NCBI RefSeq assembly: GCF_018446385.1 | Contig: NC_056001.1 | Coordinates: 109,594,436 to 109,658,435 of the forward strand | Length of the DNA: 64,000 bases | Direction: 5' to 3' | Source of the DNA: Zingiber officinale | Lineage: Eukaryota; Streptophyta; Magnoliopsida; Zingiberales; Zingiberaceae | Shown: piece by piece, positions 1 to 64,000 of the stretch | Layout of the letters: every line of letters begins with the position of its first letter | Position numbering within the stretch: the stretch's first letter is position 1 | Program-made: the position numbers and the translations under genes | The notes under the pieces: generated by a model | Databases searched by the model: none | Seen by the model: only the letters and a program-made list of their open reading frames with translations | What the model was told of the DNA's origin: nothing

Positions 1-434
1 AGCGCGTTCTGGGCGTCGAGGTAGAGAATGAAGGGGTGCCGCAAAACGGCATTGGCGATGTCGGACTCAGATAACCCCATGTCGCGCAAAATTTTAAACT
101 TTGGAGCGAGACTGTTCTCCACATCCCCGCAGAGAAATCCTGGCCTCCAAGATATTATCTTTCTGAGATTAGCACCATCAAGGCCATGAGATCTGAAGAA
201 TCCAAGAACAGCATCGGGCTTCTCGGTGGACTGAAAGCAGGGGAGCGACTTTGAGACCTTGGAAGCGTCGTCGGCGGAGAACCCCCATGTATTCACGAGG
301 TACTCGACCATGAAATGGGGATCGGGAGAAGCGGTAGTGCCTGAGGAGGAGACGTATGTGCCGGTGGAGAAGAAGACGCAACGGAGTTGCGTCGACGGAG
401 GGAGCGCATGGCGGCGGACCAGGGAGTGAAGCAT
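1..434 (-). CDS. mTERF family protein, N-terminal part (runs off window)
   Basis: I translated this by hand from the ATG at 434-432 down to base 1. The frame stays open for 144 codons and continues beyond the window, so only the N-terminal part is present. The protein starts MLHSLVRRHALPPSTQL, then a Ser/Thr-rich stretch, which looks like an organelle transit peptide. It continues into mTERF helical repeats (FSADDASKVSKSL, KPDAVLGFFRSHGLDGAN, LAPKFKILRDMGLSESD). It aligns without gaps to the three complete mTERF genes in the window, which supports the start. mTERF proteins bind organelle DNA or RNA and affect transcription or RNA processing; the target cannot be read here. A Mutator-type element lies 153 bp upstream of the ATG and may have altered its promoter. 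Confidence 0.9.
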   Translation of the reverse strand, partial: MLHSLVRRHALPPSTQLRCVFFSTGTYVSSSGTTASPDPHFMVEYLVNTWGFSADDASKVSKSLPCFQSTEKPDAVLGFFRSHGLDGANLRKIISWRPGFLCGDVENSLAPKFKILRDMGLSESDIANAVLRHPFILYLDAQNA

Positions 435-469
435 CGCGTCGGCGCGTCAAGCGACAACCGTAGGGACGA

Positions 470-500
470 CTTAAATAGATCCCGTAAAACCCTACTTGCA
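470..500 (-). promoter_or_regulatory. conserved proximal upstream block with telo-box-like AAACCCTA
   Basis: The block just upstream of the mTERF ATG is shared with the other three mTERF genes: a GACTTAAATAGATCCCGTAA-type core followed by AAACCCTA at 487-494. The second gene has AAACCCTA at 33400-33407, and the tandem pair has the one-mismatch form AAGCCCTAA. AAACCCTA is the plant telo-box, common in promoters of translation and organelle-biogenesis genes. Function here is inferred from position and conservation only. Confidence 0.45.
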
Positions 501-587
501 TCACCTTTATTGGAGCATCTGCATTTTACAAAGGCGTAGGGGTAGAATATGTAATTTATCAAAAAGAAGTATCGTAGTTCTCTTTGT

Positions 588-596
588 ATCAAAAGG
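588..596. repeat. 9-bp target site duplication, left copy (ATCAAAAGG)
   Basis: ATCAAAAGG at 588-596 is repeated exactly at 3827-3835, directly outside the inverted ends of the element between. Nine-base duplications are characteristic of Mutator-like elements. Confidence 0.9.
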
Positions 597-1044
597 GGGG
601 GGCGGATCTTCTGGACCCATTTTTCCTGATCCGCCCCTGGACCACACAACTTGTATAAAAGCTCCCTCACGTGATAAACACGTGCACGCGCCAACGCCAA
701 AAGCCCCAAAACCTCTCTGCCCTATCCTTTCTTGACGCCGCGAAAAAGCCCTACCTCCCTTCAGCTACCTCCAGCACCTCCGGAATCGCATCCCTCCTCC
801 CTCTCGCTGCCTCCCTCCCGTGGCCTCCAGCCGCCTCCTCCCTCCGACGTTGTGTCTCTCCAGCGACGCCAACCTTTCGCGGCCTCCCTCCAACATTGTC
901 GACCTCCAGCGCCCACGGCGACATCCCTCCCGCGGCCTCCCTCCAGAAGCTCCCCTCCAGCGGCCTCCAACATCGCGGCGACCTCCCTCCCGTGCCCTTC
1001 AGCTCCCTCACCTCCAGCCGCCTCCCTCCAGCAGCTCCCCTCCC
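597..1044 (+). repeat. Left long terminal inverted repeat of the Pack-MULE
   Basis: Inverse of 3378-3826, very similar throughout; small indels occur in the GC-rich inner part. The outer ~190 bp is unique-looking and includes CACGTG-type motifs. The inner part is a degenerate GC-rich minisatellite built on CCTCCCTCCCGYGGCCTCCAG-like units, which creates Pro/Ser-rich reading frames that I do not consider genes. Confidence 0.88.
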
Positions 1045-1411
1045 ACGACGACCTCCAGCGGCCTCCAGCTACCTCTCGACGTGAAAAAGTCCTAACTGAG
1101 ACCTATGAAAAATCATTATGTGAGAGGTTTTGTTTCTTTTTTTTGTGAATAATCAAAGCTCTGGAGAGGAGCACGGAAGCCTGAATAGTTTTTCCGATGA
1201 GTACGAACAGAATATTCAAAATGAACCTGTTCATTGTATTATTAGCTTTTTGACACTGTTTTCTTCCACTGATCACATGCTGTAACACCAGCAAACGTCT
1301 ATTTTCCAGCCATGCTTGATTCTCGTCTATCCATTTGACCTTTTTTTACATGATGCAGGACGAGTTTGCTCCACAAATGGAGGATTCAATGGATTACGAT
1401 AAGAAACAAGC

Positions 1412-1455
1412 AGTTGAAAGTTGAAAGTTGAAAGTTGAAAGCTGAAAGCTGAAAG
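1412..1455 (+). repeat. Short heptamer tandem repeat (TTGAAAG/CTGAAAG)
   Basis: About six head-to-tail copies of TTGAAAG, the last ones drifting to CTGAAAG, inside the Pack-MULE. Simple repeat with no evident function. Confidence 0.8.
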
Positions 1456-2192
1456 CATTGAATGTGAATACTCTCCAGTTACTACAACAGACGACTAATT
1501 TTCTCGATATATTTGTCACTGATGTAAAGTTTGCCCTGTGTAAGATAAGTTATATTAACCTCACTAAAATGTATTTGAAACATATTTGCAGTCAAAATTT
1601 TACAATATAGACAAACTTTATTTTTTAATTGTTGATAGAAAGTGTTGAAATGAGCTAAAACGCTTTGTTGCGGGAAAATGTAAAGTTTCTGGCGCAAGAG
1701 TTTCTGTTTAAGATGAAATATTAAAAGAGAGAGTTAGCATATACAGTTTGTTCTAAGTGTTACTTTAGAATAATTAAAATATTTAAAAAAATTATACTCA
1801 ATTTGAATAACTATTTTATAAAAATAGGACAAATTGTAAAAATATCAGAGAGTCTTGTAATACAAAACATTCTAGGGATGTTCAAGTGATTGAGAAAAAA
1901 AATAAAGAAATATTTTCACTCCGGTCGTTTTTCTTCTTTTCTTGCAAATCCTCTCACAGATCCCATGCAAAATCCTTGACAAAAGGAAAGAGGATACAGT
2001 GCAATAAGCAAATAACATTCTCTGCAAGCTTACTTGAGAAACTACTGACAAAATGCTCATTCAAAACGATTCTTAAAGTCTGATAAACTCATTAGAGAAA
2101 AGATAAATTCTTTCTCAGTCTCTAAACCTTCTATAACGACATCACCTCATATACAATTTTAAAATAAACTGTCAATCACACTTATGATTTTC

Positions 2193-2983
2193 TTAAGTAG
2201 TTTTGAAGGCATCACCCAGATTAAAATTTATGCTGTTTCTCATGGTCCTCCTTCCAAGACCTCCATTTCCAACTCCATTGCCTTTTCTCATCATTGCTGA
2301 GAATTCATTGTAATCTATTTGGTCATCCTACAAAGCAACATGTGTAAATTTTAATGACGTTCTACTGATACTATATGACAGATCAACCACAATTTAAGAA
2401 GCCAAATTTTAGCGAACTGAATTACTATAAAGAATATTTGCATCCAAGGGCAAAACGAAACAAAGATTGTAAAAGACTCACATTATCTTGATCAACTTCT
2501 TTGATCATCTCATCAAGGTGAACATCATCAAGACCAAATTCTTAGCATGCTTGTGAAAGTTCATCGAGAGTTATGTAACCACTTCCATCTTTGTCAAAAT
2601 ATGAGAATGCTGCCATTAGATTCTCGTCTCTCTCCAGCTTATTCATGTGAACTGTTGCTGCAAAAAATTCACCGTAGTCTATTGTGCCATTTTTATCAGT
2701 ATCAGCCTACAATTTCCAGATGATCAAGCAAATTAAAATTAGATTTTTTTTTTTCAAAAATTGATGCAGTGTTCCTTGGAGAAATAGAACGGTACAACAG
2801 CATTGACCAATCTTACCGCATCCATAAGTGCCTGTATCTCCGATTCCATAAGTTCCGATCCCACTCTTCTTAAGCCTTCTTTCAGTTCATCAAAGATTAT
2901 GGTTCCACTGTTATCTGTATCAATCATTTTGAACAACTCTTTAAGACCAACAATCTCTTCTTCGGGGAGGCTTTCTGCAATAA
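2193..2983 (-). pseudogene. Captured C-terminal fragment of a calcium-dependent protein kinase (EF-hands)
   Basis: Three exons are readable on the minus strand with consensus splice sites: 2983-2817 ([20 protein letters not shown], first EF-hand with DTDNSGTI), 2706-2482 ([14 protein letters not shown], then [13 protein letters not shown], then EFGLDDVHLDEMIKEVDQDN) and 2327-2193 (DQIDYNEFSAMMRKG and the CDPK tail GRRTMRNSINFNLGDAF, then a stop). Together they cover four EF-hand loops, the calcium-sensing half of a CDPK. The kinase domain and the autoinhibitory junction are absent. A stop codon stands in exon 2 where the family has Glu (SQAC-stop-EFG), so no full EF-hand domain can be made. 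It sits wholly inside the Pack-MULE, which explains why it is a fragment. The introns show the capture came from genomic DNA rather than mRNA. Confidence 0.88.
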
Positions 2984-3377
2984 CTTGAAAAATGAAGAAA
3001 TGCATAGTTGAGGAAACATACAATTTTTAGAAACACAGATTTGTAGACATTCTCAACCATGGTTGCATGTTCTCGCCCTAAAACATTCAATCTTAATTAT
3101 CTAGACTAGGTACTTCCTTGGCACATTGGATGCACTTACACGTACACCCATCTGGCAAGGTATGAGACACTAAGACAATTCAACTTCCACCATAAGAGGT
3201 TGTGTACAAAATTGAGTTTTAAACAGGTAGTGTGACGATAAAAATGAAAATGAAGTGACACTGCAGTTGCACAGTTCAGGCTTAATGCAAATCACCACAA
3301 TCTTCCACGACAATTACTGTTATAACACGTGCCTGCAGATCACAATTGGTGGAACCCAACTGAGCAATGCATTTCGC

Positions 3378-3826
3378 GGGAGGGGAGCTGCTGGAGGGAG
3401 GCAGCTGGAGGTGAGGGAAGTCGCTGGAGGCCACGGGAGGGAGGTCGCCGCGATGTTGGAGGCCGCTGGAGGGGAGCTTCTGGAGGGAGGCCGAGGGAGG
3501 GATGTCACCGTGGGCGCTGGAGGTCGGCAATGTTGGAGGGAGGCCGCGGAAGGTTGGCGTTGCTGGAGAGACACAACGTCGGAGGGAGGAGGCGGCTGGA
3601 GGCCACGGGAGGGAGGAGGGATGCGACGCCGGAGGTGCCGCAGGCGACGATGGAGGTAGCTGAAGGGAGGTAGGACTTTTTCGCGGCGTCAAGAGAGGAT
3701 AGGGCAGAGAGGTTTTGGGGCTTTTGGCGTTGGCACGTGCACGTGTTTACCACATGAGGGAGCTTTTATACAAGTTGTGTGGTCCAGGGGTGGACCAGGA
3801 AAAATGGGTCCAGAAGATCCGCCCCC
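3378..3826 (-). repeat. Right long terminal inverted repeat of the Pack-MULE
   Basis: Inverted copy of 597-1044; it ends GATCCGCCCCC at the right target duplication. The same GC-rich minisatellite appears on the opposite strand. Confidence 0.88.
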
Positions 3827-3835
3827 ATCAAAAGG
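3827..3835. repeat. 9-bp target site duplication, right copy (ATCAAAAGG)
   Basis: Exact match to 588-596. Confidence 0.9.
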
Positions 3836-4380
3836 TGCATTAAAAAATTATAATTTCTCTGTTAACTCTTCCGCCATCCACTGTTTCTAATTCATCATTT
3901 TTAAGTATCCAAATCACCTTTTTTAATTATAAATCAAATTTGTAATTTGGATGCACATGTTCTTACCTTTTCTCTTTCTCCATTTCTCTTCCTGATCTTA
4001 TATACACGAAATGATTATAAACTCCACTTATCATACATCCTCGTGATGATCGACGGGATTGCACGAGACGAGTTCAAAAGACAACAACGATTAACATCCT
4101 CGGCGTTGAATGACAAACTTCTAACAAAAGTGAAATTAGTAGAAAAAGACAGATAAAGATTTACCAATATATGTATAAATTTATTACTATAAAATATGTT
4201 AGTATTGTTTAAAAAAAAATTCACTTTTGTAGCAAAGGGTAATGAAAAAATTGTGTTTATGATGTTATTGGATGTGTAGAGAATAAATATTGAACAACAC
4301 CTGTAATATGATGTACTTCATCACTTAATTGGTTTGCAAGGTGCTCCAATGTGATGCTAGATTTCAACTAGACGTTGTTC
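3836..4380. other. AT-rich intergenic stretch, nothing recognised
   Basis: This resumes the DNA interrupted by the Pack-MULE. Short unrelated reading frames only. Confidence 0.6.
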
Positions 4381-4960
4381 ATACAAGTTAGGTTGATATG
4401 GTATGTATCAGTACATTGGGCCTGATATGCGATTATATTAGGTCCACTTCCTTCGTTGATAAAAATTTTAGTTTGATACCATATCTATCTTCTCATCGCT
4501 CAACCCGTCGTAGTTATCTGGATTTTGCATAAATCCAATTAACCTAAGTCCATCAGTAGGTTTTGACCAAAATCCACTAATCAACCTAAACATGTTTGAT
4601 TACACTCATTTAACATGTTGTGAGTTTTTGGTGTTACAAGGAGTTAAATTGTGTTATCCATTGCTTATTTAGGGCTCTCAGTCGTTGTCCAATGTTACGA
4701 GAAGTTTATGCTTTAATGCGGGTCTGATATCATCCTATATCAGGCCTAAGTTGGGCCTAATATCATCCCATATCAGGCCCAACATGGGCATGATATGGAA
4801 TGTTATTAGGCCCAACGTGATCTTTAGTTAAAACTTAGATTTTATAGCATATATACCTTTTCCTTGCTCAAACCTTCTTAGTGGTTGAAAATATGTAAAA
4901 TTACAAAACCCTAGGTCTATCAGTCGGATTCTGTCACCACCACTGATAAATTATGAAAAA
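4380..4960 (+). repeat. Left repeat block with GGCCCAACGTGGGCC-type palindromes
   Basis: About one and a half units of the same repeat that is tandem at 7631-10100: an ACCATAT..TCTCATCGCTCAACC-like lead, a hairpin around a CCATCAGTAGG core, and a run of alternating ATATCAGGCC and GGGCCTAATAT motifs at 4725-4825. Confidence 0.6.
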
Positions 4961-5049
4961 TCTAATGTGCACCATATCTAACGTTACGTGGTCTTTGCTA
5001 AATTAATATATAACTTTACTAAATTAGTTTTTAAATTTTTTATCAAGAC

Positions 5050-7215
5050 GATCATATTACTGAAGAAATTCTCTCTGAGATATGGAATACGTTTGATGAA
5101 AATTCTTGCAAGGGACATGGAGTTAATATAGGAAAATTATCCAAAATAAATATTCTATCATCTTCTGAGTATAGTGGTGTGCAGAACACAAATAAAAATA
5201 CAAGCAGCATTTTAACATTTGATTTAAATGAAGAAACAAGTCTTCTAGAAGATGAGATTTTTAAATCCTTGTATAACACTTGTTGATTACTTTGAGCCTA
5301 CTTGGAGTGAGGAGTTAGAGCATTATACCCGAATTGGAGAGGAATTACAATGCAATATAGATGTACAAGAATTTTTAACTAATGATATGTAGATTGAACA
5401 ATTTGAAATTTCTCTAGAGTAGTACAGTGACTTAGAGGAGGAGTTCCCAATAGCTGATGATTCATATATTCTAAATTCTCGATTACTCCAAAGGTCACTT
5501 GAAGAGGCAACAGATGAGCATGAATTTTGTGTTGGATAGATTTTTCCGTCTCGACAAGAGTTTAAGAATGCACTCGTTAAATATGTCATGGTTAAACATA
5601 TGAAATATAATCCAGTTGACACCTGAAAAAATAAAGTAAAAGCTGTCTATTTCAATCAACTATGTACATAGAGAGTAGTTGCCCGGGGATATAGAGTTCA
5701 CTGTTACGAAATATGTAAAGGAACACTAATGTGACACTATTAGGGAAAGTATTGATCACCAAGCATGCTCTTCCTCCTTTGTAGCATCTTTTATTGAAGA
5801 GCAATTTCTTTCTAATGAACAGTACAAACCAAGTATGATTATATCAGATATAAAAGTTAAGTTTGGAGTGACCATATTATACAGAAAAACATACATAGCT
5901 CGGGAGAAAGCGATAAGAAAGTTGTTGGAGATTATGACCAAGCATATAGAGATCTTCCACTATATCTGCGTAAGTTAAGAGTCAGAGATCCTGAAACATA
6001 TATGGCGTTACACAGGAATGGGGATAATCAGTTCAAACGTTGTTTTTGGAGTTTTGGAGCTTGTAGAAGAGTATTCAGGTCTTATCTACGCAAATTGATT
6101 GGAATTGATGTCACACATCTAAGAGGGAAGTATCCGAGAGTGTTGTTGATGGCTACAACAATTGATGCTAATGACAATGTCCTCCCAGTAGCCTTTGGCA
6201 TCGCTGGAGTTAAATGTGGGTCTGCGTGGGAGTAATTTTTGGATTATACAAAGAGATTCTTTATTGTTGATGCATAGTCAATGAGTATAGTATCAGATAG
6301 ACATCATTGCATTATATCAGCAGTAAGGAAAGTCTACTCGACCGCCATCATGCTTTCTATTGGCACCACATGTCTTGCAATATGGTAATAGATACTGCAG
6401 TAGGTCAGCTTTAGGCTTGTTTTGGGCCGCAACACGAACAACCACAACACTACAATATGATCTCATAATGTAATCCATGTTTGAAAAACATCCAGATGCC
6501 CATAAGTGGCTTCAGGACATTGACCCTAAAAGATGGGCTAATGCACACTTTAGTGGGAGAATGTACTCAATGCTAACCATCAATTGTGTAGAGAGTTTAA
6601 ATACTTTGTTCAAACATACATGTGAACTTCCCATAAATATGTTAATCGATAATACCAGAAGAAAGATAGCTCAATGGTTCTTTAACCATAGGGAGGAAGC
6701 CTCAAAATGGTATGTTGCTTTGACACCTCATACTACCAAAGAAATGGATTCAAGGAGAGAGGAAGTTAGACGATATAAAGTCCACCCCTGCTCTCAATAT
6801 AAAATGTAAGTAGAGACATATGGTGCTTCATTCATTGTTAATTTGGAAAGAAAATATTATAACCATGGGGTGTTTCAAATATCCGGACTACCTTGCTCAC
6901 ATGCTATTGCTGTCATCATTCACCGGAACATGGATACCCTCCCATATTATGAGCATTATTTTCATTTACAGAATTAGACTGCGACATACATGGATCGTAT
7001 TTACCCCTGCTAGAGAAAGGAATTTTGGCCTAGTGGCCTAAAAAATATTATAGTTCTATGTCCCCGTAGCCTTGTGCAGCTGGGCAGGCGAAAGAAGGCA
7101 CGGATCGAGTCAAAACATAATGGGAAAGTAAAAATTAAATGGAGTCGGTGCAAACAACTAGGCCATAATCGTAGGACCGGTAGAATGCCACCGGCCCCTG
7201 GTTCTTGACTTACTT
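5050..7215 (+). pseudogene. Mutator-like (MuDR/MULE) transposase, decayed
   Basis: Pieces of a MuDR-type transposase lie in order on the plus strand. First is the N-terminal MuDR DNA-binding region (PSRQEFKNALVKYVMVKHMK, about 5550-5700). The MULE catalytic domain follows (IGIDVTHLRGKYPRVLLMAT, about 6104-6220, then VSDRHHCII near 6290, which supplies the two Asp positions). A C-terminal domain (HPDAHKWLQDIDPKRWANAH, 6477-6808) leads to a SWIM-type zinc-binding part (GVFQISGLPCSHAIAVI, about 6860-6920). A zinc-knuckle-like tail (RCKQLGHNRRT, about 7150-7190) ends it. Several stops and frame changes lie between these pieces: the acidic N-terminal part holds at least three in-frame stops, and frame changes occur near 5935 and 6330. 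It cannot make an active enzyme. Confidence 0.85.
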
Positions 7216-7219
7216 GTAT

Positions 7220-7630
7220 ATGTATACATGAATATGATGCTTGATTTATATATTTTGTAAGCAAGAGGAGTGAATCCATATATTTTGCATGTAGTACATT
7301 CATAGTGATATAAGAAAAATAGTTGTGCAAAGTCATGTTACTGTTATATTTGTGTTTATAGAATTTATTTTTTAGTATAGTTTTATCTATGATATGAGAA
7401 GTGTAAACCAATCCCAACAAGACAGAACTAATACTTCACATCATATCTCCAATTTGTAAATAAAAAATGTGCTAACAGTTGTGAAGTTTCAGAAATATAA
7501 TAGACTCAGTCCAACAGTACATTTCAATTCTATAGGATGAGATTGGAAATTTAAAAGTCTTGTAAATTTATTTTCAACTCTAACTAAGTCAGGGCTTAAA
7601 CCAAATGATTCATGTTGTTATTTTCAAAAG
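7220..7630. other. AT-rich spacer after the transposase, nothing recognised
   Basis: No domain or repeat recognised apart from a lead-in to the first tandem unit. Confidence 0.5.
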
Positions 7631-10100
7631 GCTATAGGTCGAGCACTTGATATGAAGTAATTTAAATGTGTGATTGGAAATTTTTAATTATATTGGAATT
7701 TAGCTTAAATATCTTACTAATTGTTGACAATTAAAATAAATTGGTGGTAAGGTAGGTGTTTTTCCTGTAAATTAAAATTCGACAGGTTGTGTATTGTTGT
7801 TCATTGAATGGAAATCCATAAGTTTCACATGTTTCATGCGAACTGGCACAGAGCAAGAACTGCATTTGTATTGGTTAGAACCAAGATTTGACACCATATA
7901 TAGATTTTCCTCTCTCAAACCTCCCTAGGGAATGGAAATTTAAAGAAATTCAAGTGTTGTAGGCCCATCAGTGGGCTTTGGTTAAAACCCACTGATGGAC
8001 CTAGACTTCTCCAATTGAACTCATTTAAAGTCTTGTGAGCTTGTGGTGTTGTGAGGACTCCAATGATGCTATATATTACTTATTTAAAGCTTTCTATAGG
8101 TGATCGAGCATTTCTAGAATGTTTAGCCTTGAAGTTGGGTCTGATATGAGATGATATTAGGGTCAGGTTGGGTCTGGTATAAGATATATCAGGACCAAAT
8201 TAGGCCTGATAATGCATCATATCATGCCCAACGTGGGCTTGATTGCTTTACACCTCGGTCAGTTTGTTCAACCGATCACAATCTAAGTTGATGATACCGA
8301 TATCTAAAACCTGAGGCTATATCTCTGTTCTATAAACTAAAAACTTGCTACGTATTATGATTCGTGAATTAGTTTAGAAATTCAAATAGGCTATAGGTCG
8401 AGCACTTGATGTGAAGTAATTTAAACATGTGATTGAAAATTTCTAATTCTATTGGAATTTAGCTTAAATATCTTACTAATTGTTGATAGTTAAAATAAAT
8501 TGGTGGTAAGGTAGGTGTTTTCCCCGTAAATTAAAATTCGATAGGGTGTGTGTTGTTGTTCATTGAATGAAAATTCATAAGTTTCACATGTTTCATGCCA
8601 ACTGGCACGGAGCAAGAACTTCATTTGTATTGGTTAGAACCAAGATTTGTCACCATATATAGATTCTCCCCTCTCAAGCCTTCCTAGGGAATGAGAATTT
8701 AAAGAAATATAAGTGTTGTAGCCCCATCAATGGGTTTCAGTCAAAACCCATTGATGGACCTAGGCTTCTCTGATTGAATTTAAAGTCTCGTGAGTTTGTA
8801 GTGTTGTGAGGAGTAGAACGGTGCTATATATTACTGATTTAAAGCTCTCTATATGTGATCGAGCTTTTCGAGAATGTTTAGCCTTGACGTTGGACCTAAT
8901 ATGGGAGCATATCAGTCCCAAGTTGGGCCTAATATAAGATATATCAGGCCCATGCTGATACCTTATCAGGCCCAACGTGGGCCTGATTACTTTGCACATC
9001 GACCAGTTTATTCAACCGATCACAACCCAAGTTGATGATCCCGATATCTAAAACCTGAGGCTATATCTCTGTTCTATAAACTAAAAACTTGCTACGTATT
9101 ATGATTCGTGAATTAGTTTAGAAATTCAAATAGGCTATAGGTCGAGCACTTGATGTGAAGTAATTTAAACATATGATTGAAAATTTCTAATTCTATTGGA
9201 ATTTAGCTTAAATATCTTACTAATTGTTGATAGTTAAAATAAATTGGTGGTAAGGTAGGTGTTTTCCCCGTAAATTAAAATTCGATAGGGTGTGTGTTGT
9301 TGTTCATTGAATGAAAATCCAAAAGTTTCACATGTTCCGTGCTAACTGGCACGGAGCAATAACTTCATTTGTATTGGTTAGAACCAAGATTTGACACCAT
9401 ATATAGATTCTCCCCTCTTAAGCCTTCCTAGGGAATGGGAATTTAAAGAAATATAAGTGTCGTAGCCCCATCAGTGGGTTTCAGTCAAGACCCACTAATG
9501 GACCTAGACTTCTCTGATTGAACTCATTTAAAGTCTCGTGAGTTTGTGGTGTTGTGAGGATTGGAACTGTGCTATATATTACTGATTAAAACTCTCTATA
9601 GGTGATCAAGCATTTCAAGAATGTTCAGCCTTGACGTTGGGCCTAATATGGGATTATATCGGCCCAAGTTGGGCCTGATATAAGATATATCAGGCACACG
9701 TTGGGCCTGATAAGGTATCATATCATGCCCAACGTGGGCTTGATTACTTTGCACCTCGGTCGATTTGTTCAACCGATCACAATCCAAGTTGATGATCTCG
9801 ATATCTAAAACTTGAGGTTATATCTCCATTCTATAAACTAAAAACTTGCTATGTATTGTGATTCATGAATTAGTTTAGAAATTCAAATAGGCTATAGGTC
9901 GAGCACTTGATGTGAAGTAATTTAAACGTGTGATTGGAAATTTCTAATTCTATTAGAATTTAGTTTAAATATCTTACTAATTGTTGCCAATTAAAATAAA
10001 TTGGTGGTAAGGTAGGTGTTTTCCCTCTAAATTAAAAGTCGACAGGTGTGTGTTGTTGTTCATTGAATGGAAATTCATAAGTTTCACATGTTCCGTGACA
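7631..10100 (+). repeat. Tandem array, ~750 bp unit, about 3.3 copies
   Basis: The motif GCTATAGGTCGAGCACTTGA recurs at 7631, 8390, 9134 and 9891, giving unit lengths of 759, 744 and 757 bp. The last unit breaks off near 10100. Each unit carries the hairpin around CCCATCAATGGGTTT and a cluster of ATATCAGGCC / GGGCCTGATA palindromes. Units 2 and 3 look more alike than either is to unit 1. Confidence 0.88.
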
Positions 10101-10104
10101 ACTA

Positions 10105-10500
10105 GGAACTTAAAATATATCAAATGTTAAAATTTAAATTTTAAATAAAATATATATAAAAATAAATATATATTAATATTAAAATTTAATGTAAAGAAAA
10201 CAAAATATATTATATAGATTAAAAAAAACCATATAATGAACTTAAATATATCTATAAAATATAAAATACATTTTAATAATATATATATAAACTTTAATAT
10301 ATAGTATAAAGTAACTAGATTAAATATGAATATATATAATAATAATAATAAATATGAATAAATAAAAAATTCTCAAAATAATATAAAAATCAGAGCATAC
10401 AGATAAGATTTAAAAATAAGATTATTAGATATAATACATTAAAGAGATTAAATATAAAATAAAGAACTAAAAAGTTAACCAATTATAATAAATTATATTT
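10105..10500. other. Extremely AT-rich stretch
   Basis: Almost only A and T with runs of ATATAT and AATAAT. No ORF. It may be a matrix-attachment-like or simple low-complexity sequence. Confidence 0.7.
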
Positions 10501-10978
10501 CGATGTTGGGCTTGATATAGGGGGATATCAGGTAAATATTTGAATCACAGCACAATCTCCCACTCTCCTGATTCGGTCGCAGTCATCTTCTCGAAGGCAA
10601 TCTACATTGCTCCATTGGAGGCGTTCCTCTAGCATCACTGGGATCTGACCCCTGGTTTTGTATGTACCTCCGTTGCTTATTCAGTGGTAATATCTATAAT
10701 GATTTCATCTAGGATTTGTGTATTGATAAGGACAATGTTAGAATAAGAGCACACCTGTTATTATGAAATCTAAGAGTTTTTTTCTGTGTGATTGTTGATT
10801 TATTGTTGCTAAGTTCGACACAGCTACAAAAGGAGCGTCGACAAGTGGAAGTGTTGCTCGACCAAGTTATCCAAGTTATGTTAACAGAAGAAGAACTAAA
10901 AGAGTGAACTGAAAAAGTACCCTTTGCTATTTTAGGAAATTTATTTCTTCTGTTCAACCGTCTGTAGAACAAGAACAG

Positions 10979-11816
10979 ATGATTCGAGGGACACCCTTTT
11001 CGTGGATCCTTGATCTCCCTATTAGTTCGTTTGTAAGAGCTCAGGTCCATAATATGTTTGATAGCTGGGATCATGAACACAAGTCCTCTTCCACGGGGAA
11101 AAAATTGAAATTTACAAAGGAAGATGTTGTACTGATTCTAAGCCTACTCGACAATGGAGAGATAGTTTGTCTCGATTTAAATGAGGCCTCCAGCCAACTG
11201 TACATGGAGTTTTTCCAAGAGTCTGATTGTTCTGCCAAATATTTGGAGAAACTTATAAGAAAGTTAAGATCAAATGACAAGCTGTACTGTCAGCTGTATA
11301 TCATGTATTTTTTTGTAACTGTCCTATTTTGTGGTAATAACAACGTTCTTAGAATACCTGTGCTATCCGTAATTGACTGTATAGATGATTTTGACAACAT
11401 TGCTAGGTTTAACTGGTGCAATGCGGTATACAGTTTCATGGCTCCTCAATTAGAAGTCATTGGCTTGGAGCTTACATTGAGACCAAAACCACTTGTTGCT
11501 GAGTCAATGCCCAAGGCCCCCTTGCTCAAGGAATTTCCAAATATTTTGGCTATAAGTTCGATTATATTTATGTATTTTGATATTGGGTATGAATATTTTT
11601 TATTTTTATAATCATATTGTAGGTATGGGTGTGTGAGCACATCAACATCATTGATCCAGACCATCCTGAACTATTTCCTAGAATACTATGGTGGAGTTGG
11701 CTTAACTATCATGTTGACACAGTCAAAAAGTTGATAGACTGTGTGACTGTAGATAAAATTATTGTAGATTTAATTTCGACAGAGCCAGAGTTAGATTTAT
11801 TGGGATGCATACTATA
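10979..11816 (+). pseudogene. Plant mobile domain / DUF1985-like gene fragment, broken
   Basis: Exon 1 (10979-11551) encodes about 191 residues (start MIRGTPFSWILDLPISSFVR; later KLKFTKEDVVLILSLLDNGE and RIPVLSVIDCIDDFDNIARF). Exon 2 starts at 11623 after a good acceptor (TTGTAG) and reads VWVCEHINIIDPDHPELFPR to a stop at 11814-11816. The pattern of a helical domain with an 'EDV..IL.L..NG' segment recalls the transposon-related plant mobile domain and DUF1985 families, which often travel with MULEs and Ulp1 proteases; I could not search to decide between them. At the expected donor after Ala191 the sequence is ATAAGT where GTAAGT would be normal, so splicing is probably lost. It ends where a copia LTR begins (about 11801), so the 3' part was likely displaced. 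The region 10541-10978 upstream looks like decayed 5' sequence. Confidence 0.5.
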
Positions 11817-13499
11817 AGCATTGCTTTTGTATGACCATATATTTTGAGATATTTTGAAATGAGAATCACTTTGGTCAAATGTCTGCATTTTATATTTATA
11901 TATATGTCAATGCAGTTGTCCATTTAATTTATATTGTAGACAACATGGTGTATGGTGCCACACAGAAGATTATGTTACCTGTTCCTTATAAATTATAAAT
12001 AGTAGCTCACAACCAAGATGGATAGGGACAAACCATTGGAACGGTCGTAGTGTAATTTGGTATTAGTTTGTCTTGACTATAAAATTACACTAATACACTA
12101 TGTGTGTATTGAGCAGGACCATTTGAGGTTGTTCGATTTGTACTGACTACATAAAAGAACAAAACCTCTATTATTATGAATGTGCACCCTCTTAATCCCT
12201 ATATAATAACAAGCACGTATACTTAGTATTTATTTCTTTAACTTATCAATGAGTGAGATTTATTCGTTAAATTAATAGACTCGATGAGTTGGGAAATAAT
12301 ACTATTTATATAATGTGTTGTTGATTATATAAAGAATCTGTGTCCTAATTATTTAGGTAGATGATATCCCCTTGAGGAGCTTATAAGGATTATCATGTAA
12401 ACCCTGCAGGTGGACTTAGTTCGGCATGATAATAAAGTTGAGTGGTACTACTCTTGGAATTATATGTTAATTAATTGAGTTGTCAGTAACTCATTTAATT
12501 AACGGACATACGATATCTTAAACACAGGGAGTTTAACACACTCATGATAAGAAGGAGCTCATATTGTAATATGGGATTGATGCGGTAGTTTAATAATAAC
12601 CTTTTAGTGGTATGAGTTATTATTGATGGACTTGGGTTGGATGATCGGGCCGAACACAGGAAGCTCAAGCCCATCAGGAGGCCTAAACTAATTCCTCCTC
12701 TAGATCCTTGTTGTAGCCTCTATATAAAGTCTCGCATCCACCCATCCAGTTTGGTTTAACTTAACTTGGTTTGATTTTCTCCATTATAGAAAGAGAGATT
12801 TTTTCTAAACAGAATTATGTTATTTTTCTTTCTTTGTAACCAACGGTAAGCCTATAAAAAGGAGTAGGTGGTGACCCTTAAAACTTAATTTTCTAATTCC
12901 ACAATTCTCTTCTCCCCTTGTGGCCGGCGCCACCTTATCCTCCACCTAGGGTCGGCGCCACCTCCACCAAGGGTCGCCCCCTTCTCTGCTTGCTTAGGGT
13001 CGACACCCCCTTCCTCTCCTAGCTAGGGCTGACACCCCTTCCTAGCAATCCATTGGTGGTCGGCGACTTGAAGAAGAGGAAGAAGAGGAAGAAGATTAGA
13101 AGGTGCCCTATCCTAGAGTCTCCTTTAGTAACTGGTGGTTTGGAAACCGAGAAGAGAAGGAGGGTGGTTTTGTCTTGGTAGATCGTCATCCACACGACGT
13201 CCAAGAAGAGGAGAGGAATACGGTAGAAGATCAAGAGGTCTTTAGCTACGAAGAAAGGTACAACTAGTTCTTTAATTTCGTTGTGTAATTAGTTTAAGTT
13301 TTCTTTGTATCAATTGTGAATACCAACATAAGAGGCTAGCGAGCTTGTACTTCGATCAAGGTGTGCTTTGATCAATCAAGAACTTGCTTGATTGATCAAA
13401 CACATGTCTGATCGAACATGCGAGTTGCTAGGAATAGTTCTATACTTGTACAATTTTTGTATAAGGAAATTTAAACATAACGGAATTTCAGCGCCTTCA
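11801..13499 (+). repeat. 5' LTR of the copia fossil (~1.7 kb)
   Basis: It begins TGGGATGCATACTATAAGC and ends ..CCTTCA two bases before the primer binding site. Its first ~700 bp match, in inverse orientation, the solo LTRs at 15964-29181 and 57541-59859 (shared blocks around the TATAAATTATAAATAGTAGC and TAATTAATTGAGTTGTCAGT motifs), so all three are one broad LTR family. Boundaries are good to a few bases on the right, less sure on the left. Confidence 0.8.
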
Positions 13500-13501
13500 A
13501 G

Positions 13502-13513
13502 TGGTATCAGAGC
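13502..13513 (+). other. Primer binding site (initiator Met tRNA type)
   Basis: TGGTATCAGAGC, complementary to the 3' end of plant initiator methionine tRNA, two bases after the LTR. Confidence 0.88.
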
Positions 13514-14603
13514 GAGTTTTCTGCCTCTGTGTGATTGGTTTTCGATTAAATTATGCACTGCTCATACATAAGTTTAGACCGGATAATAGTAAGATGTGCT
13601 AGATAGATTAACTCTGCGGTTGCAGGCATCCTAGATCCAACTATTATGACTTTGTGTGTTTGTATGTGATTTGAACCCTCGGCCATGTCGAGGTTGTTGT
13701 GTGTGCATGGTTGTAATAATTAAATACGGTCGGTTGCCATATTATTTTTTTTTACATTTTGTTCAATTTAGATTACATGTAAATTTCTTTGTGGAATATA
13801 GAATCGATAAATGTAAATTTTTATTTTTTTGTTGCAGCTTGTATTCTTGCTATGTGTGGTGTTATTTTGAGGACCAGAGGCACGACAAAGAAGGAAGCAA
13901 GATAGACACGATGGCTTGATCCATTGGCGGCATATTGGAGGGCAGCGATGGATGATGCCATAATAGTTGAAAATTTTATTTTCATATTTATTGCCTTTAT
14001 ATGCTGTTTTTATGTGCTGTGATGTGCGTGCATGTTAAAATTCCTCAATTTAAATAACTAAGTGGGAGAGAGATTATTTAAATAAATTCCACGGTCTTCA
14101 TTACTGGTTTGTAAGTGATGCATTCAAACTTACGCGTTGGCTTTAAGTGCCTTCCTCCATATCGGATGAGTTTGTTTGCGGATCACTAGATCAAACTTCC
14201 TTTATGGATGATTATAGGAAATTATTTAGGTATGTGTGATCTTCTCCATCTGAAGGGGAACAATCCTAATTAATGGACTAAGTATCAAGTAATGTTATAA
14301 ACTTAGGCGCATTTAATAGTATCCTCCCCATCGGAGTTACTGCTATTATTTGTGTGACCGAAGATGAATCAACTATTAATTTTATTTGTCATAAAGTTAG
14401 ATTGACAAGATAATAAAATTAATGGGTAAAACCTCCTCTTACAAATGTTTGAATTAGTATACGTCCACACTATCGTGATATACAAAATTCACGGTATTTT
14501 GAGGTGTTGATGAATTTAAATTATATTGTTTGAGGAATCAATATTATTTTAAATTCTAAAGTTTTGACCAAATATTTTATTTTGTGATTCTCAGGATTTC
14601 AAA
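13514..14603 (+). other. Copia untranslated leader
   Basis: About 1.1 kb between primer binding site and gag. No domain recognised; small frames only. Confidence 0.6.
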
Positions 14604-15963
14604 ATGGCTTTCAATTCTCTTGCTGCTATTTTAAAAGAAAGCAAACTTACTGGTCCAAATTATATTGATTGGGAACGAAACTTGGACATTGTCTTAACTG
14701 CTGAAGAATACAAGTTCGTACTTTTTGAGGTCTATCCTAGCGTGCCTGATAAGGATTCTAGTGAAGAGGAGATAGAGAGACATAGGAAATGGGTCGAGGC
14801 GGATGAGATGGTGCGGTGTTACATTTTGGCTTCTATGTCAAATATGTTGCAACATCAGCATCAGGCCATACCCACTGCCTATGACATGATGCTCAATCTC
14901 AAGGAACTCTTCGGACACCAGAATCGGGCTGCCAAGCAGGAGGCCATGAGAAACTTAATGACGACCACCATGACTGAAGGGACACCCATGAGGGATCATA
15001 TCCTCAAGATGATGGCTCATTTGAATGAGATGTAAGTCCTTGGAGCTGAAATCGATGGGGAAACTCAGGTCGATATCATTCTCCAAACGCTGCCGAAAAG
15101 TTTTGAGCAGTTCCGCCTGCACTACAACATGAACAAAAGAGTTTATTCGTTGACAGAACTTCTGCCAGAACTCCAAACGGCAGAAGGGCTATTTCGTCAA
15201 AGTTCTCAAGTTCATATTGCTGAAAACATTTCTGCATCTAAATCGAAAAGCGGAAAGAAGAAGAAGAAACAAGTTGGTTCGGCAAAGAAAGTGATTCGAC
15301 CTCAAGGGACTGGGCCACAGGCAGGTGTGAAAAAGCCAAAGGGCAAGTGCTTCACATGCAAGCAGTCTGGATATTGGAAGGTGGACTGTCCTCGTAGAAA
15401 GGAGAATAATAAAGGTATATCTTATTCATTAGTCGTTGAAACATGTTTAGCGGTGTTATCTACTAGTACATGGTGTATAGATACGGGAGCCACTGATCAT
15501 GTCTGCAATTCATTGCAAGGGTTCCAGGAAACCCGATGACTACATGAAGGGGAGATCATCATCTACATGGGCAATGCTATGAGAGTGGTGGTTGTTGCAA
15601 TGAGAGATGTTTATTTATCTTTTGATAGGAATAAAACTTTGATTTTGAAAAATTATCTTTACGTACCATGTTTTAGAAAGAACTTAATTTCAGTTTCTAA
15701 ATTATTCATGGATGGATATTCTATTTCTTTTGATGACAAAGTGGTTGTCAAGAAAAATAGGGTGGTTATTTGTTCTGGTGCGTTGGTTGACAATTTGTAT
15801 ACTCTTAATCCAATAACTCTCATGATACAACAAATGAAAATTAATAACACATCTTCTAATTCTAATAAGAGAAAGTAACCTTCAGAAATAAACCAAACAT
15901 ATCTTTGACATCTAAGGTTGAGTCATATTAACTTGAGTAGGATTCAAAGGTTAATAGCCGATG
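14604..15963 (+). pseudogene. Copia gag-protease region (fossil)
   Basis: Gag starts MAFNSLAAILKESKLTGPNY and shows the plant copia gag domain (MVRCYILASMSN, AKQEAMRNLM). A Lys-rich linker and a CCHC-type zinc-knuckle region (CFTCKQSG, about 15350) follow, then the retropepsin active-site motif CIDTGATDH (about 15475) and the GAG-pre-integrase start (LILKNYLYVPCFRKNLISVS). It is broken by a few interruptions and ends where the solo LTR is inserted. Confidence 0.85.
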
Positions 15964-17240
15964 TATTGGTTGATACTCGGAATATCGAACCGGTTCCCCT
16001 GTAAAAAAATTTTGTACAAGTCCTGAACCATTCCTAACAACCTATTGTGTTCTTTAGAAATTAAATTTGGAATCGCAAACGGAACTTAACATTATTGATT
16101 CCAAATTCAACTTATCTGTTCTTAATGGTTTAGACTTGGATCGCAAACGATGCTTAACATTATTGATCCAAATCCACCCATGTTACAAATTTAATTAAAT
16201 ATTAATTTTAGAGATCGGCTTCCAGGTTAAACATGGCGAGACACTAGGCCTTCTTGGGTATAGGAGCATCCACCACTTCCTAGACAAAGTCTTTCCACGA
16301 AATTTAATATTTAATTTCCTTATAGTAACCCTAGGTTTAACCAAAAAGTACAATCTAATCACAAGTTTGAAAAACAAAAGAAACACAAAATCAAAAAATA
16401 TAAATTTGATTACCTAGATTCATTAACCTCTTGTGTTTGATATTTCAAGATCTAAATAAAAGGATGAACTAGTTATGATGCGAAAACTAATAACTAGTTA
16501 TACCTTTTATAACTTATAGACCTCACGATCTTCTGTTGTATTCCTCTTCTTATCTTGGACGTCGTGTGGACGACGATCTATCGAGACGAGAATCCACCCA
16601 AGCCTCCTTCTTCTCCAAGCAAGTTTCGGCCAACAACAAACTCTTTGAGTTGAAGAACTTCGGCCACCAACTAAGCTCCAAGGGATGTAAAGAAACAAAG
16701 CCTCCTTTCTCTACTTCTTCTCCAAGCAAAATCCGGACACCAAGGGTCTCCTAGAGAGTTGATGCCGCCAGCCAAGGAAGAAGAAAAGGGGAAGAGGAAG
16801 AAGAGAGGAAGGGCCGACCACCACAAGAAAGAGAAGAGAGGAATACTAGATGTATTATTCTTGTGAGGTGAGGCACCTCTACCCTCTCTTTTATATTCCT
16901 TGGTCTTGGCAAATAAGGAAAGTTTTAATAAAAACTTCCTTATTTTCTTTGCCATAGAAAGGAAAATTTAACTAATTAAAAATCCTTTTCTCTATTAATG
17001 TGGCCGGCTATATCTAATCCTCCAAGGAAGGAAAGTTTTAAACACAAAATTAAAACTTCCTAATTTGTTTCCGGAAAATTTTTAAATAAAAATTTCTCTT
17101 TTAAAAATTCCCTTCATGGTTGGTCATAAAATAAAACTTTTATAAATTAAAATCTCTCTATTAAAACATGTGGATAATTTACAAAAAGGAAAGTTTTATC
17201 TAAAATCAAAATCTTCCTTTCAATCTACAAATAAGGAAAG

Positions 17241-18096
17241 TGATCCGGTAGTAAGGACGGGGGATCACTCGTTGGCGGGAGGTCAACGACACGTGGAGGT
17301 CAATGGTCAAGAGGGTCAATCCCAAGGTCGTGCCGAGCGACCAGAGGTCGTGCCGAGCAGAGAGGCGGGGTCGACCAAGCATCCGGCCGACCGGACATCT
17401 GTCCAAGGGTCTCCCGAACCGGACGAAAGACAGCCCGACCAGGGGTCGTGTTTCCGATGTTCAAGGTAAAAGGGTCTATGGGCCGGGCGGACAGGCCGCT
17501 CGGACGAGCCGCGGGACAATAAGGCACAATTCCATTCGAGCACATGAGCAAGGCTTCCCGGAGGACATGAGCGTCGAGCGGCTGGTCCGCTCGGTCCGGG
17601 AACAGGTAAGAGCGCTAGGAGACAAAAAGGACAACTGGTAACTTCGTCCTCGAGATGCCTGCCGGCGACAAACAGCATGGTCGGCGGCCGGAGCGGACAG
17701 AGTGTCGTACGGTGGAAGCTTCCACCGTCACATCCGGGATATGCTCGGACGATTGCGGAATGACGTCAGGCATGCTTTTCTGACACGACCTACTGAGGTA
17801 TGTTTGGGGAAGCGTGCACTCATCGAGAAGTGTGCCCGCGCCCCCCGAGTCCTATATAAGGACCCCCAGACTTCAACGAAGGTATGCAATCTTGATCACT
17901 GTAGCCACAGTAACATAGCCTTGCTCTTCTTCTTCTTCTTCTTCACTGCCTGACTTGAGAGTCGGAGGGTCGTCGCCAGGAAACCCCTCCCGGCTCGGCT
18001 TCTTTGCAGGATTGCCAGAGATCTACATCACCAGTCGAAGACAGCGGAGAGCGCCACGTCCCTAGTGTCCATCGCCTCAGCGCTCAGACAGGATCA
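17241..18096 (+). repeat. 5' LTR of the Tat gypsy element
   Basis: 856 bp, TGATCC..GGATCA. Contains a TATA box (TATATAAG at 17853-17860) and a CTT microsatellite near 17930. Confidence 0.93.
17853..17860 (+). promoter_or_regulatory. LTR TATA box
   Basis: TATATAAG in a CCTATATAAGGAC context; the same motif lies in the 3' LTR at about 27440. Likely start of the element transcript about 30 bp downstream. Confidence 0.65.
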
Positions 18097-18097
18097 A

Positions 18098-18116
18098 ATT
18101 GGCGCCTTATGTGGGA
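18098..18116 (+). other. Primer binding site region
   Basis: ATTGGCGCCTTATGTGGGA follows the LTR, the usual Tat/Ogre-type position for a TGGCGCC primer binding site. Confidence 0.65.
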
Positions 18117-18363
18117 ACGCACCTGAATCCGAGCAGAGACGATGGAAGAAGTTGGACGCCAACTCATGGTGACGCTCTCTCCCGAAGAACTAGATGCGCT
18201 CATCCAAGCGCGGGCGACCAAGATAGTTTAGCAACAGCAAAAGGCTCAAGCCGATCGATTAGCGCAACAGGCAACGTCGGCATCAGGCGGTCGGGCGACA
18301 CCAGACGACCGGCCGGAGCAGCTCTCAATATGGGGCCTTAACAAAGGTCCGACCGGCACGCAG

Positions 18364-19110
18364 GTGGAAGCTCCACCCGCCCCAATATCGTTCCATCGGG
18401 CTTTATTCCAAACGCCATCAGAAGTCGCTCAGGCCAACCTCGACCGAGGATCTTCGCCAGACGAAGCCCCCGCGCGGGACAATAGAAAAGGCAAGGCGCC
18501 ACGGACAGACTCGTCTCTCGAGCGGATCAATAGACAATTCTCCGAGGACATCCTGCGCGACCCACTACCAAGGCATTATGCGCCCCCGACAATCGGGGAA
18601 TACAATGGAACCACTAACCCAGACGACCATTTGGGTAAGTTCGACAACACCGCCACTTTACATCAATATACTGATGGGGCGAAGTGCCGAGTGTTACTCA
18701 CCACCCTTTCTAGGTCGGCGCAACGGTGGTTCCGGAGGTTGCCGGACGGATCGATAACGAGCTTCAAAGAGTTCCGCACGACCTTTCTCCACCACTTCGC
18801 GAGCAGCAGACGCTATCAGAAAACCAGCGTCAGTCTATTCGCCATCAAGCAAGGGGCGAGGGAGTCGCTCCGAGCTTACATCCAACGCTTCAACCAGGTG
18901 GTCATGGATATCCCGACGGTCACCTCGGAAACTATGATGAACGTGTTCACACAGGGGCTTGTGGACGGTGAGTTTTTCTATTTGCTCTTCAGAAAGCCAC
19001 CTCGCAGCTACGACCACATGTTGAACAAGGCCAACGAGTACATCAACGTGGAAGAAGCGCAGATGGCGAGGAAAAAGGAAGCACCAGGCGAGCCACCAGC
19101 TCAAGCCTAG
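18364..19110 (+). pseudogene. Tat gypsy gag region (fossil)
   Basis: An open stretch of 248 codons with the retrotransposon gag core: YNGTTNPDDHLGKFDNTATL, then WFRRLPDGSITSFKEFRTTF, then ESLRAYIQRFNQVV. The following 19111-19625 is Arg/Pro-rich linker sequence without a clear domain. Part of the broken polyprotein of this element. Confidence 0.85.
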
Positions 19111-19625
19111 CGGAAGCCGCCTTCCAACTATCAACCACCGAGAGGACCCCGCGCAGAAGTCGCCCGGCTCATCAGCAAGCAAGGACGCACGCCGTTCAAC
19201 AAGTAGCGGCCGATCGGCCTAAGCCAAAAGGGAAGGTATGGACTCCCATATTTTGTTCGCTCCATCAGTCAGCAACTCACAACACCCGCGACTGTCGGAG
19301 CCTCCCCCCAATCGCTCATCCTACACCGAGGAGCTATCGCCGTCAATTGCCTTCACCGAATCGACGACATCAACACCAAAGTCCTGCCCGGCGTACAGAA
19401 AGGAGATCCCCCGAGCGGCAACATAACCAGCAGCACAGGGCTATTCCTCGGGCATCGCATGAACGACCCCGACCATCCGATCGGGAGGAGGAGAACAGAG
19501 GCAATGCGTCGAGGGGTGAAATCAACATCATCACCGGAGGGCCGACCGGAGGCGACTCCAACAGGGTAAGGAAGGCGCACGCCAGGTAGCTGACGATCCA
19601 TGCAGTTGGCTGCAGCCAGGAGCAG

Positions 19626-20552
19626 GTGAACGGGCCCAAGATCAGCTTTGAGCCTAGGGACCTCGAAGGAATTGAAGTCCCGCATGATGACGCCCTCATC
19701 ATCCGAGTGGTAATAGCAAACTATACTATTCACCGCATCTTTATTGATACAAGTAGCTCGGTCAACATAATCTTCCGGAAGGCCTTCGATCAATTACAAA
19801 TCGACCGAGCCGAGTTGCTTCAGATGACAACCCCCTTCTACGGGTTCACCGGTAATGAAGTTTTGCCGGTCGGACAGGTCCGGCTAGCTATCTCGCTGGG
19901 GGAGGAGCCACTCAGAAGAACGCGGACCGCCAACTTCATCGTGGTCGACGCTCCCTCTTCGTACAATGTGATCCTGGGGCGACCGACTCTCAACGAGTTC
20001 CGAGCGGTCGTCTCCACCTTCTGCCAGAAGATTAAGTTCCCGGTGGAAGACCAAGTTGGGGAGGTCCAAGGAGATCAGCTTGCTGCTCGGCGATGCTATG
20101 TAGAGATGGTCCGAGCCGAGGCTAAATCCGCTCGGAAAGTGCCACGAGTCGAGGTAAACGCTATAACCGAAAATCCACCTTCTCTAGTTTATGAAGAAAA
20201 GGAGGAGGTACAGATCCACCCTGCCCGACCGGAGGCCACGACTTTCATAGCATCTGACTTGGAGGCAAGCCAGAAAGAGAAGCTGATCAGATGCCTCCAG
20301 AAAAATTGCGACGTTTTCGGTTGGTCGACCCACGAGCTGCCAGGAGTCTCGCTGAGCATAGCGCAGCACGAGCTTCATGTCCGACCCGATGCTCGGCCAG
20401 TAAAGCAAAGGAAGAGGGACTTCAGTGCTGAACAGAATATCATCATCCGAGCGGAGGTGGAAAAGCTCTTGGAGGCCGGCCATATAAGGGAGGTACAGTT
20501 CCCGAGCTGGCTCGCAAACGTGGTGCTGGTCTCCAAACCAGGCAACAAATAG
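19626..20552 (+). pseudogene. Tat gypsy protease and start of reverse transcriptase (fossil)
   Basis: The aspartic protease fold is visible (IHRIFIDTSSSVNIIFRKAF, then YNVILGRPTLNEFRAVVST). The connecting domain and the first reverse transcriptase residues follow (VEKLLEAGHIREVQFPSWLA). Confidence 0.82.
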
Positions 20553-21600
20553 AGAGTTTGCATTGACTTTCGGGATCTAAACAAGGCCTGCCCAAAGGAT
20601 TTCTACCCTCTGCCTCGGATCGATCAACTAGTAGACTCCACAACCGGGTGCGAGCTGATATGTATGTTGGATGCTTATCAGGGCTACCATCAAGTGTCGG
20701 TCGCACGAGAAGACCAAGAGAAGGTCAGTTTCGTTACTACGGACAACACCTACTACTATAATGTGATGTCGTTCGGACTCAAGAACGCGGGGGCTACCTA
20801 TCAACGACTGATGAACAAAGTATTACTGGAGCAGGTCGGGCGCAACCTGGAAGTCTACGTAGATGATATACTAATCAAGTCACTCCGAGCGGCCGATCTT
20901 TGTACCGACATAGAGGAAACCTTCCGAACACTTAGAAGGTATGGAGTCAAGCTGAACCCCCAAAAATGCCTGTTCGGAGCAAAAGGCGGGCGTTTCTTGG
21001 GCTATATTGTGACCGAGCGGGGCATAGAGGCGAATCCCAGCAAGGTGAAAGCATTACAAGATATGCCTCCTCCCAGAAATCTTCGAGAAGTACAGTGCCT
21101 CACCGGTCGGATAACGGCGCTATCACGATTCATCTCCCGAACGGCCGACCGAAGCCTCCCTTTCTTCAAGATTCTGCGTAAAGCTACCAAGTTTCAATGG
21201 GATGAGGAATGCGATCGGGCGTTCGAGGAGCTGAAGACTTATCTCAATTCGTTGCTCGTGCTGGCCAAACCGGCTGTAGGAGAGCCACTCCGTATTTACT
21301 TGTCTTCGAGCGAGCATGCTGTGGGCTCGGCATTAGTGAGGCCGAACAGTGAAGAGCAGCTCGTGTACTTCTTAAGCCACATTCTAAAGGATACTGAATC
21401 TCGCTACACTGGTCTCGAGAAATTAGCTTTTGCCTTGATCCTCGTAGCGCAGAGGTTACGCCCTTATTTCTTAGCGCATACAATCATCGTGATGACGAAC
21501 AGCCCGCTGGGAAGGGTGCTCCTGAATCCAGAAGCGTCCCGGCGGCTCATCAAGTAGACAACAGAGCTAAGTGAATTCGACATTCAGTATCAACCCCGCT
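20553..21600 (+). pseudogene. Tat gypsy reverse transcriptase and RNase H (fossil)
   Basis: Finger and palm motifs are visible (MLDAYQGYHQVSVAREDQEK, MSFGLKNAGATYQRLMNK) with the catalytic YVDDIL. The thumb (LGYIVTERGIEANPSKVKAL) and the gypsy RNase H (LRIYLSSSEHAVGSAL, RYTGLEKLAFALI) follow. Confidence 0.88.
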
Positions 21601-21649
21601 CGGCGATTAAGGCGTAGTCCTTGGCAGATTTTGTGACCGAGGTGCAAAA

Positions 21650-22139
21650 TCCTGAGCCCGAAACTATGTGGAAAATATTTGTGGACGGATCGTCCACTCG
21701 GCTCGGAAGCGGAATTGGTATCCTGTTACTTTCCCCTTAAGAAGAGCGGATGCACTTGTCTGTCCGGCTGGACTACCGAGCAACCAATAATGAAGCAGAG
21801 TATGAGGCCCTCATAGCCTGCCTGCAGGTCGCGTGGCACGTGGGAGCCAGCCGGGTGACGTTATTTTCAGACTCCCAGTTGGTTGCTCAGCAACTTTCAG
21901 GGTCCTTCGAGATAAACAACGCGAGGCTCAGGCTCTACGCGGAGGCCTTTGAAAAGCTCAAGACCAACTTCGTCGAAGTTGTCATACAGAAGATCCCCCG
22001 AGCCAAGAACCAGTCTGCGGACGAGCTAGCCAAGCTCGCTAGTTCAATATCGCCGGTCGTCATCCAGCAACCAATCGAGCAAGTGTCCCTGGTGGCGCAC
22101 ATCGACCGGATGGAAGGCCTCACATTCCCGAGCGATTAG
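21650..22139 (+). pseudogene. Second, archaeal-type RNase H domain (Tat hallmark, fossil)
   Basis: Begins near WKIFVDGSSTRLGSGIG and contains ATNNEAEYEALIACL, TLFSDSQLVAQQLSG and RAKNQSADELAKLA, the D-E-D pattern of ribonuclease H type I. A second RNase H behind the gypsy one is characteristic of Tat-lineage elements. Confidence 0.85.
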
Positions 22140-23365
22140 AGGACATCCATAACAGAATTTTTACGATCGGAGGCCACGCCGTCCGATCGGGAGGATGCCC
22201 AGCTATTAAGGAGGAGAGCCAGCCGGTTCACGTTCATCGGGGATCAACTTTATAAGAAGGCATTCTCCCGACCGTTGATAAAGTGCGTCAGCTCGGAGGA
22301 CGCAGAGTACATTCTCCAAGAGGTACACCAAGGATCTTGCGGAGGTCATCCGGGTGGCCGGTCTTTGGCGAGGAAGATCCTGCTGGCCGGATACTTCTGG
22401 CCAACCCTACAAGAAGACACTACTCGGACTGTCACTACCTGCCTTTCCTGTCAGAAGTTCCACAACTTCTCCCATAGGCCAACGGAGAAGATGAAGGTGT
22501 CTGCTGTGTCCTGCCCGTTCGACCAGTGGGGTATGGATATTGTGAGACCTTTCCCTATGGCGACCGGGCAACGAAAGTTTTTATTGGTGGTGGTCGACTA
22601 TTTCTCCAAGTGGGTCGAAGCTGAACCACTAGCCAAAATAACCGAGCAGATGGTCAAAAAGTTCATCTGACAGCATATAATCTGTCGGTTCGGCATCCCT
22701 CGTCGGCTCATTTCGGATAACGGGCGGCAATTCGTTGGTTAGGAGCTCGGAGAATGGTGCAAAGGATACGACATCGAACAACACTTCACTTCCATGGCGT
22801 ATCCTTAGAGCAACGGTCAAACCGAAGTAGCCAATCAGGAGATCCTACGAATACTTCGGGTTTGGCTCGATCACATGGGAGGAAGCTGGGTGGACGAGCT
22901 GCCGGACGTACTATGGGCCATCCGCACAACCCCAAAGGAGGGAACGGGGGTAACACCGTTCCACTTGGTGTACGGAGGTGAGGCGGTCGTCCCAGTCGAG
23001 GTCGGAGTGGAGTCCGATCGGATCCTAAGCTACGATGGGGACAATGCCGAACGGAGGCAGCTGGAGTTGGACCTGGTGGACGAAGCAAGAGCCAAAGCAG
23101 CCGTCCAGTTGATGGCGTACAGGCAGAGAATGAAGCAGAATTACAACAAGCGTGTAATCCCCAGAGCATTCCAGGTCGGTGATCTTGTGTGGAAGAAGGT
23201 GAAGTCGGTCGGCGATGTGAGCAAGATGGCAGCTCCCTGGGCGGGGCCCTTCAGAGTCGTTGAGAAGCTCTGATCGGGTGCATACTACCTGGAGGATGGG
23301 GACGGACGACAGCTAGATCGACCATGGAGCACAAACCACCTCCAGCCGTACCGTGCTGGATAAAA
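22140..23365 (+). pseudogene. Tat gypsy integrase region (fossil)
   Basis: The zinc-binding part (HQGSCGGHPGG.., TCLSCQKF) leads to the catalytic core (WGMDIVRPFPMATGQRKFLL, then LISDNGRQF). The C-terminal part (RVIPRAFQVGDLVWKKV, WAGPFRVVEKL) ends about 23360. Interrupted more than once. Confidence 0.86.
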
Positions 23366-23873
23366 CGTGCACCAGTGTAATTCATTATATGTATGTTCCG
23401 TTCGTCTGTATCCTTTGGCTGTAGGATTGAAGATAAGAAAATTTGCGAAGAATCTAAGCATTATTCGTCGAACGACAAACTACCTGAAGACCGTTGAGCG
23501 GCGACGTTAAACTCTAGAGTCGGACCGGCGACTATAAACCCCCCGGCTTAAAGACCGTCGAGCGGCGACGTTAAACTCCAAAGTCGGACCGGCGCAGTTG
23601 AGAAAAACACTTCAAATAAAAAACTAACCGAAGTTCCATACGGAATGAAGGTCGTTTGACCGAGCGAGGAAGTTAAGAAAAAACATGCGGAAAAAGGTCA
23701 AGCGACCGGTCGGCACAGTTATAAGGAGCATTCAAACGAAAGGCTAGCAGAGCAAAAGTTGGCATTCCAAAGTTACATTTAAAAGTTCGCCGACCGGGGG
23801 CAAAGTTACAGATGCAACTCATTAGAATTAAGGTTTAGCCGATCGAGAGAATTACAAAAATGCCAAAGACACT
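23366..23873. other. Gypsy spacer with a short duplicated block
   Basis: No ORF. A ~67 bp unit is repeated twice: GAGCGGCGACGTTAAACTC near 23496 and near 23563, each followed by AGTCGGACCGGCG. Confidence 0.7.
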
Positions 23874-26326
23874 TCATTCAAGATAGTCAAAAACGCTCTT
23901 CGGGATGGTGGAGAGAAGAGTTGCATGTTCCCGAACGGGAATGACGAAAGACTCCGGCAAATGACCTTGTGCCTTCAGGTGGTCCGCAGTAGCAGTGATA
24001 GCCAACTCGAATGCCAGGACAAGCCGATCGCACACCTTTTGGATGAAGTCGACCGAGCGGATGTAGGACTTACTCATCGCATCAAGGCGGCTCGGCTCGG
24101 CCCCCTGATACTCCGTAAAGGCAGCACGGGAAGCATCGAGAGCCTCTTGCACGACCTTCAAATCATCCTTGAGTTTGGTCACCTCGACCGAGCGACCTTT
24201 CTTTTCGCGGTCCAGCAGATCCGCCAACTCCTTTACCCGCTGTTCCAGGGCACGGGCCTCCACGTTCTTCGCTTCCAAATCGGACATGGCAGTATTCTTC
24301 CGAGTGGTTGCAAGTTCTATCTTGCGGTCATAAGTTTTGACCTGTTTGTCGAGCTGGTCCAGCATGTAGGCCTAGTCGGCCGTCTTCTTCCGCTCGGCCT
24401 CTAACAGGTCCTTGGTTTTTGCGAGCTCCTTCTGCAGCTCGGCATAAGAAGGGCCTCGAGAAGAAGACGGGCCACCCGGACTTTTCAGTCTCTTCAGCTC
24501 CTCCTTCGCCATTGCCAAGCGGTTGGCGACAGCAATATTTTTCACCCATCTCTGATATACTTAGGAATGTTAAAAGGCCGACCGGGAAGGCTACATAAAA
24601 AAGCAGAAATGAAGTTTACTTCTGTGGACTGCTGCATGTGACTGTTAGCTAGCTTGTCGAGCGGTATCATAGCCACATGGGCCCGAGCGTCCGCCCGCAT
24701 CTCAACAAGGGGCCCCTTGATAGTGATCATATGTTCAGGAGCTGTCGGCTAATCGGACTCGGCCATAAATGCCTCAGTGGGGAGGTGCAGGGTGGCCCTA
24801 ATAGTGCGGCGCTGGCCCAGAGTCGTGTGAGCGGACGCCGAGGGATCGGAGGCCGGGCTGGACATGGTGGATAGAATGCCCGAGCGGCGAACTCGTCGGG
24901 GTACAGGAGGAAGAGAGCTGACCGGCACCGCTTCTGGGGGGGGGGGGGGGTTCGTAGGCGGATTCAGTTGGGAGAGGGACCGGTCGGAGGAGAGCGCCTC
25001 AACTGATGGTGCTTTGTCGCGTTGAGATGCGGTGCCCGTCCGCTCGGACGTTTGCACTGCAGAGGTCGCCGAGCGTAGTGGCATCTCAACACGTCATCTT
25101 TTCCGGTCGAGCGGGAGCTCGTCCTCCGGATCGGAGTCTTCCTCCCAAACGGTCGGTTCTTTGCCAGAAGTTGCACCACCAGTCGCCTCCGTGGGCGAAT
25201 CCTGAGCGGCTGATTCCCCTGCATTTGTCCCGCTCTCACCCTCGTGAGAGCCGACCGAAGCGATGCCCAACTGCTCCATTTCCTTGGCCGCTGCCGCCTC
25301 GAGCGCGGCCGCTTTCTTTTTCAAGATTCCAAACAGCACGGACTCCATTACGATGTTCGCTGCAAGGAAAAGAGAAGAAAATCAGTTAGAACTCAAGACA
25401 AATGCACAAGTAAATTTCTTACTAAAGCTGCTCGAGAGGGGGGTCCGGCTTAGACTCAAACCGAATATATGCATCACTCCTTCAGGTAGGAGCTTGTTGA
25501 TGTCGAGCTTCAGACCGGCTAGCAGATTCGCTGCTTGAAGATAGTCCGGTCGGGTCTTAAACTTCTTCAGCTCGGGAGAGGTGGACAGTCCGACCTGCCA
25601 TTTAGTACAGAAAGGGAGCCGCCCGGGCATACGAAGAAAGAAGAAGTTTTCTTTCCAATGTTTGTTGGAAGAGGGCAGTTTATCAAAAAAGACTAAGCCG
25701 GGCCGAGCCTGAAACAGATAAGTGCCCCGCTCGGACTGCTTAGGATAGTAGAAATAATAGAAGACTTCCGAGCGGAGGGGAATGTTGTGTATCTTAAATA
25801 ATACCACAACTCCGCACAGAAGGCGAAAAGTGTTGGGAACTAACTGGGCGAGCGGAATGCCAAAGAAGTTACAAATTTCGACGATGAAGGGGTGAAGAGG
25901 AAACCGCAGTCCGGCTGTAAACTGTTCGCGGAAAAAACAGATAGTGTCGCGCAGAGGGTTATGTGGCCGAGCGAAAGGAGAAGGTAAAATCAATTCGAAA
26001 TCAGAAGGGATGTCGAAAGCGTTAATCAGGCTCTCGGCATCACGCCGATCGAACCGCGACTCCATGGTGGTATACCATGGGCCGAGAGCGGGGTCCGCGG
26101 GCTGAGAAGAACTTGCCATCGCCGGAACAACAGAGGAGGCAGAAGTTGAAAGGGAAAGCAAAGGTGCGAGCGAGAAGATGAGCAAAGCAGTAACCAGAAG
26201 ACGAAATGCGGCCAAGAGCGCAAAGAAAACATAGGAATCAAAGAGAGAAAGACAGAAGAACCTTACAGACAAGAAATTCGAAGGAAGAAGACGAGGGTTC
26301 GCCGGAGGGCCGATGGACGAGGTCAC
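23874..26326 (-). pseudogene. Antisense extra ORF region of the Tat element (Transposase_28-like plus coiled coil)
   Basis: On the minus strand an open block (26326-25382; a likely start at MASSSQPADPALGPW near 26118) carries a 'putative gypsy-type transposon' (Transposase_28, PF04195-like) domain: FPLHPFIVEICNFFGIPLAQ, LVPNTFRLLCGVVVLFKIHN. Further antisense blocks follow at 25348-25094 (acidic, Glu/Ser-rich), 24730-24328 and 24365-23874 (strong coiled coil, ARALEQRVKELADLLDREKK). Extra antisense genes between integrase and 3' LTR are known in Tat elements. Blocks may be spliced in the family; I do not join them. Function unknown. Confidence 0.7.
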
Positions 26327-26395
26327 CGGAGAAAGGAGCGCAGCGAGAGCTTTGCGAACACGAAGCGGAGGTGCGGCCAGGGAGAAGGGCGAGGG

Positions 26396-26402
26396 CTTTA
26401 TA
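26396..26402 (-). promoter_or_regulatory. TATA box for the antisense ORF
   Basis: Read on the minus strand, TATAAAG in the context CCCTATAAAGCCCTCGCCC lies 70 bp upstream of the open antisense block. This suggests independent antisense transcription. Confidence 0.5.
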
Positions 26403-26810
26403 GGGTTATGCCCGATCGTCCTAAACCGTCGGATTCAGGTCACAGGGACCTAGGCCCACATCGCGCCATCCATTTCAAACGACGGACGTCGTATCAGGCG
26501 TAAGGCGGCGGTCGTACAATGACGTCAACAGCGCCACGTGGCACTCGGTCAGAGGAAGGCATTTAATGAGCCCCATCACGAGGCAGAACCCGCGTGCTCA
26601 ACCATAATGGCGGAGATTTGCATGCATTCCGAGAAGATCCCGAGGACATCATCACAGGCCAATGGGGTAGCCCTCGGCAATTAGCCGACCGGCTCTATTC
26701 GACCCCATAGGGGCCGAGCGGAGGTATACTTTCGGGAGTGGTGGATCGACTGTCGCTTGGCCAGACTCATAGTCCAGTCAGTCGGACTTAGTGCCTCCTT
26801 CGACTAGACT

Positions 26811-26825
26811 TGAGGGGGAGGCATG
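26811..26825 (+). other. Polypurine tract of the Tat element
   Basis: TTGAGGGGGAGGCATG-like purine run directly before the 3' LTR. Confidence 0.7.
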
Positions 26826-27678
26826 TGATCCGATGGTAAGGACGGGGGATCACTCGTTGGCGGGAGGTCAACGACACGTGGAGGTCAATGGTCAAGAGGG
26901 TCAATCCCAAGGACGTGCCGAGCGGCCAGAGGTCGTGCCGAGCGGAGTGGCGGGGCCGACCAAGCATCCGGCCGACCGGACATCTGGCCAAGGGTCTCCC
27001 GGACCGGACGAAAGACAGCCCGACTAGGGGTCGGGTTTCCGATGTTCAAGGTAAAAGGGTCTATGGGTCGGGCGGACAGGCCGCTCGGACGAGCCACAGG
27101 ACAATAAGGCGCAATTCTATCCAAACACATGAGCAAGGCTTCCCGGATGACATGAGTGCCGAGCGGCTGGTCCGCTCGGTCCGGGAACAGGTAAGAGCGC
27201 TAGGAGACAAAAAGGACAACTGGTAACTTCATCCTCGAGACGCCTGCCACCGACAAACAGCATGGTCGGCGGCCGGAGCGAACAGAGTGTCGTACGGTGG
27301 AAGCTTCCACCGTCACATCCGGGATATGCTCGGACGATTGTGGAATGACGTCAGGCATGCTTTTCTGACACGACCTACTGAGGTATGTTTGGGGAAGCGT
27401 GCATGCATCGAGAAGCGTGCCCGCGCCCCCTGGGGTCCTATATAAGGACCCCAGACTTCGATGGAGGTATGCAATCTTGATCACTGTAGCCACGGTAACA
27501 TAGCCTTGCTCTTCTTCTTCTTCTTCGCTGCCTGACTTGAGTGTCGGAGGGTCGTCGCCGGGAAACCCCTCCCGGCTTGGCTTCTTTGCAGGATTGCCGG
27601 AGATCTATATCACCAGTCGAAGACAGCGGAGAGCGCCACGCCCCCAGTGTCCATCGCCTCAGCGCTCAGACAGGATCA
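26826..27678 (+). repeat. 3' LTR of the Tat gypsy element
   Basis: 853 bp, about 94-95% identical to the 5' LTR by hand comparison. Confidence 0.93.
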
Positions 27679-27683
27679 GAAAG

Positions 27684-28075
27684 ATATCAAATCTTTTCTT
27701 AATCTTTTGTAGAAAATATAAAATGAAAGATTTAAATTTTAAAACTCTCTTTTAAAATCATGAGGATGGCTACAAAAAAGGAGAGTTTTATCAAAAATTA
27801 AAATCTTCCTTTTAACTACAAACAAGGAAAGATATCAAACTTTTTCTCTTAATCTTTTGTAGAAAGTTATAAAAGGAAAGATTTAAATTTTAAAATTCTC
27901 TTTTAAAACCATGAGGATGGTTACAAAAAAGGAAAGTTTTATCAAAAATTAAAATCTTCTTTTTAACTACAAATAAGGAAAGATATCAAACCTTTCTCTT
28001 AATTTTTTGTAGAAAGCTATAAAAGGAAATATTTAAATTTTAAACTCTCTTTTAAAACCATGACTTCCACATAAG
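27684..28075 (-). repeat. ~150 bp tandem repeat inside the solo LTR
   Basis: GAAAGATATCAAA recurs at 27679, 27827 and 27978, with CATGAGGATGG-type motifs in each unit. A further related unit lies left of the gypsy insertion (about 17100-17240), so the gypsy element went into the array. Confidence 0.8.
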
Positions 28076-29186
28076 GAATGATTTTTAAAAATAAAATCCT
28101 TTTAATTTATTGTGGCCGGCTACCTAAGCTTGGGTTCAAGCTAGAGCCATCCACTTACTTGACCCATCTAACCTTGGTTTGGCCGGTCCTAGCTTGGGCT
28201 CCAAGCTAAGCTTGGCTGACCACCTTAAGGTAGGTAAGAAGGTGGGTATGAGTGGGTATAACACTTTATAATTAAGAGGCTATGACAGGGACCGAGAGGA
28301 GGAATTATTTTTGGTCTCCCGATGAACTTGAGCTTCCCGTGTTCACCCCGAACACCTAACTTGAGTTTATCAATAATATCTCATTCCACTAAAGGATTAT
28401 TATTGAACTACCGCACCAATCCCATATTACTATATGGGCTCCTTCTTATCATGAGTGTATTAATCTCCCTGTATTTAAGATATAGAATGTCCACTAATTA
28501 AATGAGTTACTGACAACTCACTTAATTAATATCTAGCTCTAAGAGTAGTACCACTCAACCTCATCGTCATGTTGGATTAAGTCCACCTGCAGGGTTTACA
28601 TGACAATCCTTATGAGCTCCTCTTGGGGACATCATCAACCTAGATTACTAGGACACAGTTTCATTCTATAATCAACAACACACCATATAAATAATATTAT
28701 TTCCCAACTTATCGGGACTATTGATTTATCGAACTAAATCGCACCCTTTGATAAATTAAATAAATGAATATTGAGTATATGTGCTTGTTATCATATTATG
28801 ATTAAGAGCACACACTTCCATAATAACAAAGGTCTTGTTCTTTTATGCAGTCAGTATAAAAAGAACTTACCTTAAATGGTCATGCTCAATACACTCAGAG
28901 TGTACTAGTGTAATTTTATAGTCAAGATAAACTAATATCAAATTACACTACGACTATTCCAATGGTTTGTTCCTATCCATTTTAGTCGTGAGCTACTGTT
29001 TATAATTTATAAGGAACTCATAACATGATTTCTGTGTATGACACCACACATCATGTTATCTACAATATAAATTAATTGAACTACACTTAGTATATATAAA
29101 TGTAGACATTTGACCAATGTGATTCTTTATTTCAAAAATAAATGTTTACAAAAAGTTAGGCTTTTAGTATACACTCTAACACAATG

Positions 29187-30290
29187 GACCTTTGGGTTCA
29201 TTGGTAGTGAAAAACTTTCCGACCCGCGAGTCTTCCTTGGAAGGAAAAATGACCAAGAGACCTTTTAAGGTAAAGGGCTATAGAGCGCTCACTTGGCTAC
29301 CAGGATTCATAAACTCTAGTACTTATCCTGAAGGTCTAGAGTTCGAATCCTGGGGAAGGCAAAAATCCACTCGTCAGGAGTGGGAAGACCTTGTAATGGC
29401 TCGGCCGGGGGCTCTGCCAGGGGCATGGTCGTTACAATAAAAATGCGCCTTTTTATTGTAACGACCATGTCCCCGGCAGAGCCCCCGACCGAGCCATTAC
29501 AAGGTCTTCTCACCCCTGGCCAGTGGATTTTTGCCTTCTCCAGGATTCGAACTCTAGACCTCCAGGATAAGTACTGGAGTTTATGAATCCTGGTTGCAAG
29601 TGAGAGTGTTGGAATTGGTTCATTCTGATTTGTGTGGGCTTATGACTATCCAGACAAGAGATGGTTTCGAATATTTTGTCTCTTTTATAGACGACTATTC
29701 GAGATATGGGTACATTTATTTGATGTACCACAAGTCTACGTGTTTTGATAAGTTCAAAGAGCACAAAGCTGATGTGGAGAAACATCATGGTAAAAGTATC
29801 AAGACACTACGACCTGATCATGGTGGAGAGTACCTCTTAGGAGAGTTTAGGAGTTACTTATCAGAGGTCAGGATTCAATCTCAATTGTCTGCACCTGGTA
29901 CACCCCAATAGAATGGTGTGGCAGAACGAAGGAATAGGACTCTTATGGAAATAGTTAGATTAATGATGAGTTATTTAGAATTACTAAATTCATTTTGGAG
30001 ATATGCTCTGGAAACGACGGCGTACATTCTGAGCTTGGTACCTTCTAATTCAGTACCCTCTACTTCCACAGAATTGTGGAAGGGCGTAAGTCTAGTTTGA
30101 AACATATTCGGATTTGAGGTAGTCCAACACATGTGTTGAAGGGAGACACTGATAAGTTGGAATCACGTACAGAAGTTCGCTTGTTCATAGGATATCCTAG
30201 AGGAACGAAAGGTGGTTTGTTTTATAGTCCTAAAGATCAGAAGGTCATTGTTAGCACCAATACCCGATTTTAGAAGAGAACTATGTAATG
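29187..30290 (+). pseudogene. Copia integrase region (fossil)
   Basis: Resumes the interrupted copia: LVVKNFPTRESS, KMTKRPFKVKGY, then after a small inserted element ELVHSDLCGLMTIQTRDGFE, FISFIDDYSRY-type catalytic core (VSFIDDYSRYGYIYLMYHKS), LRPDHGGEY, and GVAERRNRTLMEIVR. Broken several times. Confidence 0.85.
29288..29604. repeat. 317 bp inverted-repeat (fold-back) element with box B-like motifs
   Basis: Arms 29288-29443 and 29450-29604 are near-perfect inverses around the loop TGCGCC. Outer ends are CTCACTTGGCTACCAGG and its inverse. Each arm carries GAGTTCGAATCCTGG, close to the Pol III box B consensus. It interrupts the copia integrase sequence. It could be two SINEs head to head or a fold-back MITE; no clear target duplication was found. 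Confidence 0.8.
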
Positions 30291-31421
30291 AACCACAAGC
30301 CCATGAGTAAAAATATTCTTGAGGAAATAAGAAAGGACACTTCTACTTTAGTACCAACGGTACAAGACGGGATACCACAAGTAACTGCAACACGTGTCAC
30401 AAATGATGCACAATTACAGGTAGTGCCTCGTCGTAGTGGGAGGGTTGTTAGGCAACCTGATAGATTCATGTTTTTGGGAGAGCCTTCGGACTTGATCCCT
30501 GGTGAACATGAAGCTGATCCCTGGACATATGAAGCACTCCAAAATAAAGATGCAACATCTTGGCAAATTACAATAAACTCTGAAATAGAATCTATACATT
30601 CTAATCAGGTCTAGGAGCTTGTAGAACCACCAAATGGTGTAAAAGCCATTGGATGTAAATTGGTCTACAAAAGGAAAAGAGGAACAGACGGGAAGGTGGA
30701 AACCTTTAAATCGAGACTTGTTGCGAAGAGGTATACTCAGAAAGAGGAAATCGATTATGAGGAAACTTTTTCGTCGGTAGCCATGTTTAAGTCTATCCAG
30801 ATTCTTTTATCAATTGTTGCTCATATGGAGTATGAGATTTTGTAAATGGATGTCAAGACAGCTTTCCTTAATGGAAGTCTTGAAGAAAATATCTATATGA
30901 AGCAACTAGAGAGATTCATTGCGAAGGGTAAAAAACATCTTGTATGTAAGCTCAATCGGTCCATTTATGGACTGAAGCAAGCTTCAAGATCTTGGAACAT
31001 CCAGTTTAATGAAGTGATCCAGTCTCATAGATTCATTCAGTGTTCGGATAAGTCTTGTGTATACAAGAAAAGTGACAGAAACGTGGTGGTATTTCTTGTA
31101 CTATACGTAGATGATATTTTGCTCATTGGCAACAATGTCAAAGTGTTGTCAGACGAAAGGGTATGGTTGTCCAAGCAGTTTGATATGAAGGACTTGGGAG
31201 AATGTAGACATATTCTTAGGATCAAAGTAATAAGGGACCGTAAGAAACGGATGTTGTGCTTATCCCAAGCTTCATATATCGATATTATCCTAACTCGTTT
31301 TAGCATACAAAACTCCAAGAAATATTTTATACCTTTTCGACATGGAATATCTTTATCTAAAGAATTATGTCCTAAGACATCAAAGGAGATAGAAGAGCTG
31401 AAAACAGTTCCAAGTCCTTGA
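30288..31421 (+). pseudogene. Copia reverse transcriptase region (fossil)
   Basis: Linker (VPRRSGRVVRQPDRFMFLG), then RT motifs KSRLVAKRYTQKEEIDYEET, MDVKTAFLNGSLEENIYMKQ, SIYGLKQASRSWN and the catalytic YVDDILLIGN. The sequence stops resembling copia after about 31420; the RNase H domain is missing. Confidence 0.86.
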
Positions 31422-32235
31422 CTTGGTTGCGCATTTATAAACTTGAACTGAATCAGCAGCCTAAACCCGAACAACGTCGGTAACCTTCAAAAGGGTGATT
31501 AATAAATGCATGACCATTTGGATTCTATAGTTAGCCTTGGTTTACAACACACCGGCACATTCGTGCGAAGGGTGACTAATGATACTCTATAAAAATCTGC
31601 AATTGTCAGGGATGAACTAGGCTGGGTTAAGTCCGTAAGAAAGGAGATTGGATTTCATGTGGAGGTCTTGTAAGATAGCACTCGGGAAGTGAAGTCGAAA
31701 TTGTATAATGTTCGAGAAATCAGGGTCAGAATTATATGATGCTTAGGAAGCGAATTTGGAGTCGGAGGGTACTCAGGAGTTCAAGTAGAATTTGTAGGTG
31801 CTTGGGAGCTGAATACTTGAGAAACATATCTAGACCCAAAGAGTGTTCGACAGGTGAGTGCAGCGCCGAAGAGTAAGGGAAGTGTAGGTTTGATTTGATT
31901 CTGAGGCAATAAAAGTAATTAAGAACAGTCATGAGCGGAGGTTTGGGATGACCATTGCTAAATGAAAAGATAATGATGTTGATCGGTGATGCTTCAAATG
32001 TCATAAAGAATATCATTACACAAAATAAAATTTATAAAGGAGGATGATTATTTAAAGAAAATTTGATTTTTTTTTTTTAATCTATGTATTCAACTATGTG
32101 AACAAATTAATTCTAAAGATGATTGACTCGATTCATGAAAATTTTCCATCGATCTGGATAAATTTAAAAATGCAAATGGCAAGAGACCAAATTTTTCATC
32201 TGTTGGTTATTATTTCTCTCAAACTCAGCTACAAC
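31422..32235. other. Intergenic, nothing recognised
   Basis: Moderately AT-rich. The last ~200 bp are presumably the 3' UTR of the mTERF gene on the minus strand. Confidence 0.55.
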
Positions 32236-33348
32236 TCACAAGACTTCAAGCAGTTTGGGTAATTTATCTTTGTAAGGGAGCACATACTTCTGCAAAAATT
32301 TTGGTCCTGGCAATGAGAAAAGCGTAGATAACTTCATCTGTGATGTCCATAACCCTTCAGATTTTAAAATCTCCATCACATGAAATCGAGGAATTAACCT
32401 CTTTTCCAAACTTAAATCTAAAAACGTCGAATGCTTAGCAATGTCTAAAGGTGCCATTCCAACATCCTTGATTAAAAACTCCATCTTTCTCTGCAATGCC
32501 TCTGTGGAAACCCATATCAAAGTTGGATGTTTCTTCACTACAGCAACGTAATCCGAGTTTGACCAACCAAAGCTGTTCATGATCTTGACTCGGGCCTCAA
32601 ATTTTTCCCTGCTGACCCTGCGCAGCGCAAAAACGATCCAGAGGAACATCCTAGATTCTCGGGGAATTCCAATCTCGTCAGCTCTATTTACTAGAGCCCG
32701 GATGGCATCTAGGTTCTGCACCATGAAGCTCGGGTCCCTTTTAATGACAAGAAAAACCTGCTCTTCAGGAATGCCACATTCATCCCGTAAGAAGTTCAAG
32801 TTAGGGCGCACCAGATTATCGTTGTTGCAGATAAACCTGCTACGCCTCCGGAGATTCTTGAGAAGGATCTCCCTGGATCCAAAAAGGCTTTCCCAAACCT
32901 TCAATCTGGGGAGAAGCGTGTTCTGGACGTTGAGGGAAAGAATGCCGGGGTGCCGCATAACGACCTTGATTGCGTCGGACATCGAAAACCCCATGTCGCG
33001 CAAAAAATTGAACTTCGGAGCGAGGTTCGTCTCCACATCCCAGCCGAGCAATCTTGGCTTCCAAGATATTATCTTTCTGAGATTAGCGCCATCAAGGCCC
33101 TGAGATCTGAAGAATCCAAGAACAGCGTCGGGCTTCTCGGTGGACCGAAAACGGCGGAACGACTTTGAGACCTTGGAAGCATCGTCGGCGGAGAACCCGC
33201 ATGTATCCACGAGGTACTCGGCCAGGAAGTGCGGATCGGGAGAAGCGGTGGCGCCTGAGGAGGAGGCTGAAGCGCCGGTGGAGAAGAAGACCAGACGGAG
33301 TTGGGTCGGAGGAGGGAAGGCACGGCGGCGGACCAGGGAGTGAAACAT
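32236..33348 (-). CDS. mTERF family protein (complete, single exon)
   Basis: A 370-residue open frame without introns. Residues 1-35 (MFHSLVRRRAFPPPTQL.. FFSTGASASSSGATAS) are basic and Ser-rich with no acidic residue, like a mitochondrial or plastid transit peptide. From about residue 38 onward mTERF helix-turn-helix repeats follow one another: FSADDASKVSKSF, KPDAVLGFFRSQGLDGANLR, LAPKFNFLRDMGFSMSDAIK, LNFLRDECGIPEEQVFLVIK, FGWSNSDYVAVVKKHPTL, and a C-terminal KYVLPYKDKLPKLLEVL. Length fits the short single-exon plant mTERF class. The start is fixed by alignment to three paralogs here. Family members act in organelle transcription or RNA maturation; the target is unknown. It is diverged from the tandem pair at 38-45 kb and lies in the same orientation. 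Confidence 0.93.
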   Translation of the reverse strand: MFHSLVRRRAFPPPTQLRLVFFSTGASASSSGATASPDPHFLAEYLVDTCGFSADDASKVSKSFRRFRSTEKPDAVLGFFRSQGLDGANLRKIISWKPRLLGWDVETNLAPKFNFLRDMGFSMSDAIKVVMRHPGILSLNVQNTLLPRLKVWESLFGSREILLKNLRRRSRFICNNDNLVRPNLNFLRDECGIPEEQVFLVIKRDPSFMVQNLDAIRALVNRADEIGIPRESRMFLWIVFALRRVSREKFEARVKIMNSFGWSNSDYVAVVKKHPTLIWVSTEALQRKMEFLIKDVGMAPLDIAKHSTFLDLSLEKRLIPRFHVMEILKSEGLWTSQMKLSTLFSLPGPKFLQKYVLPYKDKLPKLLEVL

Positions 33349-33374
33349 CGGGTCGCGTCAAACGATCACGCGAG

Positions 33375-33410
33375 GTCGACTCAAATAGATTCCCATAAAA
33401 AACCCTACTT
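33375..33410 (-). promoter_or_regulatory. Conserved upstream block with telo-box-like motif
   Basis: GTCGACTCAAATAGATTCCC followed by AAACCCTA (33400-33407), the same block as upstream of the other mTERF genes. Confidence 0.45.
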
Positions 33411-33789
33411 CACTCACCTCTACCGGACTCAATCTAACACGTTTTGGTTCGATCTATTTAACCCGTTAATAAATAAATATTTTCAATTTATTTGACAAAA
33501 AAAGGTCGTACGTTATCCCGAACACTCCACACAATTAATCTCACTCCAACCTTGTGGTTAATAGTTTCAATTTTTATATATATAACCCTATTATACCGGA
33601 ATACTTTTTATAAAAAAAACTACTTAAACTTTATCCAAATTATTTTAAAACATTAGTAAAACTTATGAAGTAGTTATAATGATCTTAAATATTATATTAA
33701 AATATTCTTTATCAAATTAATTAAAATTATTTAAACTTTATCAAAATTATTTTAAATTACAACTAAACTTTATTCCATTAGGTGGAACT
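33411..33789. other. AT-rich spacer, nothing recognised
   Basis: Upstream of the mTERF gene; no ORF or repeat family recognised. Confidence 0.5.
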
Positions 33790-36560
33790 GACTATATATA
33801 TTCTTTTATATCATTGAGTTTTATCTTTTATTGTATCATCATTATCTATACTTAAATAAATTTTATCTTATTTTATTATTACTAATTATGTCTTTTTTGA
33901 TTTTCCTCTTTTCCATTTGACGTGCGTATTTGTTATAGTTTTACATGACCTAACTAGAACATTTATTGATTATTTAAGTATATGCAAGTATCATCTTAAA
34001 CGTGTCATTCGAAGTTTTCCCTCAATAGCTTTAACTCTGACTTTCTCTCCAATGCTCTCATTTTTTATTCTGTCTATCTTCGTATGTCCACACATCTACC
34101 TTAACATCCTCATCTCTGCTAATGTGCTCGACTCATAACCCAACATTCAGCTCCATTTAACATAACAGGTCTAACTACGATTTTGTAGAATTTTTCTTTA
34201 ATTTATAGAGGTACTTTACAATCACATAAAACACTTGACGTTCTCGTTCATTACAACCACCCTGCTTGTATTCTATATAAGACATCTCTCTCAATCCCTC
34301 CATCATTTTGTAAAGATGATTCTAAATATTTAAAACACTCAGTTCCAGTCAACTCGTCATCTCCTATTTTATCAATTATCTTATTATGTCTAATATTGTT
34401 AAACTTAAATTCTACATCTCCTGTCTTTATTCTACTAAACATAAAATCTTTCCCTTCTAATATTTTCCGTCAAGATTCTAGTTTAGCTTTTACTTCTTTA
34501 CGTGTTTCATTTATAAAAATAATATCATCTGCAAATAACATGTAATACGGTACTGAATGTGTACAGTGAGTTCGTCCATAATTAGTGTAAAAAAATAAAG
34601 ACTTAGAGTTGATCTTTGATGTAACTTTATTTTTATTGAAAATGTTTCAATTACTCCGTCTAAAGTTTTTACTCTGGTCATTATATCCTTATACATATCC
34701 TTAATTAGTTCAATATATTTATGCTAACACATCTCTTTTCTAGAATTTTCCTAATAATTTCTCTTGGAATTCTATTATAAGCCTTTTCTAAGTCAATGAA
34801 TACCATGTGTAGATGTTATTTTTGCTCCTGATATTTTTCAATTAGTTGTCTAAAAATATGTATAACTTTTATTATCAATCTTTCAGGCATAAACCCAGAT
34901 TGATTTTCGGTTATCGTGGTCTCCTTAATCTTTTTCCTATTATTTTTTCCCAAAATTTCATAGTATGCCTCATTAGTTTAATACCCCAATAGTTTACACA
35001 ATTTTGTATATCTCTCTTATTCTTATATAAGGGAATTAGAATACTTACCCTCTATTGATTAAACATTTTTTTTATTTTCAATATCATATTAAATAATTTT
35101 ATAAGTCATTCAATACCTTATTTCTATTGGCACTTCCATACCTCTATCGAAATATCATCTGGTCCAACGATTTTTCCATTATACATACCATTTAAAAGTT
35201 GTTCTATTTCTAAAGTTTAAATTTTACCATAAAAATTTAAATTTTTATACTCATTTGACCTACTTAAATTACTTAAGTTAAGTTGGTCACCTAAATCTTC
35301 ATTAAAATTTGATAAAAATACCTCTTCCACTACTCTTTTATTTCTTCACCATTTACTAGTACCATATTGCATTCATTTTTAATATATTTTATTTGGATAA
35401 GATTTCTTATTTTTCTTTTTCTCACTTTAGCTATTCTATAAATGTCTCTTTCCCCTTTTATCCAATTTTTGATATAATCGTTCAAAAATTTCATTCTTTG
35501 CTTCATTCACTACTTGCTTAGCCTCTTTCTTGGTTATTGTATATTTTCTTAAGTTTTCCTCATTCTTACAAATATATAATTCTTTATAAGTTTTTCATTT
35601 TTCTTCACTTTCTATTGTACTTTCTCATTCCACTACCAAGATTCCTTACTTAGTGGTGTATATCCCTTTGACTCACTGACTATACTCTTAGCTACTATTT
35701 TCAACTTTGATACCATCTTTTTTGGGACTGAAGGATATTCATATATCTCTACAATGGTATCTGGTCTAAATCATGTCGTAATAGAGTCATCGTATATTTC
35801 ACCTAATGCTTGTACTCCTACTCTATCCTTAAATATATTTACTTCCCATTCTTTAACTTCCACCATTTAATTTTAGGAGTCGCATGTATTTTCTTTCAAT
35901 TGAACTATCTTAAAAACATATATCCAACATTACTAACCTATGTTGAGTAGTTAAGTTTTCTCCAAGATGACTTTACAATTTTTACAAATCTTTTTCTCTC
36001 TCTTCTAACCATAAGAAAGTCAATTTGTAATTTTTTATTTCCACTTTTGAATGTGACCAAATGTTCTTCTTTTTTCTTAAAAAACGTATTAATTAATATA
36101 AGGTTATATGCTATTGTAAAATCAAATATAGTTTTTCTTTCTTCATTTCTAGTTTCAAACTCATAACTCTCATGTACCATTTCGTATTCCTCATTTTTCA
36201 TTTCGACATGCCTAAATAGATCACCTTATATTAAAATCATTTCATTTGACAGAATGTTTTGTAATATTTCATCTAGGTCTTCCCAAAACTTTGATTTGAT
36301 AGTTTCATCTAATTCTACTTGCAGTACATATATGTTAATTGCGTTCATAGTTTCTTTTGTCACTATTATTTTAAGGGTTATAATTTTATCCACTTTTCTA
36401 ACTAGTACTACAACTTTATCTTTTAACAAACTATCTACAATAACATCCACTCCATTTCTTATTTTATTCTTTCCTATGTACTAACCCAAGTTTTCTATCA
36501 TCTCTATCTTTTCGCCTTTCTATTTTGTCTCTTGTATATACAAAATACTAATTCTTCTTT
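33790..36560 (-). mobile_element. RTE-type LINE, heavily decayed
   Basis: On the minus strand the endonuclease comes first: YIQETK near 36535, then NGVDVIVDSLLKDKVVVLVR, INIYVLQVELDETIKSKFWE and DFTIAYNLILINTFFKKKEE, with the QIDFLMVRR end near 36010. The reverse transcriptase follows, with GVHQGSTLS-like KLHQRSTLSLYFFTLIMDEL and the catalytic LFADDIIFIN (FADD at 34524-34535). The C-terminal part is present (ECFKYLESSLQNDGGIERDV, RIQAGWL near 34255, then a VWTYEDR region near 34090). Many stops and frame changes and a strong drift to A/T mark it as old. Left limit approximate; no target duplication found. Confidence 0.78.
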
Positions 36561-36612
36561 AATCATCACATGTACTAATGTTACAAATCTTAGACTATTA
36601 GTTTTTCTATAG

Positions 36613-38355
36613 TATTTGTTCTTATCTAATATATGATGTGAAAAATCTTACCTATTTAACACTACACCCAAATTCTCATGAAATATAGCGGTCCTTGTCA
36701 ATACGTTGTAGTCATATCTTACAATGTAAACTCTTGCATATTTAACACTATACTCGAGTTTTGGAGATGTAGTGTTTCTTGTCGAGACGTTATAGTTAAA
36801 CCCTACAACACGTTACTTTCAAGAACAACCTAAGATTAACACAATATTTTAATCATAATTTAATATTGATTGATAACCTAACGTAACACTCCTTTATCCA
36901 AACTTTAAATTAACTATAACTAATTTACCATGGACAGAGTTAGACAAACTATTAAACTATGGCAAATTAGTTAAAATAATTTTAAAAAATTATTAGATAG
37001 TAAAGTTACTAAATAATTGTGATGCAAGTACAATTAAACTTTAAATTCTAAAACCTTGAACTTCATATCCTATATCCTATATCCTATATCCTAAATATTA
37101 TTATATCAAAATATCCTCTACTAACTTGTCAAAATTATTTAAGTTTTATCAATATCACTTTAAAACAATTATAAAAGTTATTGAATAACTGCTTTGTAGA
37201 AACTACTAAATATATGTTACAATATTATAATAGTATCGTATTAACTATTACACATATAAAGCAACTGTTACACATTCAATAGCCTTAAAAAGCAAGGAAC
37301 AACGTTATCGAGCCACTATATATTGTAACCGTTACAATTAGCAACTACAACAATGCTGAAAGTAAAATTATTTTGGAAAATGAAACACCATTTGGTTTTT
37401 TTTTGTTTTTTGAAAAAGAAGAGCTCTGTTCACTGTATACGTTAGAATGCCCTTTTCCACAAACACAATAACATGCAAGAAAACACAAACTCAGTAACAG
37501 ATTATCCAGCAATATAATCCAATCAAACAAATATAAATAAACACGTAAAATTAAAAATTTTAAGCAATAAGAGGTAAAACGAGATACTTTTGAGAATTTA
37601 AATAATAAAAGGTAAAACAGATCGAAGGGGCTGTTTAGGATGAGAACAACCAAATATATAGAGTATAAGAGCTTTAGATAATTTTGCATTATAATAAATA
37701 AGCTTTTTTTGTTTTTTCTGTTTACTCCAATTTATTATAGTTTACAATTCAAATTACCATACAAGAAGAATCTCAGACAAACAGTGCTTCACATATATAT
37801 AAGAATTTGTAATTGACAACATTCAGAAATAGAGTTTGTAATTATTGTGTTAACAAAAAAAGGCAATTTAAGTAGGTGACAGACTCTATCCACATAATAA
37901 GAGTGACTCTTTCAATGAAGCTCAACAAAGAAGCTTCTAACTAGAATGCTATTCTCCTTCAGCTTTCAACAATATTAAGAGATGAGATAGAAGGAAAGTG
38001 ATTTCTCACTAACCTTGACAGTTGTCACTGTACCACATGAACCAAAACTTTGCTGAAAGAACTTTTTTTTTCACATTTTAAAACACAATTTCTTCTATTT
38101 GCGAGGAGTTCAACTGACAACTTCCTAGAATAAGTGATTTGCAAGTCAATCAGGTAGTAAAAAAGGAATATGGAAAAGACTAGCATTCTCATGTCCATAT
38201 TAGCAATTACATTCATAATTGGCCGGCCAGGAAAGTATCAAGTAAACCATATGAGAAACTAGAACAAGATTAGTTCAATATCATTACTTATCTAGAAAAG
38301 AAACTCATACCCAAATGTACCCCTGTTAGATATTCCTTGCAAACTCAGCTACAAC
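36613..38355. other. Non-coding 3' flank of mTERF gene in unit A
   Basis: AT-rich. Contains a short TATCC(TA) repeat (ATCCTATATCCTATATCCTA, about 37070-37095) and several poly-A/T runs. No gene recognised. Confidence 0.6.
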
Positions 38356-39471
38356 TCACAAGACTTCATGCAGTTTGGGTAATTTATCTTGGTAAGGGAG
38401 CACATACTTCTGCAAAAAATATGGACCAGATGATGAGAAAAATCCATGTAGCTTGTCTGTTGTATTCCATAACCCTTCAGATTTCAATATCTCCATCACA
38501 CGAAATCGAGGAATCAACCTCTTTTCCAAACTTAATCCTAAAGGCTTCGGGTGGTAAGCAATGTCTAAAGGTGCAATCCCAACATCCTTGACCAAAAATT
38601 CCATCTTTCCCAGCAATGACTCTGTGGAAAGCTTTAGAAAACTTGGTTGTTTCTTGACTGCAGTATTGAAATCCGAATTTGACCAGCCAAAATTGTTCAT
38701 GAGCTTGACATGGGCCTCAAATTTTTCCCTGCTGACCCCGTGCAGCACATCAAGGATCCAGAGGAACATTCTAGATTCCCGGGTAATTCCAATCCCCTCA
38801 ACTCTATCTACCAGAGCCCGGAGGGTGTCTGGGTTCAGCATGATGAAGCTCGGGTGAAATTTAATGACAAGAGAAACCCGCTTTTCAGAAATACCACATT
38901 CATCCCGTAAGAATTTCATGTTGGGGTGTAGTACATTCTCAATGTTGCTGCTAAAAAACCATCCGGAATTCCGGAGATTCTTGAGGAGGATCTCCTTCGA
39001 TCCAAATAAACTTTCCCAAACCTTCAATCTGGGAAGAAGCGTGTTCTGGACGTTGAGCCAAATGATGAAGGGTTGCCGCATAACGACATTGACGACGTCG
39101 GACTCAGACAACCCCATGTCGCGCAAAAAATTGAACTTCGGAGCGAGGTTCGTCTCCACATCACAGCCGAGCAATACTGGCCTCCAAGATATTAGCTTTC
39201 TGATATTAGCGCCATCTAGGCCCCGAGATCTGAGGAATCCAAGAACGGCGTCGGCTCTCTCGGTGGACTGACAGCGGGAGAGCTTCTTTGAGACCTTGGA
39301 AGCATCCTTGGCGGAGAACCCGCATGTATCCACGAGGTAATCGACCGGGAAGTGCGTATCGGTAGAAGCGGTGGCGCCTGAAGAGGAGACAGAAGTGACG
39401 GTGGAGAAGAAGACGCGGAGGAGTTGGGTCGGAGGAGGGAGGGCATAGCGGCGGACCAAGGAGTGAAACAT
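38356..39471 (-). CDS. mTERF family protein, tandem copy A (complete)
   Basis: 371 residues in one exon, starting MFHSLVRRYALPPPTQLLRV with a Ser/Thr-rich presequence (FFSTVTSVSSSGATAST), so organelle targeting is likely. mTERF repeats follow: FSAKDASKVSKKLSR, ADAVLGFLRSRGLDGANIRK, LAPKFNFLRDMGLSESDVVN, MKFLRDECGISEKRVSLVIK, FGWSNSDFNTAVKKQPSFL, ending KYVLPYQDKLPKLHEVL. It differs from the second tandem copy at eight residues and is more distant from the copy at 32-33 kb. Both tandem copies keep an open frame, so both may be functional. The conserved AAGCCCTAA block lies about 65 bp upstream. Confidence 0.94.
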   Translation of the reverse strand: MFHSLVRRYALPPPTQLLRVFFSTVTSVSSSGATASTDTHFPVDYLVDTCGFSAKDASKVSKKLSRCQSTERADAVLGFLRSRGLDGANIRKLISWRPVLLGCDVETNLAPKFNFLRDMGLSESDVVNVVMRQPFIIWLNVQNTLLPRLKVWESLFGSKEILLKNLRNSGWFFSSNIENVLHPNMKFLRDECGISEKRVSLVIKFHPSFIMLNPDTLRALVDRVEGIGITRESRMFLWILDVLHGVSREKFEAHVKLMNNFGWSNSDFNTAVKKQPSFLKLSTESLLGKMEFLVKDVGIAPLDIAYHPKPLGLSLEKRLIPRFRVMEILKSEGLWNTTDKLHGFFSSSGPYFLQKYVLPYQDKLPKLHEVL

Positions 39472-42031
39472 ATCGTGGATTCGTGGGCGCGTGTCAAGCG
39501 TCCTCGTGAAGTCGACCTAAATTGATCCCGTAAAGCCCTAATTCAATCGCATCTTCCGGGCTACCTTCACTATTCGTTGTTTAAAATTTAAAATTATAAA
39601 ATTCTATGTGTTGATCGGATATAATATATATATATTTAGAATTTAAAATAAAAAAATATTATTCTTTAAAAAATTTAAAAAAAAAAAAATTGGGTGGAGA
39701 TGTCTAGGCCAAATCCAGACCCTCAATCACTATGATGCGAATGGTTACGCTTATAGTTTTAATTTTTTTTACCTTAAATACTATAAATTTATTCTTAAAC
39801 ACTCTCAAGATAAAATTTAATTGTCTTAACTCCATAATTAAAAAAAATAAATAAAAAAAGTGCTATTAGGCATTCTAAATATATACCCTGTAGTATTTAT
39901 TTTTTAAAATTTTAATTTTTTTTAGTTTGAACATGACAATCAAAACACTAAATCCTAGAAGTAAAATCTAATTAGCTTAATCCGAGAGTCAACCAAATAA
40001 TAAATGAATCGAGACTCTTGAATTCAATCCAGGTGACTAGATTGTTATCGCAGACAAAGTTCGCAGCATTTCATCCACGACATATCAAATTTATATATAT
40101 AATTTTGATATGTTGTCGATCTTATGTCGTACACTCCATGAGCACTAATTGTTTTTTATTTTTTTAAACTCTTGGTTATCCCAATCATATTTTACCTTTT
40201 AGATTTACGGGGGTTGTGTCATAGTATTAAGTATTAAAAAATTTTAAATTGAAAAAAAATTTAGGTGCATAATGTGGGGCTTAAGATGAACAATATATAA
40301 AATATATATATAATTCAAGAATGTTAGTAAGTAAAAAAAGAAAAATCAAAATCTCAAGTAAATAAGTGAAATTCAACACACAATTTATTATTTCATATTG
40401 CAAGAAAACAGATAACACAATAACATCCAGATTATCGAGCAATATAAATCCAATCAAAACAACTTATAAATAACAAGTATTCCTACCAAGTTGTATAAGA
40501 TCTAAATCTTATATAGTAGTATAAGATCTTCAGACAATTTTGAATAATAATAAATAAGCTTTTTTTGGTCTGTATACTTCTCACACTTTCAGTCTCATCT
40601 CAGTTCTCATCGATCAACTAGTCTACATTTATCATACTTTACAATTCAAATTACAAGAATCTGAGATTAACAGTATGTATATGTAAGAATTTGCAATTGA
40701 TAGCATTTAGAAATGAAATGTACTGTGATTTTTCTGTAAAAAAAAAAGGCAATTTAAGTATGTGACAGACTTTATCCACATAATAAGAGTGATACTTTCG
40801 ATGAAGCTCAACAAAGAGGCTTCTAACTATAATTCTATTCTCCTTTAGCTTTCAACAATATTAAGAGATGAGATAGATTAAATAGAAGTGATATAGTCTG
40901 AATCTCCTCCTTGGAGCCTTTTTCCACTGTAGCACTTCACTAAGGGTTTGTACTGGTAGAGTCCCAGTTGACTCCTCATCCATGGCTGAGGTCCTCCTCC
41001 GGTCTTTATCGCTCCACTACCTCCGCCTATGAGTAGAAGTGCTTACAATGAGTGGGGGCTAGCACTGTCGGCTTTACCCCTCCGATGCTTAAGTCAACGA
41101 CGAGTTAAACAAAAAAAGTATTTCCCTCAAGGAAGGGCTCGATTGTTTGTTGGAATTCAATAAAAGTCCTACATTAGAAAAATTTAATAAAGATCATGGA
41201 TTTAAAATAATATAAGATATTTCCATTAGCATGAAGTTTTTTGGATATAGTCTAAGAGCAAAGTCACGAGGACTTATGTCTAAAGTGGACAATATTATGT
41301 TATTATGGAGATATGTAAACAAACTTTAGACATAACATTGTTATTTTCTTGTTATTAAAATAGAAAGGAAGAAAAAGAAGAAAAATACAGTCAGGGATCA
41401 TGAGAATATTATCTTTTTTATTCGAACTTAAGTTTCTTTTTATATAAATGAAACCTCGCTTCCCATGCCCCCTCACTCCTATTGTTTCATCTTTATGTGC
41501 TATGGGTGAGAGACAATTCCGACGTCAGGCGATGACTGTGCTTGGGTGTTAGAGATATGCCCTAACATGCACGGTTTTCTTCCTACCGCAAATAGCCAGG
41601 GACCAATCCCTAGGTGACAATGATGATCTGTCTTTTTGGGTGTGGGACATCTTTTAGTTTGGGGAAACACCTTTCCAAATTCGTTCTTCGATTCAGTTAA
41701 TCATTGTCATTTCCGTGGGAGTCAAAGGAGACAACACCACAGAATGAATTGAATTGCATGGGAGGGAATGCCCCCCCTAACAATCTTGTTATCAGCTTGA
41801 TAGAGTCCCCTGATGGATTGTTTGCGAGCATGATACTATTAGAGATAGTAAAAGAGGTTAGTCGGAGGGGTGGAGCCCAGAGGAGATATTCCCATGAGGG
41901 GTGTTCTTATTGGCTTGGATAATGGGTTGTAGACATTCCTTAGCGAGAATGCTGCTACACCGCTCATGAACTGTAGAGTGTGAGGACTAGTAGGGATTTA
42001 CCGAAGAAGATATCCTTACCATCATATTATT
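39472..42031. other. Non-coding 5' flank of unit A
   Basis: Starts with the conserved upstream block (39510-39545), then AT-rich DNA. Two moderately GC-richer stretches at about 40890-41110 and 41540-42000 look like remnants of something transcribed (a small frame with GGNAPPNNLVISLIESPDG at 41704) but I do not recognise a family. GACTG at 41534-41538 is the empty site matching the LTR insertion in unit B. Confidence 0.55.
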
Positions 42032-42040
42032 GTTAGAGTG
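42032..42040. other. 9-bp filler at the duplication junction
   Basis: GTTAGAGTG lies between the end of unit A and the start of unit B and is found at neither outer end, as expected of end-joining filler. Confidence 0.6.
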
Positions 42041-43856
42041 TATTTGTTCTTATCTAATCTATGATGTGAAAAATCTTGCATATTTAACACTACACCCAAA
42101 TTCTCATGAAGTTATAGCGGTCCTTGCCAATACGTTATAGTCATACCTTACAATGTAAACTCTTGCATATTTAACACTATACTCGAGTTTTGGAGATATA
42201 GTGTTTCTTGCCAAGACGTTACAGTTGGACCCTACAACACGTTACTTTCGAGAACAACCTAGCATTAGCACAATAATTTAATGAATAAATTCATTAAATA
42301 TTTATCATAGTTTAATACTGATTGATAACCTAACGTAACACTCCTTCTTTATCCAAACTTTAAATTAACTATAACTAATTTGCCATGGACAGGGTTGAGA
42401 AACTATTAAACTATGGCAAATTAGTTAAAATAATTTTAAAAAATTATTAGATAGTAAAGTTACTAAATAATTGTGATGCAAGTACAATTAAACTTTAAAT
42501 TCTAAAACCTTGAACTTCATATCCTATATCCTATATCGTATATCCTAAATCCTAAATATTATTATATCAAAATATCCTCTACTAACTTGTCAAAATTATT
42601 TAAGTTTTATCAATATCACATTAAAACAATTATAAAAGTTATTGAATAACTGCTTTGTAGAAACTACTAAATATATGTTACAATATTATAATAGTAACGT
42701 ATTAACTATTACACATATAAAGCAACTGTTACACATTGTAACTACTCCAATAGCCTTAAAAAGCAAGGAACAACGTTATTGAGCTACTATATATTGTAAC
42801 CGTTACAATTAGCTACTACAACAATGGTGAAACTAAAATTATTTTCGAAAATGAAACACCATTTTTTTTTTTGTTTTTTGAAAAAGAAGAGCTCTTTCAC
42901 TGTATACGTTAGAATGCCCTATTCCACAAACACAACAACATGCAAGAAAACACAAACTCAGTAACAGATTATCCAGCAATATAATCCAATCAAAGAATTA
43001 TAAATAAACACGTAAAATTAAAGAATTTAAGCAATAAGAGGTAAAACGAGATACTTTTGAGAATTTAAATAATAAAAGGTAAAACAGATCGAAGGGGCTG
43101 TTTAGTATGAGAACAACCAAATATATAGAGTATAAGAGCTTTAGATAATTTTGCATTATAATAAATAAGTTTTTTTTGTTTTTTCTGTTTACTCCTCACA
43201 CTTTCAGTCCTCATCGATCAACTACTCTAAATTTATTATAGTTTACAATTCAAATTACTATACAAGAAGAATCTCAGACAAACAGCTCTTCACATATATA
43301 TAAGAATTTGTAATTGACAACATTCAGAAATAGAGTTTGTAATTATTGTGTTAACAAAAAAAGGCAATTTAAGTAGGTGACAGACTCTATCCACATAATA
43401 ACAGTGGCTCTTTCAATGAAGCTCAACAAAGAAGTTTCTAACTAGAATGCTATTCTCCTTCAGCATTCAACAATATTAAGAGATGAGATAGAAGGAAAGT
43501 GATTTCTCACTAACCTTGGCAGTTGTCACTGTACCACATGAACCAAAACTTTGCTGAAAGAACTTTTTTTTTCACATTTTAAAACACAATTTCTTCTATT
43601 TGCGAGGAGTTCAACTGACAACTTCCTAGAATAAGTGATTTGCAAGTCAATCAGGTAGTAAAAAAGGAATATGGAAAAGACTAGCATCCTCATGTCCATA
43701 TTAGCAATTACATTCATAATTGGCCGGCCAGGAAAGTATCAAGTAAACCATATGAGAAACTAGAACAAGATTAGTTCAATATCATTACTTATCTAGAAAA
43801 GAAACTCATACCCAAATATACCCCTGTTAGATATTCCTTGCAAACTCAGCTACAAC
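42041..43856. other. Non-coding 3' flank of mTERF gene in unit B
   Basis: Copy of 36613-38355 with small indels, including the ATCCTATATCC repeat near 42525. Confidence 0.7.
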
Positions 43857-44972
43857 TCACAAGACTTCATGCAGTTTGGGTAATTTATCTTGGTAAGGGA
43901 GCACATACTTCTGCAAAAAATATGGACCAGATGATGAGAAAAATCCATGTAGCTTGTCTGTTGTATTCCATAACCCTTCAGATTTCAATATCTCCATCAC
44001 ACGAAATCGAGGAATCAACCTCTTTTCCAAACTTAATACTAAAGGCTTCGGGTGGTAAGCAATTTCTAAAGGTGCAATCCCAACATCCTTGACCAAAAAT
44101 TCCATCTTTCCCAGCAATGACTCTGTGGAAAGCTTTAAAAAAGTTGGTTGTTTCTTGACTGCAGTATTGAAATCCGAATTTGACCAGCCAAAATTGTTCA
44201 TGAGCTTGACATGGGCCTCAAATTTTTCCCTGCTGACCCCGTGCAGCACATCAAGGATCCAGAGGAACATTCTAGATTCCCGGGTAATTCCAATCCCCTC
44301 AACTCTATCTACCAGAGCCCGGAGGGCGTCTGGGTTCAGCATGATGAAGCTCGGGTGGAATTTAATGATAAGAGAAACCCGCTTTTCAGAAATACCACAT
44401 TCATCCCGTAAGAATTTCATGTTGGGGTGTAGTACATTCTCAATGTTGCTGCTAAAAAACCATCCGCAATTCCGGAGATTCTTGAGGAGGATCTCCTTCG
44501 ATCCAAATAAACTTTCCCAAACCTTCAATCTGGGAAGAAGCGTGTTCTGGACGTTGAGCCAAATGATGAAGGGTTGCCGCATAACGACATTGACGACGTC
44601 GGACTCAGACAACCCCATGTCGCTTAAAAAATTGAACTTCGGAGCGAGGTTCGTCTCCACATCACAGCCGAGCAATACTGGCCTCCAAGATATTAGCTTT
44701 CTGATATTAGCGCCATCTAGGCCCCGAGATCTGAAGAATCCAAGAACGGCGTCGGCTCTCTCGGTGGACTGACAGCGGGAGAGCTTCTTTGAGACCTTGG
44801 AAGCATCCTTGGCGGAGAACCCGCACGTATCCACGAGGTAATCGACCGGGAAGTGCGTGTCGGTAGAAGCGGTAGCGCCTGAAGAGGAGACAGAAGTGAC
44901 GGTGGAGAAGAAGACGCGGAGGAGTTGGGTCGGAGGAGGGAGGGCATAGCGGCGGACCAAGGAGTGAAACAT
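43857..44972 (-). CDS. mTERF family protein, tandem copy B (complete)
   Basis: 371 residues, one exon, starting MFHSLVRRYALPPPTQLLRV. An in-frame Met 11 codons upstream (45005) exists, but its lead MTRVTRPRIHD is not shared by the paralogs, so I chose 44972. Eight residue differences from copy A (for example GFFRS for GFLRS, LRNCG for LRNSG, KQPTF for KQPSF), all mild, suggest constraint since duplication. Presequence and mTERF repeats as in copy A; predicted organelle nucleic-acid binding protein. Confidence 0.94.
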   Translation of the reverse strand: MFHSLVRRYALPPPTQLLRVFFSTVTSVSSSGATASTDTHFPVDYLVDTCGFSAKDASKVSKKLSRCQSTERADAVLGFFRSRGLDGANIRKLISWRPVLLGCDVETNLAPKFNFLSDMGLSESDVVNVVMRQPFIIWLNVQNTLLPRLKVWESLFGSKEILLKNLRNCGWFFSSNIENVLHPNMKFLRDECGISEKRVSLIIKFHPSFIMLNPDALRALVDRVEGIGITRESRMFLWILDVLHGVSREKFEAHVKLMNNFGWSNSDFNTAVKKQPTFLKLSTESLLGKMEFLVKDVGIAPLEIAYHPKPLVLSLEKRLIPRFRVMEILKSEGLWNTTDKLHGFFSSSGPYFLQKYVLPYQDKLPKLHEVL

Positions 44973-47075
44973 ATCGTGGATTCGTGGGCGCGTCACGCGT
45001 GTCAAGCGTCCTCGTGAAGTCGACCTAAATTGATTCCGTAAAGCCCTAATTCAATCACATCTTCCGGGCTACCTTCACTATTCGTTGTTTAAAATTTAAA
45101 ATTTAAAATTATAAAATTCTATGTGTTGATCGGATATAATATATATATTTAGAATTTAAAATAAAAAATATTATTCTTTAAAAAGTTTAAAAAAAAAAAT
45201 TGGATGGAGACGTCTAGATCAAATCCAGGCCCTCAATCACTATGATGCGAATGGTTACGCTATAGTTTTAATTTTTTTTTACCTTAAATACTATAAATTT
45301 ATTCTTAAACTCTCTCTCTCAAGAAATTTAATTGGCTTAACTCCATAATTAAAAATATAAATAAAAAAAGCACTATTAGGCATTCTAAATATATACCCCA
45401 TAGCATCTTTTTTTAAAAAAAAATTTAATTTTTTTAACTTGAATACTGTAATCAAAATTCTAAATCCTAGAAGTAAAATCTAATTAGCTTAATCCGAGAG
45501 TCAAACAAATAATAAATGAATCGAGACTCTTGAATTCAATCCAGGTGACTAGATCGTTATCGCAGACGAAGTATGCAGCATTTCATCCACAGCGTATCAA
45601 ATTTATATATATAATTTTGATATGTTGTCGATCTTATGTCACACACTCAATGAGCACTAATTATTTTTTATTTTTTTAAGTTCTTGGTTATCCCAATCAT
45701 ATTTTATCTTTTAGATTTACGGATTGTATTATAGTATTAAGTATTAAAAAATTTTAAATTGAAAAAAAGTTTAGGTGCATAATGTGGGGCTTAAGATGAA
45801 CAATATATAAAATATATATATAATTCAAGAATGTTAATAAGTAAAAAAAGAAAAATCAAAATCTCAAGTAAATAAGTGAAATTCAACACACAATTTATTA
45901 TTTCATATTGCAAGAAAACAGATAACACAATAACATTCAGATTATCGAGCAATATAAATCCAATCAAAACAACTTATAAATAACAAGTATTCCTACCAAG
46001 TAGTATAAGATCTAAATCTTATATAGTATTATAAGATCTTCAGACAATTTTGAATAATAATAAATAAGCTTTTTTTGGTCTGTATACTTCTCACACTTTC
46101 AGTCTCATCTCAATTCTCATCGATCAACTAGTCTACATTTATCATACTTTACAATTCAAATTACAAGAATCTGAGATTAACAGTACGTATATGTAAGAAT
46201 TTGCAATTGATAGCATTTAGAAATGAAATGTACTATAATTTTTCTGTAAAAAAAAAGGCAATTTAAGTATGTGACAGACTTTATCCACATAATAAGAGTG
46301 ATACTTTCGATGAAGCTCAACAAAGAGGCTTCTAACTATAATTCTATTCTCCTTTAGCTTTCAACAATATTAAGAGATGAGATAGATTAAATAGAAGTGA
46401 TATAGTCTGAATCTCCTCCTTGGAGCCTTTTTCCACTGTAGCACTTCACTAAGGGTTTGTACTGGTAGAGTCCCAGTTGACTCCTCATCCATGGCTGAGG
46501 TCCTTCTCCGATCTTTGACGCTCCACTACCTCCCCCTATGAGTAGAAGTGCTTCCAAATTGGTGACTTGAACAATAAAATTGACACTGGTGAGTGGGGGC
46601 CAGCACTGCGGGCTTTACTCCTCCGATGCTAAAGTTAGCGACGAGCTAAACAGAAAAAGTGTTTCCCTCAAGGAAGGGTTCGGTTGTTTGTTGAAATTCA
46701 ATAAAAGTCCTACATTGAAAAGATTTAGTAACAATCATGGATTTAAAATAATATAGGATATCTCTATTGGCATGAGATCTTTTGGGTATAACTTAAGAGC
46801 AAAGTCATAGGGCTTAGACTTAAAGTGGACAATATCATGCTATTATGGAGATATGTTAACAAACCTTGAGTATACATTGTTGTTTTTTAGGGAAAAACAG
46901 AAAGGAAGAAAAAGAAGAAAAAAGAAGTCAGGGATCATGAGAATATGATCCTTTTTATTCGAACTTAAGTTTTTTTTTATATAAACGAAACCTCGCTTCC
47001 CATGCCCCCTCACTCCTATTGTTTCATCTTTATGTGCTATGGGTGAGAGACAATTCTGACGTCAGGCGACAACTA
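44973..47075. other. Non-coding 5' flank of unit B
   Basis: Includes the conserved upstream block with AAGCCCTAAT (about 45041). Otherwise AT-rich and parallel to 39472-41530; a ~30 bp insertion near 46555 is absent from unit A. Confidence 0.6.
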
Positions 47076-47318
47076 TGTAATGACCCGCCTTCTACTAACT
47101 AAGCTGTAAGGCCGATCATCACATTATGCTGTGCTAACTATTCCATGACCATCATTAAAACTAAGTGCGGAAGCTGTACCAATTAAAATTTGTGCTAACT
47201 GTTATCATATCTTGGTTCTACATGTGCTAAGGGGTGTAATATAAGCTATTCATGTCATTATTACCTTCCCTTATGGTCAAGGAACTTAACTAAGGGTTTC
47301 TAGCTAATATCAAGCCTT

Positions 47319-47639
47319 CCAATCGATCCACGGATCGATTGGAATGGTCGAATCGATCCGGAGATCGATTCAGAGGGCTACTGTATCCGGGCCATGGGTT
47401 GGATCGATCCAGTGATCGATCCAGCACGCTACTGTGCTCGGGCAATATTCTGGATCGATCGGCTGATCGATCCAGACTGGCCAATCGATCCAGTGATCGA
47501 TCCCAGAGCCTTCTGTTCGCGACAGAATTTGCTGGATCGATCGACCGATCGATCCAGAGGCCTACTGTTCGCGAAACCAGATGCCCAGTCGATCCTTCAA
47601 TCGATTGGAAACTCTCGAATCGATCGGCTGATCGATTCG
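47319..47639. repeat. Array of eight GATCGATC palindromes in the solo LTR
   Basis: Eight imperfect palindromes of about 24 bp, each of the form RATCGATC-loop-GATCGATY with 3-4 bp loops (for example GGATCGATCCAGTGATCGAT near 47401), spaced irregularly about 25-75 bp apart with CTACTGT..CGGGC-type spacers. Conserved motif, variable spacer. Confidence 0.88.
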
Positions 47640-49152
47640 AGTTTCTGATTTCGTGCCAATGATCTGATTTCAGTACTGTCTCGTGCCAGATCACACATAA
47701 TGATTCCAAAACTGACTAAGAACATCCTAACAATAATAACTAACATTCCAACATCATAAAAATAGTGTTCTAAGCATAATAGAGTGCATGGTTAACTAGT
47801 TCATAGCAATCAACGTATTAAAGTGCAAAATGCTAAAACACTGAAAAGTTCTAATGTTTAACCCAAACTCGCTAAAGTTCCCTAAGATCTCTATTCCAAG
47901 TTCCTGCCCACACACATCTTCATCGCATTGCCCTCCAGCCTCCGCTAGTCCATCTTTCCTTTACCTTTATCTGCAGTATAAGGAAAAGTATCTGTAAGCT
48001 TTCGCTTAGTAAGAAACCATCTACCTCACTAAAACATGCATACGATGCAATATGTTTTTAAAACATGCTATTTGAAAAGAACATACTGAATATGCTAAAC
48101 ATGACATGGTATACAACACATGGAAATCGAAACTGATCATGGCAGTAAATACTAATCATAATCTATCATGTTGTATCAATTGAAACTCAACTAATACAAA
48201 AGCTGAGCTAAGCTAATACTAAACTGATACTAAAGCTGTACTGATTCACATAACTATTTTGTGATGTTTGAAAACTATATTCATAATAGTTGAAAATACA
48301 TAATTCATGTTGCTGTTGGGCCCGACAACTGTACGTGTTATGCGCGTATCCCTAACTAGACCCAGGTTTGCAAGTCCCGAATTTAGTAGGGTTACTAGGT
48401 TATCTGAACCTAGGGACGACTGTGGGAGCCCAACCCAATGGATATCTAATCCAGTACAGTGCCACTGAGAAAGTAAAATACTGAACATAAGCTAATAAAT
48501 TCCTGTCTTGCTTTTACTAGGTTGTCTAAACCCAGAACTAGGTTATCTAAACCTAGAGGCGACTGTGGGAGCCCACCCATTGGACATCTAGTCATGTAAA
48601 AGCTGTAGCAAGACTATATGAGCTGTGAAATGCTTCTATTGCATTTAACTAAGCTATTAAAATGCCTAAGTTGCATTTTAACTGTGCTAGTAATTTAATC
48701 GAACACTTGGTATACGCTAATTCGCATCCTTTGTGCCGAAAAGCCATATACTACTAACTAAAACATGGAATTCACACAGAAGCTACTTATACTGCAGGTG
48801 AGGGGTTTCTTACCTCCTGTGCTAGATTTCTTACAAATCTAATCGCTAGATCTCCGGAGGAGACGATCCTTTCGACGATCTTCTCGCGTCTACACATTCC
48901 TCTCGCGGAGGGGAGCGTCCTCGTGTCGAAGTCGTCGCCGGAAAGTGCCCTTGGGCGGAACCCTAGCCTTCCTTGTGGTTGGCGCCGAGAGAGGAAGAGG
49001 AGAGGGAGGGGGCGGCGTGAGGTTAGGGTGAGGAGGAGAAGTTGCCGAACCAAACAAAATAAACCAAACCCCACTTAAATTTTCTATTTATATTAAGTGG
49101 GTAACTCGGCCCAACTTAAATATAAGTATAATTGATTCCCCTATCTTTCAGC

Positions 49153-49240
49153 ACGGCCCTGCTGGGTTCAACTGGTTACTTAAGCGGTCTAAAGGTTTAG
49201 CGGACCCGAGAGGTCCCGGGTTCGATTCCTGCTTAAGCTA
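49153..49240 (+). other. tRNA-like sequence inside the solo LTR
   Basis: A tRNA-like run ending in the box B match GGTTCGATTCC (49219-49229), with TTAAGC at both ends (TTACTTAAGC and GCTTAAGC). Not a real tRNA gene: the arms do not form a full cloverleaf by eye. It lies antisense to the LTR, like the one at 54234-54291. Confidence 0.5.
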
Positions 49241-49864
49241 TTTTGTTTTTCTAATTATTTTTGCTACTTCCGCTACTCTAAAAATTTCGAAAAAATATCT
49301 AAAAATTCCAGAATAATTATAGAATATTTCTAATATAGTTTTGAGAATTTTCGGGAGTTACAAACTGTGTTTGGGTGTTAGAGATATGCCCTAACATGCA
49401 CGGTTTTCTTCCTACTGCAAATAGCCAAGGACCAATCCCTAGGTGCCAAATGACAATCTGTCTTTTTAGGCGTGGGACATCTTTTGGTTTGGAGAAATAC
49501 CTTTCCAAATTTGTTCTTCGATTCAATTAACCATTGTCATTTCCGTGGGAGTCAAAGGAGACAACACAACAGAAGGAATTGAATTGCATGGGAGGGAACG
49601 ACCCTCCTATCAATCTTGTGGTCAGCTTGATAGAGTCCCCTGATAGACTGTTAGCGAGCATGATACTATTAGAGATAGTAAAAGAGGATAGTCGAAGGGG
49701 TGGAGCCCAGAGGAGATATTCCCATGAGGGGAGTTCTTGCTGGCTTGGATATAATGGGTTGCAGACATTCCTTAGCGAGGATGCTCCGATGCCGCTCATG
49801 AACTGTAGAGTGTGAGAACTAGTAGGGATTTACTGAAGAAGGTATCCTTACCATCATATTATTT

Positions 49865-50120
49865 TGAGGATGTACCAAATGGGATTGTTCCCAATCTTTT
49901 ACCTTCAGCGTTAGTGAGGATTTTACGCTTTTCGAGGATGTACCCAACGGGGTTGTTCCCAATCTTTTACCTATTGGAGTCTATGAGGACTTGACATTCT
50001 GGGGATGTACTTGGGGTTGTTTCCAATTTTTTACCTATTGGAATTCGTAAGGACTTTAGTCTTTTCAGGGATATACCCAACAGGGTTATTCCCAATTTTT
50101 TACCTATTGGAGTTTGTGAG
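49865..50120 (+). repeat. Minisatellite, ~70 bp unit, about four copies
   Basis: Units begin GAGGATGTACC..GGGNTTGTTCCCAAT and continue TTTTACC..GGAGT..GAGGAC; starts near 49865, 49937, 49999 and 50070. Located at the end of the duplicated region. Confidence 0.8.
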
Positions 50121-50311
50121 GACTCAGACAGTATCTTTGTCTCCAGGCCACATTTGCTTGCGATCAGAGTCCTAGGGACTCCATGGGCGCAAACCGACTT
50201 GCCCTCCCCCAAACAGTCAGACTGAGGTGACAGCTAAGGACTGGCTGAAACCTTGCGGCAACGTGTTCTTCCATCAATGCTTCAGAATATGATCACACCA
50301 CACACTGATTA
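50121..50311. other. Short unique stretch, nothing recognised
   Basis: No repeat or frame recognised. Confidence 0.4.
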
Positions 50312-51595
50312 TGTTGGATCGAGAAAGCGCTAAAACTAAAACATAAAAGACAGAGGCACGGTGTTTTTTACTTGGTTCGCAGGCCATTGGCTACTACTCC
50401 AAGGTCCACAATCAGTTTGACCGCTTTGGTGAGCAGTCACTATCAATTTTCTTTCCAAAGGAAAAGAAGGCTCACTTCTTTTATAAGTGAAGGGTTCGTT
50501 AATAAACTTACCGACCCTTAGAGTATTTAGCACAAAAAGAAGCAAGAGTAATAGAAAACAACAACTAAACATCAATAAGGCTAGACTCATTTGAGATCCA
50601 AGCAGCGCCGTGTTATTGTCGTGTCGTTAAAGCTTGAGCGCAAAGTGTTGGAGTTTCAGAGTTTTTGGGAGCAAAATGGACCACTTGAAAAGTTAAATAG
50701 ATGATTTTGAAGGTGATGTTCGAGGCTTCTTTTATAGAGTGATCCGAGCACCTGGATTAGTATAGGGTGCCTCCAGCAACCCCTATCAGATCTGACTTCA
50801 TTGTTGACTCGGCCACTTCGGGTGCATAGATCCCCTTCTGGGCATATGATCGGCTGACGTGATAGTAGCTAGTTAAAGCTCTATCCGTGTCGTGTTTATC
50901 CCTTCCCAAGTGCTTGGATTTGCTTAGGGCGCCTGGATGATAACGTGTAGCACCCAATCAGGGTCTGTCACCTCATCTGGATGTGAAGTTGAACTTCGGG
51001 TAATGAGGACGCTTGGATCCACTTAGGGCGCCCGCATCTCTGATCGCCTGGAACCACTCCGGGTGCCCAGAGTTCCTTTTCTGGATAGCTCGTAAACTTA
51101 GCTCTTGCATCACAATGTTAACACAAATATATAGTAATGAGTATGATTGATAGTTCTTCAATCTGTCTAGTCTCAACTTTTAGTCTCCCGTGAAATCTTA
51201 GGTTGGGCTGACTCCACTGCTCTCTTTCCAAGAGCACGTCCTCACCAATCCACTCGGGAGAGTTTACTTAGTACCAAACATTGGTCCACCCGACATATTT
51301 GGACTTTTGCTCAACTGATCTTGACCTTCAAGACTTTCTGATAGATCTCCAACCCTCAACCTGTCTAGACTTTCCGCCTAGTATCCTTGACCCCTATGAC
51401 TTCCCATCCGATGTACTCAATATGCCAAGTCTTCCTGCCTAATCCCTCCAATCAGGATTTTCTTACCTAGCCTTAACTAGGACTTCTCTTACTTAGTCTC
51501 AACTAGGACTTTTCTACGAGCCTGATTAATATGTTAGCATACTACAAGACTTAATTTTGACATTTTGTCAATATTAAAACTTAGGCTCAATTGCA
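50312..51595 (-). repeat. Possible LTR of the minus-strand copia fossil
   Basis: Starts TGTTGGATCGAGAAAGCGC on the plus strand, a start I associate with copia (SIRE/Maximus-like) LTRs in monocots, and ends near the run CTTAGGCTCAATTGCA. Immediately outside, on the minus strand, is a purine-rich AAAAAGGAAAAA tract. It lies on the 3' side of a minus-oriented copia polyprotein. The partner LTR is absent, so this stays tentative. Confidence 0.4.
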
Positions 51596-53439
51596 TGGTG
51601 CTTATTACACTAATAATTTTTCCTTTTTAATTATTGGCAATATGGTTATGTCAAGTTAAAAAATATAACAATTTAGGGAGTTAATAAATAGTTCAGAAAA
51701 TGAACATAACAAATGAATTTCTCAGCAAGATACAAATAAGTTAAAAATAAATGAATTCTGTTACTTCCCTTCTTCTGACCTCTCCCCTAAAGTCATGCAT
51801 GGGATATTTAATTTTTACTTAACTTGTTCTGTTTCTCCCCTTTGCCACTTATCTAAAGAAAATGTAGTTTAAGTATAAATTTTTCCAAAAAAAAGAGTTA
51901 TAAGTTAAACATCGGAAAATTTGTTTGAAAGTTTTTAAAAATTCAAAAGATTTGAAAAAAGAGAAAAAAAAAAAAGTTTGAAGAGATGTTTACGAAAGGA
52001 AATTTGAAAAGAATTAAGGAAGAAAGAATTTTGAACATATTTTTTAAAAAATAGTTAGAGTTTGAAACAACATAAAAAAATCGAAGTCAAAGATTTTAAA
52101 GAAGACGAAAAAAATAGATTTTGCAAAGAATTCGAAGGATAAAAAAAAATTAGAGAAAAAAATTTTGTTGGAAAAACGTTGTTAAAGATAAAAAAAACAA
52201 GGTTTTGAAAGCATGTTGAAAGATTAAATAAACAGGTTTTTTTAGAATAAACAAAAAGAAGGTTTTGAAAAAACAATTTTAAAGATATAATAAAAAATCA
52301 AAAATAATTTTTTTTGAAAGATTTTTTTTTATTTGTTTTTGTCCTGTGATCCAAGCTGAAAGAAAATAGTCAAAAAAATGTGCTAAAAATAATTTGTAAA
52401 AATAAACATCTAAAAATTAGTACCTAAGTAAATGTCTGAACTCTTTTTACCTAAATGATAATTCTAAATTAGTATCTGAACTCTTTTTACCTAAATGATA
52501 AAGAATTATCATTGAGTTATATTTGAGTTTAGTTATATTAAGTGATTAATTTTAAATGTATACTCCTTTTGATTCATGTTGATGCACTTGTTCTATATCT
52601 TAAATCTGGAATAGATTCTTTAACATCTCACATCGTTCTATGTGGCCCAAAATATAATCAAGTTAAACCTAGGTGTTGTGAGATGTTATGGCTCTTAAGA
52701 TTTCTATAGATCATGATTGCTAAAGTAAAGCCTAAGCTAAGTCCATTTTTGCAAAAATCGAAAACACTATAAGTAAAGCATGCCAAAAATAAAAAGAAAG
52801 TCCTAGCCTACCCAACACATTCCTAATTGTCCTAAGTTCAAGAAAAGTTAATATGAGTCAAAAGTCAGGACTGACATGCATAAGTCAATTGTAGTCAAAT
52901 ATACAACTCAATATCAAAATAATAGTTAATCTACATGTTAAGAGTTGATCAACTATGCTCTAAGATAAGTAGATACCCTCTGTCCTCCAAAAAAATATGA
53001 GTATATCGTATCTAATATAATGTGGGAGTAGGGATTACCAAATAGTAAATCTCTAGGAAGGTAACATAGGAAAGTAGATGATCAGGGTCTAAGTCCTAAA
53101 TATTCTCTAATGACAGTAGGGGACAATGTAAAATCCCTACCTACTATCCTACTGGTATAAGTGAGGTCATCGACCTTAACCAAATTATTGTATGGTTCAG
53201 TATACAAATTTGTGTTAACCAAACTAAACAATAAAATAGGTTATGTAATATATAATAATCGATTATCTTGACAGATGGTATGCATGATCTCATGAAAAAG
53301 ATCCTACAGAGATATCTAGAATGAAGGGATATATATGATATGGATGAAAACCTAGTCCTAAGTTTCTTTATAGGAAATCTAGGGTCGGTGCTAGGAGAAT
53401 GAGAGGTACTAGGCTTAGTAAAAGTGTTAAATTTTATGA
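51596..53439. other. Non-coding stretch between possible LTR and copia RNase H
   Basis: No domain recognised. Contains the purine-rich run at 51890-52360. May be the 3' non-coding part of the copia fossil. Confidence 0.45.
51890..52360 (+). repeat. Purine-rich, strand-asymmetric low-complexity run
   Basis: Plus strand is overwhelmingly A/G/T with almost no C, built of drifting AAGGTTTTGAAA-like units and long A runs. Confidence 0.65.
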
Positions 53440-53747
53440 AGTCCTAGTGACTTCACATGTTCTTGAAATGATTCTTTAGTCAACGACTTAGTAAAAAAAT
53501 TTACAAGCATAGCACATGTAGGGATATACTCAAGAATTATCTTTTTTTTTCCCATAATATCTCTTACAAAATTATACTTATTTCTATATGCTTGTCCTTG
53601 CTGTGATATTTGGGATCCTTAAAAAAAGATATAACAACTTGACTATCACAGCACACTTGTAATAGGATTCTCACTGTCCTTAGGAATCTTTAGATGCTTT
53701 AGGAACATTCTTAATTAGACCGTTTCTTACACAGTCATTGCGCAAGC
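53440..53747 (-). pseudogene. Copia RNase H end (fossil)
   Basis: Minus-strand translation gives QAYRNKYNFVRDIMGK, matching the end of copia RNase H (KYHLIRDI-type motif), about 53545-53600. Broken. Confidence 0.6.
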
Positions 53748-54233
53748 CACATAGTTAGGGCTGTAAATGAACCAAACGTTCGTGAACAAGCTTGATGTTC
53801 GGTTTGGTAAGAGCTTGTTTATGTTCGTTCAATATACATAAGGTTAATTAAACAAACAAGCTTGAACACATATGTGTTCAACTCGTTAACGTTCGTGAAT
53901 AATGTTCATGAACAATGTTCGTGAACAATATTCGTGAACAATGTTTACAACCCATATTTATTAATAAAATTCTTTTCAATATGCTAAATAAATAAATAAA
54001 TAAATAAATTTAAATTATCAAACTCAATAACTATTCAAACAACTAAAAGTATCAAACAATCAAACTGTAACAACCCAAATTTCTCCATTCCGAGTCCCAA
54101 AAGTAATTCAAAAATATTTTAAAATGCTATAAAAATATTCTAGAGATTTTTAGAGTATTTTTATGTAATTTTTGGAGATCGTTTGGTTTTTTTACTAAAC
54201 GAAAGAAGTTTTGACAAAAAATATCCAAGCTTA

Positions 54234-54291
54234 GATTCGAACCCGCGAGTCGCGCCCTAAGCAAGCAAAACGCAACCAACCAACTGGGCCA
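54234..54291 (-). other. tRNA-like sequence inside the gypsy solo LTR
   Basis: On the minus strand box A TGGCCCAGTTGG (54291-54280) is followed by box B GGGTTCGAATC (54244-54234), nearly perfect Pol III internal promoter boxes at a tRNA-like spacing. It lies antisense to the LTR about 170 bp from its start. No complete cloverleaf seen. Confidence 0.6.
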
Positions 54292-54299
54292 GCGGACTT

Positions 54300-56989
54300 T
54301 GCTAATTTAAGAAGGAGAGAAATATATTTAAGGTATAGCGGTTAATAAAAACCCTAGTTATAAGAAAAGAATTAGGTTTTCTTTTTCCGAAAATTTTCTC
54401 TCCTCTCCTCTCCCCGTGCGTCGGCGTTTTCTCTCGGGCGAAATCCACAGCAAGAGCTGGGGCGTCTCCGGCGGCCGGCGAAGGAGTATTTCTATGAGGT
54501 CTTCACACCGTTGAGGTCCTCTCGTCGAGGAGGGTCCGTGAGCACAAGAAGAGCTCGAGTTATCCGAACCCTAGAACGTTCCCTCTTCGGCTGTGAGTTC
54601 AAGAACGCAAGGTAAGTTGCTACTCACCTGCGGTAGGATAGCTTCAAAGTTTATTTCTTGTTTCTTTTCTTGTTCCCGAAGCTTTGGATGAAACCTAGGG
54701 CTGTGTTGTTGCTGATTGATGGAACATGAGATGATTTGATTTCTTCCCGTGAGGTTCTTGTTTTGGATTGAGGGATTCTGTGATGATCTTGCTTCGTTTC
54801 ATGTTCCTATGAGGTTTCGGATTTTGTTTCCTTCTTGATGTTCTTCCGAAGCATACTGTAAGAAGTATGTTCTTGTGGCTAACTGCTGTGAATTCAATTC
54901 GGATTGTTTGGGGTTTGCTGGGAAGGTAGGTTTGTTTTTGTAGCTTACGGCAGAATAGTATGCTTTGTTAACAGAACATGGAGAACAGCTATGTTTATAA
55001 GTTCTTAGTAGCAAATCTTTGTAGCATTGAACATGAAGAAGGATTATCGTTTTTGATTCTTTTTAGTATAAGATAATTCCATGTTGTTAGGTTTCTTGGG
55101 AAGTTGGGTCAATGAAACAATGATATTGATGTCCTGTTCATAGTTTTCTTGATTTTGGATGAGATAGCTTTGATAGTATCAGAATGGGTGGTGCTCACGG
55201 ATTTATGCTATAGGTGTTGGACTTTAATCTAGTTCTCTACCATGTGTGCTAGCTTCTAGATTTAATTCTGATGAGTTCTTGTTCTATGAAATTCTGAATA
55301 CGGTTTAAAATTTGTGTTTCTTGTAAGAGGGTTATTCGATTTGGTTACTGGTGTTTAACTCCGAAGACTCGGCTTGTTTCCTGTATGAGTATTCAATTTA
55401 GTGCTGGAGCTCGTATTTCGGAAGATTGTTTTGCTTCATGCAGAAGTCAGATAATTAGTGGATGATGGGTCGAAATTTCTAGTGTAGATTAAGAGGTTTC
55501 AAGTATATTCCTTTGAATATTTGTGAGATTTTGTTGTTACCTTTGCAATTTTTTTGAAGCATGGTTAAAAGATTATGATTACCTTATAAAAGCTTAGCTG
55601 TGAATAAGTTTTGTATAGGTATTGTTTTTAGTTTAGTTCTTGAAAGTGGATTGACATTTAGTTGCTTGCCTCCTGGTAACCCATTCATCTCAATCTTATA
55701 AGCATAGTTGCTATTGATTTTGTTATTAGAGACCTAGACAAAGCTAAGGATTAGTACACAAGTCATATCTCTCAAGCCTACTACGTAATCAATCAGCAAT
55801 CTTTTTCAGTTGTGACAGTCAAACACAAAGATAACCACACATATCGGCTGATTCCAAGTCACCGTTGTTAATCTTAGAAATATCTTCTTAATCGCATCAA
55901 TTATAAGGATATTGAGGTTATACAAGATCATTTCGAGGAACTCCTTGCCATTATATGTTGTCACACAGTTTGTCTTGTACTAAACCAGCGATGACTCACA
56001 CTTGGTAGGCATCTTAATTTTCCCCATCTACTATATCCATAACACCATTTGATCCCTCAAATAACAAAGCTACTTCAATCACTCAGCATCTAGAGAGTTG
56101 TCACAGCAAGTCTTAACGAATTGAACTCGTTCTATGCAACTCTAGAATCTATATGTACATATGGTGTTCTATTAAATCCTTTTAGGGACTCATGAGAAGT
56201 TATAAGTAAAGGAAAGACCAAGGTCTGGAGAAGAAAAGATAAATATTTTAAAGTATAAGAAGTATAAGTTTTATAGAATTTCAAGTTCTAACTAGATTAG
56301 ACCCTTTTCGTTATCAATTGTTTAACATGTTACTAGATTCTTTGTTAGTGATCCTTTAACCTGCAATTATAGTTTTAAGTTTAGCATGTTAGTTTCAGAT
56401 TTCATGAAACCATTTCAGATGTAGATTTTCAGTTTTAGTTTATATATATATCTATGCAACGAACTATCTTTTATTCCAAGTATATATAGTTAGTTTTCCT
56501 TTGTTCTACTATTAGGCAATGAACATAGAATGACTTGGATTAAGTATTGGTTTATTAGGCTAATTGGAAGTTGATCTGGCAGTGATTTTGGTTTATTTTA
56601 TGATGAAGTAGGTTGTGTAATCTCTTTAGTGCAGAAGTGTGGATGAAGAGTGAAGATGAGCATATGTAATATGTTGTTTTGGTGAGTATCATGTGTTAAG
56701 ACTAAAGATGATTTGAATTGATGAAATGAATTTAACAGGTGAGAAGTATGTGAATAATTTAGATATGCAAGTAGTAAGTTCAGAGTAGAAGTTTAGTTTA
56801 GAAGAAGAGAAAAGAGATGTATATGTTGATCAATATAGATTTTATACTGAGGATTCCTTTCTGACCATAAGTTTAATGACATAATTGATGTTTAGAATTA
56901 AAGTACTTGGATGTGTCAATATCAAGGATTCCATTTGGTCTCAGCCGGTTACTAGAATATGAAATTCTAGATTTATAATTGCCATGTGA
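54300..56989. other. Body of the gypsy solo LTR, no genes
   Basis: AT-rich after 54650; only short chance frames. Confidence 0.6.
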
Positions 56990-57180
56990 GAATTTTAGTG
57001 CAGATTTTTATTAAGTATTGGTGTGCAGATTTTATTAAGCATTAGTGTGCAGATTTTTAGTTAACATTGAAATGCAGATTTCTGTTAAGCATTGCAATAC
57101 AGAATTTTGTTAAGCATTGTAGTGTAGATTTGCTTTAAGTATTTAGTTTCTTTAGCAGTGCAGATTTGCTAATAGATAGT
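56990..57180 (+). repeat. ~30 bp degenerate tandem repeat in the LTR
   Basis: About six units of the form GTGCAGATTTTTATTAAGCATT.. with drift, between 56995 and 57175. Confidence 0.75.
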
Positions 57181-57540
57181 TTATGGATAGCATTGTAGAA
57201 CAATGCTTTAGATTTCCCTTAAATATGCATGATTGTGTGTTACCTAGTTGATTTCACTTATAGATGCATATGAAAAAAATACCCTAACAGTATTTTGAGA
57301 TTAAGAAAAGTATAAGAAAGATAAAGAAAAGAAAGAAAAATGCCAAGGCCTTAAGTAGATCCCAAAATCAAGACTTTAGGGATTTTGACACGCAAGGTGC
57401 TTGAGGAAATGCCAAGGCATTTTATATTAGAAGAGTTCTAAAAAATAACAAGTATAAGGAAGTTATAGTTAAAAAGAAAATAAGTATTTTACTTTTAAAT
57501 GGCATGTATCGGACACAAGGTCCATTGGGTGGGCTCCTAG

Positions 57541-59859
57541 TGTTGGTTGCTACTCGGAAAACCTATAGGTTCCACTGTACAAAAATTTTGTACAAAGGTC
57601 CGAACCTTTTCCTAGCTACCATGTGTTCTTTTAAATTAAATTTTGGATCGCCTGCGGAACTTTACACGTTTGATCCAAAACTTAATCTATTTGTTCTTTT
57701 AGGTTTTGACTTGGATCTCCTGCGGAACTTAACACGTTTGACCCAAGTCTCCTTAAGTTATTAATTCCATTAAATATTAATTTCCATAAAAGGTTCCCAG
57801 TACTGACGTGGCGAGGCACATGGCCTTCTTGGATATGGGAGCAACCACCACCGACTAGACAAAACCTTTAATAGAAAGCTAATATTTAATTTCCTAAAAT
57901 AACTTTAGGTTAACCAAAGAGAACAATCAAATCACAAGGAAAAGAAAGAAACAAAAGAACACAACTTCGAAAAACCATATTCAAACACTAGAGCGTAAGC
58001 CTCTTGTATTTGGTATTATTTCCATAAATAACTAGCGTGATGCGGAAATAGAAATTACTAGTTATACCTTGTAGAAAACCTCTTGATCTTCTACCGTATT
58101 CCTCTTCTAACCTCGGACGTTGTGTGGGCAACGATCTTCCAAGATGAAACCACCAACCACCTTCTTCTCCTCCAGCAAGGTTCGGCCAAGAAGAAAAGCT
58201 TCAAGGAGAAAAACCACTAACCAAGCTCCAAGAGATGCTAGTTTTCTCTCCTTCTTCTTCTTCTCCAAGTAGTATCCGCCACCACAAGAGCTCGAGGAGG
58301 GAGAGGTTCGGCCACCACAAGAGGAAGAGGAGGAGAGGATGGCCGGCCACACCAAGGAACAAGAGAGAGAGAGGAATAATAGATGTTGTGTCTTGTGAAG
58401 GCACCCTCACCCCTTCTTTTATATTCCTTGGCCTAGGCAAATTAGGAAATAAATTTTCCTTAATTTCCTTGACATGATTTAATTGAGAGAAATAAAATAA
58501 AATTTCCCCAATTAATTTGTGATGGCCGGCCACATCATTGGAATACAAAAGAGGACAAGTTTTAATCAACAATTAAAACTTCCTAATTTGTTTCCGGAAA
58601 TTTTAAAAAAATAAAATTTCTCTTTAAAATTTCTTCATGGTTAATAAAAGGAAATATCTATAATTTTAATTTTATCAATCATGTGGATAATTTTAAAGAG
58701 AAAATAAAATATCTTACCATTCTAAATTAGGAAGAGATCTAATCTCTTTCTTAATCTTTTGTAGATCTTTTCTGAAGAGATATTTTAATTTTAATTCTCT
58801 TTAATAAATTATTTCTTCCATAATAAAACTAAAATTAAAATCCTTTTAATTTTATTTGGCCCTACTAGCTTGGGTTGAAGCTAGGGCCGACCCCATACTT
58901 AGGCCGGCCTAGCTTGATTCCCAAGCTAGCTTGCCCCACTGAGTGGGTATAGAAGGTGGGTATAAGTGGGTATAGTACTCCATAAATAAGAGGCTACGAT
59001 AGGGAGAGAGGAGGAATTGGTTTTGGTCTCCGATAAAATTAAGCGTCCTGTTCGCCGAACACATGACTTAATTTTATCGATGATAATTCATTCCACTAGA
59101 GAACTATCGTTGAACTACCGCACCAATTCAATTACATTTTGGGCTCCTTCTTATTATGGTGTGTTAGTCTCCTGTGTTTAAGATATCGAATGTCCACTTA
59201 ATTAAGTGAGTTCTGACAACTCGTTTAATTAATATCTAAGTCCAAGTAGTACCACTCAACCTTATTATCGTATCGGACTAAGTCCACCTCAGGGTTTAAC
59301 AATCTTTATGAGCTCCTCTTGAGGACATTATCAACCTAGTATCTATAGTTTCCTTATAATCAACAACACACCATAAGTGATACCATTTCCAACTTATCGG
59401 GTTTATTGATTCATCGAACTAAATCTCACCCATTGATAAATTAAAGAAATAAATATCAAACATATGTGCTTGTTATTATATTAGGATTAAGAGCACACAC
59501 TTCCATAATAACTGAGGTCTTTGTTCCTTTACAAAGTCAGTATAAAAGAAACGACCTCTAATGGTCCTACTCAATACACTCTGAGTGTACTAGTGTAATT
59601 ATATAGTCAAGATAAACTAATACCTAATTACACTACGACCTTCTAATGGTTTGTTCCTTTCCATTCTGGTCGTGAGCTACTGTTTATAATTTATAAGGTA
59701 CTGATAACATCATCTTCTGTATGTGACACCACATACTATGTTATCTACAATATAAATTAAATGAACAACTACAAACAAATGTAGATAATTAGACCAAATG
59801 TGATTCTTTATTCATAATGAATGTTTACAAAGCTTAGGCTTTCAGTATACACTCCAACA
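57541..59859 (-). mobile_element. Copia-type solo LTR nested in the gypsy solo LTR
   Basis: 2319 bp. On the minus strand it begins TGTTGGAGTGTATACTGAAAG; the plus-strand left end is TGTTGGTTGCTACTCGG. Flanked by the perfect 5-bp duplication CCTAG (57536-57540 and 59860-59864). Same family as the solo LTR at 15964-29181. Perfect duplication and innermost place make it the youngest layer of this nest. Confidence 0.9.
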
Positions 59860-61175
59860 CCTAGATCGTCCCTAGGCACAAGATCGCCTAGAAGTACCTT
59901 AGTAGTTTCGGGATTAGCTACCTCGACTCTTATTAGGGATGCACACAAATTGGTACCATGCTGGGCCCAAGAAGAAGTTTATTATTATTTTGAAGTATTA
60001 AAGTATAAGTTTTTTTGGAACAAATGAAACAAGCTTCATAGATGCTTAGAATCAGTAAGTTTAATTCTTTAGAATTCTAAGCATTCAGTATTAGTTTTAT
60101 TTGTTTCGCTTATTAGTTTATTGAGCATGATTAGTCTTAATTCTAGCATGCTGTTTAGACTTCCCTATGTTGTTTAGACTTTTCTTTGTTGTTTAGTCTT
60201 TCCTTTCTTGTTAGGCTTTTCTTTGCTATTTCGAGCATGAGCAGTATTGAGTTCTTAGTTCTATTCCATTTGCTATTGATTCTAGCATGAGCAGTATAGA
60301 TTCTTATTTCTAGTTCTTTGTTATTAGATGAGCATGAGTAGCCTTCTTTTTAGCATTTCAGTTTCAGTATCTTTTATATTTACATGCGCATATTCGAGTT
60401 TTTGTGAGTTAGATAGCGCTTACTAAGCATTTTGCTTATAGATTACATTTCCTCTTACTGCAGATAAAGGAAGACGAGGAGGAGGTGCGGATGGTGTGTG
60501 ATGTCAGGACTATGGGAGAGACTTGGGATGTTGTTGAGTTTTCCGCATTTTAGTGATTGTTAAATATTGAGATTGTATTTTGAGTTCCATGTCGTTTGAG
60601 ATTGTTTTAGATAGTATGTTAAGATGAATTCAGTATAGTAAGTATGTATTTTTGGTGTTTGACACTTATTTAACTGCGTGGATGTTTAATATATGTTCCA
60701 GCCGCCTGTGCCTGATGTATACTATGTATGTATTCCAGTTTAAGGTCACCAGTACAGGGGAGATTCTGTCGAAATTTTTCGGTAGGGATTCCTCGTGATT
60801 TCAATCATACCGGTTAAGTAGAGTTAGTAGTTAAGTAACGGTCATCCTTAGAGAGTAGTAGTAGTAGTAAGAAGGGTGGTCGTTACACAAACAAGTTTGA
60901 ATTGAGAGCTTGATAATATCTAAACAAACCAAGCTCGAACTAAGCTCAAGCCAAGCTTGAATCGAGAGCTTGATAACATCTAAACGAACCAAGCTCAAGT
61001 CAAGCTTCAAACAAGTTCAAGTTCATAAAAAATAAACCAAGCTAAGCTTGAACACTCATTTCAAAAGCTTGGTTCATTTTAAGTTCGGCTCAGCTCGGCT
61101 TGGTTGTCTTATCAAACAAGCTTGAACACCCCAAAACTCGGCTCGACTCGGCTTGTTTATAGCCCTACACATAGT

Positions 61176-62050
61176 CACCCTCCATTGTCGACAGGCTGCA
61201 CAAGCCTATTTCTTGCTGTTCCATGAGATGACACCACCATTCAGCAAGAAGACATAGTCATATGTGGATTTTCAGTCATCATGATCTCCTACTCAATCTG
61301 TATCTGTATAACCCTTCAGGCTCATCTTAAATCCTCGAAAATAGATACAATAATCTGTTATCCCTTTGAGATATTTGAATATTCTCTTCACCTATTTCCA
61401 GTGTCTCGATTCTAGGTTTCACTGAAAATAGTTAACTAAGCCAATAACATAGTTTATATCAGTATCAGTATATAACATAGTGTACATTAAACTACCAATG
61501 ACATTGACATATGGTTGTTTCTTCATTTCAACTATTTCTTCAGGAGTCTTGGCATACATACTTTTGCTCAAAATAGTACCTCTCACTATAGGTGCTTGTT
61601 CAATGTTGCAATCTAACATATTGAAGTGTTGTAGCATATTAGTGATATAAGTCTCTTAAGACAAATCCAAAAGCCTTTTAGATCGATCTCTAATGATTTT
61701 GACTCTTAAGATGTACTCAACTTCTTCCATATCTATTTTATCAAATTATGATAAAAGTCATAATTTGACTTCTATCACACACTTTATATCACTTCCAGCT
61801 ATTATCATATCATCAATATATAATCATAAGATGACAAACTTTCCTTTTTTTCATTTCTCAAGTAAACATAATGATTCTCATTGATCATTTCAAAATCATA
61901 AGACTAAATGACTTTTTTAAATCTTATATTTCATTGTCTTGACGCTTGCTTTAACTCATATATAAACTTTTTAACTCTACATATTCTATTCTCTTGACCT
62001 TCAACAATACCTTTTGGCTGTGTCTTCAACCAGTTGTCATTGAGACCTTT
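61176..62050 (-). pseudogene. Copia reverse transcriptase end (fossil)
   Basis: Minus-strand motifs include FIYELKQASRQ near 61950, the YVLRN/VYLRNEKKE region near 61860, then RVKIIRDRSKRLLDLS-like sequence near 61690 and MLQHFNMLDCNIEQAPIVRG with VIGSLMYTMLYTDTDINYVI (61419-61637). These are the thumb and connection region of a copia polymerase. Broken several times; the 5' part beyond 62050 is missing. Confidence 0.75.
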
Positions 62051-62179
62051 CACGAACACTAGTACATCCCGGGTGACCATGATTTAGTAGCCCCTATTGA
62101 GAGTGACCGAGCTCATTTGCCTTGGCCAAACTCTATAGTTTTCTTTTTGAGCTAATGGCTTGCGATTCCCTCTGCACAT

Positions 62180-62250
<71 letters not shown>

Positions 62251-62389
62251 ATCTATCTTTGCCTCTTAATCCAATCACCCTGAATTCCTAGAGGTTGATG
62301 ATAGGTTTCCTGATAATTTTGATATATCTAGAGGTAGAGTCTACTGCCCCAATCTTCTAGTGCTTCTTTCAGTTGAAGATGTAAGAACC
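62051..62389. other. Spacer with a CT microsatellite, no gene
   Basis: Nothing recognised except the dinucleotide repeat. Confidence 0.5.
62182..62247 (+). repeat. (TC)n microsatellite, ~33 repeats
   Basis: Uninterrupted TC run of about 66 bp, likely to vary in length between individuals. Confidence 0.95.
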
Positions 62390-64000
62390 AAGAGTATTTT
62401 ACTTTGTGTCAAGATCACCTACCCAATTCTTGACCGAGGCTAAGAGAACTATTAAGAGTTGGAAGGAATTCTTCTTTGTGAGCCCACCCTATCCTTCTCT
62501 TTCCTTGAGTTAATGGATCACCAGTTGCCTTTCGCCTGGCTATAGGCCAATATAGGGAGAGGGAAGATTTTAAAAATGCTATCCATGAAATAAAAGGCCA
62601 GATATTCAACTTTCCTCATCTTGGTGAAGAAGAAGCACTTTTTTGGTGAGGATAAGTTTGGCCTCGTCGAACCCAAGCACCACCTTAGGTAGGACATATA
62701 TTTTTCCCTTTGCCTGTAACTGTCTGATAATTAAACTTGCTTTCCATATTGCAGAGTCTATAATCATGTATGCCACGATGTCTTCTTTGTTTCTCAAAAG
62801 GAAAAAATCGGAGCTCTTCTGCTACTAGTTCCAGAGCCGAAAATGAATCCTCAATGAGTTCCTCCCTGATGGTGTGCAACTAGGTGATGGACAAAGGGGA
62901 ATTAGCTCTCTCGGATGATACTACATCACCTTCCCCAATTGCATCTCCTCTTGCAGTTGCAATGTCAAAATATCTAGAGCCAGATTCTACAACCCCCAAG
63001 ATTTTGCGGCTAGAGCGTTATAAAAGGGTGACCTCCAACTCACCGTAGAGAGTTGCATCCAGTTCCCCTGAACCACACTCCCTTGAGTTACATGCAATGC
63101 GTCTATCAACCCCCCCAAACTCCAGCTTCCACCTCCCTGCCCATGGACAATGTCTCCAACCCCTAGTGATGTGGCTCCCTCGGACATAATGCCCTTAGAA
63201 AGCTAGACTAGGACTAGGCTTGGGCCGATGCTCCGTAGCCAAGCTAAGAGGTCGTTGTCCCAATCCTTTGAGCCACAACTAGAATTCTCCAGGATAGAAG
63301 GGACATTTCCTCTTTCACAGCTGTCGTGATTAGCACTGTTGGATCATGTTGCCAAAGAGACTTAAGGTACAACTTACTTTTTTAACTTAGAGGTGATTGC
63401 TGTTAACCTCCCTCTGTTGCCAGCATATATCAGTTGTCAATGAAATACAAGCGAGCTCGAGAGAAACTGGATTTACCAACTACCCCTCCTTCCGACCTCT
63501 CCTGGCTACAAGCTCAAGTCAGTGCCCTAGAAACCCAAGTGTCTACTGCTATGTAGCTTGCCAATAAGTCTCGGCATCGAATAGACATGCACAGGAAGAG
63601 AAAATGACTGCTATCTCCTAAGCTGAGGTGACAATATCCTGCAAGAGGCCAGCTTTTGAAAAGGGTGACACACTTTGAGCTCCAACTGGAAAATGCAACT
63701 CTCCAAACAAAAACCACCAAAGGTGTAGAGCAATGTTGGAGGCCCAACACCAGTATGTGTTGAAGGTAAAGGGGCAAGAACTTGACAATCTTCAGACTGA
63801 ACTAGATCGCCAAGATATACTATCATTGATCAAGATAAGAGGTTGAAAGTCAACTTCTAGATAGATCCAGAAGTGAACAAACGAGTACGGGAGCAGATGA
63901 GTGTTTTCTTCAAAACCAACTTTAAGGGATGTAAGTATCAATGTGAAAAAGTTGGGTGATGGCCTGCCGAGATTGCTCCCGAGGATCTGGACATCAGGGA
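62390..64000 (+). pseudogene. Decayed coiled-coil / Transposase_28-like ORF region (fossil, runs off window)
   Basis: Plus-strand pieces read WKEFFFVSPPYPSLSLS (about 62460), FNFPHLGEEEALF (about 62607), KYKRAREKLDLPTTPPSDLS with LQAQVSALETQVS (about 63440-63540) and DPEVNKRVREQMSVFF (about 63860). The layout of a globular part followed by coiled coil is like the antisense ORF of the Tat element at 23874-26326, so this is probably the remnant of another Tat element oriented minus. Broken many times. Identification rests on layout and a few motifs. Confidence 0.4.

Follow-up and report, generated by a model that had tools for sequence, protein, structure and literature searches.

A fragment of a CDPK gene lies between long inverted repeats on chromosome C16 of ginger (Zingiber officinale), in a 64,000-nucleotide stretch of DNA hereafter called the window. 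Its position raises the questions of how it arrived there, where it came from, and whether it still encodes anything. It is almost certain that the fragment is the cargo of a multicopy Pack-MULE, which took up a single block comprising the 3′ part of a CDPK gene and the edge of a neighbouring gene, subsequently spread, and decayed. The genome searched comprised 3,090,333,446 bases in 211 contigs, in which chromosomes with neighbouring numbers (C15/C16, C13/C14, etc.) probably represent haplotype pairs. The features of the locus are listed in Table 1.

Table 1. Features of the element and its surroundings, in window coordinates.
Feature	Position	Strand	Remarks
mTERF gene, 5′ part (PF02536)	1–434	-	start codon at 434
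Left target-site duplication	588–596		ATCAAAAGG; single in the empty C15 site
Left terminal inverted repeat	597–1048	+	64% G+C; first letters GGGGGGCGGATCTTCTGGACCC
Inner extension of left arm	1049–1089	+	right arm has no equivalent at its inner end
Captured donor block	1090–3373	-	34% G+C; aligned to donor
Remnant of predicted last exon of the donor's convergent neighbour	1359–1498	+	by-eye model; interrupted by 7-bp repeat units
Deletion site of the window copy	1773–1774		about 256–263 bp missing; kept in both sister elements and both donor alleles
Last CDPK exon, EF-hand 4	2193–2327	-	loop Gly to Asp; native stop codon retained
CDPK exon, EF-hands 2 and 3	2482–2706	-	in-frame stop at 2542–2544, in all three elements
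CDPK exon, EF-hand 1	2817–2984	-	acceptor at 2985–2986, CAG to CAA
Right terminal inverted repeat	3374–3826	-	64% G+C
Right target-site duplication	3827–3835		ATCAAAAGG; perfect match to the left one

The mobile element spans 597–3826 and is 3230 bp long. Its arms (598–1048 versus 3374–3826) are 91.6% identical over 455 columns in BLAST; their 449 aligned sites contain 35 substitutions (7.8%), with eight gap columns in addition. They contain two gapless inverted pairs, 598–773 with 3651–3826 (176 nt, 96%) and 810–1029 with 3397–3616 (220 nt, 91%), while a piece at the left inner extension (1077–1097) pairs with 3668–3688 inside the right arm. Pack-MULEs produce target duplications of about 9 bp. 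The locus shows both long terminal inverted repeats (about 450 bp, 92% alike) and a duplication of this length, present twice here and once on C15; these results agree with an earlier note on this DNA, which had claimed a 3230 bp element with inverted ends of about 448 bp and a perfect 9-bp duplication. A transposase is absent from the element, as its interior (1090–3373) aligns throughout to donor DNA.

The left flank (1–596) matches C15:134676720–134677315 at 98% and the right flank (3827–4800) matches C15:134677307–134678280 at 96%, the two matches overlapping by nine bases. This C15 site reads CTTTGTATCAAAAGGTGCATA, with a single ATCAAAAGG and no insert. Two more C15 copies (L057 and L059) also carry one ATCAAAAGG each and lack the insert, so that three of the three C15 copies examined are empty at the element's position. 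Which of them is the exact allelic copy is uncertain because the C15 region is a tandem array; the best match of the left flank, at 99%, is L057 (C15:134643387), a different repeat from the one that matches both flanks. The right flank beyond the duplication (3836–4800) is itself a dispersed repeat, 75–96% alike besides the self match among the best 40 of 3723 candidates.

Two sister elements, on C17 and C4, were found in the genome search that the earlier note had proposed. Both carry the two arms and the same cargo as the C16 element, with the same breakpoints, and the corresponding partner-chromosome sites show no insert. The C4 element is flanked by the duplication TTCATATTC. Located by coordinates, one of its flank matches on C3 ends at C3:131747027 and the other starts at C3:131747020, an overlap of eight bases as observed and of nine by inference, since the query started one base into the duplication. 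The duplication of the C17 element seems to be GGCTGAGGG, the other copy being lost in a G run. Its flank matches, also located by coordinates, end at C18:14298743 and start at C18:14298766; they lie 22 bases apart and therefore leave no element-sized insert there, although gaps of some hundreds of bases interrupt them and similar sequence is repeated nearby.

The donor is a CDPK locus present on C13 and C14, without arms, which continues into kinase exons. BLAST matches between the window and these chromosomes are restricted to 1090–3375. Upstream of the captured part on C13, similarity to the C1/C2 paralogs extends for about 1.1 kb, and two peptides from this region match Pkinase in Pfam at 51.1 and 30.0 bits, the second falling below the cut-off of 31.7. 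The evidence for a donor gene thus consists of the EF-hand exons, the two Pkinase pieces and a junction peptide (HPWIVDD...KKMALR) found on C13; RDLKPEN, sought in the window and in loci L001–L071 as a sign of the donor's first kinase exon, gave no match. A host gene has been copied and yet kept elsewhere without arms, and the parental gene anticipated by the earlier note was recovered, with introns matching as well as exons. The C1/C2 gene was rejected as donor, being 72–83% alike over longer pieces despite 91–92% over 146 bases of the last exon. The reverse derivation, of the gene from the element, was rejected as well, as kinase pieces are present and arms absent at the C13/C14 locus. Near the C1 paralog, ORF translations of L053 (about 3400–4500) show a recurring peptide pattern suggestive of a minisatellite array.

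Capture took place at the DNA level, because the C13/C14 donor matches the introns of the cargo as well as its exons. A retrocopy was rejected: the introns are kept, and the coding exons differ from C14 at 14 of 528 sites (2.7%), compared with 4.2% for the whole cargo. In the window copy the captured block measures 2,284 bp; its counterpart in the C13 donor is about 2.55 kb long, the difference arising because the window copy lacks 256–263 bp. The cargo had previously been described as part of a CDPK gene; the CDPK exons stand, but the block also includes what is predicted to be the last exon of a neighbouring, convergent gene. In both donor alleles this exon has an open frame that ends at the same stop, and in all three elements it is interrupted. 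The neighbour gene model is weakened because the corresponding stretch of C1 has no single open frame, and a Pfam scan of the convergent neighbour gave no match. At the left junction, TCCTA, as judged by eye, is common to the arm, the element and the donor. Gap filling and template switching are named as capture models in passages of PMC8277862. The shared TCCTA, together with the arm piece that pairs elsewhere, would be compatible with either model, a fit and not a proof; the block may have entered an ancestral element in a single event of gap repair or template switching.

With regard to the cargo, the three exons and two introns of a CDPK C-terminus reported earlier were located on the minus strand, and the introns between the exons have GT and AG ends. 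The good splice sites noted at that time hold for these two introns but not for the acceptor of the first exon, which reads CAA in the window copy alone among the five aligned sequences. The kinase domain expected of a CDPK gene is missing, as previously claimed; kinase pieces lie outside the captured block, in the donor. The second exon does contain a stop (plus-strand TTA; K111*), which is present in all three copies and in neither donor allele. The residue it replaces is not the conserved Glu of the earlier note but Lys (AAA in both donor alleles): the donor alleles read ACKEFGL in an open frame and the elements AC*EFGL, while the C1 paralog also has Lys. EF-hand matches are present on either side of the stop, but the loop of EF-hand 4 has lost its Gly (G133D) in all three elements, so that four intact EF-hands in one open frame are not found. 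Further stops occur in the sister copies (Q51* in C17 and C4, G27* in C4). There is no native start in the cargo, because the block begins downstream of the kinase exons. The shared Lys-to-stop change, the Gly-to-Asp change in EF-hand 4 and the acceptor lost here make this a decaying Pack-MULE, from which a protein product is unlikely; this is the conclusion that the earlier note had drawn from the stop.

In a search with the interior (1100–3360), the best five places were C16, C4, C17, C14 and C13, among the best 40 of 104 candidates. At ungapped sites, the cargoes of the three elements differ from each other by 1.7–2.5% and, introns included, from the donor alleles by 4.2–5.4% (identity 94.6–95.8%), and the donor alleles on C13 and C14 differ by 2.4%. 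For the window copy, the divergence is 4.2% from C14 and 4.8% from C13. When gaps are counted, element and donor are 86–95% alike by BLAST pieces. At 55 sites the elements all depart from both donor alleles, and three derived sites are common to just two elements. A rate of 1.3e-8 per site per year is applied to LTR elements in a passage of PMC8342452; at this rate, Kimura distances correspond, as a rough guide, to about 1.7–2.2 million years between element and donor and about 0.7–1.0 million years between elements. The copies may have been decaying, with no protein made, since before their spread. The arms differ between elements by 3.7–6.9%, which exceeds the divergence of the cargo; a single common spread would not alone account for this. 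The C4 element (L050) also carries a nested insertion of about 113 bp between direct duplications of 17–18 bp, at the equivalent of window positions 1460–1477.

Two other explanations of the locus itself were weighed. An expressed element could yield a truncated EF-hand protein that acts as a calcium decoy of the CDPK. The three exons, the two intact introns and the EF-hand matches flanking the stop would suit such a protein, as would the 0.057 synonymous and 0.019 nonsynonymous changes per site between the C14 donor and the window copy, some of which may have arisen on the donor branch. Among the elements themselves, the ratio is mixed and based on very few changes (0.0095 synonymous and 0.0142 nonsynonymous for C16–C4, 0.0379 and 0.0071 for C16–C17, and 0.0286 and 0.0071 for C17–C4); columns gapped in the window copy were left out of these codon counts, including a 6-base insertion in the middle exon of the C4 copy. 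With the shared stop, the extra stops on C17 and C4, G133D and the acceptor lost here also against it, a decoy is very improbable. It could also be supposed that the arms are two unrelated repeats which by chance stand on either side of a segmental CDPK duplication, since similar arms occur elsewhere without CDPK cargo. However, the same arms and breakpoints recur at three sites, the C16 and C4 copies have their own duplications, and an empty site is read on C15. Chance repeats were rejected on these shared breakpoints, and their probability is close to nil. The earlier note had listed two findings that would tell against its reading, kinase exons contiguous in a sister haplotype without the arms, and arms belonging to separate repeats; neither was encountered, C15 carrying an empty site and arms and cargo forming one unit at three loci.

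A regulatory role, on the other hand, is compatible with the multicopy Pack-MULE explanation. The insertion may alter the adjacent mTERF gene or supply small RNAs that silence the donor CDPK, which appears unlikely. The insertion target sits 153 bp upstream of the mTERF start codon, with the CDPK exons running in the mTERF direction, and at ungapped sites the window cargo shares 95.2–95.8% identity with the donor alleles. In maize, Helitrons, Pack-MULEs and Sirevirus elements are presented as siRNA reservoirs for donor genes in part of a review (PMC13317346). Against this role, the mTERF copy beside the element carries one additional base within an A run, compared with three C15 copies, which breaks its frame unless it is an assembly error, and the C15 mTERF at the empty site itself has a shorter frame (325 versus 375 codons). 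It is less probable still, and at best speculative, that the three one-haplotype copies supply small RNAs from their scattered sites and thereby tune the donor CDPK, possibly together with the adjacent mTERF allele, in a haplotype-specific manner within a clonally grown crop. The mTERF part has many matches on C15 and C16 that resemble a tandem array (window 1–434, 32915–33422 and 39038–39543; C15:134.28–135.12 Mb).

The Pack-MULE of ginger is a well-supported, ordinary example of a kind of gene-capturing transposon already known from rice and maize. Pack-MULEs were reportedly described in rice by Jiang et al. in 2004 (cited in PMC13317346). Like those of rice, the ginger element has inverted-repeat ends, a target duplication, an intron-bearing fragment of a host gene whose donor lies elsewhere, several copies with distinct target duplications, and a position near a gene 5′ end, a kind of site that Pack-MULEs prefer. 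Unlike them, it has captured the A+T-rich 3′ half of a gene and may have been moved by a transposase of the FAR1 type. According to passages of PMC8277862, Pack-MULEs tend toward capture of G+C-rich regions, and 36% (481/1337) of those in rice are multicopy. The cargo comes from the calmodulin-like part of a plant CDPK gene but differs from such a gene in its absent kinase domain and interrupted frame. In an open-licence library of papers, no Pack-MULE with a CDPK was found, and the sole match for a Pack-MULE in Zingiber concerned Pooideae; the element may be described elsewhere. Outside the grasses, the locus is a compact case: a single phased genome holds, for comparison, the donor alleles, the breakpoints of capture, three insertions and the partner sites that lack the insert.

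Of the arm matches outside the three elements, 14 loci (L035–L048) were considered, and by-eye ORFs from eight of these were scanned with Pfam. The MULE domain (PF10551) was detected in L043, L045 and L046, and FAR1 (PF03101) in L045 and L046. FAR1/Jittery-type MULEs are a named kind of transposon, to which these ginger relatives with similar arms correspond in carrying both domains; the captured element differs from that kind in having no transposase and in having arms only 66–78% like theirs by piece. The FAR1/MULE transposases near related arms are candidate movers, by which the copies may have been moved in trans; they stay candidates because the arms of the transposase-bearing relatives are no closer than this. 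The L045 transposase has at least 39 other matches in the genome, at 92–96%, among the best 40 of 380 candidates, and five of the 40, on C12 (the query locus itself), C11, C10 (two) and C4, have a same-strand arm match 0.5–0.8 kb away.

In addition, SINA RING or zinc-finger pieces were found in L036 (C1:115.08 Mb), L039 (C21:94.75 Mb) and L047 (C21:94.67 Mb), and on C1 the SINA piece lies between plus- and minus-strand arm matches about 5 kb apart. These SINA E3 ligase fragments near related arms apparently represent a second captured gene. Pfam scans of L040:580–933 and L048:279–527 gave no match. Among the best 40 of 2012 candidates, the stretch 960–1481 of the SINA piece recurs in at least seven other places at 97–99%, and the piece has at least four places on C9/C10 at 87–88%. 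Arm ends of about 89% identity also occur on C13, C9, C3, C16 and C1.
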